A DNA stretch of 46,246 bases, taken from contig NZ_GL883077.1 of assembly GCF_000204015.1 (NCBI RefSeq), positions 1,916,027 through 1,962,272 of the forward strand. The letters run 5' to 3'. This document shows, in pieces, positions 1-46,246 of the stretch. Source of the stretch: Asticcacaulis biprosthecium C19. Lineage in GTDB: Bacteria > Pseudomonadota > Alphaproteobacteria > Caulobacterales > Caulobacteraceae. The notes under the pieces are model-generated. The model searched no databases. It saw only the letters and a list, made by a program, of their open reading frames with translations, and was not told where the DNA came from. The position numbers were made by a program, and so were the translations under genes. Every line of letters starts with the position of its first letter. The first letter of the stretch is position 1.

Positions 1-44
1 CAAGGCTCCTCGCATAAGCTCGGGCGGGCAGTCGCCCTTTGGTA

Positions 45-908
45 TTAGAACGCTTCCGACAAAATGTCTCCCTCGCCACTGAACCAGGCGCGTTTCATGC
101 CCTGGGAGCGGAAGGGAACACTGACGTGACCGGTGGCATTGACGGCAATTAAGCCGCCTTCGCCGCCCATCCCGGCGATCCGGCCCAGAACCGCATCGGC
201 GGCTTCGTCCAGAGGCTCGCCAGCCATGTGACGGAACGCCAGTTGGGCGGCGGCATTTATACGGATGAAATATTCGCCCTGGCCGGTGCAGGAGACGGCG
301 GTTTGCAAATCCGCCCAGGTGCCGGCGCCGATCAGAGGCGTATCGCCGACCCGGCCGGGCAGTTTGCCAAACACGCCGGCGGTCGAGGTCGCTGCCGCCA
401 GTTCGCCATAAGAATCGAGACAGACGCAGCCGACCGTGCCGTGGCTCAAAGTGCCCGGCGGATGGTTGGACTCAAAACGTCCGGCGCGGGTGAACCAGGT
501 CTCGCCGCCGGGCAGGGGTGTCATGCCCTGGTCGGTTGCGAACTGGGCGGCACCGTCGCCGGTCAGCATGACATGGGGTGTCTTTTCCAGAACGGCGCGG
601 GCAACGAGGATCGGATTCTGGAAGTTCTGCAGGGCCGCGACCGCGCCGCAGGCCTGGTCGGCGCCGCGCATCAGGCTGGCGTCCAGCTCGAACTGTCCGG
701 CGGCGTTGGGAGAGGCACCGCGGCCGGCGACATAGAGTCCCGAATCTTCCAGAGCGACAACGGCCTGGGTGACGACATCAAAGGCGCGGCCACCGGCACG
801 AAGGCTTTCACGCGCGATCGTGGCGACTTCGCGCATGTGGGCGATTTCAGTCGAATAGTCGCGGCCGTGGCGGGCGCCGGCGCCGCCATGCAGGGCAAGG
901 GCAATCAT
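45..908 (-). CDS. Isoaspartyl peptidase / type III L-asparaginase (Ntn-hydrolase)
   Basis: A 287-residue member of the plant-type asparaginase/isoaspartyl dipeptidase family, cytoplasmic enzymes that autocleave and hydrolyse isoaspartyl dipeptides and asparagine. The N-terminus reads ALHGGAGA. The autocleavage/nucleophile threonine is Thr158 in the GTVG motif, and the substrate-binding GRVGDTPLIGAG segment follows at about 184-195. There is no signal peptide. The length is slightly short for the family (about 300-320). The ATG chosen puts the HGGAG motif at residue 7, as in homologues. It is followed on the same strand by no other gene in the window and lies downstream of the FlaA1-like gene with a 62-base gap. 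The family is clear; whether peptide or free asparagine is the true substrate cannot be read from sequence. Confidence 0.85.
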   Translation of the reverse strand: MIALALHGGAGARHGRDYSTEIAHMREVATIARESLRAGGRAFDVVTQAVVALEDSGLYVAGRGASPNAAGQFELDASLMRGADQACGAVAALQNFQNPILVARAVLEKTPHVMLTGDGAAQFATDQGMTPLPGGETWFTRAGRFESNHPPGTLSHGTVGCVCLDSYGELAAATSTAGVFGKLPGRVGDTPLIGAGTWADLQTAVSCTGQGEYFIRINAAAQLAFRHMAGEPLDEAADAVLGRIAGMGGEGGLIAVNATGHVSVPFRSQGMKRAWFSGEGDILSEAF

Positions 909-970
909 GCGTGACTCCGTTTCGTCCGCAACCAGCTATGCGGCAAGCGGGAGGCGGAAGCAAGCGGTCG

Positions 971-2134
971 TCAGACGGCGCGCAGCGATTTGACCAGGTT
1001 GAAGACCATCGTCTTGGCCTGTTCGTCGTGGCCTTCCTGGGACAGGCCGTACAGGGTCTGCATGATCTCGTCGCTGACGGCGTCGACTTGGGCCTGATTG
1101 ACGACCTCATAGATGCCGGGCTGGACCTGCTCGCGGATCTCGTTGTCGTCGACCAGGGCCTCGGTGATTTTTTCGCCCTCGCGCAGGCCGGTAAAGGTGA
1201 TCTTGATGTCCTTGTCCGGGCGCAGGCCGTACAGCTTGATCATCCGGGTGGCCAGATCCATGATCTTGATCGGCGTGCCCATCTCCAGGATGTACAGGCC
1301 CGATTTGTGGTCCGGCGTCTGGGCATTGTACATGGCCGAGGTCAGGACCAGTTGGACCGCCTCGAAAATGGTCATGAAATAGCGTTCGACGTCCTTGTCG
1401 GTCAGGGTGATCGGGCCGCCGCGCTCGATCTGCGACTTGAACAGTGGCACGACCGAGCCGGTCGAGCCCAGGACATTGCCGAAACGGACGACGCAGGCCT
1501 GGTGGGTATCGGAGATCTGGGTGCGAATCAGGTGTTCGGCCAGGCGCTTGGTGGCGCCCATCAGCGACGACGGCGCCACGGCCTTGTCCGACGAGATCAG
1601 GACCAGTTGCTTGACGCCCGCGGCCTTGGCGGCATCGATGACATACTGCGTCCCAAGGACGTTGGTCAGGACCGACTCGCACGGATTGAGCTCGACCATC
1701 GGCACGTGTTTCAGCGCAGCGGCATGGAAGATAAAATCAGGCCGGGCCTCGGCGACGACGGCGGCGAAACGTTCCTTGCGCCGGATCGAGCACAGGACCG
1801 GCCGGGCCGTTACGTTGGGAAAGTCGCTGCGGATGGCGCGGTCGATCTCATACAACGCCAGTTCCGAGTGGTCGACCAAGGTAACGTGGCCCGCGCCGAG
1901 CGACAGGGCCTGTTTGCAGATTTCCGAACCGATCGACCCGCCGGCACCGGTGACCAGGATACGCTTGCCGCTGTAGAAAGCCTTCAGGGCCTCGGTGTCG
2001 AGGTAAACCTGCGGCCGATGCAGCAGCACCTTGAACGACGCCGGATCAGACGGGTCGGGCAGGGGGAGGGGGTTGGATTTCTTGCCGAAAAGCCGGGCCA
2101 GGAATCGCAAAAGCCGGTAATTGGAGAGACTCAT
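971..2134 (-). CDS. FlaA1/CapD-like nucleoside-diphosphate-sugar dehydratase (short form)
   Basis: A 387-residue extended SDR protein of the polysaccharide-biosynthesis CapD/FlaA1 family, which typically act as UDP-GlcNAc 4,6-dehydratases or 5-epimerases feeding glycan or lipid-linked sugar synthesis. The NAD-binding Rossmann motif VTGAGGSIGSE lies near residue 60. The active-site region reads SSDKAV...MGATKR, with Met in the place of the usual SDR Tyr, as is typical of the CapD branch. HAAALKHVP and GLREGEK motifs are present. The long-form N-terminal membrane region is missing: only about 55 residues precede the Rossmann fold, so the protein is probably soluble. It is divergent from the moa genes across a 144-base gap. 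The product could serve O-antigen, holdfast or flagellin glycosylation; the sequence does not decide. Confidence 0.85.
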   Translation of the reverse strand: MSLSNYRLLRFLARLFGKKSNPLPLPDPSDPASFKVLLHRPQVYLDTEALKAFYSGKRILVTGAGGSIGSEICKQALSLGAGHVTLVDHSELALYEIDRAIRSDFPNVTARPVLCSIRRKERFAAVVAEARPDFIFHAAALKHVPMVELNPCESVLTNVLGTQYVIDAAKAAGVKQLVLISSDKAVAPSSLMGATKRLAEHLIRTQISDTHQACVVRFGNVLGSTGSVVPLFKSQIERGGPITLTDKDVERYFMTIFEAVQLVLTSAMYNAQTPDHKSGLYILEMGTPIKIMDLATRMIKLYGLRPDKDIKITFTGLREGEKITEALVDDNEIREQVQPGIYEVVNQAQVDAVSDEIMQTLYGLSQEGHDEQAKTMVFNLVKSLRAV

Positions 2135-2278
2135 GGAAATCCGGTGGGCAGGCTTGGCTTGATTGGCGGTTATTGAACCGGTTATGGATCGTTTATCAAG
2201 CGCTTATACTGGGTCGGGTGTAGAATTTTGCGGATGATTGACGCAAGGTTCGGGTGTTGTTGTGTTGGGATCGATTTC

Positions 2279-2500
2279 ATGGCGAAGGTTGAGGTTCTGT
2301 TTTTTGGCCGAATGGCCGATGTTGCGGGTGCCCGGCGCAAGACGTGTGACGCCGTCAGGCTGTTGACCCTGCGCGAAAGTTTCTTCGGCGCCGATGTCGC
2401 TGCCGTGCGGATGAGCGTCAACCAGGTCCAGGTCTTTGCTGACCAGGCTCTGAACGACGGCGACGAGGTGGCGTTTTTCTCGGTATTTTCTGGAGGATAG
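2279..2500 (+). CDS. moaD: MoaD, molybdopterin synthase sulfur carrier subunit
   Basis: A 73-residue ubiquitin-like protein. MoaD carries the thiocarboxylate that MoaE uses to convert cyclic pyranopterin monophosphate into molybdopterin. It starts VEVLFFGRMAD, a typical MoaD first strand, and ends FSGG, the C-terminal Gly-Gly that is adenylated and thiocarboxylated. The frame is open further upstream (another ATG 51 bases earlier), but family alignment favours MAKVEVLF as the start. Only one base separates its stop from the moaE start, so the two subunits are almost certainly co-translated. Confidence 0.9.
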   Translation: MAKVEVLFFGRMADVAGARRKTCDAVRLLTLRESFFGADVAAVRMSVNQVQVFADQALNDGDEVAFFSVFSGG

Positions 2501-2501
2501 G

Positions 2502-2945
2502 ATGGGGATACTGCTTTTGGAACAGCCGCTCAATGCCGCGGCCGCCCATGCCGAGTTCCTGGTCGAACATGGCCATCACGGTGCTGTGGCAGCCTTTACT
2601 GGCGTTGTGCGCTCCGAGTCGGGCGGGGTCGATTATCTCTATCTCGATTGGTACCCCGGCATGACAGAGGCGTCGATCCGCGCCATTGCCGACGCGGCCA
2701 AGGCGCGGTTCGACATTCGGGAGGTGGCCGTGCTGCACCGTTGCGGCCGGGTCGAGGCCGGCGAGCCGGTAGTGTTCGTGGCGGCCGCCTCCGAGCACCG
2801 GCGGGCGGCTTTCGAGGCGGTGGACTATATGATGGATCGGCTGAAGTCCGAGGCGGCTCTATGGAAGCGTGAGGTCGGCGATGGCGTCGATCGCTGGGTC
2901 GAGCCGCGCGGTGAGGATGCCGTCAGTTTGAAGAGGTGGTCATGA
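2502..2945 (+). CDS. moaE: MoaE, molybdopterin synthase catalytic subunit
   Basis: A 147-residue MoaE. The family signature is clear: FTGVVRSES near the N-terminus, [13 protein letters not shown] around 85-97, a second conserved HRR, and the [16 protein letters not shown] segment with the two lysines of the active site. It forms a heterotetramer with MoaD and builds the dithiolene of molybdopterin in the cytosol. It lies one base after moaD, and its stop overlaps the moaC start (ATGA), so moaD-moaE-moaC form one operon. In many alphaproteobacteria moaD-moaE lie next to pgsA; here pgsA is about 3 kb away with btuB between, which suggests an insertion or rearrangement. Confidence 0.93.
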
Positions 2946-3415
2946 GCGACCTGTCGCATATCGATGCCGCCGGGCGGGCGCGCATGGTCGATGTTTCGGA
3001 TAAGCCGGTCACGGCACGCACGGCACGGGCTGTGGGTCGGCTGGTGTGTGCGGCGGCAACATTGGACTTGGTCCGTGAAGGCAGGACCCCCAAAGGCGCG
3101 GTGGCGTCGACGGCGGAACTGGCCGGGGTGATGGCGGCCAAGAAGACGTCGGACCTGATTCCGCTATGTCATCCGCTGGCTTTGAACAAGGTTAAGGTCG
3201 AAATTGTGGAAGATTCGGGTTTGCCGGGTTTTGCCATCTCGGCGGAGGTCAAGACGACGGGGCAGACCGGCGTCGAGATGGAGGCTCTGACCGCGGTCAG
3301 TGTCGCCGCGTTGACGCTGTATGACATGCTGAAGGCGGTTGACAAGACGATGCGGATTGAAGGCGTCGAAGTCGTCACCAAGATCGGCGGCAAGGCGGAT
3401 TTCGGAATTGCCTGA
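2942..3415 (+). CDS. moaC: MoaC, cyclic pyranopterin monophosphate synthase
   Basis: A 157-residue MoaC, the hexameric enzyme that with MoaA (GTP 3',8-cyclase, not in this window) makes cyclic pyranopterin monophosphate from GTP. Signatures seen in order: [16 protein letters not shown] near the start, [13 protein letters not shown] with the catalytic His region, [16 protein letters not shown], and [11 protein letters not shown]. It usually ends GGKSG; here it ends GGKADFGIA. The start chosen is the ATG overlapping the moaE stop; an in-frame start two codons earlier is possible but has no better ribosome site. It is the last gene of the moa operon and is followed by the inverted-repeat element. 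Confidence 0.93.
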
Positions 3416-3421
3416 AGCCTG

Positions 3422-3545
3422 AACCACGAATGGACACGAATAAACACGAACAAATTGAGCGCCAATGGCGCTCATGCCTCGGCTTTTTTCCTGTCGCGGG
3501 ACTGAACCTCAAACCATTCGTGTTTATTCGTGTCCATACGTGGTT
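3422..3545. repeat. Inverted-repeat element of spaced CACGAAT words
   Basis: Two 29-base arms (3422-3450 and 3517-3545) are reverse complements with one mismatch. Each arm has three near-regular CACGAA words, as in ACCACGAATGGACACGAAT. A small inner hairpin (GAGCGCC/GGCGCTC, 3457-3473) sits in the 66-base spacer. The element starts just after the moaC stop. Its translation gives low-value peptides such as FVFIRVHTWF, so it should not be annotated as protein. It could act as an RNA hairpin or terminator between moaC and the convergent btuB. A related element lies at 30781-31101. Confidence 0.85.
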
Positions 3546-3621
3546 TCAAAAGAACGGAATTGGCCGCTTGGAGATATGTTCCAATCTACCCAAAATTCGA
3601 GGTTCATTCGCGGTTCCAAAC

Positions 3622-3656
3622 AAAAAAGACCGCGGAGAGTTGGAGTCTCCGCGGTC
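3622..3656 (-). terminator. Intrinsic terminator downstream of btuB
   Basis: An 11-bp perfect stem (GACCGCGGAGA/TCTCCGCGGTC) with a 7-base loop, followed on the minus strand by six T residues. It lies about 100 bases past the btuB stop. A second, T-less hairpin (AACCCCC/GGGGGTT, 3730-3750) sits immediately after the stop codon. Confidence 0.85.
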
Positions 3657-3756
3657 CATATCGGGAATGAGCTATCAGGCAATGGCTTAAAAGAACATCT
3701 GCACTCTTGCCCCATCGCCTGTCCGGCACAACCCCCTGTTCGCGGGGGTTGCCAGC

Positions 3757-5610
3757 TTAAAAGACGCGTGCGTTGACGCCAAGCCACACCCGGCGGCCCG
3801 GCTGACCGTAGAAACTGGCAGTTTCATAGCGGCTATCGCCGGCATTTTCGATCCGGCCATATAGACGCAGCCGATCATTCACAGTGTAAGACGCGCGCAG
3901 GTCAACGAGGTCGTAAGCCTTCAGAAGACGCGTGTTGGCAGCGTTGTCGAAGCTGTCGCCGACGTGGCGCAGGCCAACGCCCAACGACAGGCGCTCGGTG
4001 GCGCGGTAGTCGATATCCACTCCGCCGGACTGTTCCGGGGCATGGGCCAGGGCCTTGCCGGGCAAATTGGCCGACTCATTGCGCGTGTTCAGGAAGCTGT
4101 AATCACCGCGGATCGTCCAGGCGCCGATGCCATAGGCCCCGGTCAGTTCGACGCCGCTGGCCCTGGAGCGGTCGATACTGCCGTAGCAGCCGTAAACTTG
4201 AGTCGGCGTACAATTGTCGTACTGGAAGGCAATCAGGTCGCGCACCGTCCGGGTGAAGACGGTGATGCCGATGCGGCCGTTGGCAGTGATATAGTCGGCG
4301 CCGGCATCGATCGTGACGCCATTCTCCGGCACCAGGCCTGCGTGGCCGTAGTCACTATAGAGCTGGTACAGGCTGGGGGCCTTGATCCCTGTGCCGGCAC
4401 TGGCGTGCAGGCGGAACGGACCGACCGGGGCGGCAACGGAAGCCTGAACGATATCGAGCGCGCCGAAGCTGGAGCTGTCGTCGTGGCGGGCACTGACGGC
4501 GATGGTGGCCGGACCGACGTTCTGGGTGATTTGGCCGTAGACGCTTGAGGTCGTCACTGAAACGCTCAGCGGAGTCGGGTTGGGATCCCACGAGGCCGGG
4601 CTGGCAATGCGCATGGTGTCGCGCTCATAGGCGACGCCGCCCAGCAGACGGGTGGCGTCGCTGAGGCGATAGAGCAGATGATAGTCGGCCGACTGAATGC
4701 CGCCGCGGGCGATGAATTGCGAGCCGTCGTTGAAATAGTCGTGGCGGTTGGCTTGGCTTTCGCTGAGCGACAGGACCTGCTCGCCCTTGGCGAAGCGGTG
4801 CTCCAGCGCAACGGCGCTCAGGCGCGTGGCGGTGCGGCCGAATTCGTCGGTATCGGCAAAGGCATAGAGCGGCGCCGGATAGCCGTCATAGTCGTTGCGG
4901 CTGCGGCTGTAGGTGGAGAAGGCGCGCACGGTGACGTTGTCGGTCACAGCCAGGCTGCCCTTGGCCGCCAGGTTGGTTTGGGTGAAGGCATCGGCTTCAC
5001 TGCCGCCGGCAAAGGTCGAGATGCCGTCATCGGTGACGGCGTTGCCGAACAGCCGCCAGGTGAGGCGGCCGGTCTTGCCGCCCACGGCGGCGCGGACGGA
5101 ACCGTAGTCGTCATAACCTTCGACCGCGACCGTGGCTTCGAGCGGCGCCTGGCTCTCGCGGCTGGTTATGCTGATCACGCCGCCCAGGGCGCCGGAGCCC
5201 CACAGGGTCGACAACGGGCCGCGCAGGACTTCGATACGGGCGGCGTCATCGGTGGCGACCAGGCCCAGATTGGTGCCGCCGCCGACCTGGGACGGATCGT
5301 TCAGGCGGATCCCGTCCAGCAGGTAGAGGGTGTGGTCGGCGCCGGCGCCGCGAATCGAGGCGCTGGCCGCCGAACCTGGGCCGCCGTTGCGGGTCAGGGT
5401 CAGGCTGGGGGTGTGGGTCATGAGGTCGGCGAGATAGACCGACTGATAGGTTTCGATATCCTTGTCGTCGAGGACCGCGACGGCCTGGCCGACCTTGGAG
5501 ACGGGCAGGGGCTGGCGGGTGACCGTGATGATGACCTCGGTGGTGACAGCGTGGGTCGCGGACGCCAGGGCCGCGAGGGCGGTGGAGAGGAGGAGGGTGC
5601 GCTTGATCAT
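3757..5610 (-). CDS. btuB: BtuB-type TonB-dependent vitamin B12 receptor
   Basis: A 617-residue outer-membrane receptor. It has a signal peptide (MIKRTLLLSTALAALASATHA), then a TonB-box-like EVIITVTR. The plug domain contains SIRGAGADHTLYLLDGIRLND and EVLRGPLSTLWGSGALGGVI. The 22-strand barrel ends with aromatic GQPGRRVWLGV and a terminal Phe, as is normal for outer-membrane barrels. The length matches E. coli BtuB (614). The substrate call rests mainly on the cobalamin riboswitch in its leader, since B12 represses such receptors. No btuF/C/D transporter is adjacent. It is divergent from pgsA and has its own terminator, so it is a single-gene unit. Confidence 0.88.
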   Translation of the reverse strand: MIKRTLLLSTALAALASATHAVTTEVIITVTRQPLPVSKVGQAVAVLDDKDIETYQSVYLADLMTHTPSLTLTRNGGPGSAASASIRGAGADHTLYLLDGIRLNDPSQVGGGTNLGLVATDDAARIEVLRGPLSTLWGSGALGGVISITSRESQAPLEATVAVEGYDDYGSVRAAVGGKTGRLTWRLFGNAVTDDGISTFAGGSEADAFTQTNLAAKGSLAVTDNVTVRAFSTYSRSRNDYDGYPAPLYAFADTDEFGRTATRLSAVALEHRFAKGEQVLSLSESQANRHDYFNDGSQFIARGGIQSADYHLLYRLSDATRLLGGVAYERDTMRIASPASWDPNPTPLSVSVTTSSVYGQITQNVGPATIAVSARHDDSSSFGALDIVQASVAAPVGPFRLHASAGTGIKAPSLYQLYSDYGHAGLVPENGVTIDAGADYITANGRIGITVFTRTVRDLIAFQYDNCTPTQVYGCYGSIDRSRASGVELTGAYGIGAWTIRGDYSFLNTRNESANLPGKALAHAPEQSGGVDIDYRATERLSLGVGLRHVGDSFDNAANTRLLKAYDLVDLRASYTVNDRLRLYGRIENAGDSRYETASFYGQPGRRVWLGVNARVF

Positions 5611-5637
5611 GTAAGCGGTCTTTCAGTCAGAAACGAA

Positions 5638-5663
5638 AGCCGTCGTGCGCAAACACGGCGGCT
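5638..5663 (-). terminator. Expression-platform hairpin of the cobalamin riboswitch
   Basis: On the minus strand AGCCGCCGTG pairs with CACGACGGCT (one mismatch, 6-base loop) and is followed by TTCGTTT, about 28 bases before the btuB start. The position fits a regulated intrinsic terminator that forms when B12 is bound. The U-tract is short, so control by hiding the ribosome site is an alternative. Confidence 0.6.
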
Positions 5664-5734
5664 GACAAACACATCGTCTCTCAAGGGGATTCCCGAGCTC
5701 GTCCCGCTGGTCCCGGCGGTAACAAAGGACGACA

Positions 5735-5905
5735 GCCGCGGGCAGGTCTCCTGACTCGCGCCTCAAACGTCGTCCGCGCCTTCCCGGGTGTGACCGGTGG
5801 CGATGCGGAACAACTCGGCGCTTACAGTTGCGGGCACAGTCCAGGATTCTCACCCGGTTCCCTATTCTCTCCCGCCATAACGGGAGCACCTTCGGCACGC
5901 CGCCG
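5735..5905 (-). promoter_or_regulatory. Cobalamin riboswitch (adenosylcobalamin-class aptamer)
   Basis: Read on the minus strand, this leader has the conserved landmarks of the cobalamin aptamer: GGGAACCGGGTGAGAATCC, then CTGTGCCCGCAACTGTAAGC, CCCGGGAAGG, and the B12 box GAGTCAGGAGACCTGCC (5741-5758). These match the family core. It lies about 125 bases upstream of btuB, on the same strand, with a terminator-like hairpin between. It should lower btuB expression when the cell has enough B12. Boundaries are approximate. Confidence 0.95.
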
Positions 5906-6046
5906 CCATAGAGGCAAACAACGGCCTGGGTCAAGCGGTACAAAGCAAATCGCGGCTATCGTGCGACTGCGGCAACAAAATGCACTGGTATTGCGGCGGG
6001 AACGTGCTATCCCGCGTGCGGCCCAAACTGAAGCAAGGCGTGTAAG

Positions 6047-6667
6047 ATGACAGGCGAGCAGGTCAATCCCATCCCCAATATCCTGACCATGATCCGGCTG
6101 GTTGCCGGCGTCGTGATGTTCTGTCTTCTGGCGGCGTCCGCGGGCGGCATACCCTTCCTGGCTGTGAATTCCATGGCGCTGGAACCGTTCCAGCGCTGGG
6201 GCTTCTACGTCTTCGTCATCGCCGCCCTGACCGACCTGTTCGACGGTATTCTGGCGCGCAAGCTGAATGCCGAAAGCCAGTGGGGGGCCATTCTCGACCC
6301 GATCGCCGACAAGATCCTGGTTTGCGGCACCATCCTGGGCCTGTTCACCATCAATACCGGTGATCCCTATTTCGCCCTTCCAGCCGCCTTCATCCTGTTC
6401 CGTGAGTTTGCCGTCAGCGCTTTGCGCGAAACGGCCGCGGGCAAGGGCGTCAAGGTACCGGTGACCTTTCTTGGCAAGGCCAAGACGACGATTCAGCTCG
6501 TGGCCCTGGGGGCCATGCTCCTGGCCCAGAGCTGGCCCGCCTTCAACCTGCCGCTGGACTGGACCGATGAGGCCTATGTTCTGTCCTATGCCCTGTTGCT
6601 GATTGCCATGGTGGTGACCCTGTGGTCCGGCCTGGCCTATTTCATCGCGGCTAAGAAAGACCTGTAG
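6047..6667 (+). CDS. pgsA: PgsA, CDP-diacylglycerol-glycerol-3-phosphate 3-phosphatidyltransferase
   Basis: A 206-residue integral membrane CDP-alcohol phosphatidyltransferase that makes phosphatidylglycerol phosphate, the committed step to phosphatidylglycerol and cardiolipin. It opens with NIPNILTMIRL-like sequence (IPNILTMIRLVAG), typical of PgsA. It carries the signature D-G-x2-A-R-x8-G-x3-D-x3-D as DGILARKLNAESQWGAILDPIAD, which coordinates the metal and CDP. About five to six hydrophobic segments follow. The length matches the family (180-210). It stands alone here with its own terminator, divergent from the riboswitch-controlled btuB. Confidence 0.92.
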   Translation: MTGEQVNPIPNILTMIRLVAGVVMFCLLAASAGGIPFLAVNSMALEPFQRWGFYVFVIAALTDLFDGILARKLNAESQWGAILDPIADKILVCGTILGLFTINTGDPYFALPAAFILFREFAVSALRETAAGKGVKVPVTFLGKAKTTIQLVALGAMLLAQSWPAFNLPLDWTDEAYVLSYALLLIAMVVTLWSGLAYFIAAKKDL

Positions 6668-6701
6668 CCGCGGTAATTTTCAAAATTCACAGTGCTTTAT
6701 G

Positions 6702-6730
6702 AAAACCCGCAGTGCCACATTGCGGGTTTT
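6702..6730 (+). terminator. Intrinsic terminator after pgsA
   Basis: A perfect 10-bp stem (AAAACCCGCA/TGCGGGTTTT) with a 9-base loop. The stem ends in TTTT and has AAAA on the other side, so it could stop transcription in both directions. It lies 35 bases after the pgsA stop. Confidence 0.8.
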
Positions 6731-6769
6731 GCCTTTCATGGCTATGGCACGGCGGCCACATTGCCAATT

Positions 6770-6785
6770 CGTAACGCAAGTTACG
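6770..6785. promoter_or_regulatory. Palindromic operator candidate before the ABC exporter operon
   Basis: CGTAAC-GCAA-GTTACG is a perfect 6-bp inverted repeat with a 4-base centre, 75 bases upstream of the permease start in a 190-base gap that otherwise holds only the pgsA terminator. Small palindromes like this are usual for TetR- or MarR-type repressors, which often control efflux operons. No regulator gene is adjacent, so the protein is unknown. Confidence 0.4.
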
Positions 6786-6859
6786 ATGATTTAATTAGAC
6801 CTTTGCAAGAAACTCGTAAAAGGTGCCTCGGCACATGCCGTGCAACTTAATGTGATCAA

Positions 6860-7996
6860 ATGTCCCTAGCCCTATCGACACTTCTTTACGAATGGCGCCG
6901 CTATTTCGCCGCTGTCATCGCTCTGGCGGTCGCCGGATTGCTGGTCCTGGCCATGACCGGCATGTTCATGGGCATGGCCAAGTCCTTTACTGCCACGGTC
7001 GACAAGTCGCCGGCGCACCTGCTGGTGCTGCCGCCGCAGGCCGAAGGCATCTTTGGCGATTCGGGTCAGCCGCGCCGCATGATCCCCATGGTGTATCAAC
7101 ACCCGGAAGTGATCGAGGTGCAGCCGATGCAGATCAACTGGGCTATGTGGTCCAACTTCCCCAAGGACGGTCAACCGCCCAAGGGGGATGGCGTTCGCGT
7201 GGTCGTGGTCGACCCGATCAAGGGCGCCGTGACCCTGCCCAGCGATTTTTCGGATCAGATTATCGAGGCGCTGCAGGAACCCTATGCTGTGGTGGTTGAT
7301 CGCTCCAGCCTTGGCAAGCTGGGGGTTCAGGTGGGCGACAAGGCCAAGATGAACGGCCGTACCGTGACGGTTGCGGGCGTTGTCGATGGTTACCCCAACA
7401 TGTTCAATACCCAGGTCTTCTCCTCATTCCAGACGGCCAAGCTGCTCTACGTCGCCGATGACGGTCCTCGGGTCGGGCCGTTGCTCGTCAAGCTGCGCGA
7501 TCCTTCGCGCGCCAAGGAAGTGGCGGCGGAACTCGACGCTATCGGCGCCGGTCAATTCCGGGCCTGGACGCGCGACGAACTGTCGAAAAGCTCCCAGACG
7601 GGAATCATGAAGGAGGGCGGAATCGCCATCATGGTCGGCTTCATGGCCTTGGTTGGCGTCTTTATCGGCATCGTCATCACCTGGCAGACCCTGCAAGGTG
7701 CCATCATGGCCAATATCAAGGAGTTCGCCTCCCTGCGCGCCTTGGGCGTGTCGATGGGGTCGCTGCGTCTGATCATCATGGAACTCAGTTTCTGGGTCGG
7801 TGTCGCCGGTCTGATGCTGACCGTGGTCCTGGTTGCCGGTGTTGCCTTCCTGGCCAAGTGGGGCGGGGTGCCCATGGACTTCCCCCTTTTCATCGATATT
7901 CCGGTTGCCATCATGCTCATGGTCATCGCCATCCTGTCGGGCATGTTCTCGCTCGGCGTCCTGAAAAAAAGCCAGCCTGCGGATTTGTTGCGATGA
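6860..7996 (+). CDS. ABC transporter permease, FtsX/MacB (DevC-like) family
   Basis: A 378-residue inner-membrane permease. The topology reads as one N-terminal TM (about 15-37), a periplasmic domain of some 200 residues (about 40-250), then three C-terminal TMs (about 255-280, 300-330, 345-370). This is the FtsX/MacB fold used for mechanotransmission exporters. Features such as HLLVLPPQAEG and the ASLRALGVS motif resemble DevC of the DevBCA exporters. The stop overlaps the ATPase start (ATGA). With the following ATPase and HlyD-type lipoprotein it forms a complete three-part pump that probably docks to an outer-membrane channel encoded elsewhere. The cargo (lipid, glycolipid or drug) is not evident. 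Confidence 0.85.
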   Translation: MSLALSTLLYEWRRYFAAVIALAVAGLLVLAMTGMFMGMAKSFTATVDKSPAHLLVLPPQAEGIFGDSGQPRRMIPMVYQHPEVIEVQPMQINWAMWSNFPKDGQPPKGDGVRVVVVDPIKGAVTLPSDFSDQIIEALQEPYAVVVDRSSLGKLGVQVGDKAKMNGRTVTVAGVVDGYPNMFNTQVFSSFQTAKLLYVADDGPRVGPLLVKLRDPSRAKEVAAELDAIGAGQFRAWTRDELSKSSQTGIMKEGGIAIMVGFMALVGVFIGIVITWQTLQGAIMANIKEFASLRALGVSMGSLRLIIMELSFWVGVAGLMLTVVLVAGVAFLAKWGGVPMDFPLFIDIPVAIMLMVIAILSGMFSLGVLKKSQPADLLR

Positions 7997-8706
7997 GCGG
8001 AAAACTAGCACTGGACGCCAAGGGGCTGTCAAAAAGCTACAAGATCGGCAAGCTGAAACAGTCGGTTCTGAAGTCCGTCGATTTCAATGCCTTTCACGGT
8101 CAAGTGACCATGGTCATGGGACCTTCGGGTTCCGGTAAATCGACCCTGATCGCCGCCCTGTCGGGGCTGATGAAGCCCGACGAAGGCGAAGTCATGGCGC
8201 TGGGGGAAAACCTGTGGAAGAAGAATCGCGGCAAGGTCGACAAGTTCCGGCTGGATCACTGCGGCTTTATCTTCCAGGGCTTCAACCTGTTCCCGGCGCT
8301 GAACGCCACCGAACAGGTCGAGCAGGTGCTTAAGTATTGCAAAGTGCCCAAGGCCGAGGCGCAACGCCGTGCCAAGGCGGTTCTGGAGTCGGTTGGCCTG
8401 GGCCATCGTCTGAAGCAGTATCCTTCGGAACTGTCCGGGGGGGAGAAGCAACGCGTGGCCATCGCCCGGGCCCTGTCCAAGCAGCCGCAGCTTCTGTTTG
8501 CCGACGAACCGACCTCGGCGCTCGATTCGGTTTCCGGCCAGGTGTGCATCAAGCTGTTGCACCAGGCTGCCAAGGAACGCGGCGCGGCGGTGATCGTCGT
8601 GACCCACGATCCGCGACTGGAAGCCTATGCCGATCGCGTCATTCACATGGAAGACGGCAAGATTCTCAGCGACACCATGGTCGCCGAACCGCCCTATCTT
8701 GCCTGA
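7993..8706 (+). CDS. ABC transporter ATP-binding protein (MacB/LolD/DevA type)
   Basis: A 237-residue ABC ATPase with all motifs intact: Walker A GPSGSGKST (43-51), Q-loop FQGFNLFP, signature LSGGEKQRVAIARAL, Walker B LLFADEP followed by the D-loop SALD, and the switch His in VVTHD. It belongs to the LolD/MacB/DevA group that partners FtsX-fold permeases. The start overlaps the permease stop, which fixes it over a longer open frame upstream. The following HlyD gene starts 42 bases after its stop. Confidence 0.92.
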   Translation: MSGKLALDAKGLSKSYKIGKLKQSVLKSVDFNAFHGQVTMVMGPSGSGKSTLIAALSGLMKPDEGEVMALGENLWKKNRGKVDKFRLDHCGFIFQGFNLFPALNATEQVEQVLKYCKVPKAEAQRRAKAVLESVGLGHRLKQYPSELSGGEKQRVAIARALSKQPQLLFADEPTSALDSVSGQVCIKLLHQAAKERGAAVIVVTHDPRLEAYADRVIHMEDGKILSDTMVAEPPYLA

Positions 8707-8748
8707 GATAAACGTTCCTTGTTTAAGATTTTGAACCAGAGAAAACAG

Positions 8749-9729
8749 ATGTCCCGCAAATTTCTCCGCTCCTCAGCCCTGGCCCTGGCCCTGATCGCCG
8801 CCGGCACGCTTGCGGCCTGTAACCCGCAGCCCCGCGGCGGTGCCAAGGGGGATCCCAAGGCCGCCGTCAAGGCGCCTCCCAGTCCTTACGCCGCCCTGGC
8901 GGCCGGCAAGGTCGACGTCGAAGGCGGGGTCATCGAAATCGCCGCCCGGCGTGCCGGCATTGTCGAGGAGGTCTATGTCCAGGAAGGTGACATGGTCACC
9001 AAGGGACAGATCCTGGCCAAGCAGGAAGACCGCGACTCCATCCTGGCGGTCAACAGTTCGCGGGCGGCTGTCACCCAGGCGGAAAGCCAGTTGGCCCTGA
9101 CCCAGGTCACCATCACCACCGCCCAGCGCGAATACGACCGCCTGGCCAAGTTGGCGCCCAGCAACTTCGTCGCTCAGCAAAAGCTGGACCAGGCGCGCGA
9201 CGCCATCGCCACCGCCCAGGCCACCCTGGGCACGCAACAGGCCGCTGTCGCCACCGCCCGGGCGCAACTGGCCCAGTCCCAGTACAATCTGGAACTGACC
9301 ACGGTGCGCGCGCCGATGGACGGCAAGATCATCCGCCGGTACGCTCAGCCGGGCGTCGGCGCTTCGACCCTGAACGTTTCGAACATGTTCGACCTGGAAC
9401 CGTCCATTCCGCATATCGTCCGCTCGGAAATCGTCGAAAGCGCCATTCCGCTGGTGGCGGTCGGTCAGGAGGTCGAAATCATCCCCGAAGCCGACCCGAC
9501 CAAGCTGTATGTCGGCAAGGTTCTGCGTATTGCGGCAACGTTCGGCGCCCGCAAGCTCAAATCGGATGGCGGCAACGAAGCCAGCGATGAACGAGTCGTC
9601 GAAGTCGTGGTGTCGGCGGACGGTACGCCGTTCTTGATCGGCCAGCGCGTTCTGGTCAAGTTCATGAAGTCGGGCGAAAAGGCAGGGATCAAGCGCGACG
9701 CGCCGGCACCTGCGGCGCCGCCGAAGTAG
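8749..9729 (+). CDS. HlyD/MacA-like periplasmic adaptor lipoprotein
   Basis: A 326-residue membrane-fusion protein that would link the ABC permease to an outer-membrane factor. The chosen ATG gives a lipoprotein signal with lipobox TLAAC (Cys24), so it is probably lipid-anchored in the inner membrane. A TTG ten codons upstream would spoil this. Domains in order: a split biotinyl-lipoyl part (VEEVYVQEGDMVTKGQ, about 80-95, and TVRAPMDGKIIR), an alpha-helical hairpin rich in Ala/Gln/Thr (about 105-185), then beta-barrel and membrane-proximal parts. It ends in Ala/Pro. It is the last gene of the exporter operon and is followed directly by a strong terminator. Confidence 0.88.
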   Translation: MSRKFLRSSALALALIAAGTLAACNPQPRGGAKGDPKAAVKAPPSPYAALAAGKVDVEGGVIEIAARRAGIVEEVYVQEGDMVTKGQILAKQEDRDSILAVNSSRAAVTQAESQLALTQVTITTAQREYDRLAKLAPSNFVAQQKLDQARDAIATAQATLGTQQAAVATARAQLAQSQYNLELTTVRAPMDGKIIRRYAQPGVGASTLNVSNMFDLEPSIPHIVRSEIVESAIPLVAVGQEVEIIPEADPTKLYVGKVLRIAATFGARKLKSDGGNEASDERVVEVVVSADGTPFLIGQRVLVKFMKSGEKAGIKRDAPAPAAPPK

Positions 9730-9759
9730 GTCAAGCCGTCTGCGAGCACCGCCTCAGCC

Positions 9760-9791
9760 AACCGCCTCCGGCCAGCCGGAGGCGGTTTTTT
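9760..9791 (+). terminator. Intrinsic terminator of the ABC/HlyD operon
   Basis: The strong GC stem AACCGCCTCCGG/CCGGAGGCGGTT is followed by a run of six T residues. It lies 30 bases after the HlyD stop. Confidence 0.92.
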
Positions 9792-9852
9792 GTTGGGCTG
9801 TTACTGCAATTTAACGCCGCTGCGGTATGCAGGGAGGGTGAAACCTATTTCC

Positions 9853-10968
9853 ATGACCCTGCCGTTCGCCTCCACCGTCACGCCCGCCGATATCCCGGCG
9901 CGGCGCGGGGGCGCCAGCCTGGACGTCCTGCGCTTCCTGGCGGCGGCCTTTATTCTGCTGTTCCACTTTGGCCCATCGGCGCCGGTCAATCTGCGCCTCG
10001 TCAGCCCGATCTTCGAACAGGGCTGGCTGGCGACGGATTTTTTCTTGATGCTGTCGGGATTTGTGCTGTCGCGGGCCTATGGCGACCGACTGACACAATC
10101 TCAGATGCGTCCGACTCACTTCTTCCTGAAGCGGTTTGCCCGGCTGTGGCCGTCGCATCTCGTGGTGCTGCTGACCTTTGCTGCCTTTGTCGTGGCCGCG
10201 ACTTTGCTGGGCTTTGCACCGAAACACGGCGATCATTACGGACTGAACGCGTTGTTCGCCCAGGCCTTCATGGTCCATGGCTGGGGGATTATCGGGACGC
10301 CAACCTGGAATATTCCGACCTGGACCCTGTCAGCCCTCCTGGTCTGTTACGGCCTGTTCGCGGTCTATGCCCGCTGGATCCACAATCGGCCGGTGGTCGT
10401 GTTGGCGGGGGTGGCCATTACGGTCCTGGTGATCGGTCATGTCCTGGCCGAGACCCTGGCGAAGCACGCCTTCGCCGATCTGCCGCTGGCCTGGGGGCTG
10501 TTGCGGGCCATTCCCTTGTTTATCCTTGGCAATCTGATCGAACGCGCTACGGCCCGATTGCGGCTGGGCCAGGCTGCGTTCTGGCCGTTGCTGACGTTCG
10601 CCCTGACCGCTGCCACAGGCCTCGCCCTGTTGCCGCGTCATTTATTGCTGGATACAGTCATCCTGCTACTTCTGGGGACGGTCCTGGCTGTGTCCGGAGC
10701 AGCGACGTTCCGCGAAACTGCCGTGACGCAACGCGTCGGGCGGGCGTCATTCGCCCTGTTCCTGACCCATTCCCTGGTCGGCGCCGTGTGGTTCAGCCTG
10801 ACGCCGAAAGTGGTCGCCGCGCTGGGGCTGGGCCAGCCGGCGCAGTGGGCGCTGTGGGCGACGGCCTTGCTGGCGGCGATGATCACGGCCTTCCTGTTCG
10901 ATGCCGTTATCGACAAGCCGCTTAGCACCTGGGTGTCAAAACTCAGCTTTGTGCGCGGTGGGGTTTAG
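9853..10968 (+). CDS. Acyltransferase family 3 (OafA/NodX-like) membrane protein
   Basis: A 371-residue multi-spanning membrane acyltransferase of the type that O-acetylates or succinylates surface glycans. The N-terminus has LDVLRFLAAAFILLFHF, with the conserved R and His of the family (usually R..A...V...H), followed by FFLMLSGFVLS and a FFLKRFARLWP stretch typical of AT3 enzymes. About ten hydrophobic helices follow. A GTG 15 bases earlier sits too close to the AGGGAGG ribosome site, so the ATG is preferred, though its own spacing is long. It stands alone after the exporter terminator. The acceptor glycan is unknown. Confidence 0.85.
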   Translation: MTLPFASTVTPADIPARRGGASLDVLRFLAAAFILLFHFGPSAPVNLRLVSPIFEQGWLATDFFLMLSGFVLSRAYGDRLTQSQMRPTHFFLKRFARLWPSHLVVLLTFAAFVVAATLLGFAPKHGDHYGLNALFAQAFMVHGWGIIGTPTWNIPTWTLSALLVCYGLFAVYARWIHNRPVVVLAGVAITVLVIGHVLAETLAKHAFADLPLAWGLLRAIPLFILGNLIERATARLRLGQAAFWPLLTFALTAATGLALLPRHLLLDTVILLLLGTVLAVSGAATFRETAVTQRVGRASFALFLTHSLVGAVWFSLTPKVVAALGLGQPAQWALWATALLAAMITAFLFDAVIDKPLSTWVSKLSFVRGGV

Positions 10969-11035
10969 GCACGTATGGCGGATGCGAAAAAATCCTGATA
11001 AGCCTTGTGTGAACACTTTGGCGAGGGGAAAGTAC

Positions 11036-11527
11036 GTGTTTCGAACAACTATTGCCCTGATTATTCTGACCTTATCCGGCAGTTTGATGGCCTCGGCGTC
11101 GGTTGCCGCCACTGAGATCTATGTCACACAAAGTTCTGCCGGCCGATGGTGTGCATATCGCGACAATGCCGCCTTCCGCCATAATGCTGACGACGCGCCC
11201 CTCATGGCGGTGATCAGCTTGGACGCGGGGGAGTTGCGACCAGTCGTTGTCAATATCCAGCGTGGACCCGAATCGTCGTTCAAGGATCGATACAGTTTCA
11301 CCAGCAGCGATGCGTACAAGGTGAAGCGCACTCTCTCGATCATTGGGGAAACGGATACTGACTATGTCTATGAATTTTCTGGCGACACACTTGTGAAAAG
11401 TCCAGTGCCGAATCGGGAATCTCCCAATATGCTGAAACCTGACCCGTATCCGCTGAGTTATTTTGAAGGGCTGGAAGATTTCCTGATTCAGGTACTCGCC
11501 GGTTCTGACGCGACAGGTTGCCAGTAA
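11036..11527 (+). CDS. Secreted protein of unknown function
   Basis: A 163-residue protein with a GTG start, chosen because GAGGGG lies eight bases before it and the product then begins with a clean signal peptide (FRTTIALIILTLSGSLMASASVAA). Earlier in-frame starts would place about 45 unlikely residues in front and overlap the acyltransferase. The mature part, about 135 residues, has two Cys (one near the start in WCAYRD, one in the final GCQ), possibly disulphide-bonded. I do not recognise a family. It is a separate unit between the acyltransferase and the convergent nadC. Confidence 0.65.
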   Translation: MFRTTIALIILTLSGSLMASASVAATEIYVTQSSAGRWCAYRDNAAFRHNADDAPLMAVISLDAGELRPVVVNIQRGPESSFKDRYSFTSSDAYKVKRTLSIIGETDTDYVYEFSGDTLVKSPVPNRESPNMLKPDPYPLSYFEGLEDFLIQVLAGSDATGCQ

Positions 11528-11528
11528 G

Positions 11529-11550
11529 ACGGCGCCCGGCAGGGCGCCGT
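11529..11550. terminator. Hairpin between convergent genes
   Basis: A 9-bp stem ACGGCGCCC/GGGCGCCGT with a GGCA loop sits between the stop codons of the secreted protein and nadC. It has no T-tract, so it may be a weak or factor-aided bidirectional terminator. Confidence 0.5.
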
Positions 11551-11554
11551 AGTC

Positions 11555-12403
11555 TCAAACCGCGTCGAGGCCGATATCGAAGTTCGGCGCCGAATGGGTG
11601 AGGGCGCCGACCGAGATCACGTCAACCCCGGCTTCGGCGATGGCGCGGACCGTATCGAGATTGACCCCGCCCGAGGCTTCCAGAATGGTCTTGCCGGCCG
11701 CCAGCTTCACCGCCTCGGCGTACATGTCGATCGAGAAGTTATCGAGCAGCAATACGTCAGGCGCATAGGGGAGGGCCTGTTTCAGTTGGGCGATCGAGTC
11801 GACTTCGATCTCGATCTTCATGGTGTGGCCGACGCCGGCCTTGGCGCGTTCCATCGCCTGGGCGACGCCGCCACAGATGGCGATGTGGTTGTCCTTTATC
11901 AGGATGGCGTCGTCCAGGCCATAACGGTGGTTATGGCCGCCGCCGCACTTGACGGCGTGCTTCTGCAGGGCGCGCAAAAGCGGCAGGGTCTTGCGGGTAC
12001 AGGCGATCTTGGTTTTAAGCCCATCGACCGTCGCGACATATTTCGAGGTCAGAGTGGCGACGCCTGACAGGTGACACAGAAGGTTGAGCGCCACGCGCTC
12101 GGCGGCCAGGATGGCGCGGGCCTTGCCTTCAACCCGGGCGATCACCGCGCCAGGGGCGACCTGGCTGCCGTCGGGAAGCAGGATTTCGAAACGGGCCTGC
12201 GGGTCCATGAACGACATGGCCAGGCGGGCGCAGTCGATACCGGCGGAGATGCCTTCCTCACGCGCCTTGAACTCGGCCTTGAAGCGGGCATTGGGGGCGA
12301 TGACCGCCTGGGCGGTGACATCGCCGGCCAGGCCCAGATCCTCCCGCAAAGCGTCCTTGATTACGGGTTCGACGAGCAGATCGGGCAGACCGGTCAGGTA
12401 CAT
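11555..12403 (-). CDS. nadC: NadC, nicotinate-nucleotide pyrophosphorylase (carboxylating)
   Basis: A 282-residue quinolinate phosphoribosyltransferase, which converts quinolinate and PRPP to nicotinate mononucleotide with loss of CO2. Typical segments are EDLGLAGDVTAQAV, ERVALNLLCHLSGVAT, CTRKTLPLLRALQKHAV, GGHNHRYGLDDAILIKDNH and LEASGGVNLDTV with the C-terminal GVDVISVGALTHS. The basic residues that bind the substrate are all in place. It starts at the base where nadB ends (TGATG overlap), and is the last gene of the nadABC operon. Confidence 0.95.
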   Translation of the reverse strand: MYLTGLPDLLVEPVIKDALREDLGLAGDVTAQAVIAPNARFKAEFKAREEGISAGIDCARLAMSFMDPQARFEILLPDGSQVAPGAVIARVEGKARAILAAERVALNLLCHLSGVATLTSKYVATVDGLKTKIACTRKTLPLLRALQKHAVKCGGGHNHRYGLDDAILIKDNHIAICGGVAQAMERAKAGVGHTMKIEIEVDSIAQLKQALPYAPDVLLLDNFSIDMYAEAVKLAAGKTILEASGGVNLDTVRAIAEAGVDVISVGALTHSAPNFDIGLDAV

Positions 12404-13932
12404 CAGGCAAGTTCCCCTTGTGGAGCGCGGACGTCAGTCCAGCGCGTAAATGTGCGCTTGGCCGTAGCCGAGGTGTGCGGATAATCGCTGCGGTAATGAG
12501 AACCGCGACTCTCGGTCCGTTGCAAGGCCGAAACCGCAATCAGGCGTGCACTGATCAGAGGTAATGCACCGGGATAGCGCGTTTCCAGCGCTTCGATCAG
12601 GCTTATCAGTTCGCCGAGGCCTCTGGCGTCGCGGACCAGGCCGGCATGCAGGCTCATGGCTTCGCGCAGGCGCTGGAGGTCGGCGGCGCCCACCAGGGGC
12701 GGCACGGCCGGTATGATGGCGTCCTTCGGATCCGGCGTGCGCAGTTCGGTAATCGCGGTTTCGCCCACGCGCTCGCCAAAGGCCGCGGCTTCCAGCAGAG
12801 AGTTGGAAGCCAGGCGGTTTGCGCCATGGACTCCCGTCGAGGCGCATTCGCCGGCAGCGTAAAGGCCTTTGAGGGAGGTGTGGCCGGAGATGTCGGTGGC
12901 GATACCGCCCATATGATAGTGGGCCGCCGGGGCGACGGGCAGGGGCATGGTGCGCGGGTCGACGCCTTGCGCCATGCACGAGGCGAAGACGGTCGGGAAC
13001 TCCGCCGGGAAGTGATCTCCGATGGCCTGACGGCAATCGAGAAAGGCACCTCGGCCGGACGCGTTCGCCTTGTGCACGGCGCGGGCGACGATATCGCGCG
13101 GGGCCAGTTCGCCGTCGGGGTGGTCTTCGAAGGCAAAGCGGACGCCATCCTTGTCGACGAGCGTGGCGCCTTCGCCGCGTAAGGCTTCGGTGGCCAAAGG
13201 CGCCGGGTCGAGGCCAAACTTCAGCCCCGTCGGGTGGAACTGGACGAATTCCGGATCGGCGATAACGGCGCCGGCCAGGGCGGCCATGGCCATGCCTTCG
13301 CCGCGCAGATTGGCCGGGTTGGTCGTTACGGCGAACAGCCCGCCCGATCCGCCACTGGCCATGATCACGGCCTGAGCAAACACATGGACGCGCCGTTCGC
13401 CGTGCTGCACCACGGCGCCGATCACATCTCCCTCGTGCGATGTGATCAGTCCGAGGGCAAAAGCCGGTTCCCAGATCTCGATATGCGTGGCGCCCTGGGC
13501 GGCATTGACCACCGCCTCCAATATCGCCTTGCCGGCCAGGTCGCCGCCGACGCGGGCAACGCGGGCCAGGCCGTGGGCGGCCTCGCGGTTGAGGACGAAG
13601 TCGCCATTGGCCGCGTGGTCGAAAGGCGCGCCCATATCGTTGAGCTTGCGCACCGTTTCTGGCCCCATATCGGTCAGGGTCCTGGCGGCCAGTTCGTCGA
13701 CAATGCCGGCGCCGGCGGCGATGGTGTCCTTAGCATGGGCTTCAGGGGAATCTTCATCCGACAGTGCCGCGGCGATACCGCCCTGGGCCCAGGCAGAGGA
13801 ACAGGCAACGCCCAGCGCCACAGGGGCCAGGACAAGGGTCTTGTAAGGAGCGGTGTTGAGCGCGACCGAAAGACCGGCCAGACCGGCGCCGATGACCAGG
13901 GGACCGTTGTGGATATAGGTTTCAGCGGCCAT
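12403..13932 (-). CDS. nadB: NadB, L-aspartate oxidase
   Basis: A 509-residue FAD enzyme that oxidises L-aspartate to iminoaspartate, the substrate of NadA. It has the FAD-binding VIGAGLAGLSVAL near residue 13, SSAWAQGGIAAAL, the catalytic HYHMGGI region, and the second FAD motif ECASTGVHGANRLASNSLLE. The C-terminal helical domain is present. It ends with DVRAPQGELA, overlapping the nadC start by one base. It follows nadA by 34 bases. The family length is 510-540, so it appears complete. Confidence 0.95.
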   Translation of the reverse strand: MAAETYIHNGPLVIGAGLAGLSVALNTAPYKTLVLAPVALGVACSSAWAQGGIAAALSDEDSPEAHAKDTIAAGAGIVDELAARTLTDMGPETVRKLNDMGAPFDHAANGDFVLNREAAHGLARVARVGGDLAGKAILEAVVNAAQGATHIEIWEPAFALGLITSHEGDVIGAVVQHGERRVHVFAQAVIMASGGSGGLFAVTTNPANLRGEGMAMAALAGAVIADPEFVQFHPTGLKFGLDPAPLATEALRGEGATLVDKDGVRFAFEDHPDGELAPRDIVARAVHKANASGRGAFLDCRQAIGDHFPAEFPTVFASCMAQGVDPRTMPLPVAPAAHYHMGGIATDISGHTSLKGLYAAGECASTGVHGANRLASNSLLEAAAFGERVGETAITELRTPDPKDAIIPAVPPLVGAADLQRLREAMSLHAGLVRDARGLGELISLIEALETRYPGALPLISARLIAVSALQRTESRGSHYRSDYPHTSATAKRTFTRWTDVRAPQGELA

Positions 13933-13966
13933 GATAGGCCTCCTTCCAGCTTCGCGAGGCGAAGGA

Positions 13967-15058
13967 TTAAGAAATCATCTCGACATCGACATGGTGTCTG
14001 GCCTTGACCATGTCGTAGCGGGCGGGCTTGGCCAAAGGCGGCATGTCGATCATGCGCTGCACAGCCTGGGCGGCGCGCGGGATCAGCTCAGGATCGACCG
14101 TGACCTCATATTGGTGCTTGACCAGGCTGTCATAGATGCCCTGCAGAGTGATCCGCTTCATGTGCGGACACAGGTTGCAAGGTCGCAGGAACTCGACGCC
14201 TGGCGCGTCGGCGGTGACATTGTCGGCCATCGAGCATTCGGTGATCAGCACCACCTGCTTTGGCTGGTTCTTCGTCACATAGTCGGCCATGGCCGTGGTC
14301 GAACCGGTGAAATCCGAAGCGGCGATAACATCGGGCGGGCATTCCGGGTGGGCCAGGACGACGGCGCCGGGATGGGCGGCGCGGACATCGGCGATGTCGC
14401 TGGCGTTGAAGCGCTCATGCACCTCGCAGGCACCGGCCCAGGCGATGATCTTGATATCGGTCTGGCGGGCGACATTCTTGGCCAGGAACTGGTCAGGGAT
14501 CAGGATGACGCGGTCGGTTCCCCATTGCTTGGCCGCCCATTCGACGACCTGGACGGCATTGGCCGAGGTGCAGCAGATGTCGGTCTCGGCCTTCACGTCG
14601 GCTGTGGTGTTGACATAGGTGACGACCGGTACGCCGGGATAACGTTGCTTGATCAGGCGGACATCGGCGCCGGTAATCCCAGAGGCCAGCGAGCAGCCGG
14701 CACGCAGATCGGGGATCAGAACCGTCTTTTCCGGCGCCAGGATCTTGGAGGTTTCGGCCATGAAGTGGACGCCGCCCTGGATGATGATGGCGGCTTCCGA
14801 TTTGGCCGCTTCGCGCGCCAGACCCAAGCTGTCGCCGACATAGTCACCGACCCCGTGGAAAATCTCAGGCGTCATGTAATTATGGGCCAGGACGACCGCG
14901 TTCTTTTCTTTTTTCAACCGGTTGATGGCGGCGATCAAAGGCGCATGGAGCTGCCATTCCAGTTCGGAGACCTTGCCGGCCAGACGTGCGCGGATGGCCG
15001 CGGTTTCGGCTTCAACCTGAGGGGTGAACTCTAAGGGAAATGCAGTGTCCGGCATCAT
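13967..15058 (-). CDS. nadA: NadA, quinolinate synthase
   Basis: A 363-residue [4Fe-4S] enzyme that condenses iminoaspartate with dihydroxyacetone phosphate to quinolinate. The three cluster cysteines can be placed by family motifs: Cys122 in AGCSLA, Cys211 in [10 protein letters not shown], and Cys297 in [32 protein letters not shown] and HPECPPDVI are also typical. The second codon is also ATG; either could start. First gene of the nadA-nadB-nadC operon, with a perfect palindrome 17 bases upstream that probably regulates it. Confidence 0.95.
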
Positions 15059-15074
15059 CTCGATCCTTTTCGAC

Positions 15075-15099
15075 CCTTATGCTCATTTTCAGCATAAGG
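15075..15099. promoter_or_regulatory. Operator candidate of the nadABC operon
   Basis: CCTTATGCT and AGCATAAGG form a perfect 9-bp inverted repeat with a 7-base spacer, just upstream of the nadA start. The site is well placed to block transcription. In alphaproteobacteria nadABC is known to be regulated by NadQ, a Nudix-related repressor; assignment of this palindrome to NadQ is inference, because no regulator gene is in the window. Confidence 0.6.
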
Positions 15100-15184
15100 T
15101 GCTTTTAAAATAGCCACATCGGTGCAGGATGCAATATGGACCTCTCACAAACATGATCACGAATTATGACAATTGACGGCATTA

Positions 15185-15206
15185 CATTTAGTCATTAAGC
15201 TAAATG
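15185..15206. promoter_or_regulatory. Inverted repeat just before the SRPBCC gene
   Basis: CATTTAG and CTAAATG are separated by 8 bases and end 16 bases before the start codon, directly ahead of the GGAGGGG ribosome site. The position suits a repressor site or an RNA hairpin acting on translation. AT-rich sequence surrounds it. The protein is unknown. Confidence 0.35.
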
Positions 15207-15222
15207 ACGAATGGAGGGGACC

Positions 15223-16188
15223 ATGACTGAGGACAAGCCGGCCGGCCGTATATACTTTAGAAAGGCCTTGTTGTGGGCTATCCTGGCGGGACTGGGCATC
15301 TTCCTTCCCTACTACGCGATCCTGTTCCTGAAGGATCGCACTTTCAACCCGTTCTCGGGCGAAACGCCGTCGTGGCTGTATAACGGCAGTATCCTGCTTT
15401 TGCTGCCCCTGGCGCAGGGCTTTGCCGCTGCGCTGGGCCTGGGGCGTGACAAGGTGAGGGGCGGCGAGGGCTTCGGCCTGATCTTCTGTGTGCTGATCGT
15501 CGACTGCCTGATTGCCGTTTTGCCACTGCGCGAAGGGGTGATCTGCCTGATCATGGCCTCGCCCCTTCTGCTGGGGCTTATCGCCTTCGGCTATGTCGTC
15601 GGCCGCATCGTGGCGCGGAGGGGCAAAAGCCGATCGGCTTCGGTCAGCCTGGCGCCTCTGGCCCTGGTTCTGGTGATTGGAGAAACCCTTGGTCCTGTCC
15701 CTGATGTCGCGCGCGAGGTCTCGAGCAGCGTGATGATTGACGCGCCTGCGGACGTGGTCTGGCGCTACGTCGTCAGCTATCCCGAGATCACCGAGACGCC
15801 CGACTACTGGGTGTGGCAGATGGGCCTGCCGTCGCCGACACACTCGGTCGCCGAAGCTCCCGCCGTGGGTGCTCGCCGGCAGTGCCGCTTTACCGGCGGC
15901 CATGCCTTTGACGAGCGGATCACTGTTCTCGAGCCCAACCGGCGCCTGGTTTTCGCCGTCACCGGCCAGATGCAGCATCCGGAAATCTTCGGCCACCTGA
16001 CCTTTGACGAGGGCGAGGTCGTGCTGACGCCGCTAAGCGATGGCCGCACCAAGTTGACCATGACCGGCCGCTATCGGTTGAATGTTCGTCCGGCGGCCTA
16101 TTTCGCCGGCTGGGCCGAGGACGTGACGCGGCAGATCCATCGCCGGACCATGGCGCAGATGAAGCAACTGGCCGAAGCCGACACGTAA
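15223..16188 (+). CDS. Membrane protein with C-terminal SRPBCC domain
   Basis: A 321-residue protein. The N-terminal half has about five hydrophobic segments (starting ALLWAILAGLGIFLPYYAIL). From about residue 165 a SRPBCC/polyketide-cyclase-like domain begins: VMIDAPADVVWRYVVSYPEI is the usual first strand and helix, followed by the LTMTGRYRL and long C-terminal helix typical of the fold, which binds hydrophobic ligands. The start is the ATG six bases... after GGAGGGG; an ATG 12 bases earlier has no ribosome site. The function is not known. It stands alone, divergent from nadA. Confidence 0.7.
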   Translation: MTEDKPAGRIYFRKALLWAILAGLGIFLPYYAILFLKDRTFNPFSGETPSWLYNGSILLLLPLAQGFAAALGLGRDKVRGGEGFGLIFCVLIVDCLIAVLPLREGVICLIMASPLLLGLIAFGYVVGRIVARRGKSRSASVSLAPLALVLVIGETLGPVPDVAREVSSSVMIDAPADVVWRYVVSYPEITETPDYWVWQMGLPSPTHSVAEAPAVGARRQCRFTGGHAFDERITVLEPNRRLVFAVTGQMQHPEIFGHLTFDEGEVVLTPLSDGRTKLTMTGRYRLNVRPAAYFAGWAEDVTRQIHRRTMAQMKQLAEADT

Positions 16189-16281
16189 AAAAACGTCCGG
16201 GTCTTTAAAAAGGTTCTGGCCTGTATTGAATCCTTACGATGCGGGCCATATCTCGTTACCATCATTCTGAGGAGATTTTTC

Positions 16282-16752
16282 ATGGCCGATGCTGCTGTTT
16301 CCACTGAAGTCGATCACGACAAGACCGTGGGCAAGGAACTGTCGAAGGTCCTCGCCGACAGCTATAACCTTTACCTGAAGACCCACGGCTATCACTGGAA
16401 TGTCCGCGGTTTGACCTTCCGTTCGCTGCACCTGCTGTTCATGGATCAGTATACGGAACAGTGGACGGCGCTGGACGAGATTGCCGAGCGCATCCTCGCC
16501 CTGGGCCAGACCGCGCCGATGACCGGTACGGCCTTTGCCGGACTGACCTCGGTTCCGGAAGGCGATCCGAAAAAGACTGCCGAGGATATGGTCCGCGATC
16601 TGGCGGATGGCCACAAGCAGGTGATCGCGACGTTGAAGTCGCTGGTCGCCGCCGCTGAAAAGGCTGGAGACGGTCCGTCTCAGGACCTGGCCAATACGCG
16701 TTTGGCAGCCCATGAGAAGCATTTGTGGATGCTGAACGCCACGCTCGGCTGA
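16282..16752 (+). CDS. dps: Dps, DNA-binding ferritin-like protein from starved cells
   Basis: A 156-residue Dps-family miniferritin, which forms a dodecamer that oxidises and stores iron using peroxide and protects DNA. The ferroxidase residues sit in THGYHWNVRG (His) and LDEIAERIL (Asp, Glu), between neighbouring subunits. The N-terminal tail of about 20 residues is short, acidic and only moderately basic (two Lys), so DNA binding is uncertain. There is a good GAGGAG ribosome site and a strong terminator after it, so it is a single-gene unit, as usual for dps. Confidence 0.93.
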   Translation: MADAAVSTEVDHDKTVGKELSKVLADSYNLYLKTHGYHWNVRGLTFRSLHLLFMDQYTEQWTALDEIAERILALGQTAPMTGTAFAGLTSVPEGDPKKTAEDMVRDLADGHKQVIATLKSLVAAAEKAGDGPSQDLANTRLAAHEKHLWMLNATLG

Positions 16753-16777
16753 TCGGGTTTTGACAGTTGGATTTTGA

Positions 16778-16811
16778 GAAGCCTCCGGTTGGTTCCGGGG
16801 GCTTCTTTTTT
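16778..16811 (+). terminator. Intrinsic terminator after dps
   Basis: The stem GAAGCCTCCGG/CCGGGGGCTTC (one G-T pair) has a 6-base loop and six T residues after it. It lies 26 bases past the dps stop. Confidence 0.92.
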
Positions 16812-16835
16812 GTGTTGCCGACCACCTCCGGAAAA

Positions 16836-16911
16836 CCAGTAGAATCAAACGAGACGCGGTAGGGACGATCGGTAACGATCGTCCCTACCGCGTCTCGTTG
16901 AATTCTACCGG
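16836..16911. repeat. Very long perfect hairpin element
   Basis: A 24-bp perfect stem (16848-16871 with 16876-16899) closes on a GTAA tetraloop. After a 2x2 internal loop, seven more base pairs (16839-16845 with 16902-16908) and two outer C-G pairs extend it, making about 33 pairs. The inner arm reads GTAGGGACGATCG. It lies after the dps terminator and before the DUF2459 gene, so it is not needed to end dps. It could be a mobile palindromic repeat, a cruciform or an RNA processing site. Confidence 0.9.
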
Positions 16912-17001
16912 CCAAACCGAGAAATTCCTGATCAGCTCGATCGCCTCCCATGGACAAACTGATTTGAACGTAGTTCAATGCTCGTTCGGGAGGGATCTCA
17001 C

Positions 17002-17691
17002 ATGAAACTGGTGTGGCCGCGAAAAGGCTGGATATGGAAAGGGCCGCTGGCCGTTCTCGTCCTGCTGTTCGCCATGACGGTCGTTACTGCGCGTCATGGC
17101 AACCAGGCGCTCTATCCAGCGGCCAATGACACCGTCACTGTCTATATCCTGAACAACGGCTTCCATACCGACATCGTCTTGCCGGCCAAAGAGGTCTGGG
17201 CCCGTGGCGGTGTTCTGGCCAAGGCCGGGCAGGCGGCGGGTGATAAATCCTGGCTTATCTACGGCTGGGGGGATGCCGGCTTTTACAGCGCCTCAGGTAC
17301 ATCCATCGAACGCGCCTTCGACGGTATGCGCGCGCTGTTTGCGCCCAACAATCCGTCGGTCATCCGGGTGTGGGGAATTGATAGTGACCCCGGCCAGGCT
17401 TGGAAGGCGCCCGATGTCGTGGCGATCCGCATGTCACGCGCCGGTTTCAACGCCATGGCTGACAGTATGGATGCCTCTTTCGTTACCAAAGATGGCGCGC
17501 CGGTGACGGACAAGGTCACCACCCCCGGAAATCCGTTCTTCACCAGCCATCAACATTTCTCGATCATCCGGTTGTGCAACAACTGGACGGGGGATCAATT
17601 GCATGCGGCCGGTCTGCCGACTACGCCGATGATTGACGGGTTGGCGCCGCTTCTGGCGCTCGACCTGTCTCTGCGCGCCAAGGTCCGCTAG
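17002..17691 (+). CDS. DUF2459 / TIGR02117 family protein
   Basis: A 229-residue protein of the DUF2459 family, found beside urease genes in some bacteria but of unknown function. The signature is good: VYILNNGFHTDIVLP near residue 45, LIYGWGDAGFYSA, a long middle region, and near the C-terminus HFSIIRLCNNWTGDQLHAAGLP. One N-terminal TM (about 12-30) anchors it. The start ATG is chosen because GGGAGGGA lies seven bases before it. The conserved His, Cys and Asn residues suggest a papain-like (NlpC/P60-type) hydrolase fold, but that is inference. No urease genes are in the window. Confidence 0.8.
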   Translation: MKLVWPRKGWIWKGPLAVLVLLFAMTVVTARHGNQALYPAANDTVTVYILNNGFHTDIVLPAKEVWARGGVLAKAGQAAGDKSWLIYGWGDAGFYSASGTSIERAFDGMRALFAPNNPSVIRVWGIDSDPGQAWKAPDVVAIRMSRAGFNAMADSMDASFVTKDGAPVTDKVTTPGNPFFTSHQHFSIIRLCNNWTGDQLHAAGLPTTPMIDGLAPLLALDLSLRAKVR

Positions 17692-17722
17692 ACATCCGCC
17701 ACGGTCTCGGTCAAAAGGCGGC

Positions 17723-18154
17723 ATGGTCTTCATCACGCCCAAAATTTCGGTTCCGGACGACGAACTGCACGAAAGCTTCGTGCGGGCGTCGGGGGCTGGC
17801 GGGCAGAATGTCAACAAGGTATCGACGGCCGTCGAACTGCGCTTCTCGATCGTCAACAACTGGACCATCCCCTATGACGTCAAGGAGCGCCTGACCAAAC
17901 TCGGCGGACGCAGGGTCACCAACGACGGCGAGTTGGTATTATTCGTCCAGGTCCATCGCACCCAGGAGATGAACCGCAAGGCAGCGCTGGAGCGTTTCGT
18001 CGAACTGGTCAGTAAGGCTGCAGAACCGCCGCCGCCGCCGCGCATCCGCACCAAGCCGACCCGTGGCTCCGTGCAACGTCGCCTTGTCGGCAAGTCCATC
18101 CGCGCAGGTATCAAAGCCGGTCGTGCCAAGCCGGGAGACGATGATGACACCTGA
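17723..18154 (+). CDS. arfB: ArfB (YaeJ), alternative ribosome-rescue peptidyl-tRNA hydrolase
   Basis: A 143-residue class-I release-factor-like protein that frees stalled ribosomes on truncated mRNAs. It has the catalytic GGQ in SGAGGQNVNKVSTAVELRF near residue 28. It lacks the codon-recognition domains of RF1/RF2. The C-terminus is a Pro-rich then basic tail (KPTRGSVQRRLVGKS...KAGRAK), which in ArfB inserts in the empty mRNA channel. The ATG is the one giving ITPKISVPDDEL, the normal start. It overlaps the following GNAT gene by 11 bases. Confidence 0.92.
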   Translation: MVFITPKISVPDDELHESFVRASGAGGQNVNKVSTAVELRFSIVNNWTIPYDVKERLTKLGGRRVTNDGELVLFVQVHRTQEMNRKAALERFVELVSKAAEPPPPPRIRTKPTRGSVQRRLVGKSIRAGIKAGRAKPGDDDDT

Positions 18155-18647
18155 TATTCGCCGTTCGACTGCGGACGACCTGGAGGCGGTCATGGTCCTG
18201 TATCGGGCTGCCGCGGCCTCGGGCGGGTTGTCGCGCAAGCCCGACGAAATTACGCACGCCTATGTCGCTGGCTTTCTCCATCAAGCGGTTGAGGCCGGTA
18301 TCAGCCTGATGGCCGTGCGCGACGGACAGGTCCTTGGCGAGATTCACGGTTGGCCGATGCCGCAATCGCAGTTCGCCCATGTCTTCGGCGACATCACCAT
18401 CGCCGTCCGCCCGGAGGCGCAAGGGCAGGGCGTTGGTCGGGCTCTGTTTCAAGGCCTGATCGCAGATATCACCACAATGCTACCCCAGATCCGACGCATC
18501 GAACTGGGCTGCCGCGAAAGCAATGCACGCGCCATAGCGCTGTACGAAAGCCTGGGATTTGTTGTCGAAGGCCGACTGAAGCAGCGGGTCTTTGACGAAG
18601 GTGGTTTTTACGAGGACGACTTGGCTATGGCGCTTCTGGTGCGGTGA
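18144..18647 (+). CDS. GNAT family N-acetyltransferase
   Basis: A 167-residue acetyltransferase. The acetyl-CoA binding motif V-R-P-E-A-Q-G-Q-G-V-G-R-A is clear at about residues 89-101, and the ARAIALYESLGFVVEG segment is the usual motif B. The GGGAG site favours the second of two adjacent ATG codons. It overlaps arfB and is probably co-expressed, but the substrate is unknown; protein or metabolite N-acetylation are both possible. Its last 23 bases overlap the end of the opposite-strand WecA-like gene. Confidence 0.85.
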   Translation: MTPDIRRSTADDLEAVMVLYRAAAASGGLSRKPDEITHAYVAGFLHQAVEAGISLMAVRDGQVLGEIHGWPMPQSQFAHVFGDITIAVRPEAQGQGVGRALFQGLIADITTMLPQIRRIELGCRESNARAIALYESLGFVVEGRLKQRVFDEGGFYEDDLAMALLVR

Positions 18648-19764
18648 TGCGCACCGGCGACGGCGTGGAAATTGGATCAGACTGCAGCAGTTCACGGCGG
18701 ACACGGCCCCACATCAGGCTGTAGAGCAGGATCACCGCCGCCAGGCAGACGAAGCGGATATCGGTTTGATACACAAGGTCAATGGCGCGGGCCACCAGAC
18801 CGACGCCGCTGCTGATCGCGCACAGGGCCCAGATCCGCACCGAAAGCCGGATATGGCTGGAGTCGCGGCGTTGCAGCCACAACTGATACAGATGTTCTTT
18901 ATGCGGCCGCATGACGTCCTTGCCCTGGCGCAGACGGGTAATCAGGGTCAGGACGACGTCGACGATCAGCGGCGCCAACAGGAAGCCGCCGAACCACACC
19001 GAACCGACACCATAGGCCTTCACGACGAGGCTGGTCCCCGTGATCAAGGCTCCGCCAAACAGAGCGCCGGCATCGCCCTGGAAGGCCTTGCCGGCCAGGT
19101 TGAACGGCAGAAATCCCAGATTTGCTCCGGCGGCGCAGGCGCAAATCAGAAGAATGACGCCGAGGTCACTGCCCAGGGGCACGACCGGTGCCAGCAGCAT
19201 GATCAGGCCCGCCAACACCAGGAGCGCCAGGGTCTGGGTGCCCGAAGCCAGGCCGTTCGCGCCGTCCATGAAGTTGATGGTGTTGATGCCCAGGACCAGC
19301 CACAGTGCGCAGCCCAGAGTGCTTGTGAACGGATCCAGCCGCACCACCAGGCCGGGACCGAAGGTCAGGGTGTCGACATGGAATAGCCAGGCGAACAGCA
19401 AGCACAGCCCAACCTGGAAGCCCAGGCGAAGGGTTGGCGGCATGTCGATCAGGTCGTCCAGGGCGCCGGACAAACCCATCAGGCTGGCAAAACCGAACAA
19501 CAGGGCGCCGTCGCGCCATTGGCCGGGAATGGCGTCGCCGGCGAACCACAGGATGATAGCGCAGACCACGCCGCAGGCCGCCATGATGGCCAGGCCGCCG
19601 CTGGTTGGGGTAGGGACGGTATGGGCGCCGCGTTCCCGCGGCCGGTCGACCGGTCCGCCCTTGAGCACCAGCAAGCTCAAAAGGGCGGCTGCAATGGCAG
19701 AACCGGCCAGTCCGAGGAGGACCAGGGCAGACGGAATCAGCCAGGAATGCGACGACAGGTTCAT
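18625..19764 (-). CDS. WecA/TagO-like undecaprenyl-phosphate sugar-1-phosphate transferase
   Basis: A 379-residue polytopic membrane enzyme of the MraY/WecA family that moves GlcNAc-1-phosphate (or a related sugar) to undecaprenyl phosphate to start surface glycan assembly. Motifs: PTPTSGGLAI near the start, the metal-binding GALDDLIDMPP, INTINFMDGANGLASG, and RPHKEHLYQ, the HIHH-like loop. About ten or eleven TMs are seen. The start is the ATG giving a first TM (SSHSWLIPSALVL); an upstream in-frame GTG would add 28 unlikely residues. It could work with the FlaA1-like gene, but the two are far apart. A 16-bp palindrome sits 22 bases upstream. Confidence 0.85.
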   Translation of the reverse strand: MNLSSHSWLIPSALVLLGLAGSAIAAALLSLLVLKGGPVDRPRERGAHTVPTPTSGGLAIMAACGVVCAIILWFAGDAIPGQWRDGALLFGFASLMGLSGALDDLIDMPPTLRLGFQVGLCLLFAWLFHVDTLTFGPGLVVRLDPFTSTLGCALWLVLGINTINFMDGANGLASGTQTLALLVLAGLIMLLAPVVPLGSDLGVILLICACAAGANLGFLPFNLAGKAFQGDAGALFGGALITGTSLVVKAYGVGSVWFGGFLLAPLIVDVVLTLITRLRQGKDVMRPHKEHLYQLWLQRRDSSHIRLSVRIWALCAISSGVGLVARAIDLVYQTDIRFVCLAAVILLYSLMWGRVRRELLQSDPISTPSPVRITAPEAP

Positions 19765-19786
19765 ATCGTGGAAGTCTTGCCCGGTT

Positions 19787-19802
19787 TTGTCCCGCGGGAC
19801 AA
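19787..19802. promoter_or_regulatory. Perfect 16-bp palindrome before the WecA-like gene
   Basis: TTGTCCCGCGGGACAA is self-complementary and lies 22 bases upstream of the WecA-like start. A larger GC hairpin (CCGGCGCT/AGCGCCGG) lies just beyond it toward aspC. It may be an operator or part of an aspC terminator; there is no T-run after it. Confidence 0.35.
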
Positions 19803-19867
19803 GAGCCGGCGCTCCGCAGTCAAGCGAAAAGCGCCGGTGCGTGTCCAAATCGCCGCCCGGTAAGGAA

Positions 19868-23304
<3,437 letters not shown>

Positions 23305-23371
23305 AATCGCACTATTCCTTGATTACAGAGGCGGCGGGCCTGACTAACATATAGTTCTCCGGCATTAGGGG

Positions 23372-24595
23372 ATGAGTAGCGTGTCGTACGGAGACAACAA
23401 GCATTTCGAACATTTGAAGCTGCCCATGACCTGGGCCGTGATGGGTGTTGTCGGTCTGGTTTGCATCGTTGCAGCCCTGATGTTGCTCGGTGACCGCAGC
23501 GAGCAGGTCGAGGCGGACGCCTATGCCCGCCGCCAGGGCTTCGACAGTGCGGCCGGGCCGGTGAACAACGTCCTGTCCTGGCCGGTGCATAAGGTCGGTG
23601 ACGGTACCAACTGGCTGGATGACTATCTCTTTGCTGTCAGCGAGAACCGTATCCTGCGCAAGAAGGTCGCCGAACTGTCGCAGTACGAAAACATGTACAA
23701 GCAGGAACGCGACCTCAATTCCCGCTACGAAAAGCTGCTCAACCTGCGCACCGAGCCGGAGCTGCAAATGGTTGCAGCGCGATCGGTGTCGGTATCGCGC
23801 GGTCCCTTCGCCAATAACCGCCTGATCGATGCCGGTTCGAAGAAGGGAATCACCTTCGGTAATCCGGTGATCACGGACCAGGGTCTGGTCGGCCGCATCG
23901 TCGGCGTGTCGTCCGACGTTTCGCGCGTGTTGATGGTGACCGACGTCACCTCGCACGTTCCGGTCATGGTCATGCGTTCCGACGCTCGCGCCATGATGAA
24001 TGGCGACGGCAATACCGGCTATACCAAGCTCGACTTTGTTCGCGGCAAGGACAGTGTGCGCGAAGGCGACCAGGTCCTGACCTCGGGTGACGGCGGCATC
24101 TTCCCGCGTGGCCTGCCCGTCGGTGAGGCGGTCAAGGGCGTCGACGGCGTGTGGCGCGTGCGGCTCTATTCCAACCGGGCGCCGATCGACTTCGTCAAGG
24201 TCGTCAAGTTCCAAGACTTCTCGCAACTGCCCGACGCATCGACCCTGTTGCGCAGCCCGCCGGTCAGCGACATTCTGCCGCCGCCCGCCATGCCCAAGGT
24301 CGACCCGCAATCTCAAATTTCGCCCCAGACTTCGGCCCAGATTTCGGCCTCGGCGGTCGCCACCTCGGCATCCGCCAGCAGCAGCGCGGCACCGGCTTCC
24401 GTGACACAGCCTGCGAGCCGCGCGCCGTCTTCGTCCGCGTCCTCTCGGGCGTCTTCCGCCGCGCCGCGTCCGCGCCCGGCGGCACCGGCTTCGGCGTCAG
24501 CCTCAAGTTCGTCGGCGCCTGCGCTCAGGCCGTTCACGCCGGAAGCGACTCCGGCGGCGGCTTCGTCCTCAACACCGGCGGGGACGCAACCATGA
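23372..24595 (+). CDS. mreC: MreC, elongasome scaffold with a long Ser/Ala/Pro tail
   Basis: A 407-residue periplasmic scaffold with one N-terminal TM (about 20-41), a coiled coil (about 85-120) and the two beta-domains, with RGPFANNRLIDAGSKKG and ITDQGLVGRIVGVS motifs typical of MreC. From about residue 300 the sequence becomes a 100-residue low-complexity tail of Ser, Ala and Pro, ending TPAGTQP. The first ATG is close to the AGGGG site, and a GTG three codons on may be used. The stop overlaps the mreD ATG. The core is normal, and the tail is probably a flexible periplasmic extension. Confidence 0.93.
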   Translation: MSSVSYGDNKHFEHLKLPMTWAVMGVVGLVCIVAALMLLGDRSEQVEADAYARRQGFDSAAGPVNNVLSWPVHKVGDGTNWLDDYLFAVSENRILRKKVAELSQYENMYKQERDLNSRYEKLLNLRTEPELQMVAARSVSVSRGPFANNRLIDAGSKKGITFGNPVITDQGLVGRIVGVSSDVSRVLMVTDVTSHVPVMVMRSDARAMMNGDGNTGYTKLDFVRGKDSVREGDQVLTSGDGGIFPRGLPVGEAVKGVDGVWRVRLYSNRAPIDFVKVVKFQDFSQLPDASTLLRSPPVSDILPPPAMPKVDPQSQISPQTSAQISASAVATSASASSSAAPASVTQPASRAPSSSASSRASSAAPRPRPAAPASASASSSSAPALRPFTPEATPAAASSSTPAGTQP

Positions 24596-25164
24596 AACCC
24601 CTGATGAAGCGCGGCCTGTTCGAACGCAGCCCGCTGAACCGGGGGATGCGCGGCGGCATGGCCGCCAAGATCGTCGGCCCGTGGGACTGGATCATCGCTC
24701 CCGCCCTTCTCAGCGTGGCGGCGACCATCGTCCTGGCGACGGCCTTCCAGCCGTTCGGCTGGTATTTGCCTGAACCCGTGACGCCGTTTCTGCTGGCCTT
24801 TGCCTGGCCGCTGATCCGACCGTCCTATATCGCGCCCTTTGTCCTGGGGGCGCTTGGGATGTTCCTGGACTTCTTCTGGGGGGCGCCGCTCGGCTTCTGG
24901 ACGCTGAGCCTGATGCTGGTCTATGCCGTCCTGGTGTTTGCCCGTACCTATCTGATCGGTCAGGAATGGATTATCGTGTTCGGCGTCTTCGTCCTGACCG
25001 AGATCGTCTTCTTCAGCATCTGTACCGTCTTCATGACCCTGGATACGGGCAGTGTGCCGCGGATTTTCGGTGTCATCGAACAAGCCATTGCCACCGGCGT
25101 CTGTTTCCCGGCGGTGTGGTACCTCATGGAGAAATATCTCCATGCCGATGTCCGGTTCCAGTAG
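24592..25164 (+). CDS. mreD: MreD, rod-shape-determining membrane protein
   Basis: A 190-residue inner-membrane protein with about five or six TMs (DWIIAPALLSVAATIVLATAF and after). PDFxL-like conserved segments are weak, as is usual for MreD, so the call relies on topology, length and the place between mreC and mrdA. The ATG overlaps the mreC stop (ATGA). It stabilises the MreBC complex. Confidence 0.88.
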   Translation: MKPLMKRGLFERSPLNRGMRGGMAAKIVGPWDWIIAPALLSVAATIVLATAFQPFGWYLPEPVTPFLLAFAWPLIRPSYIAPFVLGALGMFLDFFWGAPLGFWTLSLMLVYAVLVFARTYLIGQEWIIVFGVFVLTEIVFFSICTVFMTLDTGSVPRIFGVIEQAIATGVCFPAVWYLMEKYLHADVRFQ

Positions 25165-25176
25165 GAGCGCGCGGTC

Positions 25177-27183
25177 ATGGCGGAAATGTCGATCGTCTTC
25201 AACGATATCAACAAGAGCCAGGGGGTGTTCACCCGGCGTGCCTTCCTGATGGGCGGCCTGGTGGCGTTTGGCCTGTTTGCTCTGGGTGGACGGCTGGCGC
25301 AGCTGCAGATCCTGCAGGGCGGCAAGTACACCAAGATGTCGGCGGGCAACCAGTTTAATTTCCGGGTCATCCCGCCGCCGCGCGGCGATATCCTCGACCG
25401 TAATGGCAAGATGATCGCCGGTAACCGGCCGTCCTTTCGCGTGATGATCGAGACCAATGAGGTCAAGGATATCAACTCGACCCTGGATCAGGTCTCCTAC
25501 ATCCTGCCCCAGACGGTCGCCATGCGTCGCCGCATCCTGCGCGATATCAACCAGAACAAGCGGTCGGTCCCGACCCTGATCGCCGGCGATCTGAGCTGGG
25601 AGGACTTCTCCAAGGTCAGCCTGTACGCTGCCGACATACCGGGCGTCGTCGCCGACATGGATCAGTTGCGGGCCTATTATCACGGCGGCGCCTTCAGCCA
25701 TGTCGTCGGCTACGTCTCCAAGATCAATGCCACCGACATGAAGATCGAGGAGATCAAGCCGGACGCCGACATCAATCTGCTGCACCATCCCAGCTTCCGG
25801 ATGGGCAAGCAGGGCATCGAAAAGTCCTACGACAACATCCTGCGCGGCACGGCCGGTGGCAGCAAGATGGAGGTCGACGCCGGCGGCAAGGTGGTTGGCG
25901 AAGACGGCGATGGTTCGATCCCGCCCAAGCCCGGCACCGACGTCACCCTGACGCTGGATCTCGATATCCAAAACCGCGCTATGGAGGCCTTCGGCACCGA
26001 TTCCGGCTCGGCTGTGATGATGAACATCCACACCGGCGAAGTCATCTGCATGGTGTCGGCGCCCAGTTTCGACCCCAACCTGTTCGTGTCCGGGATTCCG
26101 ACCAAGGCCTACCGCCTGCTGGCCGACTATGAGCGCAAGCCGCTGCTCGACAAGTCAGTGGGCTCGACCTTTGCGCCGGGTTCGACCTTCAAGATGGCGA
26201 CCGCCCTGGCCATTCTGGATGCGGGTATCGATCCTGAGGAACAGGTCTTCTGCCGCGGCGGCTACCAGTCGGGGAACCGTTTCTTCCGCTGTCACGGCGT
26301 CCATGGCTCGGTCAATATGCGCAACGCGCACAAGTTCTCGTGCGATACCTATTTCTACGCCATGTGTAACCGCGCCGGCGTCGACCGCATCGCCAAGTTT
26401 TCGCGCAAGCTGGGGCTGGGTCAAGCATTCGAAGGGTTCGAAATCGCCGGCCAAAAGAAGGGCCTGATCCCGGACGAACAATGGAAACGTGAGTGGTTCA
26501 ATGGCTCGAGCCGGGCCCGCCACCTGGATCCCAAATGGCACCCCGGTGAAACTCTGTCGGTCGCCATCGGTCAGGGCTATGTCAACGTCTCGCCGTTGCA
26601 GTTGGCCGTCTATGCCGCCCGCATCGCCAACGGCATGAAGGCGGTCGAACCGCACCTGGTGCGCAAGGTCGGTGACAAGGTCATCGACCACACCCGCGAA
26701 TATGCCGATCTCGGTATTCCCAAGGCGCACCTGGACATTGTGCGCGGCGGCATGTGGGCCGTTTCCAACGAACCGGGCGGTACCGGCCGGACCAATTCTC
26801 AGCTCGACCTTGGGCCCAATATCCAGATTTCCGGCAAGACCGGCACCGCTCAGGTGCGTGGCTACGACAAGGCCGGGACACGCAAGGCGGCCGAGTGGAA
26901 GAACAAGGACCACGGCCTGTTCGTCTGTTTCGGCCCGTCGGATGCGCCCAAATATGCCTGTGCCGTCGTGGTGGAACACGGTGTCGCCGGCGGCCGTTTC
27001 GCCGCACCCAAGGCACGTGAGATCATGCGCCTGGCCATGATCAAGGATCCCGAAATCCAAAAACGTATCGTCGGTCCCGTCAGCACTGCGCTCGACAAGG
27101 CGGCACTGGAGCGCGGCGAAGCGGCCGGCGCCAGCGATATGCCCAATGAAGGCCTACCGGCCGAAACCCCGCCGGGGGATTAG
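25177..27183 (+). CDS. mrdA: PBP2 (MrdA), elongation-specific peptidoglycan transpeptidase
   Basis: A 668-residue class-B penicillin-binding protein. One N-terminal TM (about 22-40), pedestal domain with RGDILDRNGK, then the transpeptidase domain with Ser336-T-F-Lys339, S388-C-D390 (PBP2 normally has S-x-D instead of S-x-N) and K554-T-G. The C-terminus has an acidic/Ala-rich tail. A TAGGAG site overlaps the mreD stop, fixing the start; a second ATG three codons later is possible. It cross-links side-wall peptidoglycan with RodA, encoded nine bases downstream. Confidence 0.96.
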   Translation: MAEMSIVFNDINKSQGVFTRRAFLMGGLVAFGLFALGGRLAQLQILQGGKYTKMSAGNQFNFRVIPPPRGDILDRNGKMIAGNRPSFRVMIETNEVKDINSTLDQVSYILPQTVAMRRRILRDINQNKRSVPTLIAGDLSWEDFSKVSLYAADIPGVVADMDQLRAYYHGGAFSHVVGYVSKINATDMKIEEIKPDADINLLHHPSFRMGKQGIEKSYDNILRGTAGGSKMEVDAGGKVVGEDGDGSIPPKPGTDVTLTLDLDIQNRAMEAFGTDSGSAVMMNIHTGEVICMVSAPSFDPNLFVSGIPTKAYRLLADYERKPLLDKSVGSTFAPGSTFKMATALAILDAGIDPEEQVFCRGGYQSGNRFFRCHGVHGSVNMRNAHKFSCDTYFYAMCNRAGVDRIAKFSRKLGLGQAFEGFEIAGQKKGLIPDEQWKREWFNGSSRARHLDPKWHPGETLSVAIGQGYVNVSPLQLAVYAARIANGMKAVEPHLVRKVGDKVIDHTREYADLGIPKAHLDIVRGGMWAVSNEPGGTGRTNSQLDLGPNIQISGKTGTAQVRGYDKAGTRKAAEWKNKDHGLFVCFGPSDAPKYACAVVVEHGVAGGRFAAPKAREIMRLAMIKDPEIQKRIVGPVSTALDKAALERGEAAGASDMPNEGLPAETPPGD

Positions 27184-27191
27184 AGAGTACA

Positions 27192-28358
27192 ATGGTCCAG
27201 AGCGCCCTTTCACGCCCCGGTCAGCGGGAACGTTACGACAGCAAGATCGGCCAGATCGACTGGGTTTTCGTCGCCCTGCTGATCATGCTGGCCGGCATCG
27301 GCGCGCTGATCCAGTATAGTGTCGGCGGGATGAGCTGGGAGCCGTGGGCCTATACCCAACTGCGCAACTTTGCCCTGTTCCTGGCCATGGCGTTGATCCT
27401 TGCCGTGGTCGACCTGCGTTTTTGGCTGTGGATGGCCTATCCGGCCTACGCTGTGTCGCTGATCCTGCTGGTTCTGGTTGAGCTGATCGGGGACACCCGC
27501 ATGGGTGCCCAGCGCTGGCTGGAGTTCGGGCCGGTGTCGTTCCAGCCGTCGGAGTTCATGAAATTGGCCATCGTTCTGGCGCTGGCGCGGTTCTACCACG
27601 AACGCAGGCCCGAGGACGCCAACTGGTCGTGGTGGCTGCTGGTGCCGGCGCTGATGATCGCGGTGCCGTCGGGCCTGGTCATGCACCAGCCGGACCTGGG
27701 CACGGCCATGTTGATCCTGCTAACCGGCGGGGGGGTGATGATCCTTGCGGGGTTGAACTGGAAGGCTATTGCCGCGGCGGCCGCAGGCGCGGTGGCTTCG
27801 ATCCCGCTGGCCTTCTTCTTTGTGCTGCACGAGTACCAGCGCAACCGCATCCTGACCTTCCTCAATCCGGAAGGCGATCCGTCGGGCGATGGTTATCACA
27901 TCCTGCAGTCCAAGATCGCCATGGGCTCGGGTGGGCTGCTGGGCAAGGGGCTGGGCCTGGGGTCGCAGTCGCAGCTTAACTTCCTTCCGGAAAAGCACAC
28001 CGACTTCATCATGGCGGCGGTGTGCGAAGAACTGGGTTTGGTCGGTGGTGCCATGGTGCTGCTGCTCAGCGGCCTGATTATCATCATGGCCCTGCGCATG
28101 GCGGCCTTGTCACACTCGCACTTCGGCCGTCTGGCAGCGTCGGGCGCTATCGCCACCTATGCCTGTTATGTCCTGATCAACGGCGCCATGGTGATGGGGC
28201 TGTTCCCCGTGGTGGGGATTCCGATGCCGCTCGTGTCCTATGGCGGCTCGGTCATGCTGACGGTGATGGCCGGCTTCGGGCTGATCCTGGGCGTGAAGGT
28301 GCACCGATATCAGGAACTGCCGAAGCAGTCGTCTATGCTTGCCAACCTGATGGAGTAA
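27192..28358 (+). CDS. rodA: RodA, SEDS peptidoglycan glycosyltransferase
   Basis: A 388-residue SEDS-family protein that polymerises lipid II with PBP2. About ten TMs. Typical motifs: GAQRWLEFGPVSFQPSEFMKLA, HQPDLGTAML, the periplasmic loop with LTFLNPEGDPSGDGYHILQS, where the essential Asp lies, and GIPMPLVSYGGS. It begins nine bases after mrdA and is the last gene of the operon. Confidence 0.96.
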   Translation: MVQSALSRPGQRERYDSKIGQIDWVFVALLIMLAGIGALIQYSVGGMSWEPWAYTQLRNFALFLAMALILAVVDLRFWLWMAYPAYAVSLILLVLVELIGDTRMGAQRWLEFGPVSFQPSEFMKLAIVLALARFYHERRPEDANWSWWLLVPALMIAVPSGLVMHQPDLGTAMLILLTGGGVMILAGLNWKAIAAAAAGAVASIPLAFFFVLHEYQRNRILTFLNPEGDPSGDGYHILQSKIAMGSGGLLGKGLGLGSQSQLNFLPEKHTDFIMAAVCEELGLVGGAMVLLLSGLIIIMALRMAALSHSHFGRLAASGAIATYACYVLINGAMVMGLFPVVGIPMPLVSYGGSVMLTVMAGFGLILGVKVHRYQELPKQSSMLANLME

Positions 28359-28447
28359 GGGAAAATCCCCATCCTTGGGCCTTTGGGGGCGTCGGCGGCG
28401 CTTGCCACCTGTCACTGACCTCAAGGCTGCGAATTTTCCTTGCGCGA

Positions 28448-28474
28448 AACTTTGGTGCGGTTGGCACCAAGGTT
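28448..28474. terminator. Hairpin between convergent rodA and pip
   Basis: AACTTTGGTGC pairs with GCACCAAGGTT (one G-T pair, 5-base loop). The stem is strong but no long T-run follows on either strand, so it is a likely but not certain bidirectional terminator. Confidence 0.55.
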
Positions 28475-28488
28475 CAGAAAGCGGAAAC

Positions 28489-29493
28489 TTACGTCCCCAG
28501 CGCTACCAACGCCTCATCTGCAGCCGCCACCAGGCCTTCCAGGATACCCTGGTCGCTGGACGAGTGGCCAGCCTTCTTGACCAGGTTGAACTTCGCTTCC
28601 GGCCAGGCCTGATGCAGTTCCCACGCCGTCGTCATCGGCGTCACCACGTCGTACCGCCCTTGGACGATCCACGCCGGAACATCCTTTAACGTGCGGATAT
28701 TCTCCAGCACCCAGTTGTCGGTCTCGAAGAAGCCGCCGTTCTTGAAGTACCAGCTCTCGATACGGGCAAAGGCCAGGGCGAATTCGGGGTCGGAGAATTT
28801 CGATGCCGCCTCGGACGGGCCTTCGATCGACAGGGTATCGCCCTCCCAACCGCTCCAGGCGAGGGCGCAGCGCGTCGCCAAAGCCCGGTCGGCACCGTTC
28901 AAACGCCGGACATAGGCGTTCAGCATGTCGCCGCGTTCGTCCGCCGGGATCGGCGCGATGAATTTCTGCCAGATGTCGGGAAAGAGGTGCGACGCTCCCG
29001 CCTGATAGAACCAGTCCAGCTCGGATTTGCGCACCAGGAAGATGCCGCGCAGGATCAGCGCCGACACCCGGTCGGTATGTTTCAAGGCATAGGCCAGCGA
29101 CAGGGTCGATCCCCATGAGCCACCAAACACCACCCACTTGTCGATGCCCAGCTTTTCGCGCAGGCGCTCGATATCGGCGACCAGGTGCCAGGTGGTGTTG
29201 TCGTCCAGCGAGATGTCCTGCGAGGCATGCGGCGTCGACTTGCCGCAACCGCGCTGGTCCAGCATGATGATGCGATAGCCGTCGGGATTGAAGTAGCAGC
29301 GCAGGTTTGGTGAGGTGCCGCCACCCGGGCCGCCATGCAGAACCACTACGGGAAGGCCGGCAGGATTGCCGCTTTGTTCGTAATAGATACGGTGCTTGCC
29401 TTCCGTCGCCATATGACCGCTGTCGAACGGCTCGATATCGGGATAGAGGCCGCGCGGCGCGGACCTGGGCTTGGAATTGGCAGAATCGGTCAT
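28489..29493 (-). CDS. pip: Proline iminopeptidase
   Basis: A 334-residue alpha/beta-hydrolase (peptidase family S33) that removes N-terminal proline from peptides. Motifs: LHGGPGGGTSPN with the oxyanion HGGPGGG, DQRGCGKSTPHAS, nucleophile Ser126 in GGSWGST, catalytic Asp in QGRYDVVTP, and His in KAGHSSSD. The length is normal (310-335) and there is no signal peptide. The single gene is convergent with the elongasome operon and divergent from the MFS gene over 50 bases. Confidence 0.93.
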   Translation of the reverse strand: MTDSANSKPRSAPRGLYPDIEPFDSGHMATEGKHRIYYEQSGNPAGLPVVVLHGGPGGGTSPNLRCYFNPDGYRIIMLDQRGCGKSTPHASQDISLDDNTTWHLVADIERLREKLGIDKWVVFGGSWGSTLSLAYALKHTDRVSALILRGIFLVRKSELDWFYQAGASHLFPDIWQKFIAPIPADERGDMLNAYVRRLNGADRALATRCALAWSGWEGDTLSIEGPSEAASKFSDPEFALAFARIESWYFKNGGFFETDNWVLENIRTLKDVPAWIVQGRYDVVTPMTTAWELHQAWPEAKFNLVKKAGHSSSDQGILEGLVAAADEALVALGT

Positions 29494-29543
29494 GAGCTCT
29501 AAGAGAGGAGGGCGGTACGTTCCGGTAACACTCTAAAGCCCAA

Positions 29544-30746
29544 ATGGCGCAGCCCACAACCTTTTTCACGATCCAGACGCGGCAGGCGCTGTTTTACGTT
29601 CTGCTGTTTTCGATGACGGGCGCCAATCTGCCCTTCATGCCGGTGTGGCTCGATCACCATGGCATGACGGGGGAGCAGATTGGTATGATCCTGGCTGTGC
29701 CATTGCTGTTGCGCGCTGTTTCCGGACCGGTCAGCGGTCTGTGGGCCGACCGGTTTACGCTGTATCGCACGCCGATGATGGGGCTGGCCGCGGTCGCCGC
29801 CCTGTTCTACGCCCTGATGGCGCTGTCGGAGGTGTACGGGCCGTGGCGGTTCGCCGCTTTTCTGATCCTGTACACGTGCGCCTATACATGTTCGACCAGC
29901 CTGTCGCCGATGCTCGATTCCATGACGTGGCAATTGTCGCGCAGCCAGGGCTTCAACTACGCGGTGCCTCGCGCGATCGGCTCGTTTGCCTTCGTGGCCG
30001 CCGAGGTTCTGCTGGGGCTGTTGCTGGTCTGGGCGTCGCCGGAGCTGATCCTGTGGTGGGTGGTGGCGTCGGTGGCCATCATGGCGGTGTCGGGCCGCTT
30101 CATCCTGCCGCCTGAGCCGCGCCAGGACCTGCGCCATCTGCAGGGCACCGAGTCAGGCTGGCAGAGGCTGCGGGTGCTGCTGGGCAACCGTGGCCTGTTC
30201 TGGCTGCTGCTGGCGGTGGGCTGCCTTCAGGCGTCGCACAGCTTCTACTATGCCTTTTCGACCCTGATCTGGAAAGGTAGCGGCCTGTCGACGGCGACTT
30301 GCGGTTATCTGTGGGCGGTGGGCGTGGTGGGGGAGATTGCCTTCATGATGTTCGGCGATCGTTTTCGTCGCCGGGTCGGGCCGTGGCGGATGCTGATCCT
30401 GGCGGCTGTTCTGGCGGTGGCGCGTTGGGGCGTGATGGCGTTCGGACCGCCGCTATGGCTGTTGTGGCCGTTGCAACTGCTGCATATTTTCAGCTTTGCC
30501 GCGGTGTATTTTGCCGGATTGGAACTGATCTACCGCCTGACGCCGAAGGGCTATGAGGGCCTGGCGCAAACCGTGAATGCGGCCTATGCGAACGGGGTGA
30601 TGATGGGGATAGGTACTATGGCGTCAGGGGCGGTGTTCGCGGCCTTTGGCGTCGGTGGCTATGGTCTGATGGCGGGTCTGGCCGGCATCGGGCTGCTCAG
30701 CGCGTCGTGGCTGTATCTGAAACGCGAGCGATTTGTGGTGCCGTAA
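29544..30746 (+). CDS. MFS transporter, HcaT/LacY-like
   Basis: A 400-residue twelve-TM major-facilitator protein. N-terminal LFSMTGANLPFMPVWL and the intracellular loop GLWADRFTLYRTPMM resemble the 3-phenylpropionate transporter (HcaT)/oligosaccharide:H+ symporter group. The C-half has a GDRFRRRVGPWRM loop. The substrate is not evident; HcaT homologues are widely annotated without evidence. Single gene, followed by the repeat-rich intergenic region. Confidence 0.8.
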   Translation: MAQPTTFFTIQTRQALFYVLLFSMTGANLPFMPVWLDHHGMTGEQIGMILAVPLLLRAVSGPVSGLWADRFTLYRTPMMGLAAVAALFYALMALSEVYGPWRFAAFLILYTCAYTCSTSLSPMLDSMTWQLSRSQGFNYAVPRAIGSFAFVAAEVLLGLLLVWASPELILWWVVASVAIMAVSGRFILPPEPRQDLRHLQGTESGWQRLRVLLGNRGLFWLLLAVGCLQASHSFYYAFSTLIWKGSGLSTATCGYLWAVGVVGEIAFMMFGDRFRRRVGPWRMLILAAVLAVARWGVMAFGPPLWLLWPLQLLHIFSFAAVYFAGLELIYRLTPKGYEGLAQTVNAAYANGVMMGIGTMASGAVFAAFGVGGYGLMAGLAGIGLLSASWLYLKRERFVVP

Positions 30747-30780
30747 ATTCGGATGAGCGCGCTGAAGCGAAGCAAGATTT

Positions 30781-31101
30781 ACCACGGAAGGCACCGAAAC
30801 GCCGCTGCGCGGCGACACGGAAAGACACGGAATTCCGGTAGCTGAATCTCCGGCGCGAAGCGCCTTTAAAAATTATGCAGACGGGTTCCGATCTCGCGCG
30901 TTAACACGACCGGCATTGCACCGGAACCTCGGCAAGACTTTAGTCCACAGATAAGACAGATGAACACAGATGGACGGTGTTAACGCGGAACTTTCTACAA
31001 GACGTAAAACGAATTGAGGCGCTTCGCGCGGGAGACGGCTTAACCGGAATTCGGTGTCTTTCCGTGTCGTCGCGCAGCGGCGTTTCAGTGCCTTCCGTGG
31101 T
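30781..31101. repeat. Large nested inverted-repeat element (CACGGAA/CACAGAT words)
   Basis: Outer arms of 58 bases (30781-30838 and 31044-31101) are reverse complements with three mismatches and contain spaced CACGGAA words. Inside are a second pair of 18 bases (30848-30865 and 31017-31034, one mismatch) and an 11-bp perfect pair CGCGTTAACAC/GTGTTAACGCG (30897-30907, 30977-30987). The centre has another set of words: CCACAGATAAGACAGAT and ACACAGATGG. The whole could fold as a hairpin of about 320 bases. It fills the gap between the MFS gene and the convergent DUF1877-like gene and has no ORF. It is the same word pattern as the 3422-3545 element but with different words. Confidence 0.9.
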
Positions 31102-31148
31102 TCCCTCTTAAAGTACTTGGCCCCACACCCTGACTTTGGCGGCCGAGC

Positions 31149-31628
31149 CTAGAACATGCCCGCAATCATCGCCCAGCCTTTGTCCGCAACAACAGAAAGT
31201 TCGTGGCGGATAACTGCGAATTTTTCCAGGATTATAGCGGGCATACACTCAAAAGACCTGGGATCGAATTCAGGACGAATCCTATCAATCGCCGCCACAA
31301 GCGCGTCCGACGTGACATGGCTGTAAGCTTCGGCCATGATGCGCAGAACTTCTGCTGAATAAAAGTACTGGATCCCCATACCGGCTTCCGCCACGGGTTG
31401 CGAACCGTGAACAATCGTGCCTAACGCGACGAGTTCGGGGTTTCCTTCCGCAAGAACCTCAAGCACGCGATGCATCTCGTAATTGTCCTCGCGCCATAAA
31501 TCAAAATCCGGCTGAGAGCGAATGCAATCTATATCACCTACGTCGCTTTCATCGTCATTTAGCATGGCTACGACTTTGGCTTGATCGGCTGGATCGAAAG
31601 CCAAGGCAAGATGTGCGGTCTGTCCCAA
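31149..31628 (-). CDS. DUF1877 (YfbM)-like protein
   Basis: A 159-residue soluble protein. It begins MGQTAHL and has a C-terminal part with YSAEVLRIMAEAYSHVTSDAL, which resembles the DUF1877/YfbM family; the middle has Asp/Glu-rich sequence. No function is known. The start is a TTG with a GGGGG ribosome site five bases upstream, which makes the N-terminus match the usual MG start. It lies 17 bases after the dipeptide epimerase gene on the same strand and may be its operon partner. The family assignment is tentative. Confidence 0.5.
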   Translation of the reverse strand: MGQTAHLALAFDPADQAKVVAMLNDDESDVGDIDCIRSQPDFDLWREDNYEMHRVLEVLAEGNPELVALGTIVHGSQPVAEAGMGIQYFYSAEVLRIMAEAYSHVTSDALVAAIDRIRPEFDPRSFECMPAIILEKFAVIRHELSVVADKGWAMIAGMF

Positions 31629-31645
31629 GATTCCCCCTTAACTCG

Positions 31646-32623
31646 TCAGCCCCACAAAGCCGGCTTCGGTGGGTGCAGCACCGAACCCGTGATCTCCAGC
31701 CCGTTCTCGCGGTCCTGGGCCAGTAGCAACGGCCCGTCCAGGTCGACGAAGTCCACGCCTTGCGCCACGATCATGGCCGGCGCCATGCTCAACGAGGTCG
31801 CGACCATGCAGCCGACCATGACGCCCATGCCGGCTTCCTTCGCTCGTTCTTTCAAGGCCAGCGCTTCGGTCAGCCCGCCGGTCTTGTCGAGCTTGATATT
31901 GGCCACCGCATACAGCCGAGACACTCGGTCCAACTCGCCGCGCGTATGCAGGCTTTCATCGGCGCACAGAGGGACAGGGCACTCATAGTTCAGAAGCTGC
32001 TCGTCTTCCGATGCCTTCAAAGGCTGTTCGATCAGCTTGACGCCCAGACGTTTCAGTTCCGGCGCTACCCGCTGCAGGTCGTCGAACGACAGGCCCTCAT
32101 TGCCATCAACGATCAGCCGGGCATTGGGCGCATTGCGGCGTACAGCCGCGACCCGGTCGATGTCGTCAGCGCCACCGATCTTCAGCTTCAACAGCGGCCT
32201 TCGGGCATTGGCCTTGGCCTGCTGTCCCATGGCTTCCGGGGTGTCGAGGCTTAGGGTATAGGCTGTCTTCAGCGGGTCGAGTCGGCGCAGACCAGCCGTC
32301 TTCCACGCCGGGATGCCGGTCTTCTTGGCGTTCAAATCCCACAGAGCGCAGTCGATGGCGTTGCGCGCCGCACCGGCCGGCAGGATGTTGTAAAGCTCGC
32401 CGAAGGTCAGCGAGGTTTCGATACGATGCCGCGCGCCTTCCAGTTGTTCCAGGCAGGTTTCCAGGCTTTCGCCATAGCGGGCATAGGGCACGGCCTCGCC
32501 GCGTCCGATCTGATCACCACCATGCAGTTCGACATAGATGACCTTAGCTTCGGTCTTCGAGCCACGTGCGATGGTAAAGGTCCCGGCAATGGGAAAGGTT
32601 TCGTCGCGTACAATAAGCCGCAT
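31646..32623 (-). CDS. Dipeptide (L-Ala-D/L-Glu-like) epimerase, enolase superfamily
   Basis: A 325-residue muconate-lactonising-subgroup enolase. The first catalytic base is in K146-L-K148, metal ligands are Asp173 (VDGNEG), Glu199 (IEQPL) and Asp222 (ADES), and the second lysine is in NIKLDKTGG (about 244-247). The DxD-like C-terminal VDFVDLDGPLLL is the usual ending of L-Ala-D/L-Glu epimerases (YcjG/YkfB), which recycle muropeptides. It starts at the base where the TipN-like gene ends (TGATG overlap), so the two are translationally coupled, linking a cell-wall recycling enzyme to a pole marker. The substrate could be another dipeptide. Confidence 0.88.
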   Translation of the reverse strand: MRLIVRDETFPIAGTFTIARGSKTEAKVIYVELHGGDQIGRGEAVPYARYGESLETCLEQLEGARHRIETSLTFGELYNILPAGAARNAIDCALWDLNAKKTGIPAWKTAGLRRLDPLKTAYTLSLDTPEAMGQQAKANARRPLLKLKIGGADDIDRVAAVRRNAPNARLIVDGNEGLSFDDLQRVAPELKRLGVKLIEQPLKASEDEQLLNYECPVPLCADESLHTRGELDRVSRLYAVANIKLDKTGGLTEALALKERAKEAGMGVMVGCMVATSLSMAPAMIVAQGVDFVDLDGPLLLAQDRENGLEITGSVLHPPKPALWG

Positions 32624-35313
32624 CAGATCAGGTCACTGATCGCCGCGTCCAGCAGCAGGTAGGCGCGGCCGGGTTCGGTCGCCAGCACATCATTCAACGC
32701 GCGCGACGGCTCCTTGGTCATCAGCGCCATATTGATCTGCTGGTCATAATAGGTCGCGAAATCATTCGCCTGTTGACGCAGGTTGGCATCGGTCAGCAAC
32801 CGCCGGCTCAGGCGGCGGATTGCGGCCGGGGCAACACGGCGGACGACCATGCGCGCGCCCTCATTGTCCTCGGCCATGATGGCGGAGATGGTTTCTTCGA
32901 TGCGCGAACGCGACAGCAGGGCGGCGGCGTCGACACCCATGGAAGCGACCTCATTGATCATGATGTCATCAAGGCTGTCGAATTCCGGATCATGCGGCGG
33001 CTGCGGCGCCAACGGTGCCGGTTCATAGGTCTGGACCGAGGCTTCGGCGCGGCTTTCGGTGGTGCTGTCCATGCCGTTCAGCAGGTCGCGCCACGACCAG
33101 CCGTCGACGCCGGCCTTGTTGGCGGACAAGGGAAGTCCCTGCGGTTGCGCGGTCGGTTGGGGCGCCGGCCGCGGCGCAGTCCTTGCTGTGTCCTGGGGCT
33201 GCGGGCCAGGGGAGGGACGCGTTTCGCTAATCGGCGACAATCGTAGCCGCTGGGCCGCTTGCCCCACCGGCGTCGGCGGTGTCTGGCGCAGGACGGGGGC
33301 TGGCTGAGGCGCTACCGGCGGTTCGGCGGGTCGTCGGGCCGGCAGGTTGCGACCATAGTCACGGTCGCGCACCTGGGTGTCGACAGTGTTCTGCGGCAGG
33401 GGCTGTTCCCCCGAAATCACGCCCATCAGACGGACGGCCTCGTTCAGCATGTCGTAATTGCGCTTGACCCTGTCCTGGAAAGCCTGATCGACGGCTTCGG
33501 TCTCAACGGCCGCGCGCTTGGCGGCGGCGGTCATGGCCGAGATACCGTCCTCGACGGCACGCCGGATTTCGTCCAGCCGGTCGCGCGCCATGATCGGCAG
33601 TTGGTCGGCCGAATTGGTCAATTCGTTCAAGGCCGCGGCGACCTCGGTAATGGCCTCGCGGGCGTGGGAGAAGCTCTGGTCCAGCTTCTCGGCCGTCTGG
33701 TCGCCTGCCTCGGCGATGAGTTCGGCCGAGTTCTCGATCAGTCGGCGGGCGGCATTGAAGCGCGTGTCGAAAACCTCATCGGCCTTCTTGCTGGCTTCGA
33801 AAATGGTCTCGTTGAGCCGGTCGACGCGCGACTGGGCGGTCTGGGCGGCCTGGTCGGCAGCCTTGCGCGCTTCGGTTGCCGACGAGGTCAACTGATCCAG
33901 GGCGCGGCGGGTTTCCGAGACCAGGTCGTCGCGGGCGTCGGCGGCCATGATCGAAATGTTGGACAAGGTGGCGTGAATCCGCGTTTCGAACGCTGTACGC
34001 TCGTTTTCGGCGGCGCCCATCACGGCGCGGAAGTTCTCCTGGGCCGTCAGCACGATGTCGCGCAGGACGTCGATGCCGCGAGCCGAGGTCTCGCCCAGGT
34101 CGACCGTGGCGACACGAGTGATCGACAGTGCCTCGGTCAGTTGGGCGCGCTGGTTTTCGATATGGACGGCGAAGTCTTCCTGATCGGCGCGCAGCGACAG
34201 GGCAGCCGAGACCAGGCCGGCACGCTGCTGCGACAGGCCTTCCTCGACGCTGCGGATCTGGTCGGCGACGCCGGAGCCGGCGGTTTCCAGGCGCTGGGTC
34301 TGGCGATCCAGGTCTTCGGAGATGCGGCGGGCGGTGTCGGAGACATCGGAGGCTGCCCCCATCATGTCGGAAGCGGTCGAGGCCAGGGAGGCCTCGGCTT
34401 CGCGCAGCTGGGTCTGGGCCAGGTCGGAGGCGTCGGCGACCATGCGCGCCTGACGATCGACGGCCTCGATGATGCCGCTGGACTGGGCGCCCAGCGACTG
34501 GCTCATCAGGTTGACGGCGTCGCGCTCATGCTCCAGCGACCGGGTGATGCTGGCCGTGGCGGCGCGGGCGATCTGGGCGGCGTCCTGCAGCCGGTCGGTT
34601 TCGCTTTTCAGGCGGGCGCTGAGTTCGGCGATGTCGGCATGGGCCAGGCGGACGGCGCGGACGGCGTGGTCAACCTGGTTGCGCAGGGCATCGACCAGGT
34701 CGGTCGTCTGCGAGGCGGCCGAAGCGGCGGGCGCCAGCATGGCGTCGGCAAGGGCGGCCGTGCGCTGGGTTTGGCGCGACAGGGCGGCGGCGTTGCGCAG
34801 GGCAAAGGCCGAGGCGAAGATCAGTCCGACCGGGAACAGGGCCAGGAATCCCAGTATGGCCAGGCGCACCGGCACTGAGGCAAAGGCGCTGAGCGAGCCT
34901 TCTGCGCCCAGGACGAAGGCGGCCAGGCCACAGGCCCACAAAAGGCTTACGAAGGCGGTCGCGCCCCAGAAGATGAAGGGCGAGGCGCCCGTGGCCTTCA
35001 TTACGCCTTCGGGCTGAACCTTCAGGGTCGACAGGTCGCGGCGAACGGGCTCGTCGTCCGGCTTCTTGGCTGCGGGGCGTGCCGGCGGGGTGGGCTCGGG
35101 CGGTGGAGTCAGCCGGGCGATGGTTTCGGGAATGTCGAAATCGCTGGTTTCGGCGACCGGTGCCTCCGGCGCGGCGTCTAACGGAGCTTCCAGGATATCT
35201 TCAGCGCCATCCGCGGTTTCGATGGCGTCCTCGCTGACAAGCTCTCCGCGCGGCGTGCGGCGGCGGATGCCCTTCGGTTCGGTCAGGTTCAGCGGGGGGC
35301 GGCGTGATTTCAT
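32623..35313 (-). CDS. tipN: TipN-like polarity protein
   Basis: An 896-residue protein. The N-terminal 110 residues are acidic/Pro-rich and disordered. Two TMs follow (about 112-136 and 149-171). From about 175 to 620 it is a long Ala/Asp/Gln/Arg-rich coiled coil with many LDxxTxxA-like heptads. After a Pro/Gln-rich linker (about 640-740) it ends in a compact helical C-terminal domain. This matches C. crescentus TipN (about 880 residues, two TMs, coiled coil), the new-pole marker that directs flagellum placement and the ParA gradient. The call is from architecture and order, not from sequence comparison. A CAGGATA site precedes the ATG. Confidence 0.72.
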   Translation of the reverse strand: MKSRRPPLNLTEPKGIRRRTPRGELVSEDAIETADGAEDILEAPLDAAPEAPVAETSDFDIPETIARLTPPPEPTPPARPAAKKPDDEPVRRDLSTLKVQPEGVMKATGASPFIFWGATAFVSLLWACGLAAFVLGAEGSLSAFASVPVRLAILGFLALFPVGLIFASAFALRNAAALSRQTQRTAALADAMLAPAASAASQTTDLVDALRNQVDHAVRAVRLAHADIAELSARLKSETDRLQDAAQIARAATASITRSLEHERDAVNLMSQSLGAQSSGIIEAVDRQARMVADASDLAQTQLREAEASLASTASDMMGAASDVSDTARRISEDLDRQTQRLETAGSGVADQIRSVEEGLSQQRAGLVSAALSLRADQEDFAVHIENQRAQLTEALSITRVATVDLGETSARGIDVLRDIVLTAQENFRAVMGAAENERTAFETRIHATLSNISIMAADARDDLVSETRRALDQLTSSATEARKAADQAAQTAQSRVDRLNETIFEASKKADEVFDTRFNAARRLIENSAELIAEAGDQTAEKLDQSFSHAREAITEVAAALNELTNSADQLPIMARDRLDEIRRAVEDGISAMTAAAKRAAVETEAVDQAFQDRVKRNYDMLNEAVRLMGVISGEQPLPQNTVDTQVRDRDYGRNLPARRPAEPPVAPQPAPVLRQTPPTPVGQAAQRLRLSPISETRPSPGPQPQDTARTAPRPAPQPTAQPQGLPLSANKAGVDGWSWRDLLNGMDSTTESRAEASVQTYEPAPLAPQPPHDPEFDSLDDIMINEVASMGVDAAALLSRSRIEETISAIMAEDNEGARMVVRRVAPAAIRRLSRRLLTDANLRQQANDFATYYDQQINMALMTKEPSRALNDVLATEPGRAYLLLDAAISDLI

Positions 35314-35475
35314 TAAAGTATCCTGTGGCCCGACTCAGGTCTGCGTCAACGGCCTTTGCGCGAAGCGGACAGGGCAGGTTTCTCCCAACGCGGGAAAGCT
35401 AGCCGCAAAGGGCTAATTTTGCAAAGGTTTTCGTCAGTTGACGGAGAGGAATCTGGTCCCGACGGCCGGCTGGTT

Positions 35476-35712
35476 TCAAGGCCGTGCGGCGGTGGTTTTC
35501 ATGGCGCGAGGCGCCTCGTGGTCGGTCGGCCCAAAGCGATCGTCGTTCTCCGGCATCGGCGCACGGACCCCTTTGGGCTTTTCGACACTGCGCTGGACAG
35601 GAGGTGGCTGCCTTTTCGGCTTGTCGGCCCCTTCGCTGGCACCGAAATGCACCAATGCTGCGGACAGAAGTCCGGCAAGGGCAGCGCTCATCATGTCCGA
35701 CAGGGACGACAT
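35476..35712 (-). CDS. Small membrane-associated protein of unknown function
   Basis: A 78-residue candidate. Residues 7-22 (MMSAALAGLLSAALVH) form one hydrophobic segment, then a basic, Pro-rich hydrophilic tail follows (KPKRQPPPVQRSVEKPKG). It lies about 160 bases upstream of the TipN-like gene on the same strand. The ribosome site is poor and no family is recognised. It may be real, since the codon pattern is plausible, or just an open frame. Confidence 0.35.
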   Translation of the reverse strand: MSSLSDMMSAALAGLLSAALVHFGASEGADKPKRQPPPVQRSVEKPKGVRAPMPENDDRFGPTDHEAPRAMKTTAARP

Positions 35713-35842
35713 GGCAAGGGGTTCCGATCAGGGTCGGAGACGGCAAAGTAGCACGTCCGCCATGATCATGACGCAAATTCGTCACGGTTGCAATTGAGAC
35801 GGAGGAGAACGGCGGAAAATGACGGCCGTGTGGCGGATATGC

Positions 35843-36355
35843 CTATTCCGCCGGCCCATAACGGTTATCGACGGGTCTGCCGTCGGCGCTGAGATTGTAG
35901 GCGATAAACAGGTTGTAGAGCATCAGGACGATGGCTGCGGTCAGCCCGATACCGTTGAACAGCACCAGTTGGAAAAACGGCGTGATCAGTTCGAAAAGCG
36001 CCCCGATAAAACTCCAGAATTCGCCAGCATACATGGCCTTTACCAGGACCCAGGCGCCGAAGCCCAGCACACCAAGCCCTACCAGCAGAACCGGCCAGAG
36101 CAGGTAGCCCGGCAGGCCGCGATCGTGCAGCCGGCGGATCGAAAGCTGGGCGGCGCGGTACTGGACGTAAAGGATCACCGCGATGATGATGGCGACAGCG
36201 GCGATCGACAGCGGCATGTTGTGCTGGGTGAAGGTCAGGGCAACGACCGAGGCCAGGATGATGCCGAAGACCGTCATCCAGTCCAGCTTGCCGGCGGCGT
36301 CCTTGTAGGCGCGGCGGCCGATACGGCCCTGGGTATTCCATGCCAGATTGATCAT
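35843..36355 (-). CDS. DUF805 family membrane protein
   Basis: A 170-residue protein with about four TMs. The family signature is clear: GRIGRRAY near the start and AQLSIRRLHDRGLPGYLL in the middle, ending NRYGPAE. DUF805 proteins are widespread inner-membrane proteins of unknown function. The start ATG follows a GGAGGG site by five bases, favouring it over an in-frame GTG 12 bases earlier. A second DUF805 gene is at 37724-38224, with the cupin gene between them on the opposite strand. Confidence 0.85.
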   Translation of the reverse strand: MINLAWNTQGRIGRRAYKDAAGKLDWMTVFGIILASVVALTFTQHNMPLSIAAVAIIIAVILYVQYRAAQLSIRRLHDRGLPGYLLWPVLLVGLGVLGFGAWVLVKAMYAGEFWSFIGALFELITPFFQLVLFNGIGLTAAIVLMLYNLFIAYNLSADGRPVDNRYGPAE

Positions 36356-36451
36356 CGGACCCTCCACAAAACCCCGTTAACCAAGTTTACGCGACGAGGC
36401 TGTGGTCTGTACAGAGTTATTCTAATGCGACCTGGACGAGCCGTTCTTCTC

Positions 36452-36627
36452 CTCCCTACGAAGTGGGGAGGGGCGCAGCGGAGCGGTGGAGGGGTATCTC
36501 TCAGTCAGTCGAAAATCAGCTAGGCATTGATTTATTTGCATTTAATAAATTTGCAAAGTCGTCTGACAACCGCGCCTGCCGATGCCCCTCCACCGCTCTG
36601 CGGTTCCCCTCCCCATGAAATGGGGAG
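36452..36627. repeat. GC-rich inverted-repeat element with AT-rich centre
   Basis: Arms of about 43 bases (36452-36494 and 36585-36627) are imperfect reverse complements. Each reads like GGGGAGGGG...GAGCGGTGGAGGGG. Each arm also holds a small inner hairpin of its own (the CTCCC/GGGAG part). The 90-base centre is AT-rich and has ATTTATT/AATAAAT. There is no ORF. It fills most of the 358-base gap between the DUF805 and cupin genes. Similar arms occur at 45282-45455. Confidence 0.8.
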
Positions 36628-36713
36628 TAGGGCGCTTGTGACGCCGATTGCGATAACCCTGTAGCGATAGCGGGTATATTGTCCTCGCAAACACAATAGG
36701 TTATCGCTGTCCT

Positions 36714-37727
36714 ATGCCCCCTTTTCTTGCCGTTGCCACCCGTTCCGACGTCACCTTGGCTACCTTGGCACAAGCGGTGGCCGACGCCCGCGAACCGGTC
36801 GTTTTCAAAGGGGCAGTCCGGGACTGGCCGGCGGTAAAAGCTTCACAGACCTCGGCCGACGCCCTGATCGACTACCTGAAAGCCTGCGACAACGGAACGC
36901 CGGCAGCAACTTTTCGGCAACCGACCGGCGACGGCAAATACTTTTACAATTCAACCATTGATGGGTTCACCTTTCAGCGTGGCAATTTGCCAGTCTCGGT
37001 GACCCTGGAACGCTTACGAAAAATCCAGAACCAAACCGATGCCGAACACATCTACATTCAGTCGGCGCCGGTCAAGGACCACCTGCCGCGGATGAAGGCC
37101 GAAAACCAGTTGCCGGCCGTCGAGGCCGAGCCGCGTATCTGGATCGGGAATACCTCGATCACCCAGATTCATTTCGACCTGTCGGAAAACCTGGTCTGCA
37201 TGATCGGCGGGGAGAAACGCTTTATCCTGTTTCCGCCTGATCAGTTACCCAATCTGTATTTGGGACCGTTCGAACGGACAGTGTCGAACGTACCGACCTC
37301 GATGGCGAGCCTGGAAAATCCGGACTTTGCCACCCATCCGCGCTTTGCCGACGCACTCAGGGCGGCGAGGGTGGCCGACCTTGAGCCGGGCGATGTGCTC
37401 TACATCCCCTATATGTGGTGGCACCATGTGGTGTCGTCGGGGGGCTTCAATGTCCAGATGAACTACTGGTGGAACCCGGCGCTCGACATCCAGGCGGCCG
37501 GCGGGCAGCCGATGCAGGCTTTGGTCCTGGCCATGCTGGCGGTGCGCGATTTGCCCGAGGACCAGCGTGATGCCTGGAAAGGTATGTTCGACCATTTTGT
37601 GTTTCAAAAGAACGGCCCGCCGGCCGACCACCTGCCGCCTGACCGCCGCGGCCTGATGGGGGATATGACGTTCGAACAACGGTTGGGCCTGCGCAAGCAC
37701 CTGGGCAAGAATCTGGCTGAAGACTAA
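36714..37727 (+). CDS. JmjC-like cupin (cupin_8) protein
   Basis: A 337-residue protein of the cupin_8/JmjC-like group of Fe(II)/2-oxoglutarate oxygenases. Typical N-terminus EPVVFKGAVRDWPAVK. The metal-binding HxD is seen in QIHFDLSEN, and the distal His in YIPYMWWHHVVSS. IGGEKRFILFPP is a standard strand. In some alphaproteobacteria such proteins lie near TonB receptors, but no such context is present here. The substrate is unknown; protein hydroxylation or a small molecule are possible. Its last four bases overlap the end of the convergent DUF805 gene. Confidence 0.85.
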   Translation: MPPFLAVATRSDVTLATLAQAVADAREPVVFKGAVRDWPAVKASQTSADALIDYLKACDNGTPAATFRQPTGDGKYFYNSTIDGFTFQRGNLPVSVTLERLRKIQNQTDAEHIYIQSAPVKDHLPRMKAENQLPAVEAEPRIWIGNTSITQIHFDLSENLVCMIGGEKRFILFPPDQLPNLYLGPFERTVSNVPTSMASLENPDFATHPRFADALRAARVADLEPGDVLYIPYMWWHHVVSSGGFNVQMNYWWNPALDIQAAGGQPMQALVLAMLAVRDLPEDQRDAWKGMFDHFVFQKNGPPADHLPPDRRGLMGDMTFEQRLGLRKHLGKNLAED

Positions 37728-38224
37728 AACACCGAAGTGTCCGTTTGCGGCGGCTGCAATGGATCAGGACCGTACCTGTTGGGACCCCGCTGACCACGCC
37801 GGAAGGTCAGGATCAACCCCATGATCATCGCCGTCACGTTTCCGATGGTACTGAGGCCATTACTAAAATTCCACGCTGTCTCGTACACCGGCGTCACAAG
37901 GCTGACGAGATTAAGCACAATATCCACGGGGAGATCAAACAAAGCGACAACGCACCATATCGCCGACCAGCCCAGATCGTGCAAGCGCTTGGCGTATAGG
38001 CAGACTAGCGCCCATAAAAACGCAGACATGACGACGACATAGATCATGGTCTGAACAGCGGGATTAGCTGAGAGTCCGTTCCCGGCCATTGCGACCACAG
38101 TCCCAAAACCAAGCAGCAATATTGCGGCGATGATCAGGCCGTACACAAAATACTGAAGGCGGCTGATTCGGCCGTTCAACGCCAGCAATGCTGGAATTGT
38201 AAGGAAGAATTTTGGTTTCGTCAT
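37724..38224 (-). CDS. DUF805 family membrane protein (second copy)
   Basis: A 166-residue protein with four or so TMs and the DUF805 landmarks NGRISRLQYFVYGL at the N-terminus, YAKRLHDLGWSAIW in the middle, and GPNRYGPDPL near the end. A good AGGGGGCG ribosome site precedes the ATG. It lies 19 bases upstream of nothing on its own strand and just downstream of the hisIE stop, so readthrough from the his operon could reach it. Function unknown. Confidence 0.85.
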   Translation of the reverse strand: MTKPKFFLTIPALLALNGRISRLQYFVYGLIIAAILLLGFGTVVAMAGNGLSANPAVQTMIYVVVMSAFLWALVCLYAKRLHDLGWSAIWCVVALFDLPVDIVLNLVSLVTPVYETAWNFSNGLSTIGNVTAMIMGLILTFRRGQRGPNRYGPDPLQPPQTDTSVF

Positions 38225-38243
38225 ATCGCCCCCTATTGTTAGA

Positions 38244-38888
38244 TCATCCCTTGTGGCGCTCTCTCAGGATGTCCAGCACGGGGCCAAGACCGGTCTCGCG
38301 CGCCATCAACAGTACGCTGAGATGATACAGCAGGTCGGCGGCTTCGTTGTGTAGTTCGTCCAGATCACCGGCGCGGCCGGCCAAGGCCGTTTCCAGCCCT
38401 TCTTCGCCAACCTTCTGGGCGATCTTGGCGATCCCCTTGTGCATCAGGCGGGCGGTGTAACTATCGGCTGGTGACACGTGGGCACGCTCAGTGACCACCT
38501 TGGCGAGGTGAGCCATGAAGCCGATACCCGGCGCGTTCTCCATGCCGAAGCACGAGGTCGTCTTGGTGTGGCAGGTCGGGCCTTCCGGCCGTGCCAGCAC
38601 CAGCACGGCATCCTCGTCGCAGTCGGCCAGGACGTGGTCCAGAACCAGCACATCGCCTGAAGTTTCGCCCTTGCGCCACAGCCGGTCTTTCGAACGGGAA
38701 TAAAACACGACCTGACCACGGGTCAGGGTTTCGCGCAAGGCGTCGGCGTTCATATAGCCGAGCATCAGGACCTGAAGGGTATCGGCATGCTGGACGATAG
38801 CCGGCACCAGCCCACCGGACTTGGCGAAGTCGATGCGGGTGATGTCGTCGACGGTGAGGGGATTGGGCAGGGTGTGCTGTTCGGCCAT
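38244..38888 (-). CDS. hisIE: HisIE, phosphoribosyl-AMP cyclohydrolase / phosphoribosyl-ATP pyrophosphatase
   Basis: A 214-residue bifunctional enzyme for steps two and three of histidine synthesis. The HisI part (about 1-115) has MLGYMNADALRET, FYSRSKDRLWRKGETSG and the Zn-binding Cys90, Cys106 and Cys113 (DCDEDAV, PTCHT, SCF). The HisE part (about 120-214) has YTARLMHKGIAKIAQKVGEEGLETALA and DLLYHLSVLL, the MazG-like pyrophosphatase helix bundle. Fused HisIE is the rule in enteric operons and Bacteroidetes, while alphaproteobacteria often have separate hisE and hisI. It starts two bases after hisF and is the last gene of the operon. Confidence 0.95.
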   Translation of the reverse strand: MAEQHTLPNPLTVDDITRIDFAKSGGLVPAIVQHADTLQVLMLGYMNADALRETLTRGQVVFYSRSKDRLWRKGETSGDVLVLDHVLADCDEDAVLVLARPEGPTCHTKTTSCFGMENAPGIGFMAHLAKVVTERAHVSPADSYTARLMHKGIAKIAQKVGEEGLETALAGRAGDLDELHNEAADLLYHLSVLLMARETGLGPVLDILRERHKG

Positions 38889-38890
38889 GG

Positions 38891-39718
38891 TTACAGTCTC
38901 ACAGCTATCCCGGCCTGACGCAAGTCGCGCTTGAGGTCAGGGATGTGGATGATCTTTTTGTGAAAGACGCTGGCGGCCAGAGCGCCCGACACATCGGCCT
39001 GGTCGAACACTTCGACGAAGTGCTCTGTAGACCCGGCGCCGCCTGATGCCACCAGCGGAATGTCCAGCAGGTCGCGCACCAGTCGCAATTGCTTCAGGTC
39101 GTAACCCTTGCGCACCCCGTCCTGGTTCATGCAGTTCAGAACGATCTCGCCGGCTCCGCGGTCGCGAGCCTCGACGACCCAATCCAAAGTCCTGCGGCCC
39201 GCCTGGCGGATCTTGTCGGGATCGCCGGAATATTGGTGGACGTAATAGTCGACATTTTTGCTTGGCTGCCCCTCCTTATCCGAAAAGTGCTCAACACTTT
39301 TCGGGAGGGGCAGCGCCATTTCGCGACTATCAATACCGACCACGACGCATTGCGAACCAGCCATTTCAGCCAGTTCGTTGATCAGGTCGGGCCGTTCCAA
39401 AGCTGGCGAGTTGATCGACACCTTGTCGGCGCCGCTGTTCAGGCATTTCACTGCCTGCTCCGCCGAACGAATGCCGCCGGCGACGCAGAACGGAATGTCC
39501 AAAGCGCGGGCAATGTCGCGCACCCAGTTGTAGTCGACCGTGCGGCCTTCCGACGAGGCGGTGATGTCGTAGAGCACCAGTTCGTCGGCGCCTTCATCGC
39601 GATAGCGCAAAGCCATGTCGACGGCGTCGCCCAGGACTTCGTGTCCGACGAACTGCACGCCCTTGACGACCTTGCCGTCCTTGACGTCGAGACAGGGGAT
39701 GATGCGTCTAGCCAACAT
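38891..39718 (-). CDS. hisF: HisF, imidazole glycerol phosphate synthase cyclase subunit, with 17-residue insertion
   Basis: A 275-residue (beta/alpha)8 barrel that uses ammonia from HisH to make IGP and AICAR. Start [15 protein letters not shown] with catalytic Asp11, and Asp130 in VVVGIDS. After Asp130, residues 135-151 ([17 protein letters not shown]) are encoded by a palindromic repeat and are absent from the 258-residue E. coli enzyme, the difference being exactly 17. The insert lies in the loop after strand 5, on the catalytic face, so activity needs testing. The rest ([34 protein letters not shown]) is normal and resembles gammaproteobacterial HisF. The start is the ATG after GGAAAG. 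Confidence 0.93.
39265..39314. repeat. Palindromic repeat inserted in frame in hisF
   Basis: Fifty bases form a two-part hairpin: outer arms GCTGCCCCTC/GAGGGGCAGC, a bulge CTTAT, and inner arms CCGAAAAGTG/CACTTTTCGG around the loop CTCAA. With one more base it equals 17 codons, so the frame is kept and no stop is created. A second copy of the TTATCC-xAAAAGTG core lies at 39721-39764, inverted. Confidence 0.85.
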
Positions 39719-39720
39719 GA

Positions 39721-39764
39721 GCGCTTTCCAAAAAGTGTGACGCACTTTTTGGATAAAAAAGCGC
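39721..39764. repeat. Palindromic repeat directly before hisF (same family)
   Basis: The inner arms TCCAAAAAGTG/CACTTTTTGGA (loop TGACG) and outer arms GCGCTT/AAGCGC with an asymmetric TAAAA bulge repeat the plan of the hisF-internal element, in opposite orientation. The 3' arm on the coding strand contains GGAAAG, the only ribosome-site-like word before the hisF ATG, so the hairpin may hide it. Confidence 0.8.
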
Positions 39765-39773
39765 GTTAAAAAC

Positions 39774-39804
39774 AAAAAATGAATGTCGGCTTAACCGACA
39801 TTCA
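39774..39804 (-). terminator. Intrinsic terminator overlapping the hisA stop codon
   Basis: On the minus strand TGAATGTCGG pairs with CCGACATTCA (10 bp, 5-base loop holding the TAA stop of hisA), followed by six T residues. This is a full intrinsic terminator inside the his operon, which should reduce expression of hisF-hisIE unless ribosomes finishing hisA prevent the hairpin from forming. Confidence 0.8.
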
Positions 39805-40522
39805 AGGCCGCTTTCAGGTCGATCAGACCCTCATAGATCGCCTTGCCGACAATGGCGCCATGCACGCCCAGGGTCTTGAGTTCATACAGGTCCTCGATCG
39901 AGCGCACGCCGCCAGAGGCCTGGATGTCCAGGTCCGGACGCTTGCGGCGCAGGGCTGTCATCAGCGCCATGTTCGGGCCCATCAGCATGCCGTCACGCGA
40001 CACGTCGGTGACCAGGATGCGCTGAGCCGAGCCGACCGGATAGTAGTCCAGAACGTCCCACAGCGAGATGCCCGAGCCTTCGACCCAACCATGCAGGGCG
40101 GCGTCGAAATCGCCGTCGGCGGTCGGCAAAACATCCAGTGCCAGGGTGATCCGGTCCTTGCCAAAATCGGCCAGCCAGCCGCGGACCTCTTCCGGGTTCT
40201 TGACCGCGGCGGAACCGACGACAACGGCGGAAATGCCTTCGTCGAGCAGGGTCTGGACGTGGGCGCGTGTGCGGACGCCACCGCCGGTCTGGATCTTGGC
40301 CAGGGAGGCCTTGGCCAGCCGGCCGATCAGGTCGTGCTGCTGCGGCGAGCCGGCCTTGGCGCCGTCTAGGTCGACGATGTGCACCCACTGGGCGTTTTCG
40401 CCGTTGAACAGGCCCAGCCGCTTGAACGGATCGGAGTCGTACTTGGTGACGGCGTCGAAGCGGCCCTGCGACAGGCGCACACATTCACCGTTGATCAGGT
40501 CGATAGCGGGGTAAAGGATCAT
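39791..40522 (-). CDS. hisA: HisA, ProFAR isomerase
   Basis: A 243-residue (beta/alpha)8 barrel that isomerises the ProFAR intermediate. Catalytic Asp8 in LYPAIDLINGECVRL, the second Asp in ILVTDVSRDGML, and phosphate-binding QTGGGVRTR and ASGGVRS. The start overlaps the hisH stop by four bases. A terminator hairpin overlaps its 3' end. Length and motifs are normal. Confidence 0.95.
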   Translation of the reverse strand: MILYPAIDLINGECVRLSQGRFDAVTKYDSDPFKRLGLFNGENAQWVHIVDLDGAKAGSPQQHDLIGRLAKASLAKIQTGGGVRTRAHVQTLLDEGISAVVVGSAAVKNPEEVRGWLADFGKDRITLALDVLPTADGDFDAALHGWVEGSGISLWDVLDYYPVGSAQRILVTDVSRDGMLMGPNMALMTALRRKRPDLDIQASGGVRSIEDLYELKTLGVHGAIVGKAIYEGLIDLKAALNVG

Positions 40523-41106
40523 AGTTTCACAAAGTTTTCGAGGATTCTGGCGCCGGTGGAAGAAGACCGTTCGGGGTGGAACTGGCAGCCCCAGACCTGG
40601 CCCTTGCGGACCATGGCAGCGAAGGGTTCACCATAGGTCGCGGTCGCCAAGGTGCAATCATTGACCGGACAGACGAAGGAGTGGACGAAATAGGCATAAT
40701 CGCCATCATTGACGCCCGCCGTTAGCGCATCGTCGCGTGAGACCTCAAGCTGGTTCCAGCCCATGTGCGGCACGACGAAATCCTTCGATGCCTCCATGCG
40801 GGTCACCCGGCCGGGGATCAGCCCGAGACATTGAACATCACCTTCGTCGGAACCTTCGAACAGCAGTTGCTGGCCCAGGCATACCCCCAGCAGCGGCACA
40901 TCAAGACCGCGAATGACGTCGAACAGCCCCAACTCGTGGATACGGTTCATGGCGAAACCCGCAGCGCCGACACCCGGCAGGACGACCTTTTGGGCGGCGG
41001 CGATTTCCGCCGCGTCTGACGACAGGTGCGCGTCAACACCCAGCCGTTCCAGGGCAAACAGCACCGATGCCGTGTTGGCGCAGCCCAGTTCAATGACCGT
41101 GATCAT
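40519..41106 (-). CDS. hisH: HisH, imidazole glycerol phosphate synthase glutaminase subunit
   Basis: A 195-residue class-I glutamine amidotransferase that supplies ammonia to HisF. Nucleophile Cys76 in LGVCLGQQLLFEGS; catalytic His and Glu in QFHPERSS near residue 177. VLPGVGAAGFAM is the oxyanion strand. The start overlaps the end of the hisC'-hisB fusion (ATGA). Confidence 0.95.
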   Translation of the reverse strand: MITVIELGCANTASVLFALERLGVDAHLSSDAAEIAAAQKVVLPGVGAAGFAMNRIHELGLFDVIRGLDVPLLGVCLGQQLLFEGSDEGDVQCLGLIPGRVTRMEASKDFVVPHMGWNQLEVSRDDALTAGVNDGDYAYFVHSFVCPVNDCTLATATYGEPFAAMVRKGQVWGCQFHPERSSSTGARILENFVKL

Positions 41107-42578
41107 GCCAGCATGCCTTTGGTGGAGGGGAGGGCGTCGCCTTCGATCCGCGTAGCCTGGCGCAGGGCCCGGCCCAGTGCCTTGTAGCAGGCCTCGGTCT
41201 TGTGGTGATCGTTGCCGCCCTCGACCTCGACATGGATCGATGCGCCCAGGGTTTCTGACAGCGAACGGAAGGCGTGGCCGGTCATTTCGGTCTGATAGTC
41301 GCCGATGTGTGTCGACTGGAAGTCGCCTTTGAAAACACAGAAGGGCCGGCCGCCAAGGTCGATACTGACCTTGGCCTCGGTCTCGTCCATCGGCAGGACG
41401 AAGCCGAACCGCGCCATGCCCATGCGATCGCCCAGGGCCTGTTTCAGTGCCGACCCGAAGGCCAGCATGCAGTCCTCGACCGTGTGGTGGCCGTCGATAT
41501 GCAGGTCGCCCTCGCAGGCCAGTTGCAGCGAGAAGCCGCCGTGGGTGGCGACCTGGTCCAGCATGTGATCGAAGAAGCCGATGCCGGTCTCGACGTTGAC
41601 GGGTTTCGGCTGATCGAGATTGACCAAGACTGAGATGCGCGTCTCCTTGGTGTCGCGCGTGACTTCGCCGACGCGGGGTGGCTTGGCGTCGTCGGCGACG
41701 TCCAGCGCCTTGAGGATGCGGTTGTTGGTGGCGACATCTCCCAAGGCCAGCAGCAAGCCGGTTGGGGTGACCTGAGGCGACAGCCCCAGGCGCTTCAGGG
41801 CGGTCTGGGTGGCGATCAGGTTCTTGGGGCGCAAAAGCAGGAAAGGGCCTTCGTTCAGGTCGAACGATTCCAGTAAATTGGAAGTTTTCAGGCGTTCGCG
41901 CAACCGAGCCTGTTCACTGCGGATCAGGTCGATACGGGCTTGTACGGAAAGGGCCCGCGAAGGCGACAGGGCGCTTTCCGCGGCCCGCACTGACGGGGTC
42001 GGCAGCGGGTGCGGCTCGCAATACTTCAGCAATCCCTGAAGTGTCTTGGTGTTGGCGATCAGGGCGCCAACTCTGGCGCCGGACATGCCGAACAGGAAGG
42101 ACATGCTCTTCAGCACGATGACATTGGGCTCGCTGGTCGCCAGTTCGATCAGCGACCCGTCCGAGGCGTCGGCGTAGCTTTCGTCGATGACCAGCAGGGT
42201 CGGGAAGATGTCGACCGCCAGGGTGCGGGCGGCGATCAGGTCCAGCGCGTGGCCATCCGACTGACTGGGGTTGTCAATCAGGTAGAAGCCCCCACCGCGT
42301 GTCAGGGTACCGGTTTCCAGCGGCTTGCGGATGGTCAGGTTATAAACGCTGCACAGGTCCTCGATATAGTGGTCCTGGCCGGCCCAGACGAACTCATGGC
42401 CATGGACGCGCAGGCGGCGCATCAGGATTTCCATGCCGTGCGACGCGCCGCGGGTGACGATCAACTGATGTGGCTCGACACCGTAGAAGGCGGCCATGCG
42501 CTCACGCAGGGGCTCGAGCGAGGGCGGGATGGATTCGAGGCCGGCGCCACCTAGAGATGAGAAAGGGGAGTTGAACAT
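41103..42578 (-). CDS. hisB: Degenerate HisC domain fused to HisB (imidazoleglycerol-phosphate dehydratase)
   Basis: A 491-residue fusion. Residues 302-491 are a complete IGP dehydratase: RDTKETRISV, GIGFFDHMLDQ, the two metal-binding HHTVED and DHHKTE motifs, LPMDE and DALPSTKGML. Residues 1-300 align along their length with HisC (histidinol-phosphate aminotransferase): VTRGASHGMEIL, LVIDESYAD and ARVGALIA...EPHPLPTPSVRAAESALSP. But the PLP lysine is Phe161 (KSMSFLFGMSG where HisC has TLSKAFALAG), the cofactor Asn is Gln106, the substrate Arg of the C-terminal strand is about Leu276, and some 35 N-terminal residues are missing, because hisD ends two bases before the start. Asp132, Tyr135 and Arg169 remain. 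So the dehydratase should work, but the N-terminal domain cannot be a normal transaminase. The usual HisB fusion (E. coli) has a phosphatase there instead. Confidence 0.88.
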   Translation of the reverse strand: MFNSPFSSLGGAGLESIPPSLEPLRERMAAFYGVEPHQLIVTRGASHGMEILMRRLRVHGHEFVWAGQDHYIEDLCSVYNLTIRKPLETGTLTRGGGFYLIDNPSQSDGHALDLIAARTLAVDIFPTLLVIDESYADASDGSLIELATSEPNVIVLKSMSFLFGMSGARVGALIANTKTLQGLLKYCEPHPLPTPSVRAAESALSPSRALSVQARIDLIRSEQARLRERLKTSNLLESFDLNEGPFLLLRPKNLIATQTALKRLGLSPQVTPTGLLLALGDVATNNRILKALDVADDAKPPRVGEVTRDTKETRISVLVNLDQPKPVNVETGIGFFDHMLDQVATHGGFSLQLACEGDLHIDGHHTVEDCMLAFGSALKQALGDRMGMARFGFVLPMDETEAKVSIDLGGRPFCVFKGDFQSTHIGDYQTEMTGHAFRSLSETLGASIHVEVEGGNDHHKTEACYKALGRALRQATRIEGDALPSTKGMLA

Positions 42579-42580
42579 CT

Positions 42581-43879
42581 CTACACTTCCAATCTGAAGT
42601 CGGCCGCCAGTGCGTGCGCCTCAAGCCCCTCCAGCCGGGCCAGGCGGGCGGCGGCGGGGGCAATGGCGGCCGCACCTTCGCGCGTGGCCTTCTGCACGAC
42701 GAAGCTGGTCAGGAAGGACCGCACGGTGATGCCGTCATAGGACCGGGCAGCGCCGTCGGTCGGCAGGACGTGGCTGGGGCCTGCGGCATAGTCGCCGAAG
42801 GTTTCGGCGGCATAGGTGCCGGCAAAAATCGTCCCGGCGGCGGTCAGCAGGGGCACGAGGGCGTCGACGTCTTCGATCTGGATGGCCAGGTGCTCCGGAC
42901 CGTACAGGTTTGAGACTTCGGCAGCTTCCGATGTCCCGGAGACGATGAAGACGCGCGCCTGATCCAGTGACGCCTTGGCGATCGTCGCACGCGGCAGGCG
43001 CTCGACCTGAATGGCGACTTCGGCGGCAATGCGTTGCGCGATATCGGCGGACAGGGCGACCAGGATGACCTGAGCGTCGGAGTCGTGTTCGGCCTGGCTG
43101 AGCAGGTCGGCGGCGACCAGTTTCACATTGGCGGTGCCGTCGGCGATGACCAGCAATTCCGACGGACCCGCCGGCATGTCGATGGCCAGGCCCGAGATGC
43201 GCTCGGTGGCGTACTTCTTGGCTTCGGTGACGTACTTGTTGCCGGGGCCGAACAGCTTGTCGGCGGCGGGGACGCCTTCCAGGATCCCCAGCGCCATGGC
43301 GGCGATGCCGTGGGCGCCGCCGACTCTCCAGATGGCGTCCAGTCTCGAGGTCGCCGCGCAGGCGATCATCATCGGGTGGAGGGAGCCGTCTTTGGCCGGG
43401 GGCGTGATGCAGACGCGGTTGGGTACGCCTGCCACAGCGGCGGGTACCGCGGTCATAATCAGGGTTGAAAACAGTGGCGCCAGGCCGCCAGGGATATACA
43501 GGCCGGCTGTGGTGATCGGGCGATAGAGGCGTTGCAGCGACAATCCCGGTTTCGGGGAAATGACTGGGCCGTCGCCGGGCAGTTCTGCCTGCTGGAAGGC
43601 GCGCACGTTCTCGGCGGCCAGTTCCATGGCGGCGAGATCCTCGGGCGACATTTGCGCCCGGGCGGCGTCAACCGTTGCCGCATTAAGCTCCAGGCGGTCG
43701 GGGGCATGGCCATCCAGCTTGACGGCCCAGTCGCTCAAACCGTCAAAGCCGCGGGCCTCGATGTCGTCGAAGATGGTGCGCACACGCGCCAGCACCGTCG
43801 GATCGCGGCGGTTCTCCGGGCGGGCCAGGGCGGCCTTGCGGCCGGCCCGGTCCAGCTCTTTCCAAATGAATGTCCGCAT
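42581..43879 (-). CDS. hisD: HisD, histidinol dehydrogenase
   Basis: A 432-residue zinc enzyme that oxidises histidinol to histidine in two steps. Typical segments: ITTAGLYIPGGLAPLFST, GPGNKYVTEAKK, DMPAGPSELLVIAD, LLSQAEHDSDAQVIL, YGPEHLAIQIE with the catalytic Glu-His pair, and GPSHVLPTDGAARS. It starts at the base where hisG ends (TGATG), and a GTG one codon earlier is possible. The stop lies two bases before the fusion start. Confidence 0.96.
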   Translation of the reverse strand: MRTFIWKELDRAGRKAALARPENRRDPTVLARVRTIFDDIEARGFDGLSDWAVKLDGHAPDRLELNAATVDAARAQMSPEDLAAMELAAENVRAFQQAELPGDGPVISPKPGLSLQRLYRPITTAGLYIPGGLAPLFSTLIMTAVPAAVAGVPNRVCITPPAKDGSLHPMMIACAATSRLDAIWRVGGAHGIAAMALGILEGVPAADKLFGPGNKYVTEAKKYATERISGLAIDMPAGPSELLVIADGTANVKLVAADLLSQAEHDSDAQVILVALSADIAQRIAAEVAIQVERLPRATIAKASLDQARVFIVSGTSEAAEVSNLYGPEHLAIQIEDVDALVPLLTAAGTIFAGTYAAETFGDYAAGPSHVLPTDGAARSYDGITVRSFLTSFVVQKATREGAAAIAPAAARLARLEGLEAHALAADFRLEV

Positions 43880-44757
43880 CACGGCATCATCTTTTCGATC
43901 GGCAGGACCAGAATGGCCGAGGCACCGGCGGCTTTCAGGCGGTCCAGGGTTTCCCAGAAGACGCTTTCGTCACAGACGGCATGGATGGCGACCATGGACG
44001 GATCGACCAGATTCATGATGGTCGGGCTGCCGGAGCCGGGGATCAGGTTGATGATCTCGTCGAGATGATCGCGCGGCGCGTTCATCATGACGTATTTGGC
44101 GCCGGTCGACTTGGTGACGCCGTCGAAGCGGCGCACGACCATGTCGTAGATGTGTGCCAGGTCAGGCTGGGGCGCGTGGGGCGCCTTGATCAGCACGGCT
44201 TCGGATTTGAGTACCAGTTCGACCGGCTTGAGGTTGTTGACCTCCAGGGTGGTGCCGGTGGAGACCAGGTCGCAGATGGCGTCGGCAATGTGCATGCGTG
44301 GCGCGACTTCGACGCCGCCACGCATTTCGACGATATCGGCGGTGATGCCGTTATCGGACAGCCAGGCTTTCAGGATGTTCGGATAGGAGGTGGCGATGCG
44401 CTTGCCGGCGACGCTTTGCGGGCCCTGGTAGTCGAACCCGATCGGTACGGCCAGCTTCAGGGTGCACTTGCCGAAGCCCAGGCGCATTACGATGATCTCC
44501 TCCAGGTCCTTGTCCGGGAAGTGCTCCTTCAGAACGTTGTAACCGACGATGCCCAGTTCAGCGACATTGTCGTCGACGAAGGTGGGGATATCGTCGTCGC
44601 GTACCCGCAGCAGATCGATTGGATGATTTTCGATCCGGTACAGCAGTTCGTTGGCGCCGCGGATGGCGCGCAGGCCGGCGCCAGTGATCAGCTCCAGTGA
44701 GCGTTCGGCCAGGCGGCCCGACTTTTGTACGGCAATGCGGAGGCGGGGTTCGGTCAT
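43879..44757 (-). CDS. hisG: HisG, ATP phosphoribosyltransferase (long form)
   Basis: A 292-residue enzyme for the first, feedback-controlled step of histidine synthesis. IAVQKSGRLAERSLELI and VADICDLVSTGTTLE-type motifs (here ADAICDLVSTGTTLEVNNL) are present, and the C-terminal 70 residues (SPTIMNLVDP, ESVFWETLDRLKAAGASAILVLPIEKM) form the ACT-like regulatory domain of HisG-L, which is hexameric, is inhibited by histidine and needs no HisZ. Starts two bases after the regulator gene. Confidence 0.95.
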   Translation of the reverse strand: MTEPRLRIAVQKSGRLAERSLELITGAGLRAIRGANELLYRIENHPIDLLRVRDDDIPTFVDDNVAELGIVGYNVLKEHFPDKDLEEIIVMRLGFGKCTLKLAVPIGFDYQGPQSVAGKRIATSYPNILKAWLSDNGITADIVEMRGGVEVAPRMHIADAICDLVSTGTTLEVNNLKPVELVLKSEAVLIKAPHAPQPDLAHIYDMVVRRFDGVTKSTGAKYVMMNAPRDHLDEIINLIPGSGSPTIMNLVDPSMVAIHAVCDESVFWETLDRLKAAGASAILVLPIEKMMP

Positions 44758-44759
44758 CT

Positions 44760-45071
44760 TCAGATCTTCTTATCGGGTTTCATGCGGTCGAGTACCGCGC
44801 GGTAGCCCTGGTGGGGCATGTTGTTCAAAAAATTGGCGACGCGGGTGACGGTGGTGGTCGACACGCCGGTCTGGTCGGAAATCTGGCGGTAGGAGAGTTC
44901 GCCGTCATCCAGCAGCCAGGCGACCCGGAACCGTTCCGCCAAAGCCCGGATCTCCTGCGGGGTGCACAGGTCGGTCAGGAAGTCCTTGACCTCGTCCTGG
45001 CTTTTCAACTGCAGGAAGGCTTGATGGAGGAGGGTGATATCGTCCTTGAGGCTGGGATGGTCGGCTGCCAT
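44760..45071 (-). CDS. TrpR/YerC-family regulator of the his operon
   Basis: A 103-residue member of the TrpR/YerC (YecD) family. Residues 36-78 (TPQEIRALAERFRVAWLLDDGELSYRQIS...GVSTTTVTRVANFL) are a helix-turn-helix like the one of TrpR. It heads the his operon, two bases before hisG, and a perfect palindrome lies 17 bases upstream of its start. TrpR-family proteins in this position (called HisR in some predicted regulons) are proposed to sense histidine, and this one probably represses its own operon. The effector is inference. Confidence 0.82.
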   Translation of the reverse strand: MAADHPSLKDDITLLHQAFLQLKSQDEVKDFLTDLCTPQEIRALAERFRVAWLLDDGELSYRQISDQTGVSTTTVTRVANFLNNMPHQGYRAVLDRMKPDKKI

Positions 45072-45087
45072 GCGCGTGTCTCCGGTT

Positions 45088-45105
45088 GTATCAGCGGGCT
45101 GATAC
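45088..45105. promoter_or_regulatory. Operator candidate for the his-operon regulator
   Basis: GTATCAGC-GG-GCTGATAC is an 18-bp inverted repeat with perfect 8-bp arms, 17 bases upstream of the regulator start. TrpR-family operators are similar short palindromes. A second half-site GCTGATAC recurs at 45232-45239, facing a GTGTCAGC (45214-45221) with one mismatch. Confidence 0.6.
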
Positions 45106-45213
45106 GCCAGGCGGCATCCCTGCGCAAGGAAAACTATCCGGTAAGGCCGCCGGAAAACGCCACGGCATGTGTGCAGACGTCGGTCATGACAGCTTTACTC
45201 CTCTCCGGGCGGC

Positions 45214-45239
45214 GTGTCAGCGTGTTATCGTGCTGATAC
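45214..45239. promoter_or_regulatory. Second, spaced copy of the GTATCAGC/GCTGATAC half-sites
   Basis: GTGTCAGC and GCTGATAC are separated by 10 bases instead of two. The right half is identical to that of the perfect palindrome, 127 bases away. Two linked operators upstream of the regulator would suit cooperative binding or looping; a chance match is possible. Confidence 0.35.
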
Positions 45240-45281
45240 AGTCGGGCGGTGGGGAAGGCAAGAGGATTATTCAAAAATTTT

Positions 45282-45455
45282 TATCCTCCACCGCTTGCGG
45301 GGGAGGTGTCGAGCAAGTGAGGCCCCCTATGGGCCGAAACGCGTCGAGACGGAGGGGGCGTGACAAGCCCCGAGCTTCCGGCTCCCCCTCCGCTTCGACG
45401 TGCTGCGCTTTCAGCTTCGCTTGCTCAGCACCTCCCTCGCAAGCGGTGGAGGATA
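45282..45455. repeat. Nested GC-rich inverted-repeat element
   Basis: Outer arms of 36 bases (45282-45317 and 45420-45455) pair with three mismatches and read TATCCTCCACCGCTTGCG. Inner arms of 17 bases (45342-45358 and 45384-45400) pair with two mismatches (CGTCGAGACGGAGGGGG). It occupies most of the gap between the his operon promoter and the convergent end of the TPM gene and could fold into a 174-base hairpin. Outer-arm words (CTCCACCGCT) recur in the 36452-36627 element. Confidence 0.85.
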
Positions 45456-45461
45456 AGCAGC

Positions 45462-46157
45462 TCATATCTCAATCAGCACGTCGGGCAGTTCGTTGGGATT
45501 GTCATCTGTCGGCGGGAAGTGCTGCGCCAAAGCGGCGCCGCAGACGGTGATGGCCTCTTCGAAGCCGCCGGTCGCATCGCCGGCCTTGATGTGCTTCAGC
45601 AGGATGGCGACCGTATCGTTCCAGAAGCTCTTGTCGACCTTGTCATAGATGCCACCGTCGGCAATGACCTCGACCACATGCTCTTCAACCGCCAGGAAGA
45701 TCAGCACGCCGGTGCGGGCCGCGGTCAGGTGCATGCCGCGGGCATAGAACTGTTCCAAAGCCTTTTGATGGACCTTGGCGCGGCGCGTCGCCAGCGGCGT
45801 CAGCCACAGTTTCAGCCCTGTAAAGCGGATCACGACGTAGGCGATGGCAAAGACCGCAAGCTGGAAAAAGGCGTAGGTCAGGATGGCTTCCCAGGTCAGC
45901 AAGTTGCCGTCGACGCCAATGCTGCGCCAGCCGAGGAGGGAACTCAATATGCCTTCCAGCCAGTCGTGTGGCAGAAGGCCCATGACGGCCAGGACCAGGG
46001 GCAGGATCATGGCGGCCGCTGCCGCCCAGCCCAGGGGTGTTTCACCGTAATCCAGCGCCTTGGCTTTGACGACGCAGGTGATTTCGCCGGAGGTGCCGGC
46101 TTCTGCCCGGGCAATGGCCGCATTGATGCGGCTGTGGTCGATCTTCAGAGTGCTCAT
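45462..46157 (-). CDS. TPM domain membrane protein
   Basis: A 231-residue protein with a TPM (Psb32/YgcG-like) domain split around two TM segments. N-terminal INAAIARAEAGTSGEITCVVK is the first TPM helix and strand; two TMs lie about 52-75 and 95-125; then ARGMHLTAARTGVLIFLAVEEHVVEVIADGGI and a C-terminal FWNDTVAILLKHIKAGDATGGFEEAI complete the domain. It is probably an inner-membrane protein with the two parts on the same side. The start ATG lies one base after the stop of the upstream TPM gene. In many Gram-negatives lemA-TPM-TPM genes are grouped; lemA would lie outside the window. The role is unknown. Confidence 0.8.
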   Translation of the reverse strand: MSTLKIDHSRINAAIARAEAGTSGEITCVVKAKALDYGETPLGWAAAAAMILPLVLAVMGLLPHDWLEGILSSLLGWRSIGVDGNLLTWEAILTYAFFQLAVFAIAYVVIRFTGLKLWLTPLATRRAKVHQKALEQFYARGMHLTAARTGVLIFLAVEEHVVEVIADGGIYDKVDKSFWNDTVAILLKHIKAGDATGGFEEAITVCGAALAQHFPPTDDNPNELPDVLIEI

Positions 46158-46158
46158 G

Positions 46159-46246
46159 TCACCAACTCCCGCTCGCACCGCCGCCACCGAACGACCCGCC
46201 GCCGCCCGAGAAACCGCCGCCTCCACCGCCGCCGGACCAGCCTCCG
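46159..46246 (-). CDS. C-terminal end of a Gly-rich TPM (YgcG-like) protein, cut by the window edge
   Basis: Only 28 codons are visible, reading GGWSGGGGGGGFSGGGG and ending GGGGASGSW before the TGA. Such Gly/Ser/Trp-rich tails are typical of YgcG-type TPM proteins, which often sit just upstream of a second TPM gene. The stop is one base from the next ATG, so the two are co-translated. Confidence 0.75.
   Translation of the reverse strand, partial: GGWSGGGGGGGFSGGGGSFGGGGASGSW

Follow-up and report, generated by a model that had tools for sequence, protein, structure and literature searches.

A HisC-derived domain without its catalytic residues, fused to HisB in the histidine operon of Asticcacaulis and probably retained as a folded module

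Fused enzymes of histidine biosynthesis and pseudoenzymes are both known. In the accessible parts of a 2007 study (PMC1963479) and a 2023 review (PMC10138114), seven his genes are named as fused and hisC is absent from the list; HisIE, HisNB or related fusions are mentioned in the accessible parts of three further papers (PMC4921024, PMC8305728, PMC11237513). The closest described system is HisNB, the bifunctional histidinol-phosphatase/HisB of gammaproteobacteria, in which a C-terminal HisB follows a partner from the same pathway in the same operon place as in the fusion described here. HisNB is also the top NCBIfam match of the HisB half of the Asticcacaulis protein. Where HisNB has a HAD phosphatase, this protein carries a partner of the HisC fold, which in the host genus lacks its catalytic residues. 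No report of a HisC-HisB fusion was found among the papers listed by searches of open-licence literature (a report outside this set is possible), and neither the fusion nor its conserved dead form appears to be described there. The original prediction knew of phosphatase-HisB (HisNB) fusions only; intact HisC-HisB fusions proved frequent in related families and present in other phyla.

Catalytically dead homologues retained under selection are exemplified by the trypanosome prozymes of AdoMetDC and deoxyhypusine synthase, pseudoenzymes that activate their own active paralogues. The dead HisC half resembles them in being a dead homologue under selection and differs in its fusion partner, which is the enzyme one step earlier in the pathway.

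The window, i.e. the whole stretch of 46,246 nucleotides of Asticcacaulis biprosthecium C19 that was analysed, contains a his cluster whose genes lie on one strand in the order TrpR-like regulator, hisG, hisD, fusion gene, hisH, hisA, hisF and hisIE (Table 1). The fusion gene reads from 42578 to 41103 on the minus strand and encodes 491 aa, while the plus strand of the same span is broken by stop codons. It starts 2 bases past the end of hisD and overlaps hisH by 4 bases. The gene order bears out the expectation that the fusion sits in the operon slot of separate hisC and hisB genes. Pfam recognized two domains in its product, Aminotran_1_2 (residues 100-251, E 6.8e-16) and IGPD (residues 331-472, E 3.9e-56).

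Table 1. Coordinates of the fusion gene, its domains and key residues, and the other genes of the his cluster in the window.
Feature	Position	Strand	Basis
TrpR-like regulator (YerC/YecD family), cluster gene no. 1	44760..45071	-	TIGR02531, above cut-off
hisG, with HisG C-terminal domain	43879..44757	-	Pfam, NCBIfam
hisD	42581..43882	-	Pfam, NCBIfam
pseudoHisC-HisB fusion gene	41103..42578	-	ORF, 491 codons + stop; Pfam + NCBIfam; 24/25 genomes of host genus
HisC-fold domain, residues 1-298, without N-terminal arm and PLP lysine	41685..42578	-	
Gln106 in place of Asn157	42261..42263	-	alignment
Phe161, codon TTC, replacing the PLP lysine (E. coli K214)	42096..42098	-	sequence, alignments
Arg169, kept, equivalent to E. 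coli R222	42072..42074	-	alignment, genus-wide residue count
Leu276 in place of substrate Arg335	41751..41753	-	alignment
HisB (imidazoleglycerol-phosphate dehydratase), residues 299-491, intact	41106..41684	-	
hisH	40519..41106	-	TIGR01855
hisA	39791..40522	-	TIGR00007
hisF, ORF as listed, contains in-frame palindromic insert	38891..39775	-	TIGR00735
hisIE	38244..38888	-	NF002747

The hisF gene of the same cluster carries an in-frame palindromic repeat of the type CGAAAAGTG-n5-CACTTTTCGG at 39280-39304, with a second copy at 39728-39752. The palindrome lies within some 20 inserted residues that follow the motif DSRE. A hisF match was obtained in 24 genus members, of which 6 carry an insert at that site; the other 18 lack one (255 aa). 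The window has the complete palindrome; two other members tested match half of it only, and it is missing from L313, whose insert differs. Exact sites number four in the window genome and none in the control. Palindromic elements that code for protein are known from Rickettsia, and the hisF repeat may be likened to them.

The HisB half of the fusion passes the HisB model NF002111 (238.5 against a cut-off of 231) and matches PF00475 (E 3.9e-56); the HisNB model NF003937 matches this part alone and stays below its cut-off (278.8 against 443). In alignment A1 (19 rows, the window among them) the invariant HisB columns cover the conserved His, Glu, Asp and Lys positions, the window row included. 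The N-terminal half has the fold of a type I aminotransferase of the HisC kind, as found by fold comparison, in which the HisC chains of Klebsiella and E. coli align from residue 45-48 onward only. Against the HisC model TIGR01141 the fusion scored 89 bits, far below the cut-off of 276.55. Residue equivalences, in E. coli numbering, were obtained via alignment with intact HisC-HisB relatives. This alignment and the family models agree with the original prediction of a HisC half without catalytic residues joined to an intact HisB: the three substitutions at the lysine, asparagine and arginine places (Phe161, Gln106 and Leu276) are as stated there, as is the retention of Asp132, Tyr135 and Arg169, to which Ser160 can be added. 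The list of losses grew by Tyr55, the ring-stacking aromatic residue (E. coli Tyr110) and the N-terminal arm. Thus, unlike HisC of E. coli (1FG3) and Klebsiella (7SZP), the dead half lacks the arm, the lysine, the asparagine, Arg335, Tyr55 and the stacking aromatic. E. coli R222, the counterpart of Arg169, is taken by us to be a contact to the PLP phosphate.

The fusion is present in 24 of the 25 genomes of the genus. The one genome without it, G004 (87% complete), lacks a hisF match too, so its his operon is probably unassembled. Lysine is absent from the Lys214 place in all 24 fusions, where Phe (13 genomes) or Tyr (11 genomes) is found instead; Phe161 is thus no sequencing error. A sequencing or assembly artefact, a frameshift or a wrong reading frame is excluded for practical purposes, as the 24 genomes concur, TTC differs from both lysine codons at all three positions, and nothing was found in favour of such an explanation. 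One further lysine, Lys157 (42108-42110), lies four residues ahead of the lost PLP lysine, is invariant in the 24 genus members, and stands where the usual RTLSK strand has arginine. It probably represents a conservative change from Arg to Lys rather than a relocated catalytic lysine. Its invariance and the aromatic residue in the lysine place in 24 of 24 members would suit a HisC half that had acquired a new, lysine-free catalytic function, for example via Lys157 or via the conserved aromatic; however, the PLP ring contacts and the substrate arginine were lost together with the lysine, and we regard such a function as highly improbable.

To place the gene among its relatives, an intact fusion was used as the query (threshold E 1e-60), and hits came from 116 of 299 genomes at the level of the order, 18 of 385 at that of the class and 67 of 398 at that of the phylum; among the phylum-level matches listed, the majority span HisC alone or HisB alone. 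From the fetched loci 132 fusions were classed as intact (36, defined by the presence of Lys214), dead (62), eroded (22) or HisD-HisB (12); this excludes 12 HisB-level matches of the 116 order genomes, whose loci were not fetched, and four genomes with contig ends or a broken hisD (G218, G271, G294 and G300). All 36 intact forms have Tyr55, Asp184, Tyr187, Ser213, Arg222 and Arg335. Such fusions, e.g. those of a Marinicaulis MAG (L202) and two Robiginitomaculum MAGs (L203, L204), resemble the window protein in domain order and in homology throughout, and the classed ones lie between hisD and hisH, as in the window; they differ from it in keeping the catalytic residues. The HisD-HisB fusions are L035, L038, L174, L182, L187, L191, L193, L194 and L197-L200, with Pfam confirmation for L035.

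Among named GTDB genomes, the best 80 of 592 stretches contained at least 11 HisC-HisB single frames, including two from Bacteroidales, one from Gemmatimonadales and one from an Actinobacteria metagenome genome. These four (L206, L207, L209 and L219) are perhaps separate fusion events; in L207 the pattern for the Lys motif found no match. In a plasmid collection with 82 matching records, the 30 listed are gammaproteobacterial, with hisC and hisB separate or unannotated.

The history of the fusion was followed in two trees. In the HisB tree (152 rows; outgroup of four HisBs of a different type in the same family, assumed to be free-standing), the dead, eroded and HisD-HisB forms are nested among the intact fusions, and the HisD-HisB state accounts for two changes. 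In the full-length tree (56 rows, thinned by hand), 28 of the 61 classed arm-less dead forms make up one clade (support 100/100), whose members come from the host genus, Brevundimonas (g3), g10, f3 and one f5 genome. Its nearest intact relative is L105 (support 91/80). L105 comes from genome G161, coded as g3 (Brevundimonas), in which a HisC-HisB fusion with intact lysine occurs together with a standalone HisC. Multiple deaths among the arm-less forms, at which the HisB-only tree had hinted (up to five changes), were rejected on the single clade that the full-length tree gives for the 28 rows. Separate losses are seen in L107, where Lys was replaced by Ser and the arm was retained, and in the eroded f4 group. 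The window gene, with its HisC-homologous domain upstream of HisB and its place between hisD and hisH, groups with the intact fusions. The trees support a descent from a HisC-HisB ancestor that would have had its catalytic residues, one lineage then losing the arm and the catalytic set and founding the dead clade to which the host genus belongs. Elsewhere hardly more than a segment resembling the HisC small domain was left, or HisD was joined to HisB. In the eroded f4 forms (and one f90 form) BLAST detected no sequence match to HisC; a profile of their 184-231 N-terminal residues, however long in each form, matched columns 231-355, the HisC small domain (hhalign probability 93.5%, E 2.3e-7). 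The AlphaFold model of the eroded Woodsholea maritima form (A3) has a pLDDT mostly below 60 in its N-terminal part, too poor to confirm the small-domain match.

Selection was assessed with codon models (MGK+F3X4, IQ-TREE). Within the genus, omega was 0.086 for the dead half, 0.053 for HisB and 0.106 for the standalone HisC (24 genomes each), and 0.072, 0.099 and 0.044 for HisD, HisH and HisA, respectively (23 genomes each), synonymous sites being partly saturated across the whole genus tree. Fixing omega at 1 for the dead half (with kappa fixed at 2) was worse by 1124.5 log-likelihood units. Pairwise counting was in agreement (17 of 17 pairs usable), with a mean of 0.073 for the dead half against 0.040 for HisB. 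By segment, omega in the dead half ranged from 0.058 to 0.117 and was low in all five segments; residues 64-103 and 224-243 are its most variable stretches. The corresponding values for the N-terminal part and HisB were 0.149 and 0.062 in Brevundimonas, 0.258 and 0.110 in f3, 0.124 and 0.063 in g34, 0.306 and 0.066 in the eroded g37, and 0.077 and 0.044 in the intact f4 fusions (g31, g43 and g49). These values show that purifying selection on the dead half in the genus is of about the same strength as on the working his enzymes, unlike in some sister lineages, where it is looser. Loss of the catalytic residues is combined with continued purifying selection on the domain, as in a pseudoenzyme. 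The original prediction had left a kept non-catalytic role (allosteric, scaffold or channel) and slow decay side by side; for the genus a kept role is favoured (0.086 against 0.106 for the standalone HisC), and simple relaxed decay, which holds in several sister lineages, is disfavoured by the codon models.

The remnant of the cup for the PLP phosphate follows a similar distribution. Within the genus the loop RGAS is found in 23 of 24 fusions, the serine in 24 and the arginine in 23, with L025 (genome G005) as the single member without the cup. In Brevundimonas the serine and the arginine are each present in 23 of 23 members, but LT, VT or AT replaces AS in the loop, and in f3 the arginine has given way to proline in 12 of 12. 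Cup retention goes with the strength of constraint on the dead half, a correlation across three groups only.

A second transaminase, which the original prediction held to be required by the cell, was found in the window genome as a standalone HisC (G000:C2:896868-897914, 320.6 bits). All 24 fusion-bearing genomes of the genus encode one above the cut-off, with the SK (Lys) motif in each, and we infer from family score and motif that these enzymes would carry out the transamination of step 7. Where the fused HisC is dead, eroded or absent (HisD-HisB), 93 of 96 genomes have a standalone HisC above the cut-off; of the remaining three, G430 (272.1 bits) and G144 (275.6 bits) lie just below it, and in G338 (65% complete) none was found. 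By contrast, the fused HisC is the sole one above the cut-off in 28 of the 36 genomes with an intact fusion, the other 8 having another; one genome besides these 8, G556, has a second HisC match that stays below the cut-off (242.2). Fisher's test of the association gives p 3e-18, although related genomes are non-independent, and a phylogenetically controlled test had no power, with 2 independent pairs on well supported (starred) branches and 6 on all branches. We read the presence of a second HisC as rendering the fused HisC dispensable, with few independent transitions behind this reading.

In G033 (C6:70590-71642) and G085 (C17:59829-60881), which carry a dead fusion and a HisD-HisB fusion, respectively, the standalone hisC follows hisIE directly at the end of the his operon, and in several further f3 genomes hisC lies a few kilobases away from the fusion gene. 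A 199-aa gene upstream of the standalone hisC found no match in Pfam, and its assignment as a chorismate mutase was dropped on that account.

HisC enzymes form dimers whose subunits share their active sites, and the HisB and HisC steps are consecutive. Together with the co-occurrence of fusion and standalone HisC in 24 of 24 genus genomes, this would be compatible with a mixed dimer, in which the standalone HisC is recruited or stabilised by the dead half for the handover of imidazole-acetol phosphate (IAP) from HisB. We consider this very unlikely: the N-terminal arm and Tyr55, which presumably contribute to the active site of the partner subunit, are lost, residues 64-103 are among the most variable, and identity between the dead half and the standalone HisC is about 28%. 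Channelling of IAP to the HisC half of the fusion itself is unlikely as well, because that half should not transaminate.

The dead half might also be useless and passively locked in, HisB having no good start of its own, so that the domain ahead of it could be shortened or exchanged but not simply lost. In 123 of the 132 members at least 184 in-frame residues precede HisB (with the frame set from hisD or fused to hisD; in the other 9 the start is unset), the eroded f4 forms still retain their HisC-small-domain-like stretch, and replacement by a HisD-HisB fusion occurred in the two changes on the tree. Against this stands the omega of the dead half in the genus, which is below that of the standalone HisC and below the 0.12-0.31 of the relaxed-looking lineages. 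In one column near the domain border, 12 of the 24 genus members show a start-type codon (ATG in 9), with a purine-rich stretch upstream in 8, so escape from such a lock-in looks possible in part of the genus, where HisB might additionally be made alone, judging from these codons. No internal HisB start common to all 24 members was found, the best column reaching 13 of 24, and the window fusion falls outside the clear cases. Passive lock-in, with a sequence kept just well enough to avoid misfolding, is an improbable account.

We consider it likely that the N-terminal half is a retained pseudoenzyme domain, derived from HisC, fused to a working HisB and kept as a folded module with a structural or regulatory role. 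The HisB half would perform step 6, the other half being a pseudoenzyme that would derive from the enzyme of step 7, and transamination would have been handed over to the standalone HisC. HisB of this lineage would depend on the folded module for its folding, assembly or solubility. HisB of a plant forms a 24-mer with its N-terminal sheet on the outside, according to the accessible part of PMC10978614, and by this precedent the dead half would lie on the outer surface of the assembly. The remnant of the old PLP-phosphate cup could, speculatively, bind a phosphate-bearing ligand. On the other hand, purifying selection may act merely for solubility of the fused chain, and the domain is not required by HisB in general, since sister lineages shed most of it.

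A more specific proposal, which we put forward tentatively and think doubtful, has the dead half cap the HisB 24-mer as a regulatory domain that senses a ligand, and thus as an allosteric domain whose origin would be the enzyme of the following step. It is conceivable, at similarly modest odds, that the cup remnant (RGAS, Ser160 and Arg169) together with Asp132 and Tyr135 would bind a phosphorylated histidine intermediate and thereby tune HisB. If true, such a cap would be new for IGPD, as the authors of PMC10978614 state, in its accessible part, that they are aware of no cooperative regulation reported for any IGPD.

Fusions of his genes are a standard model for pathway evolution. The intact, the dead but conserved and the eroded forms, and those replaced by HisD-HisB, stand side by side as a natural series, which allows testing at what point a fused enzyme half can lose its function and what keeps a dead half in place.
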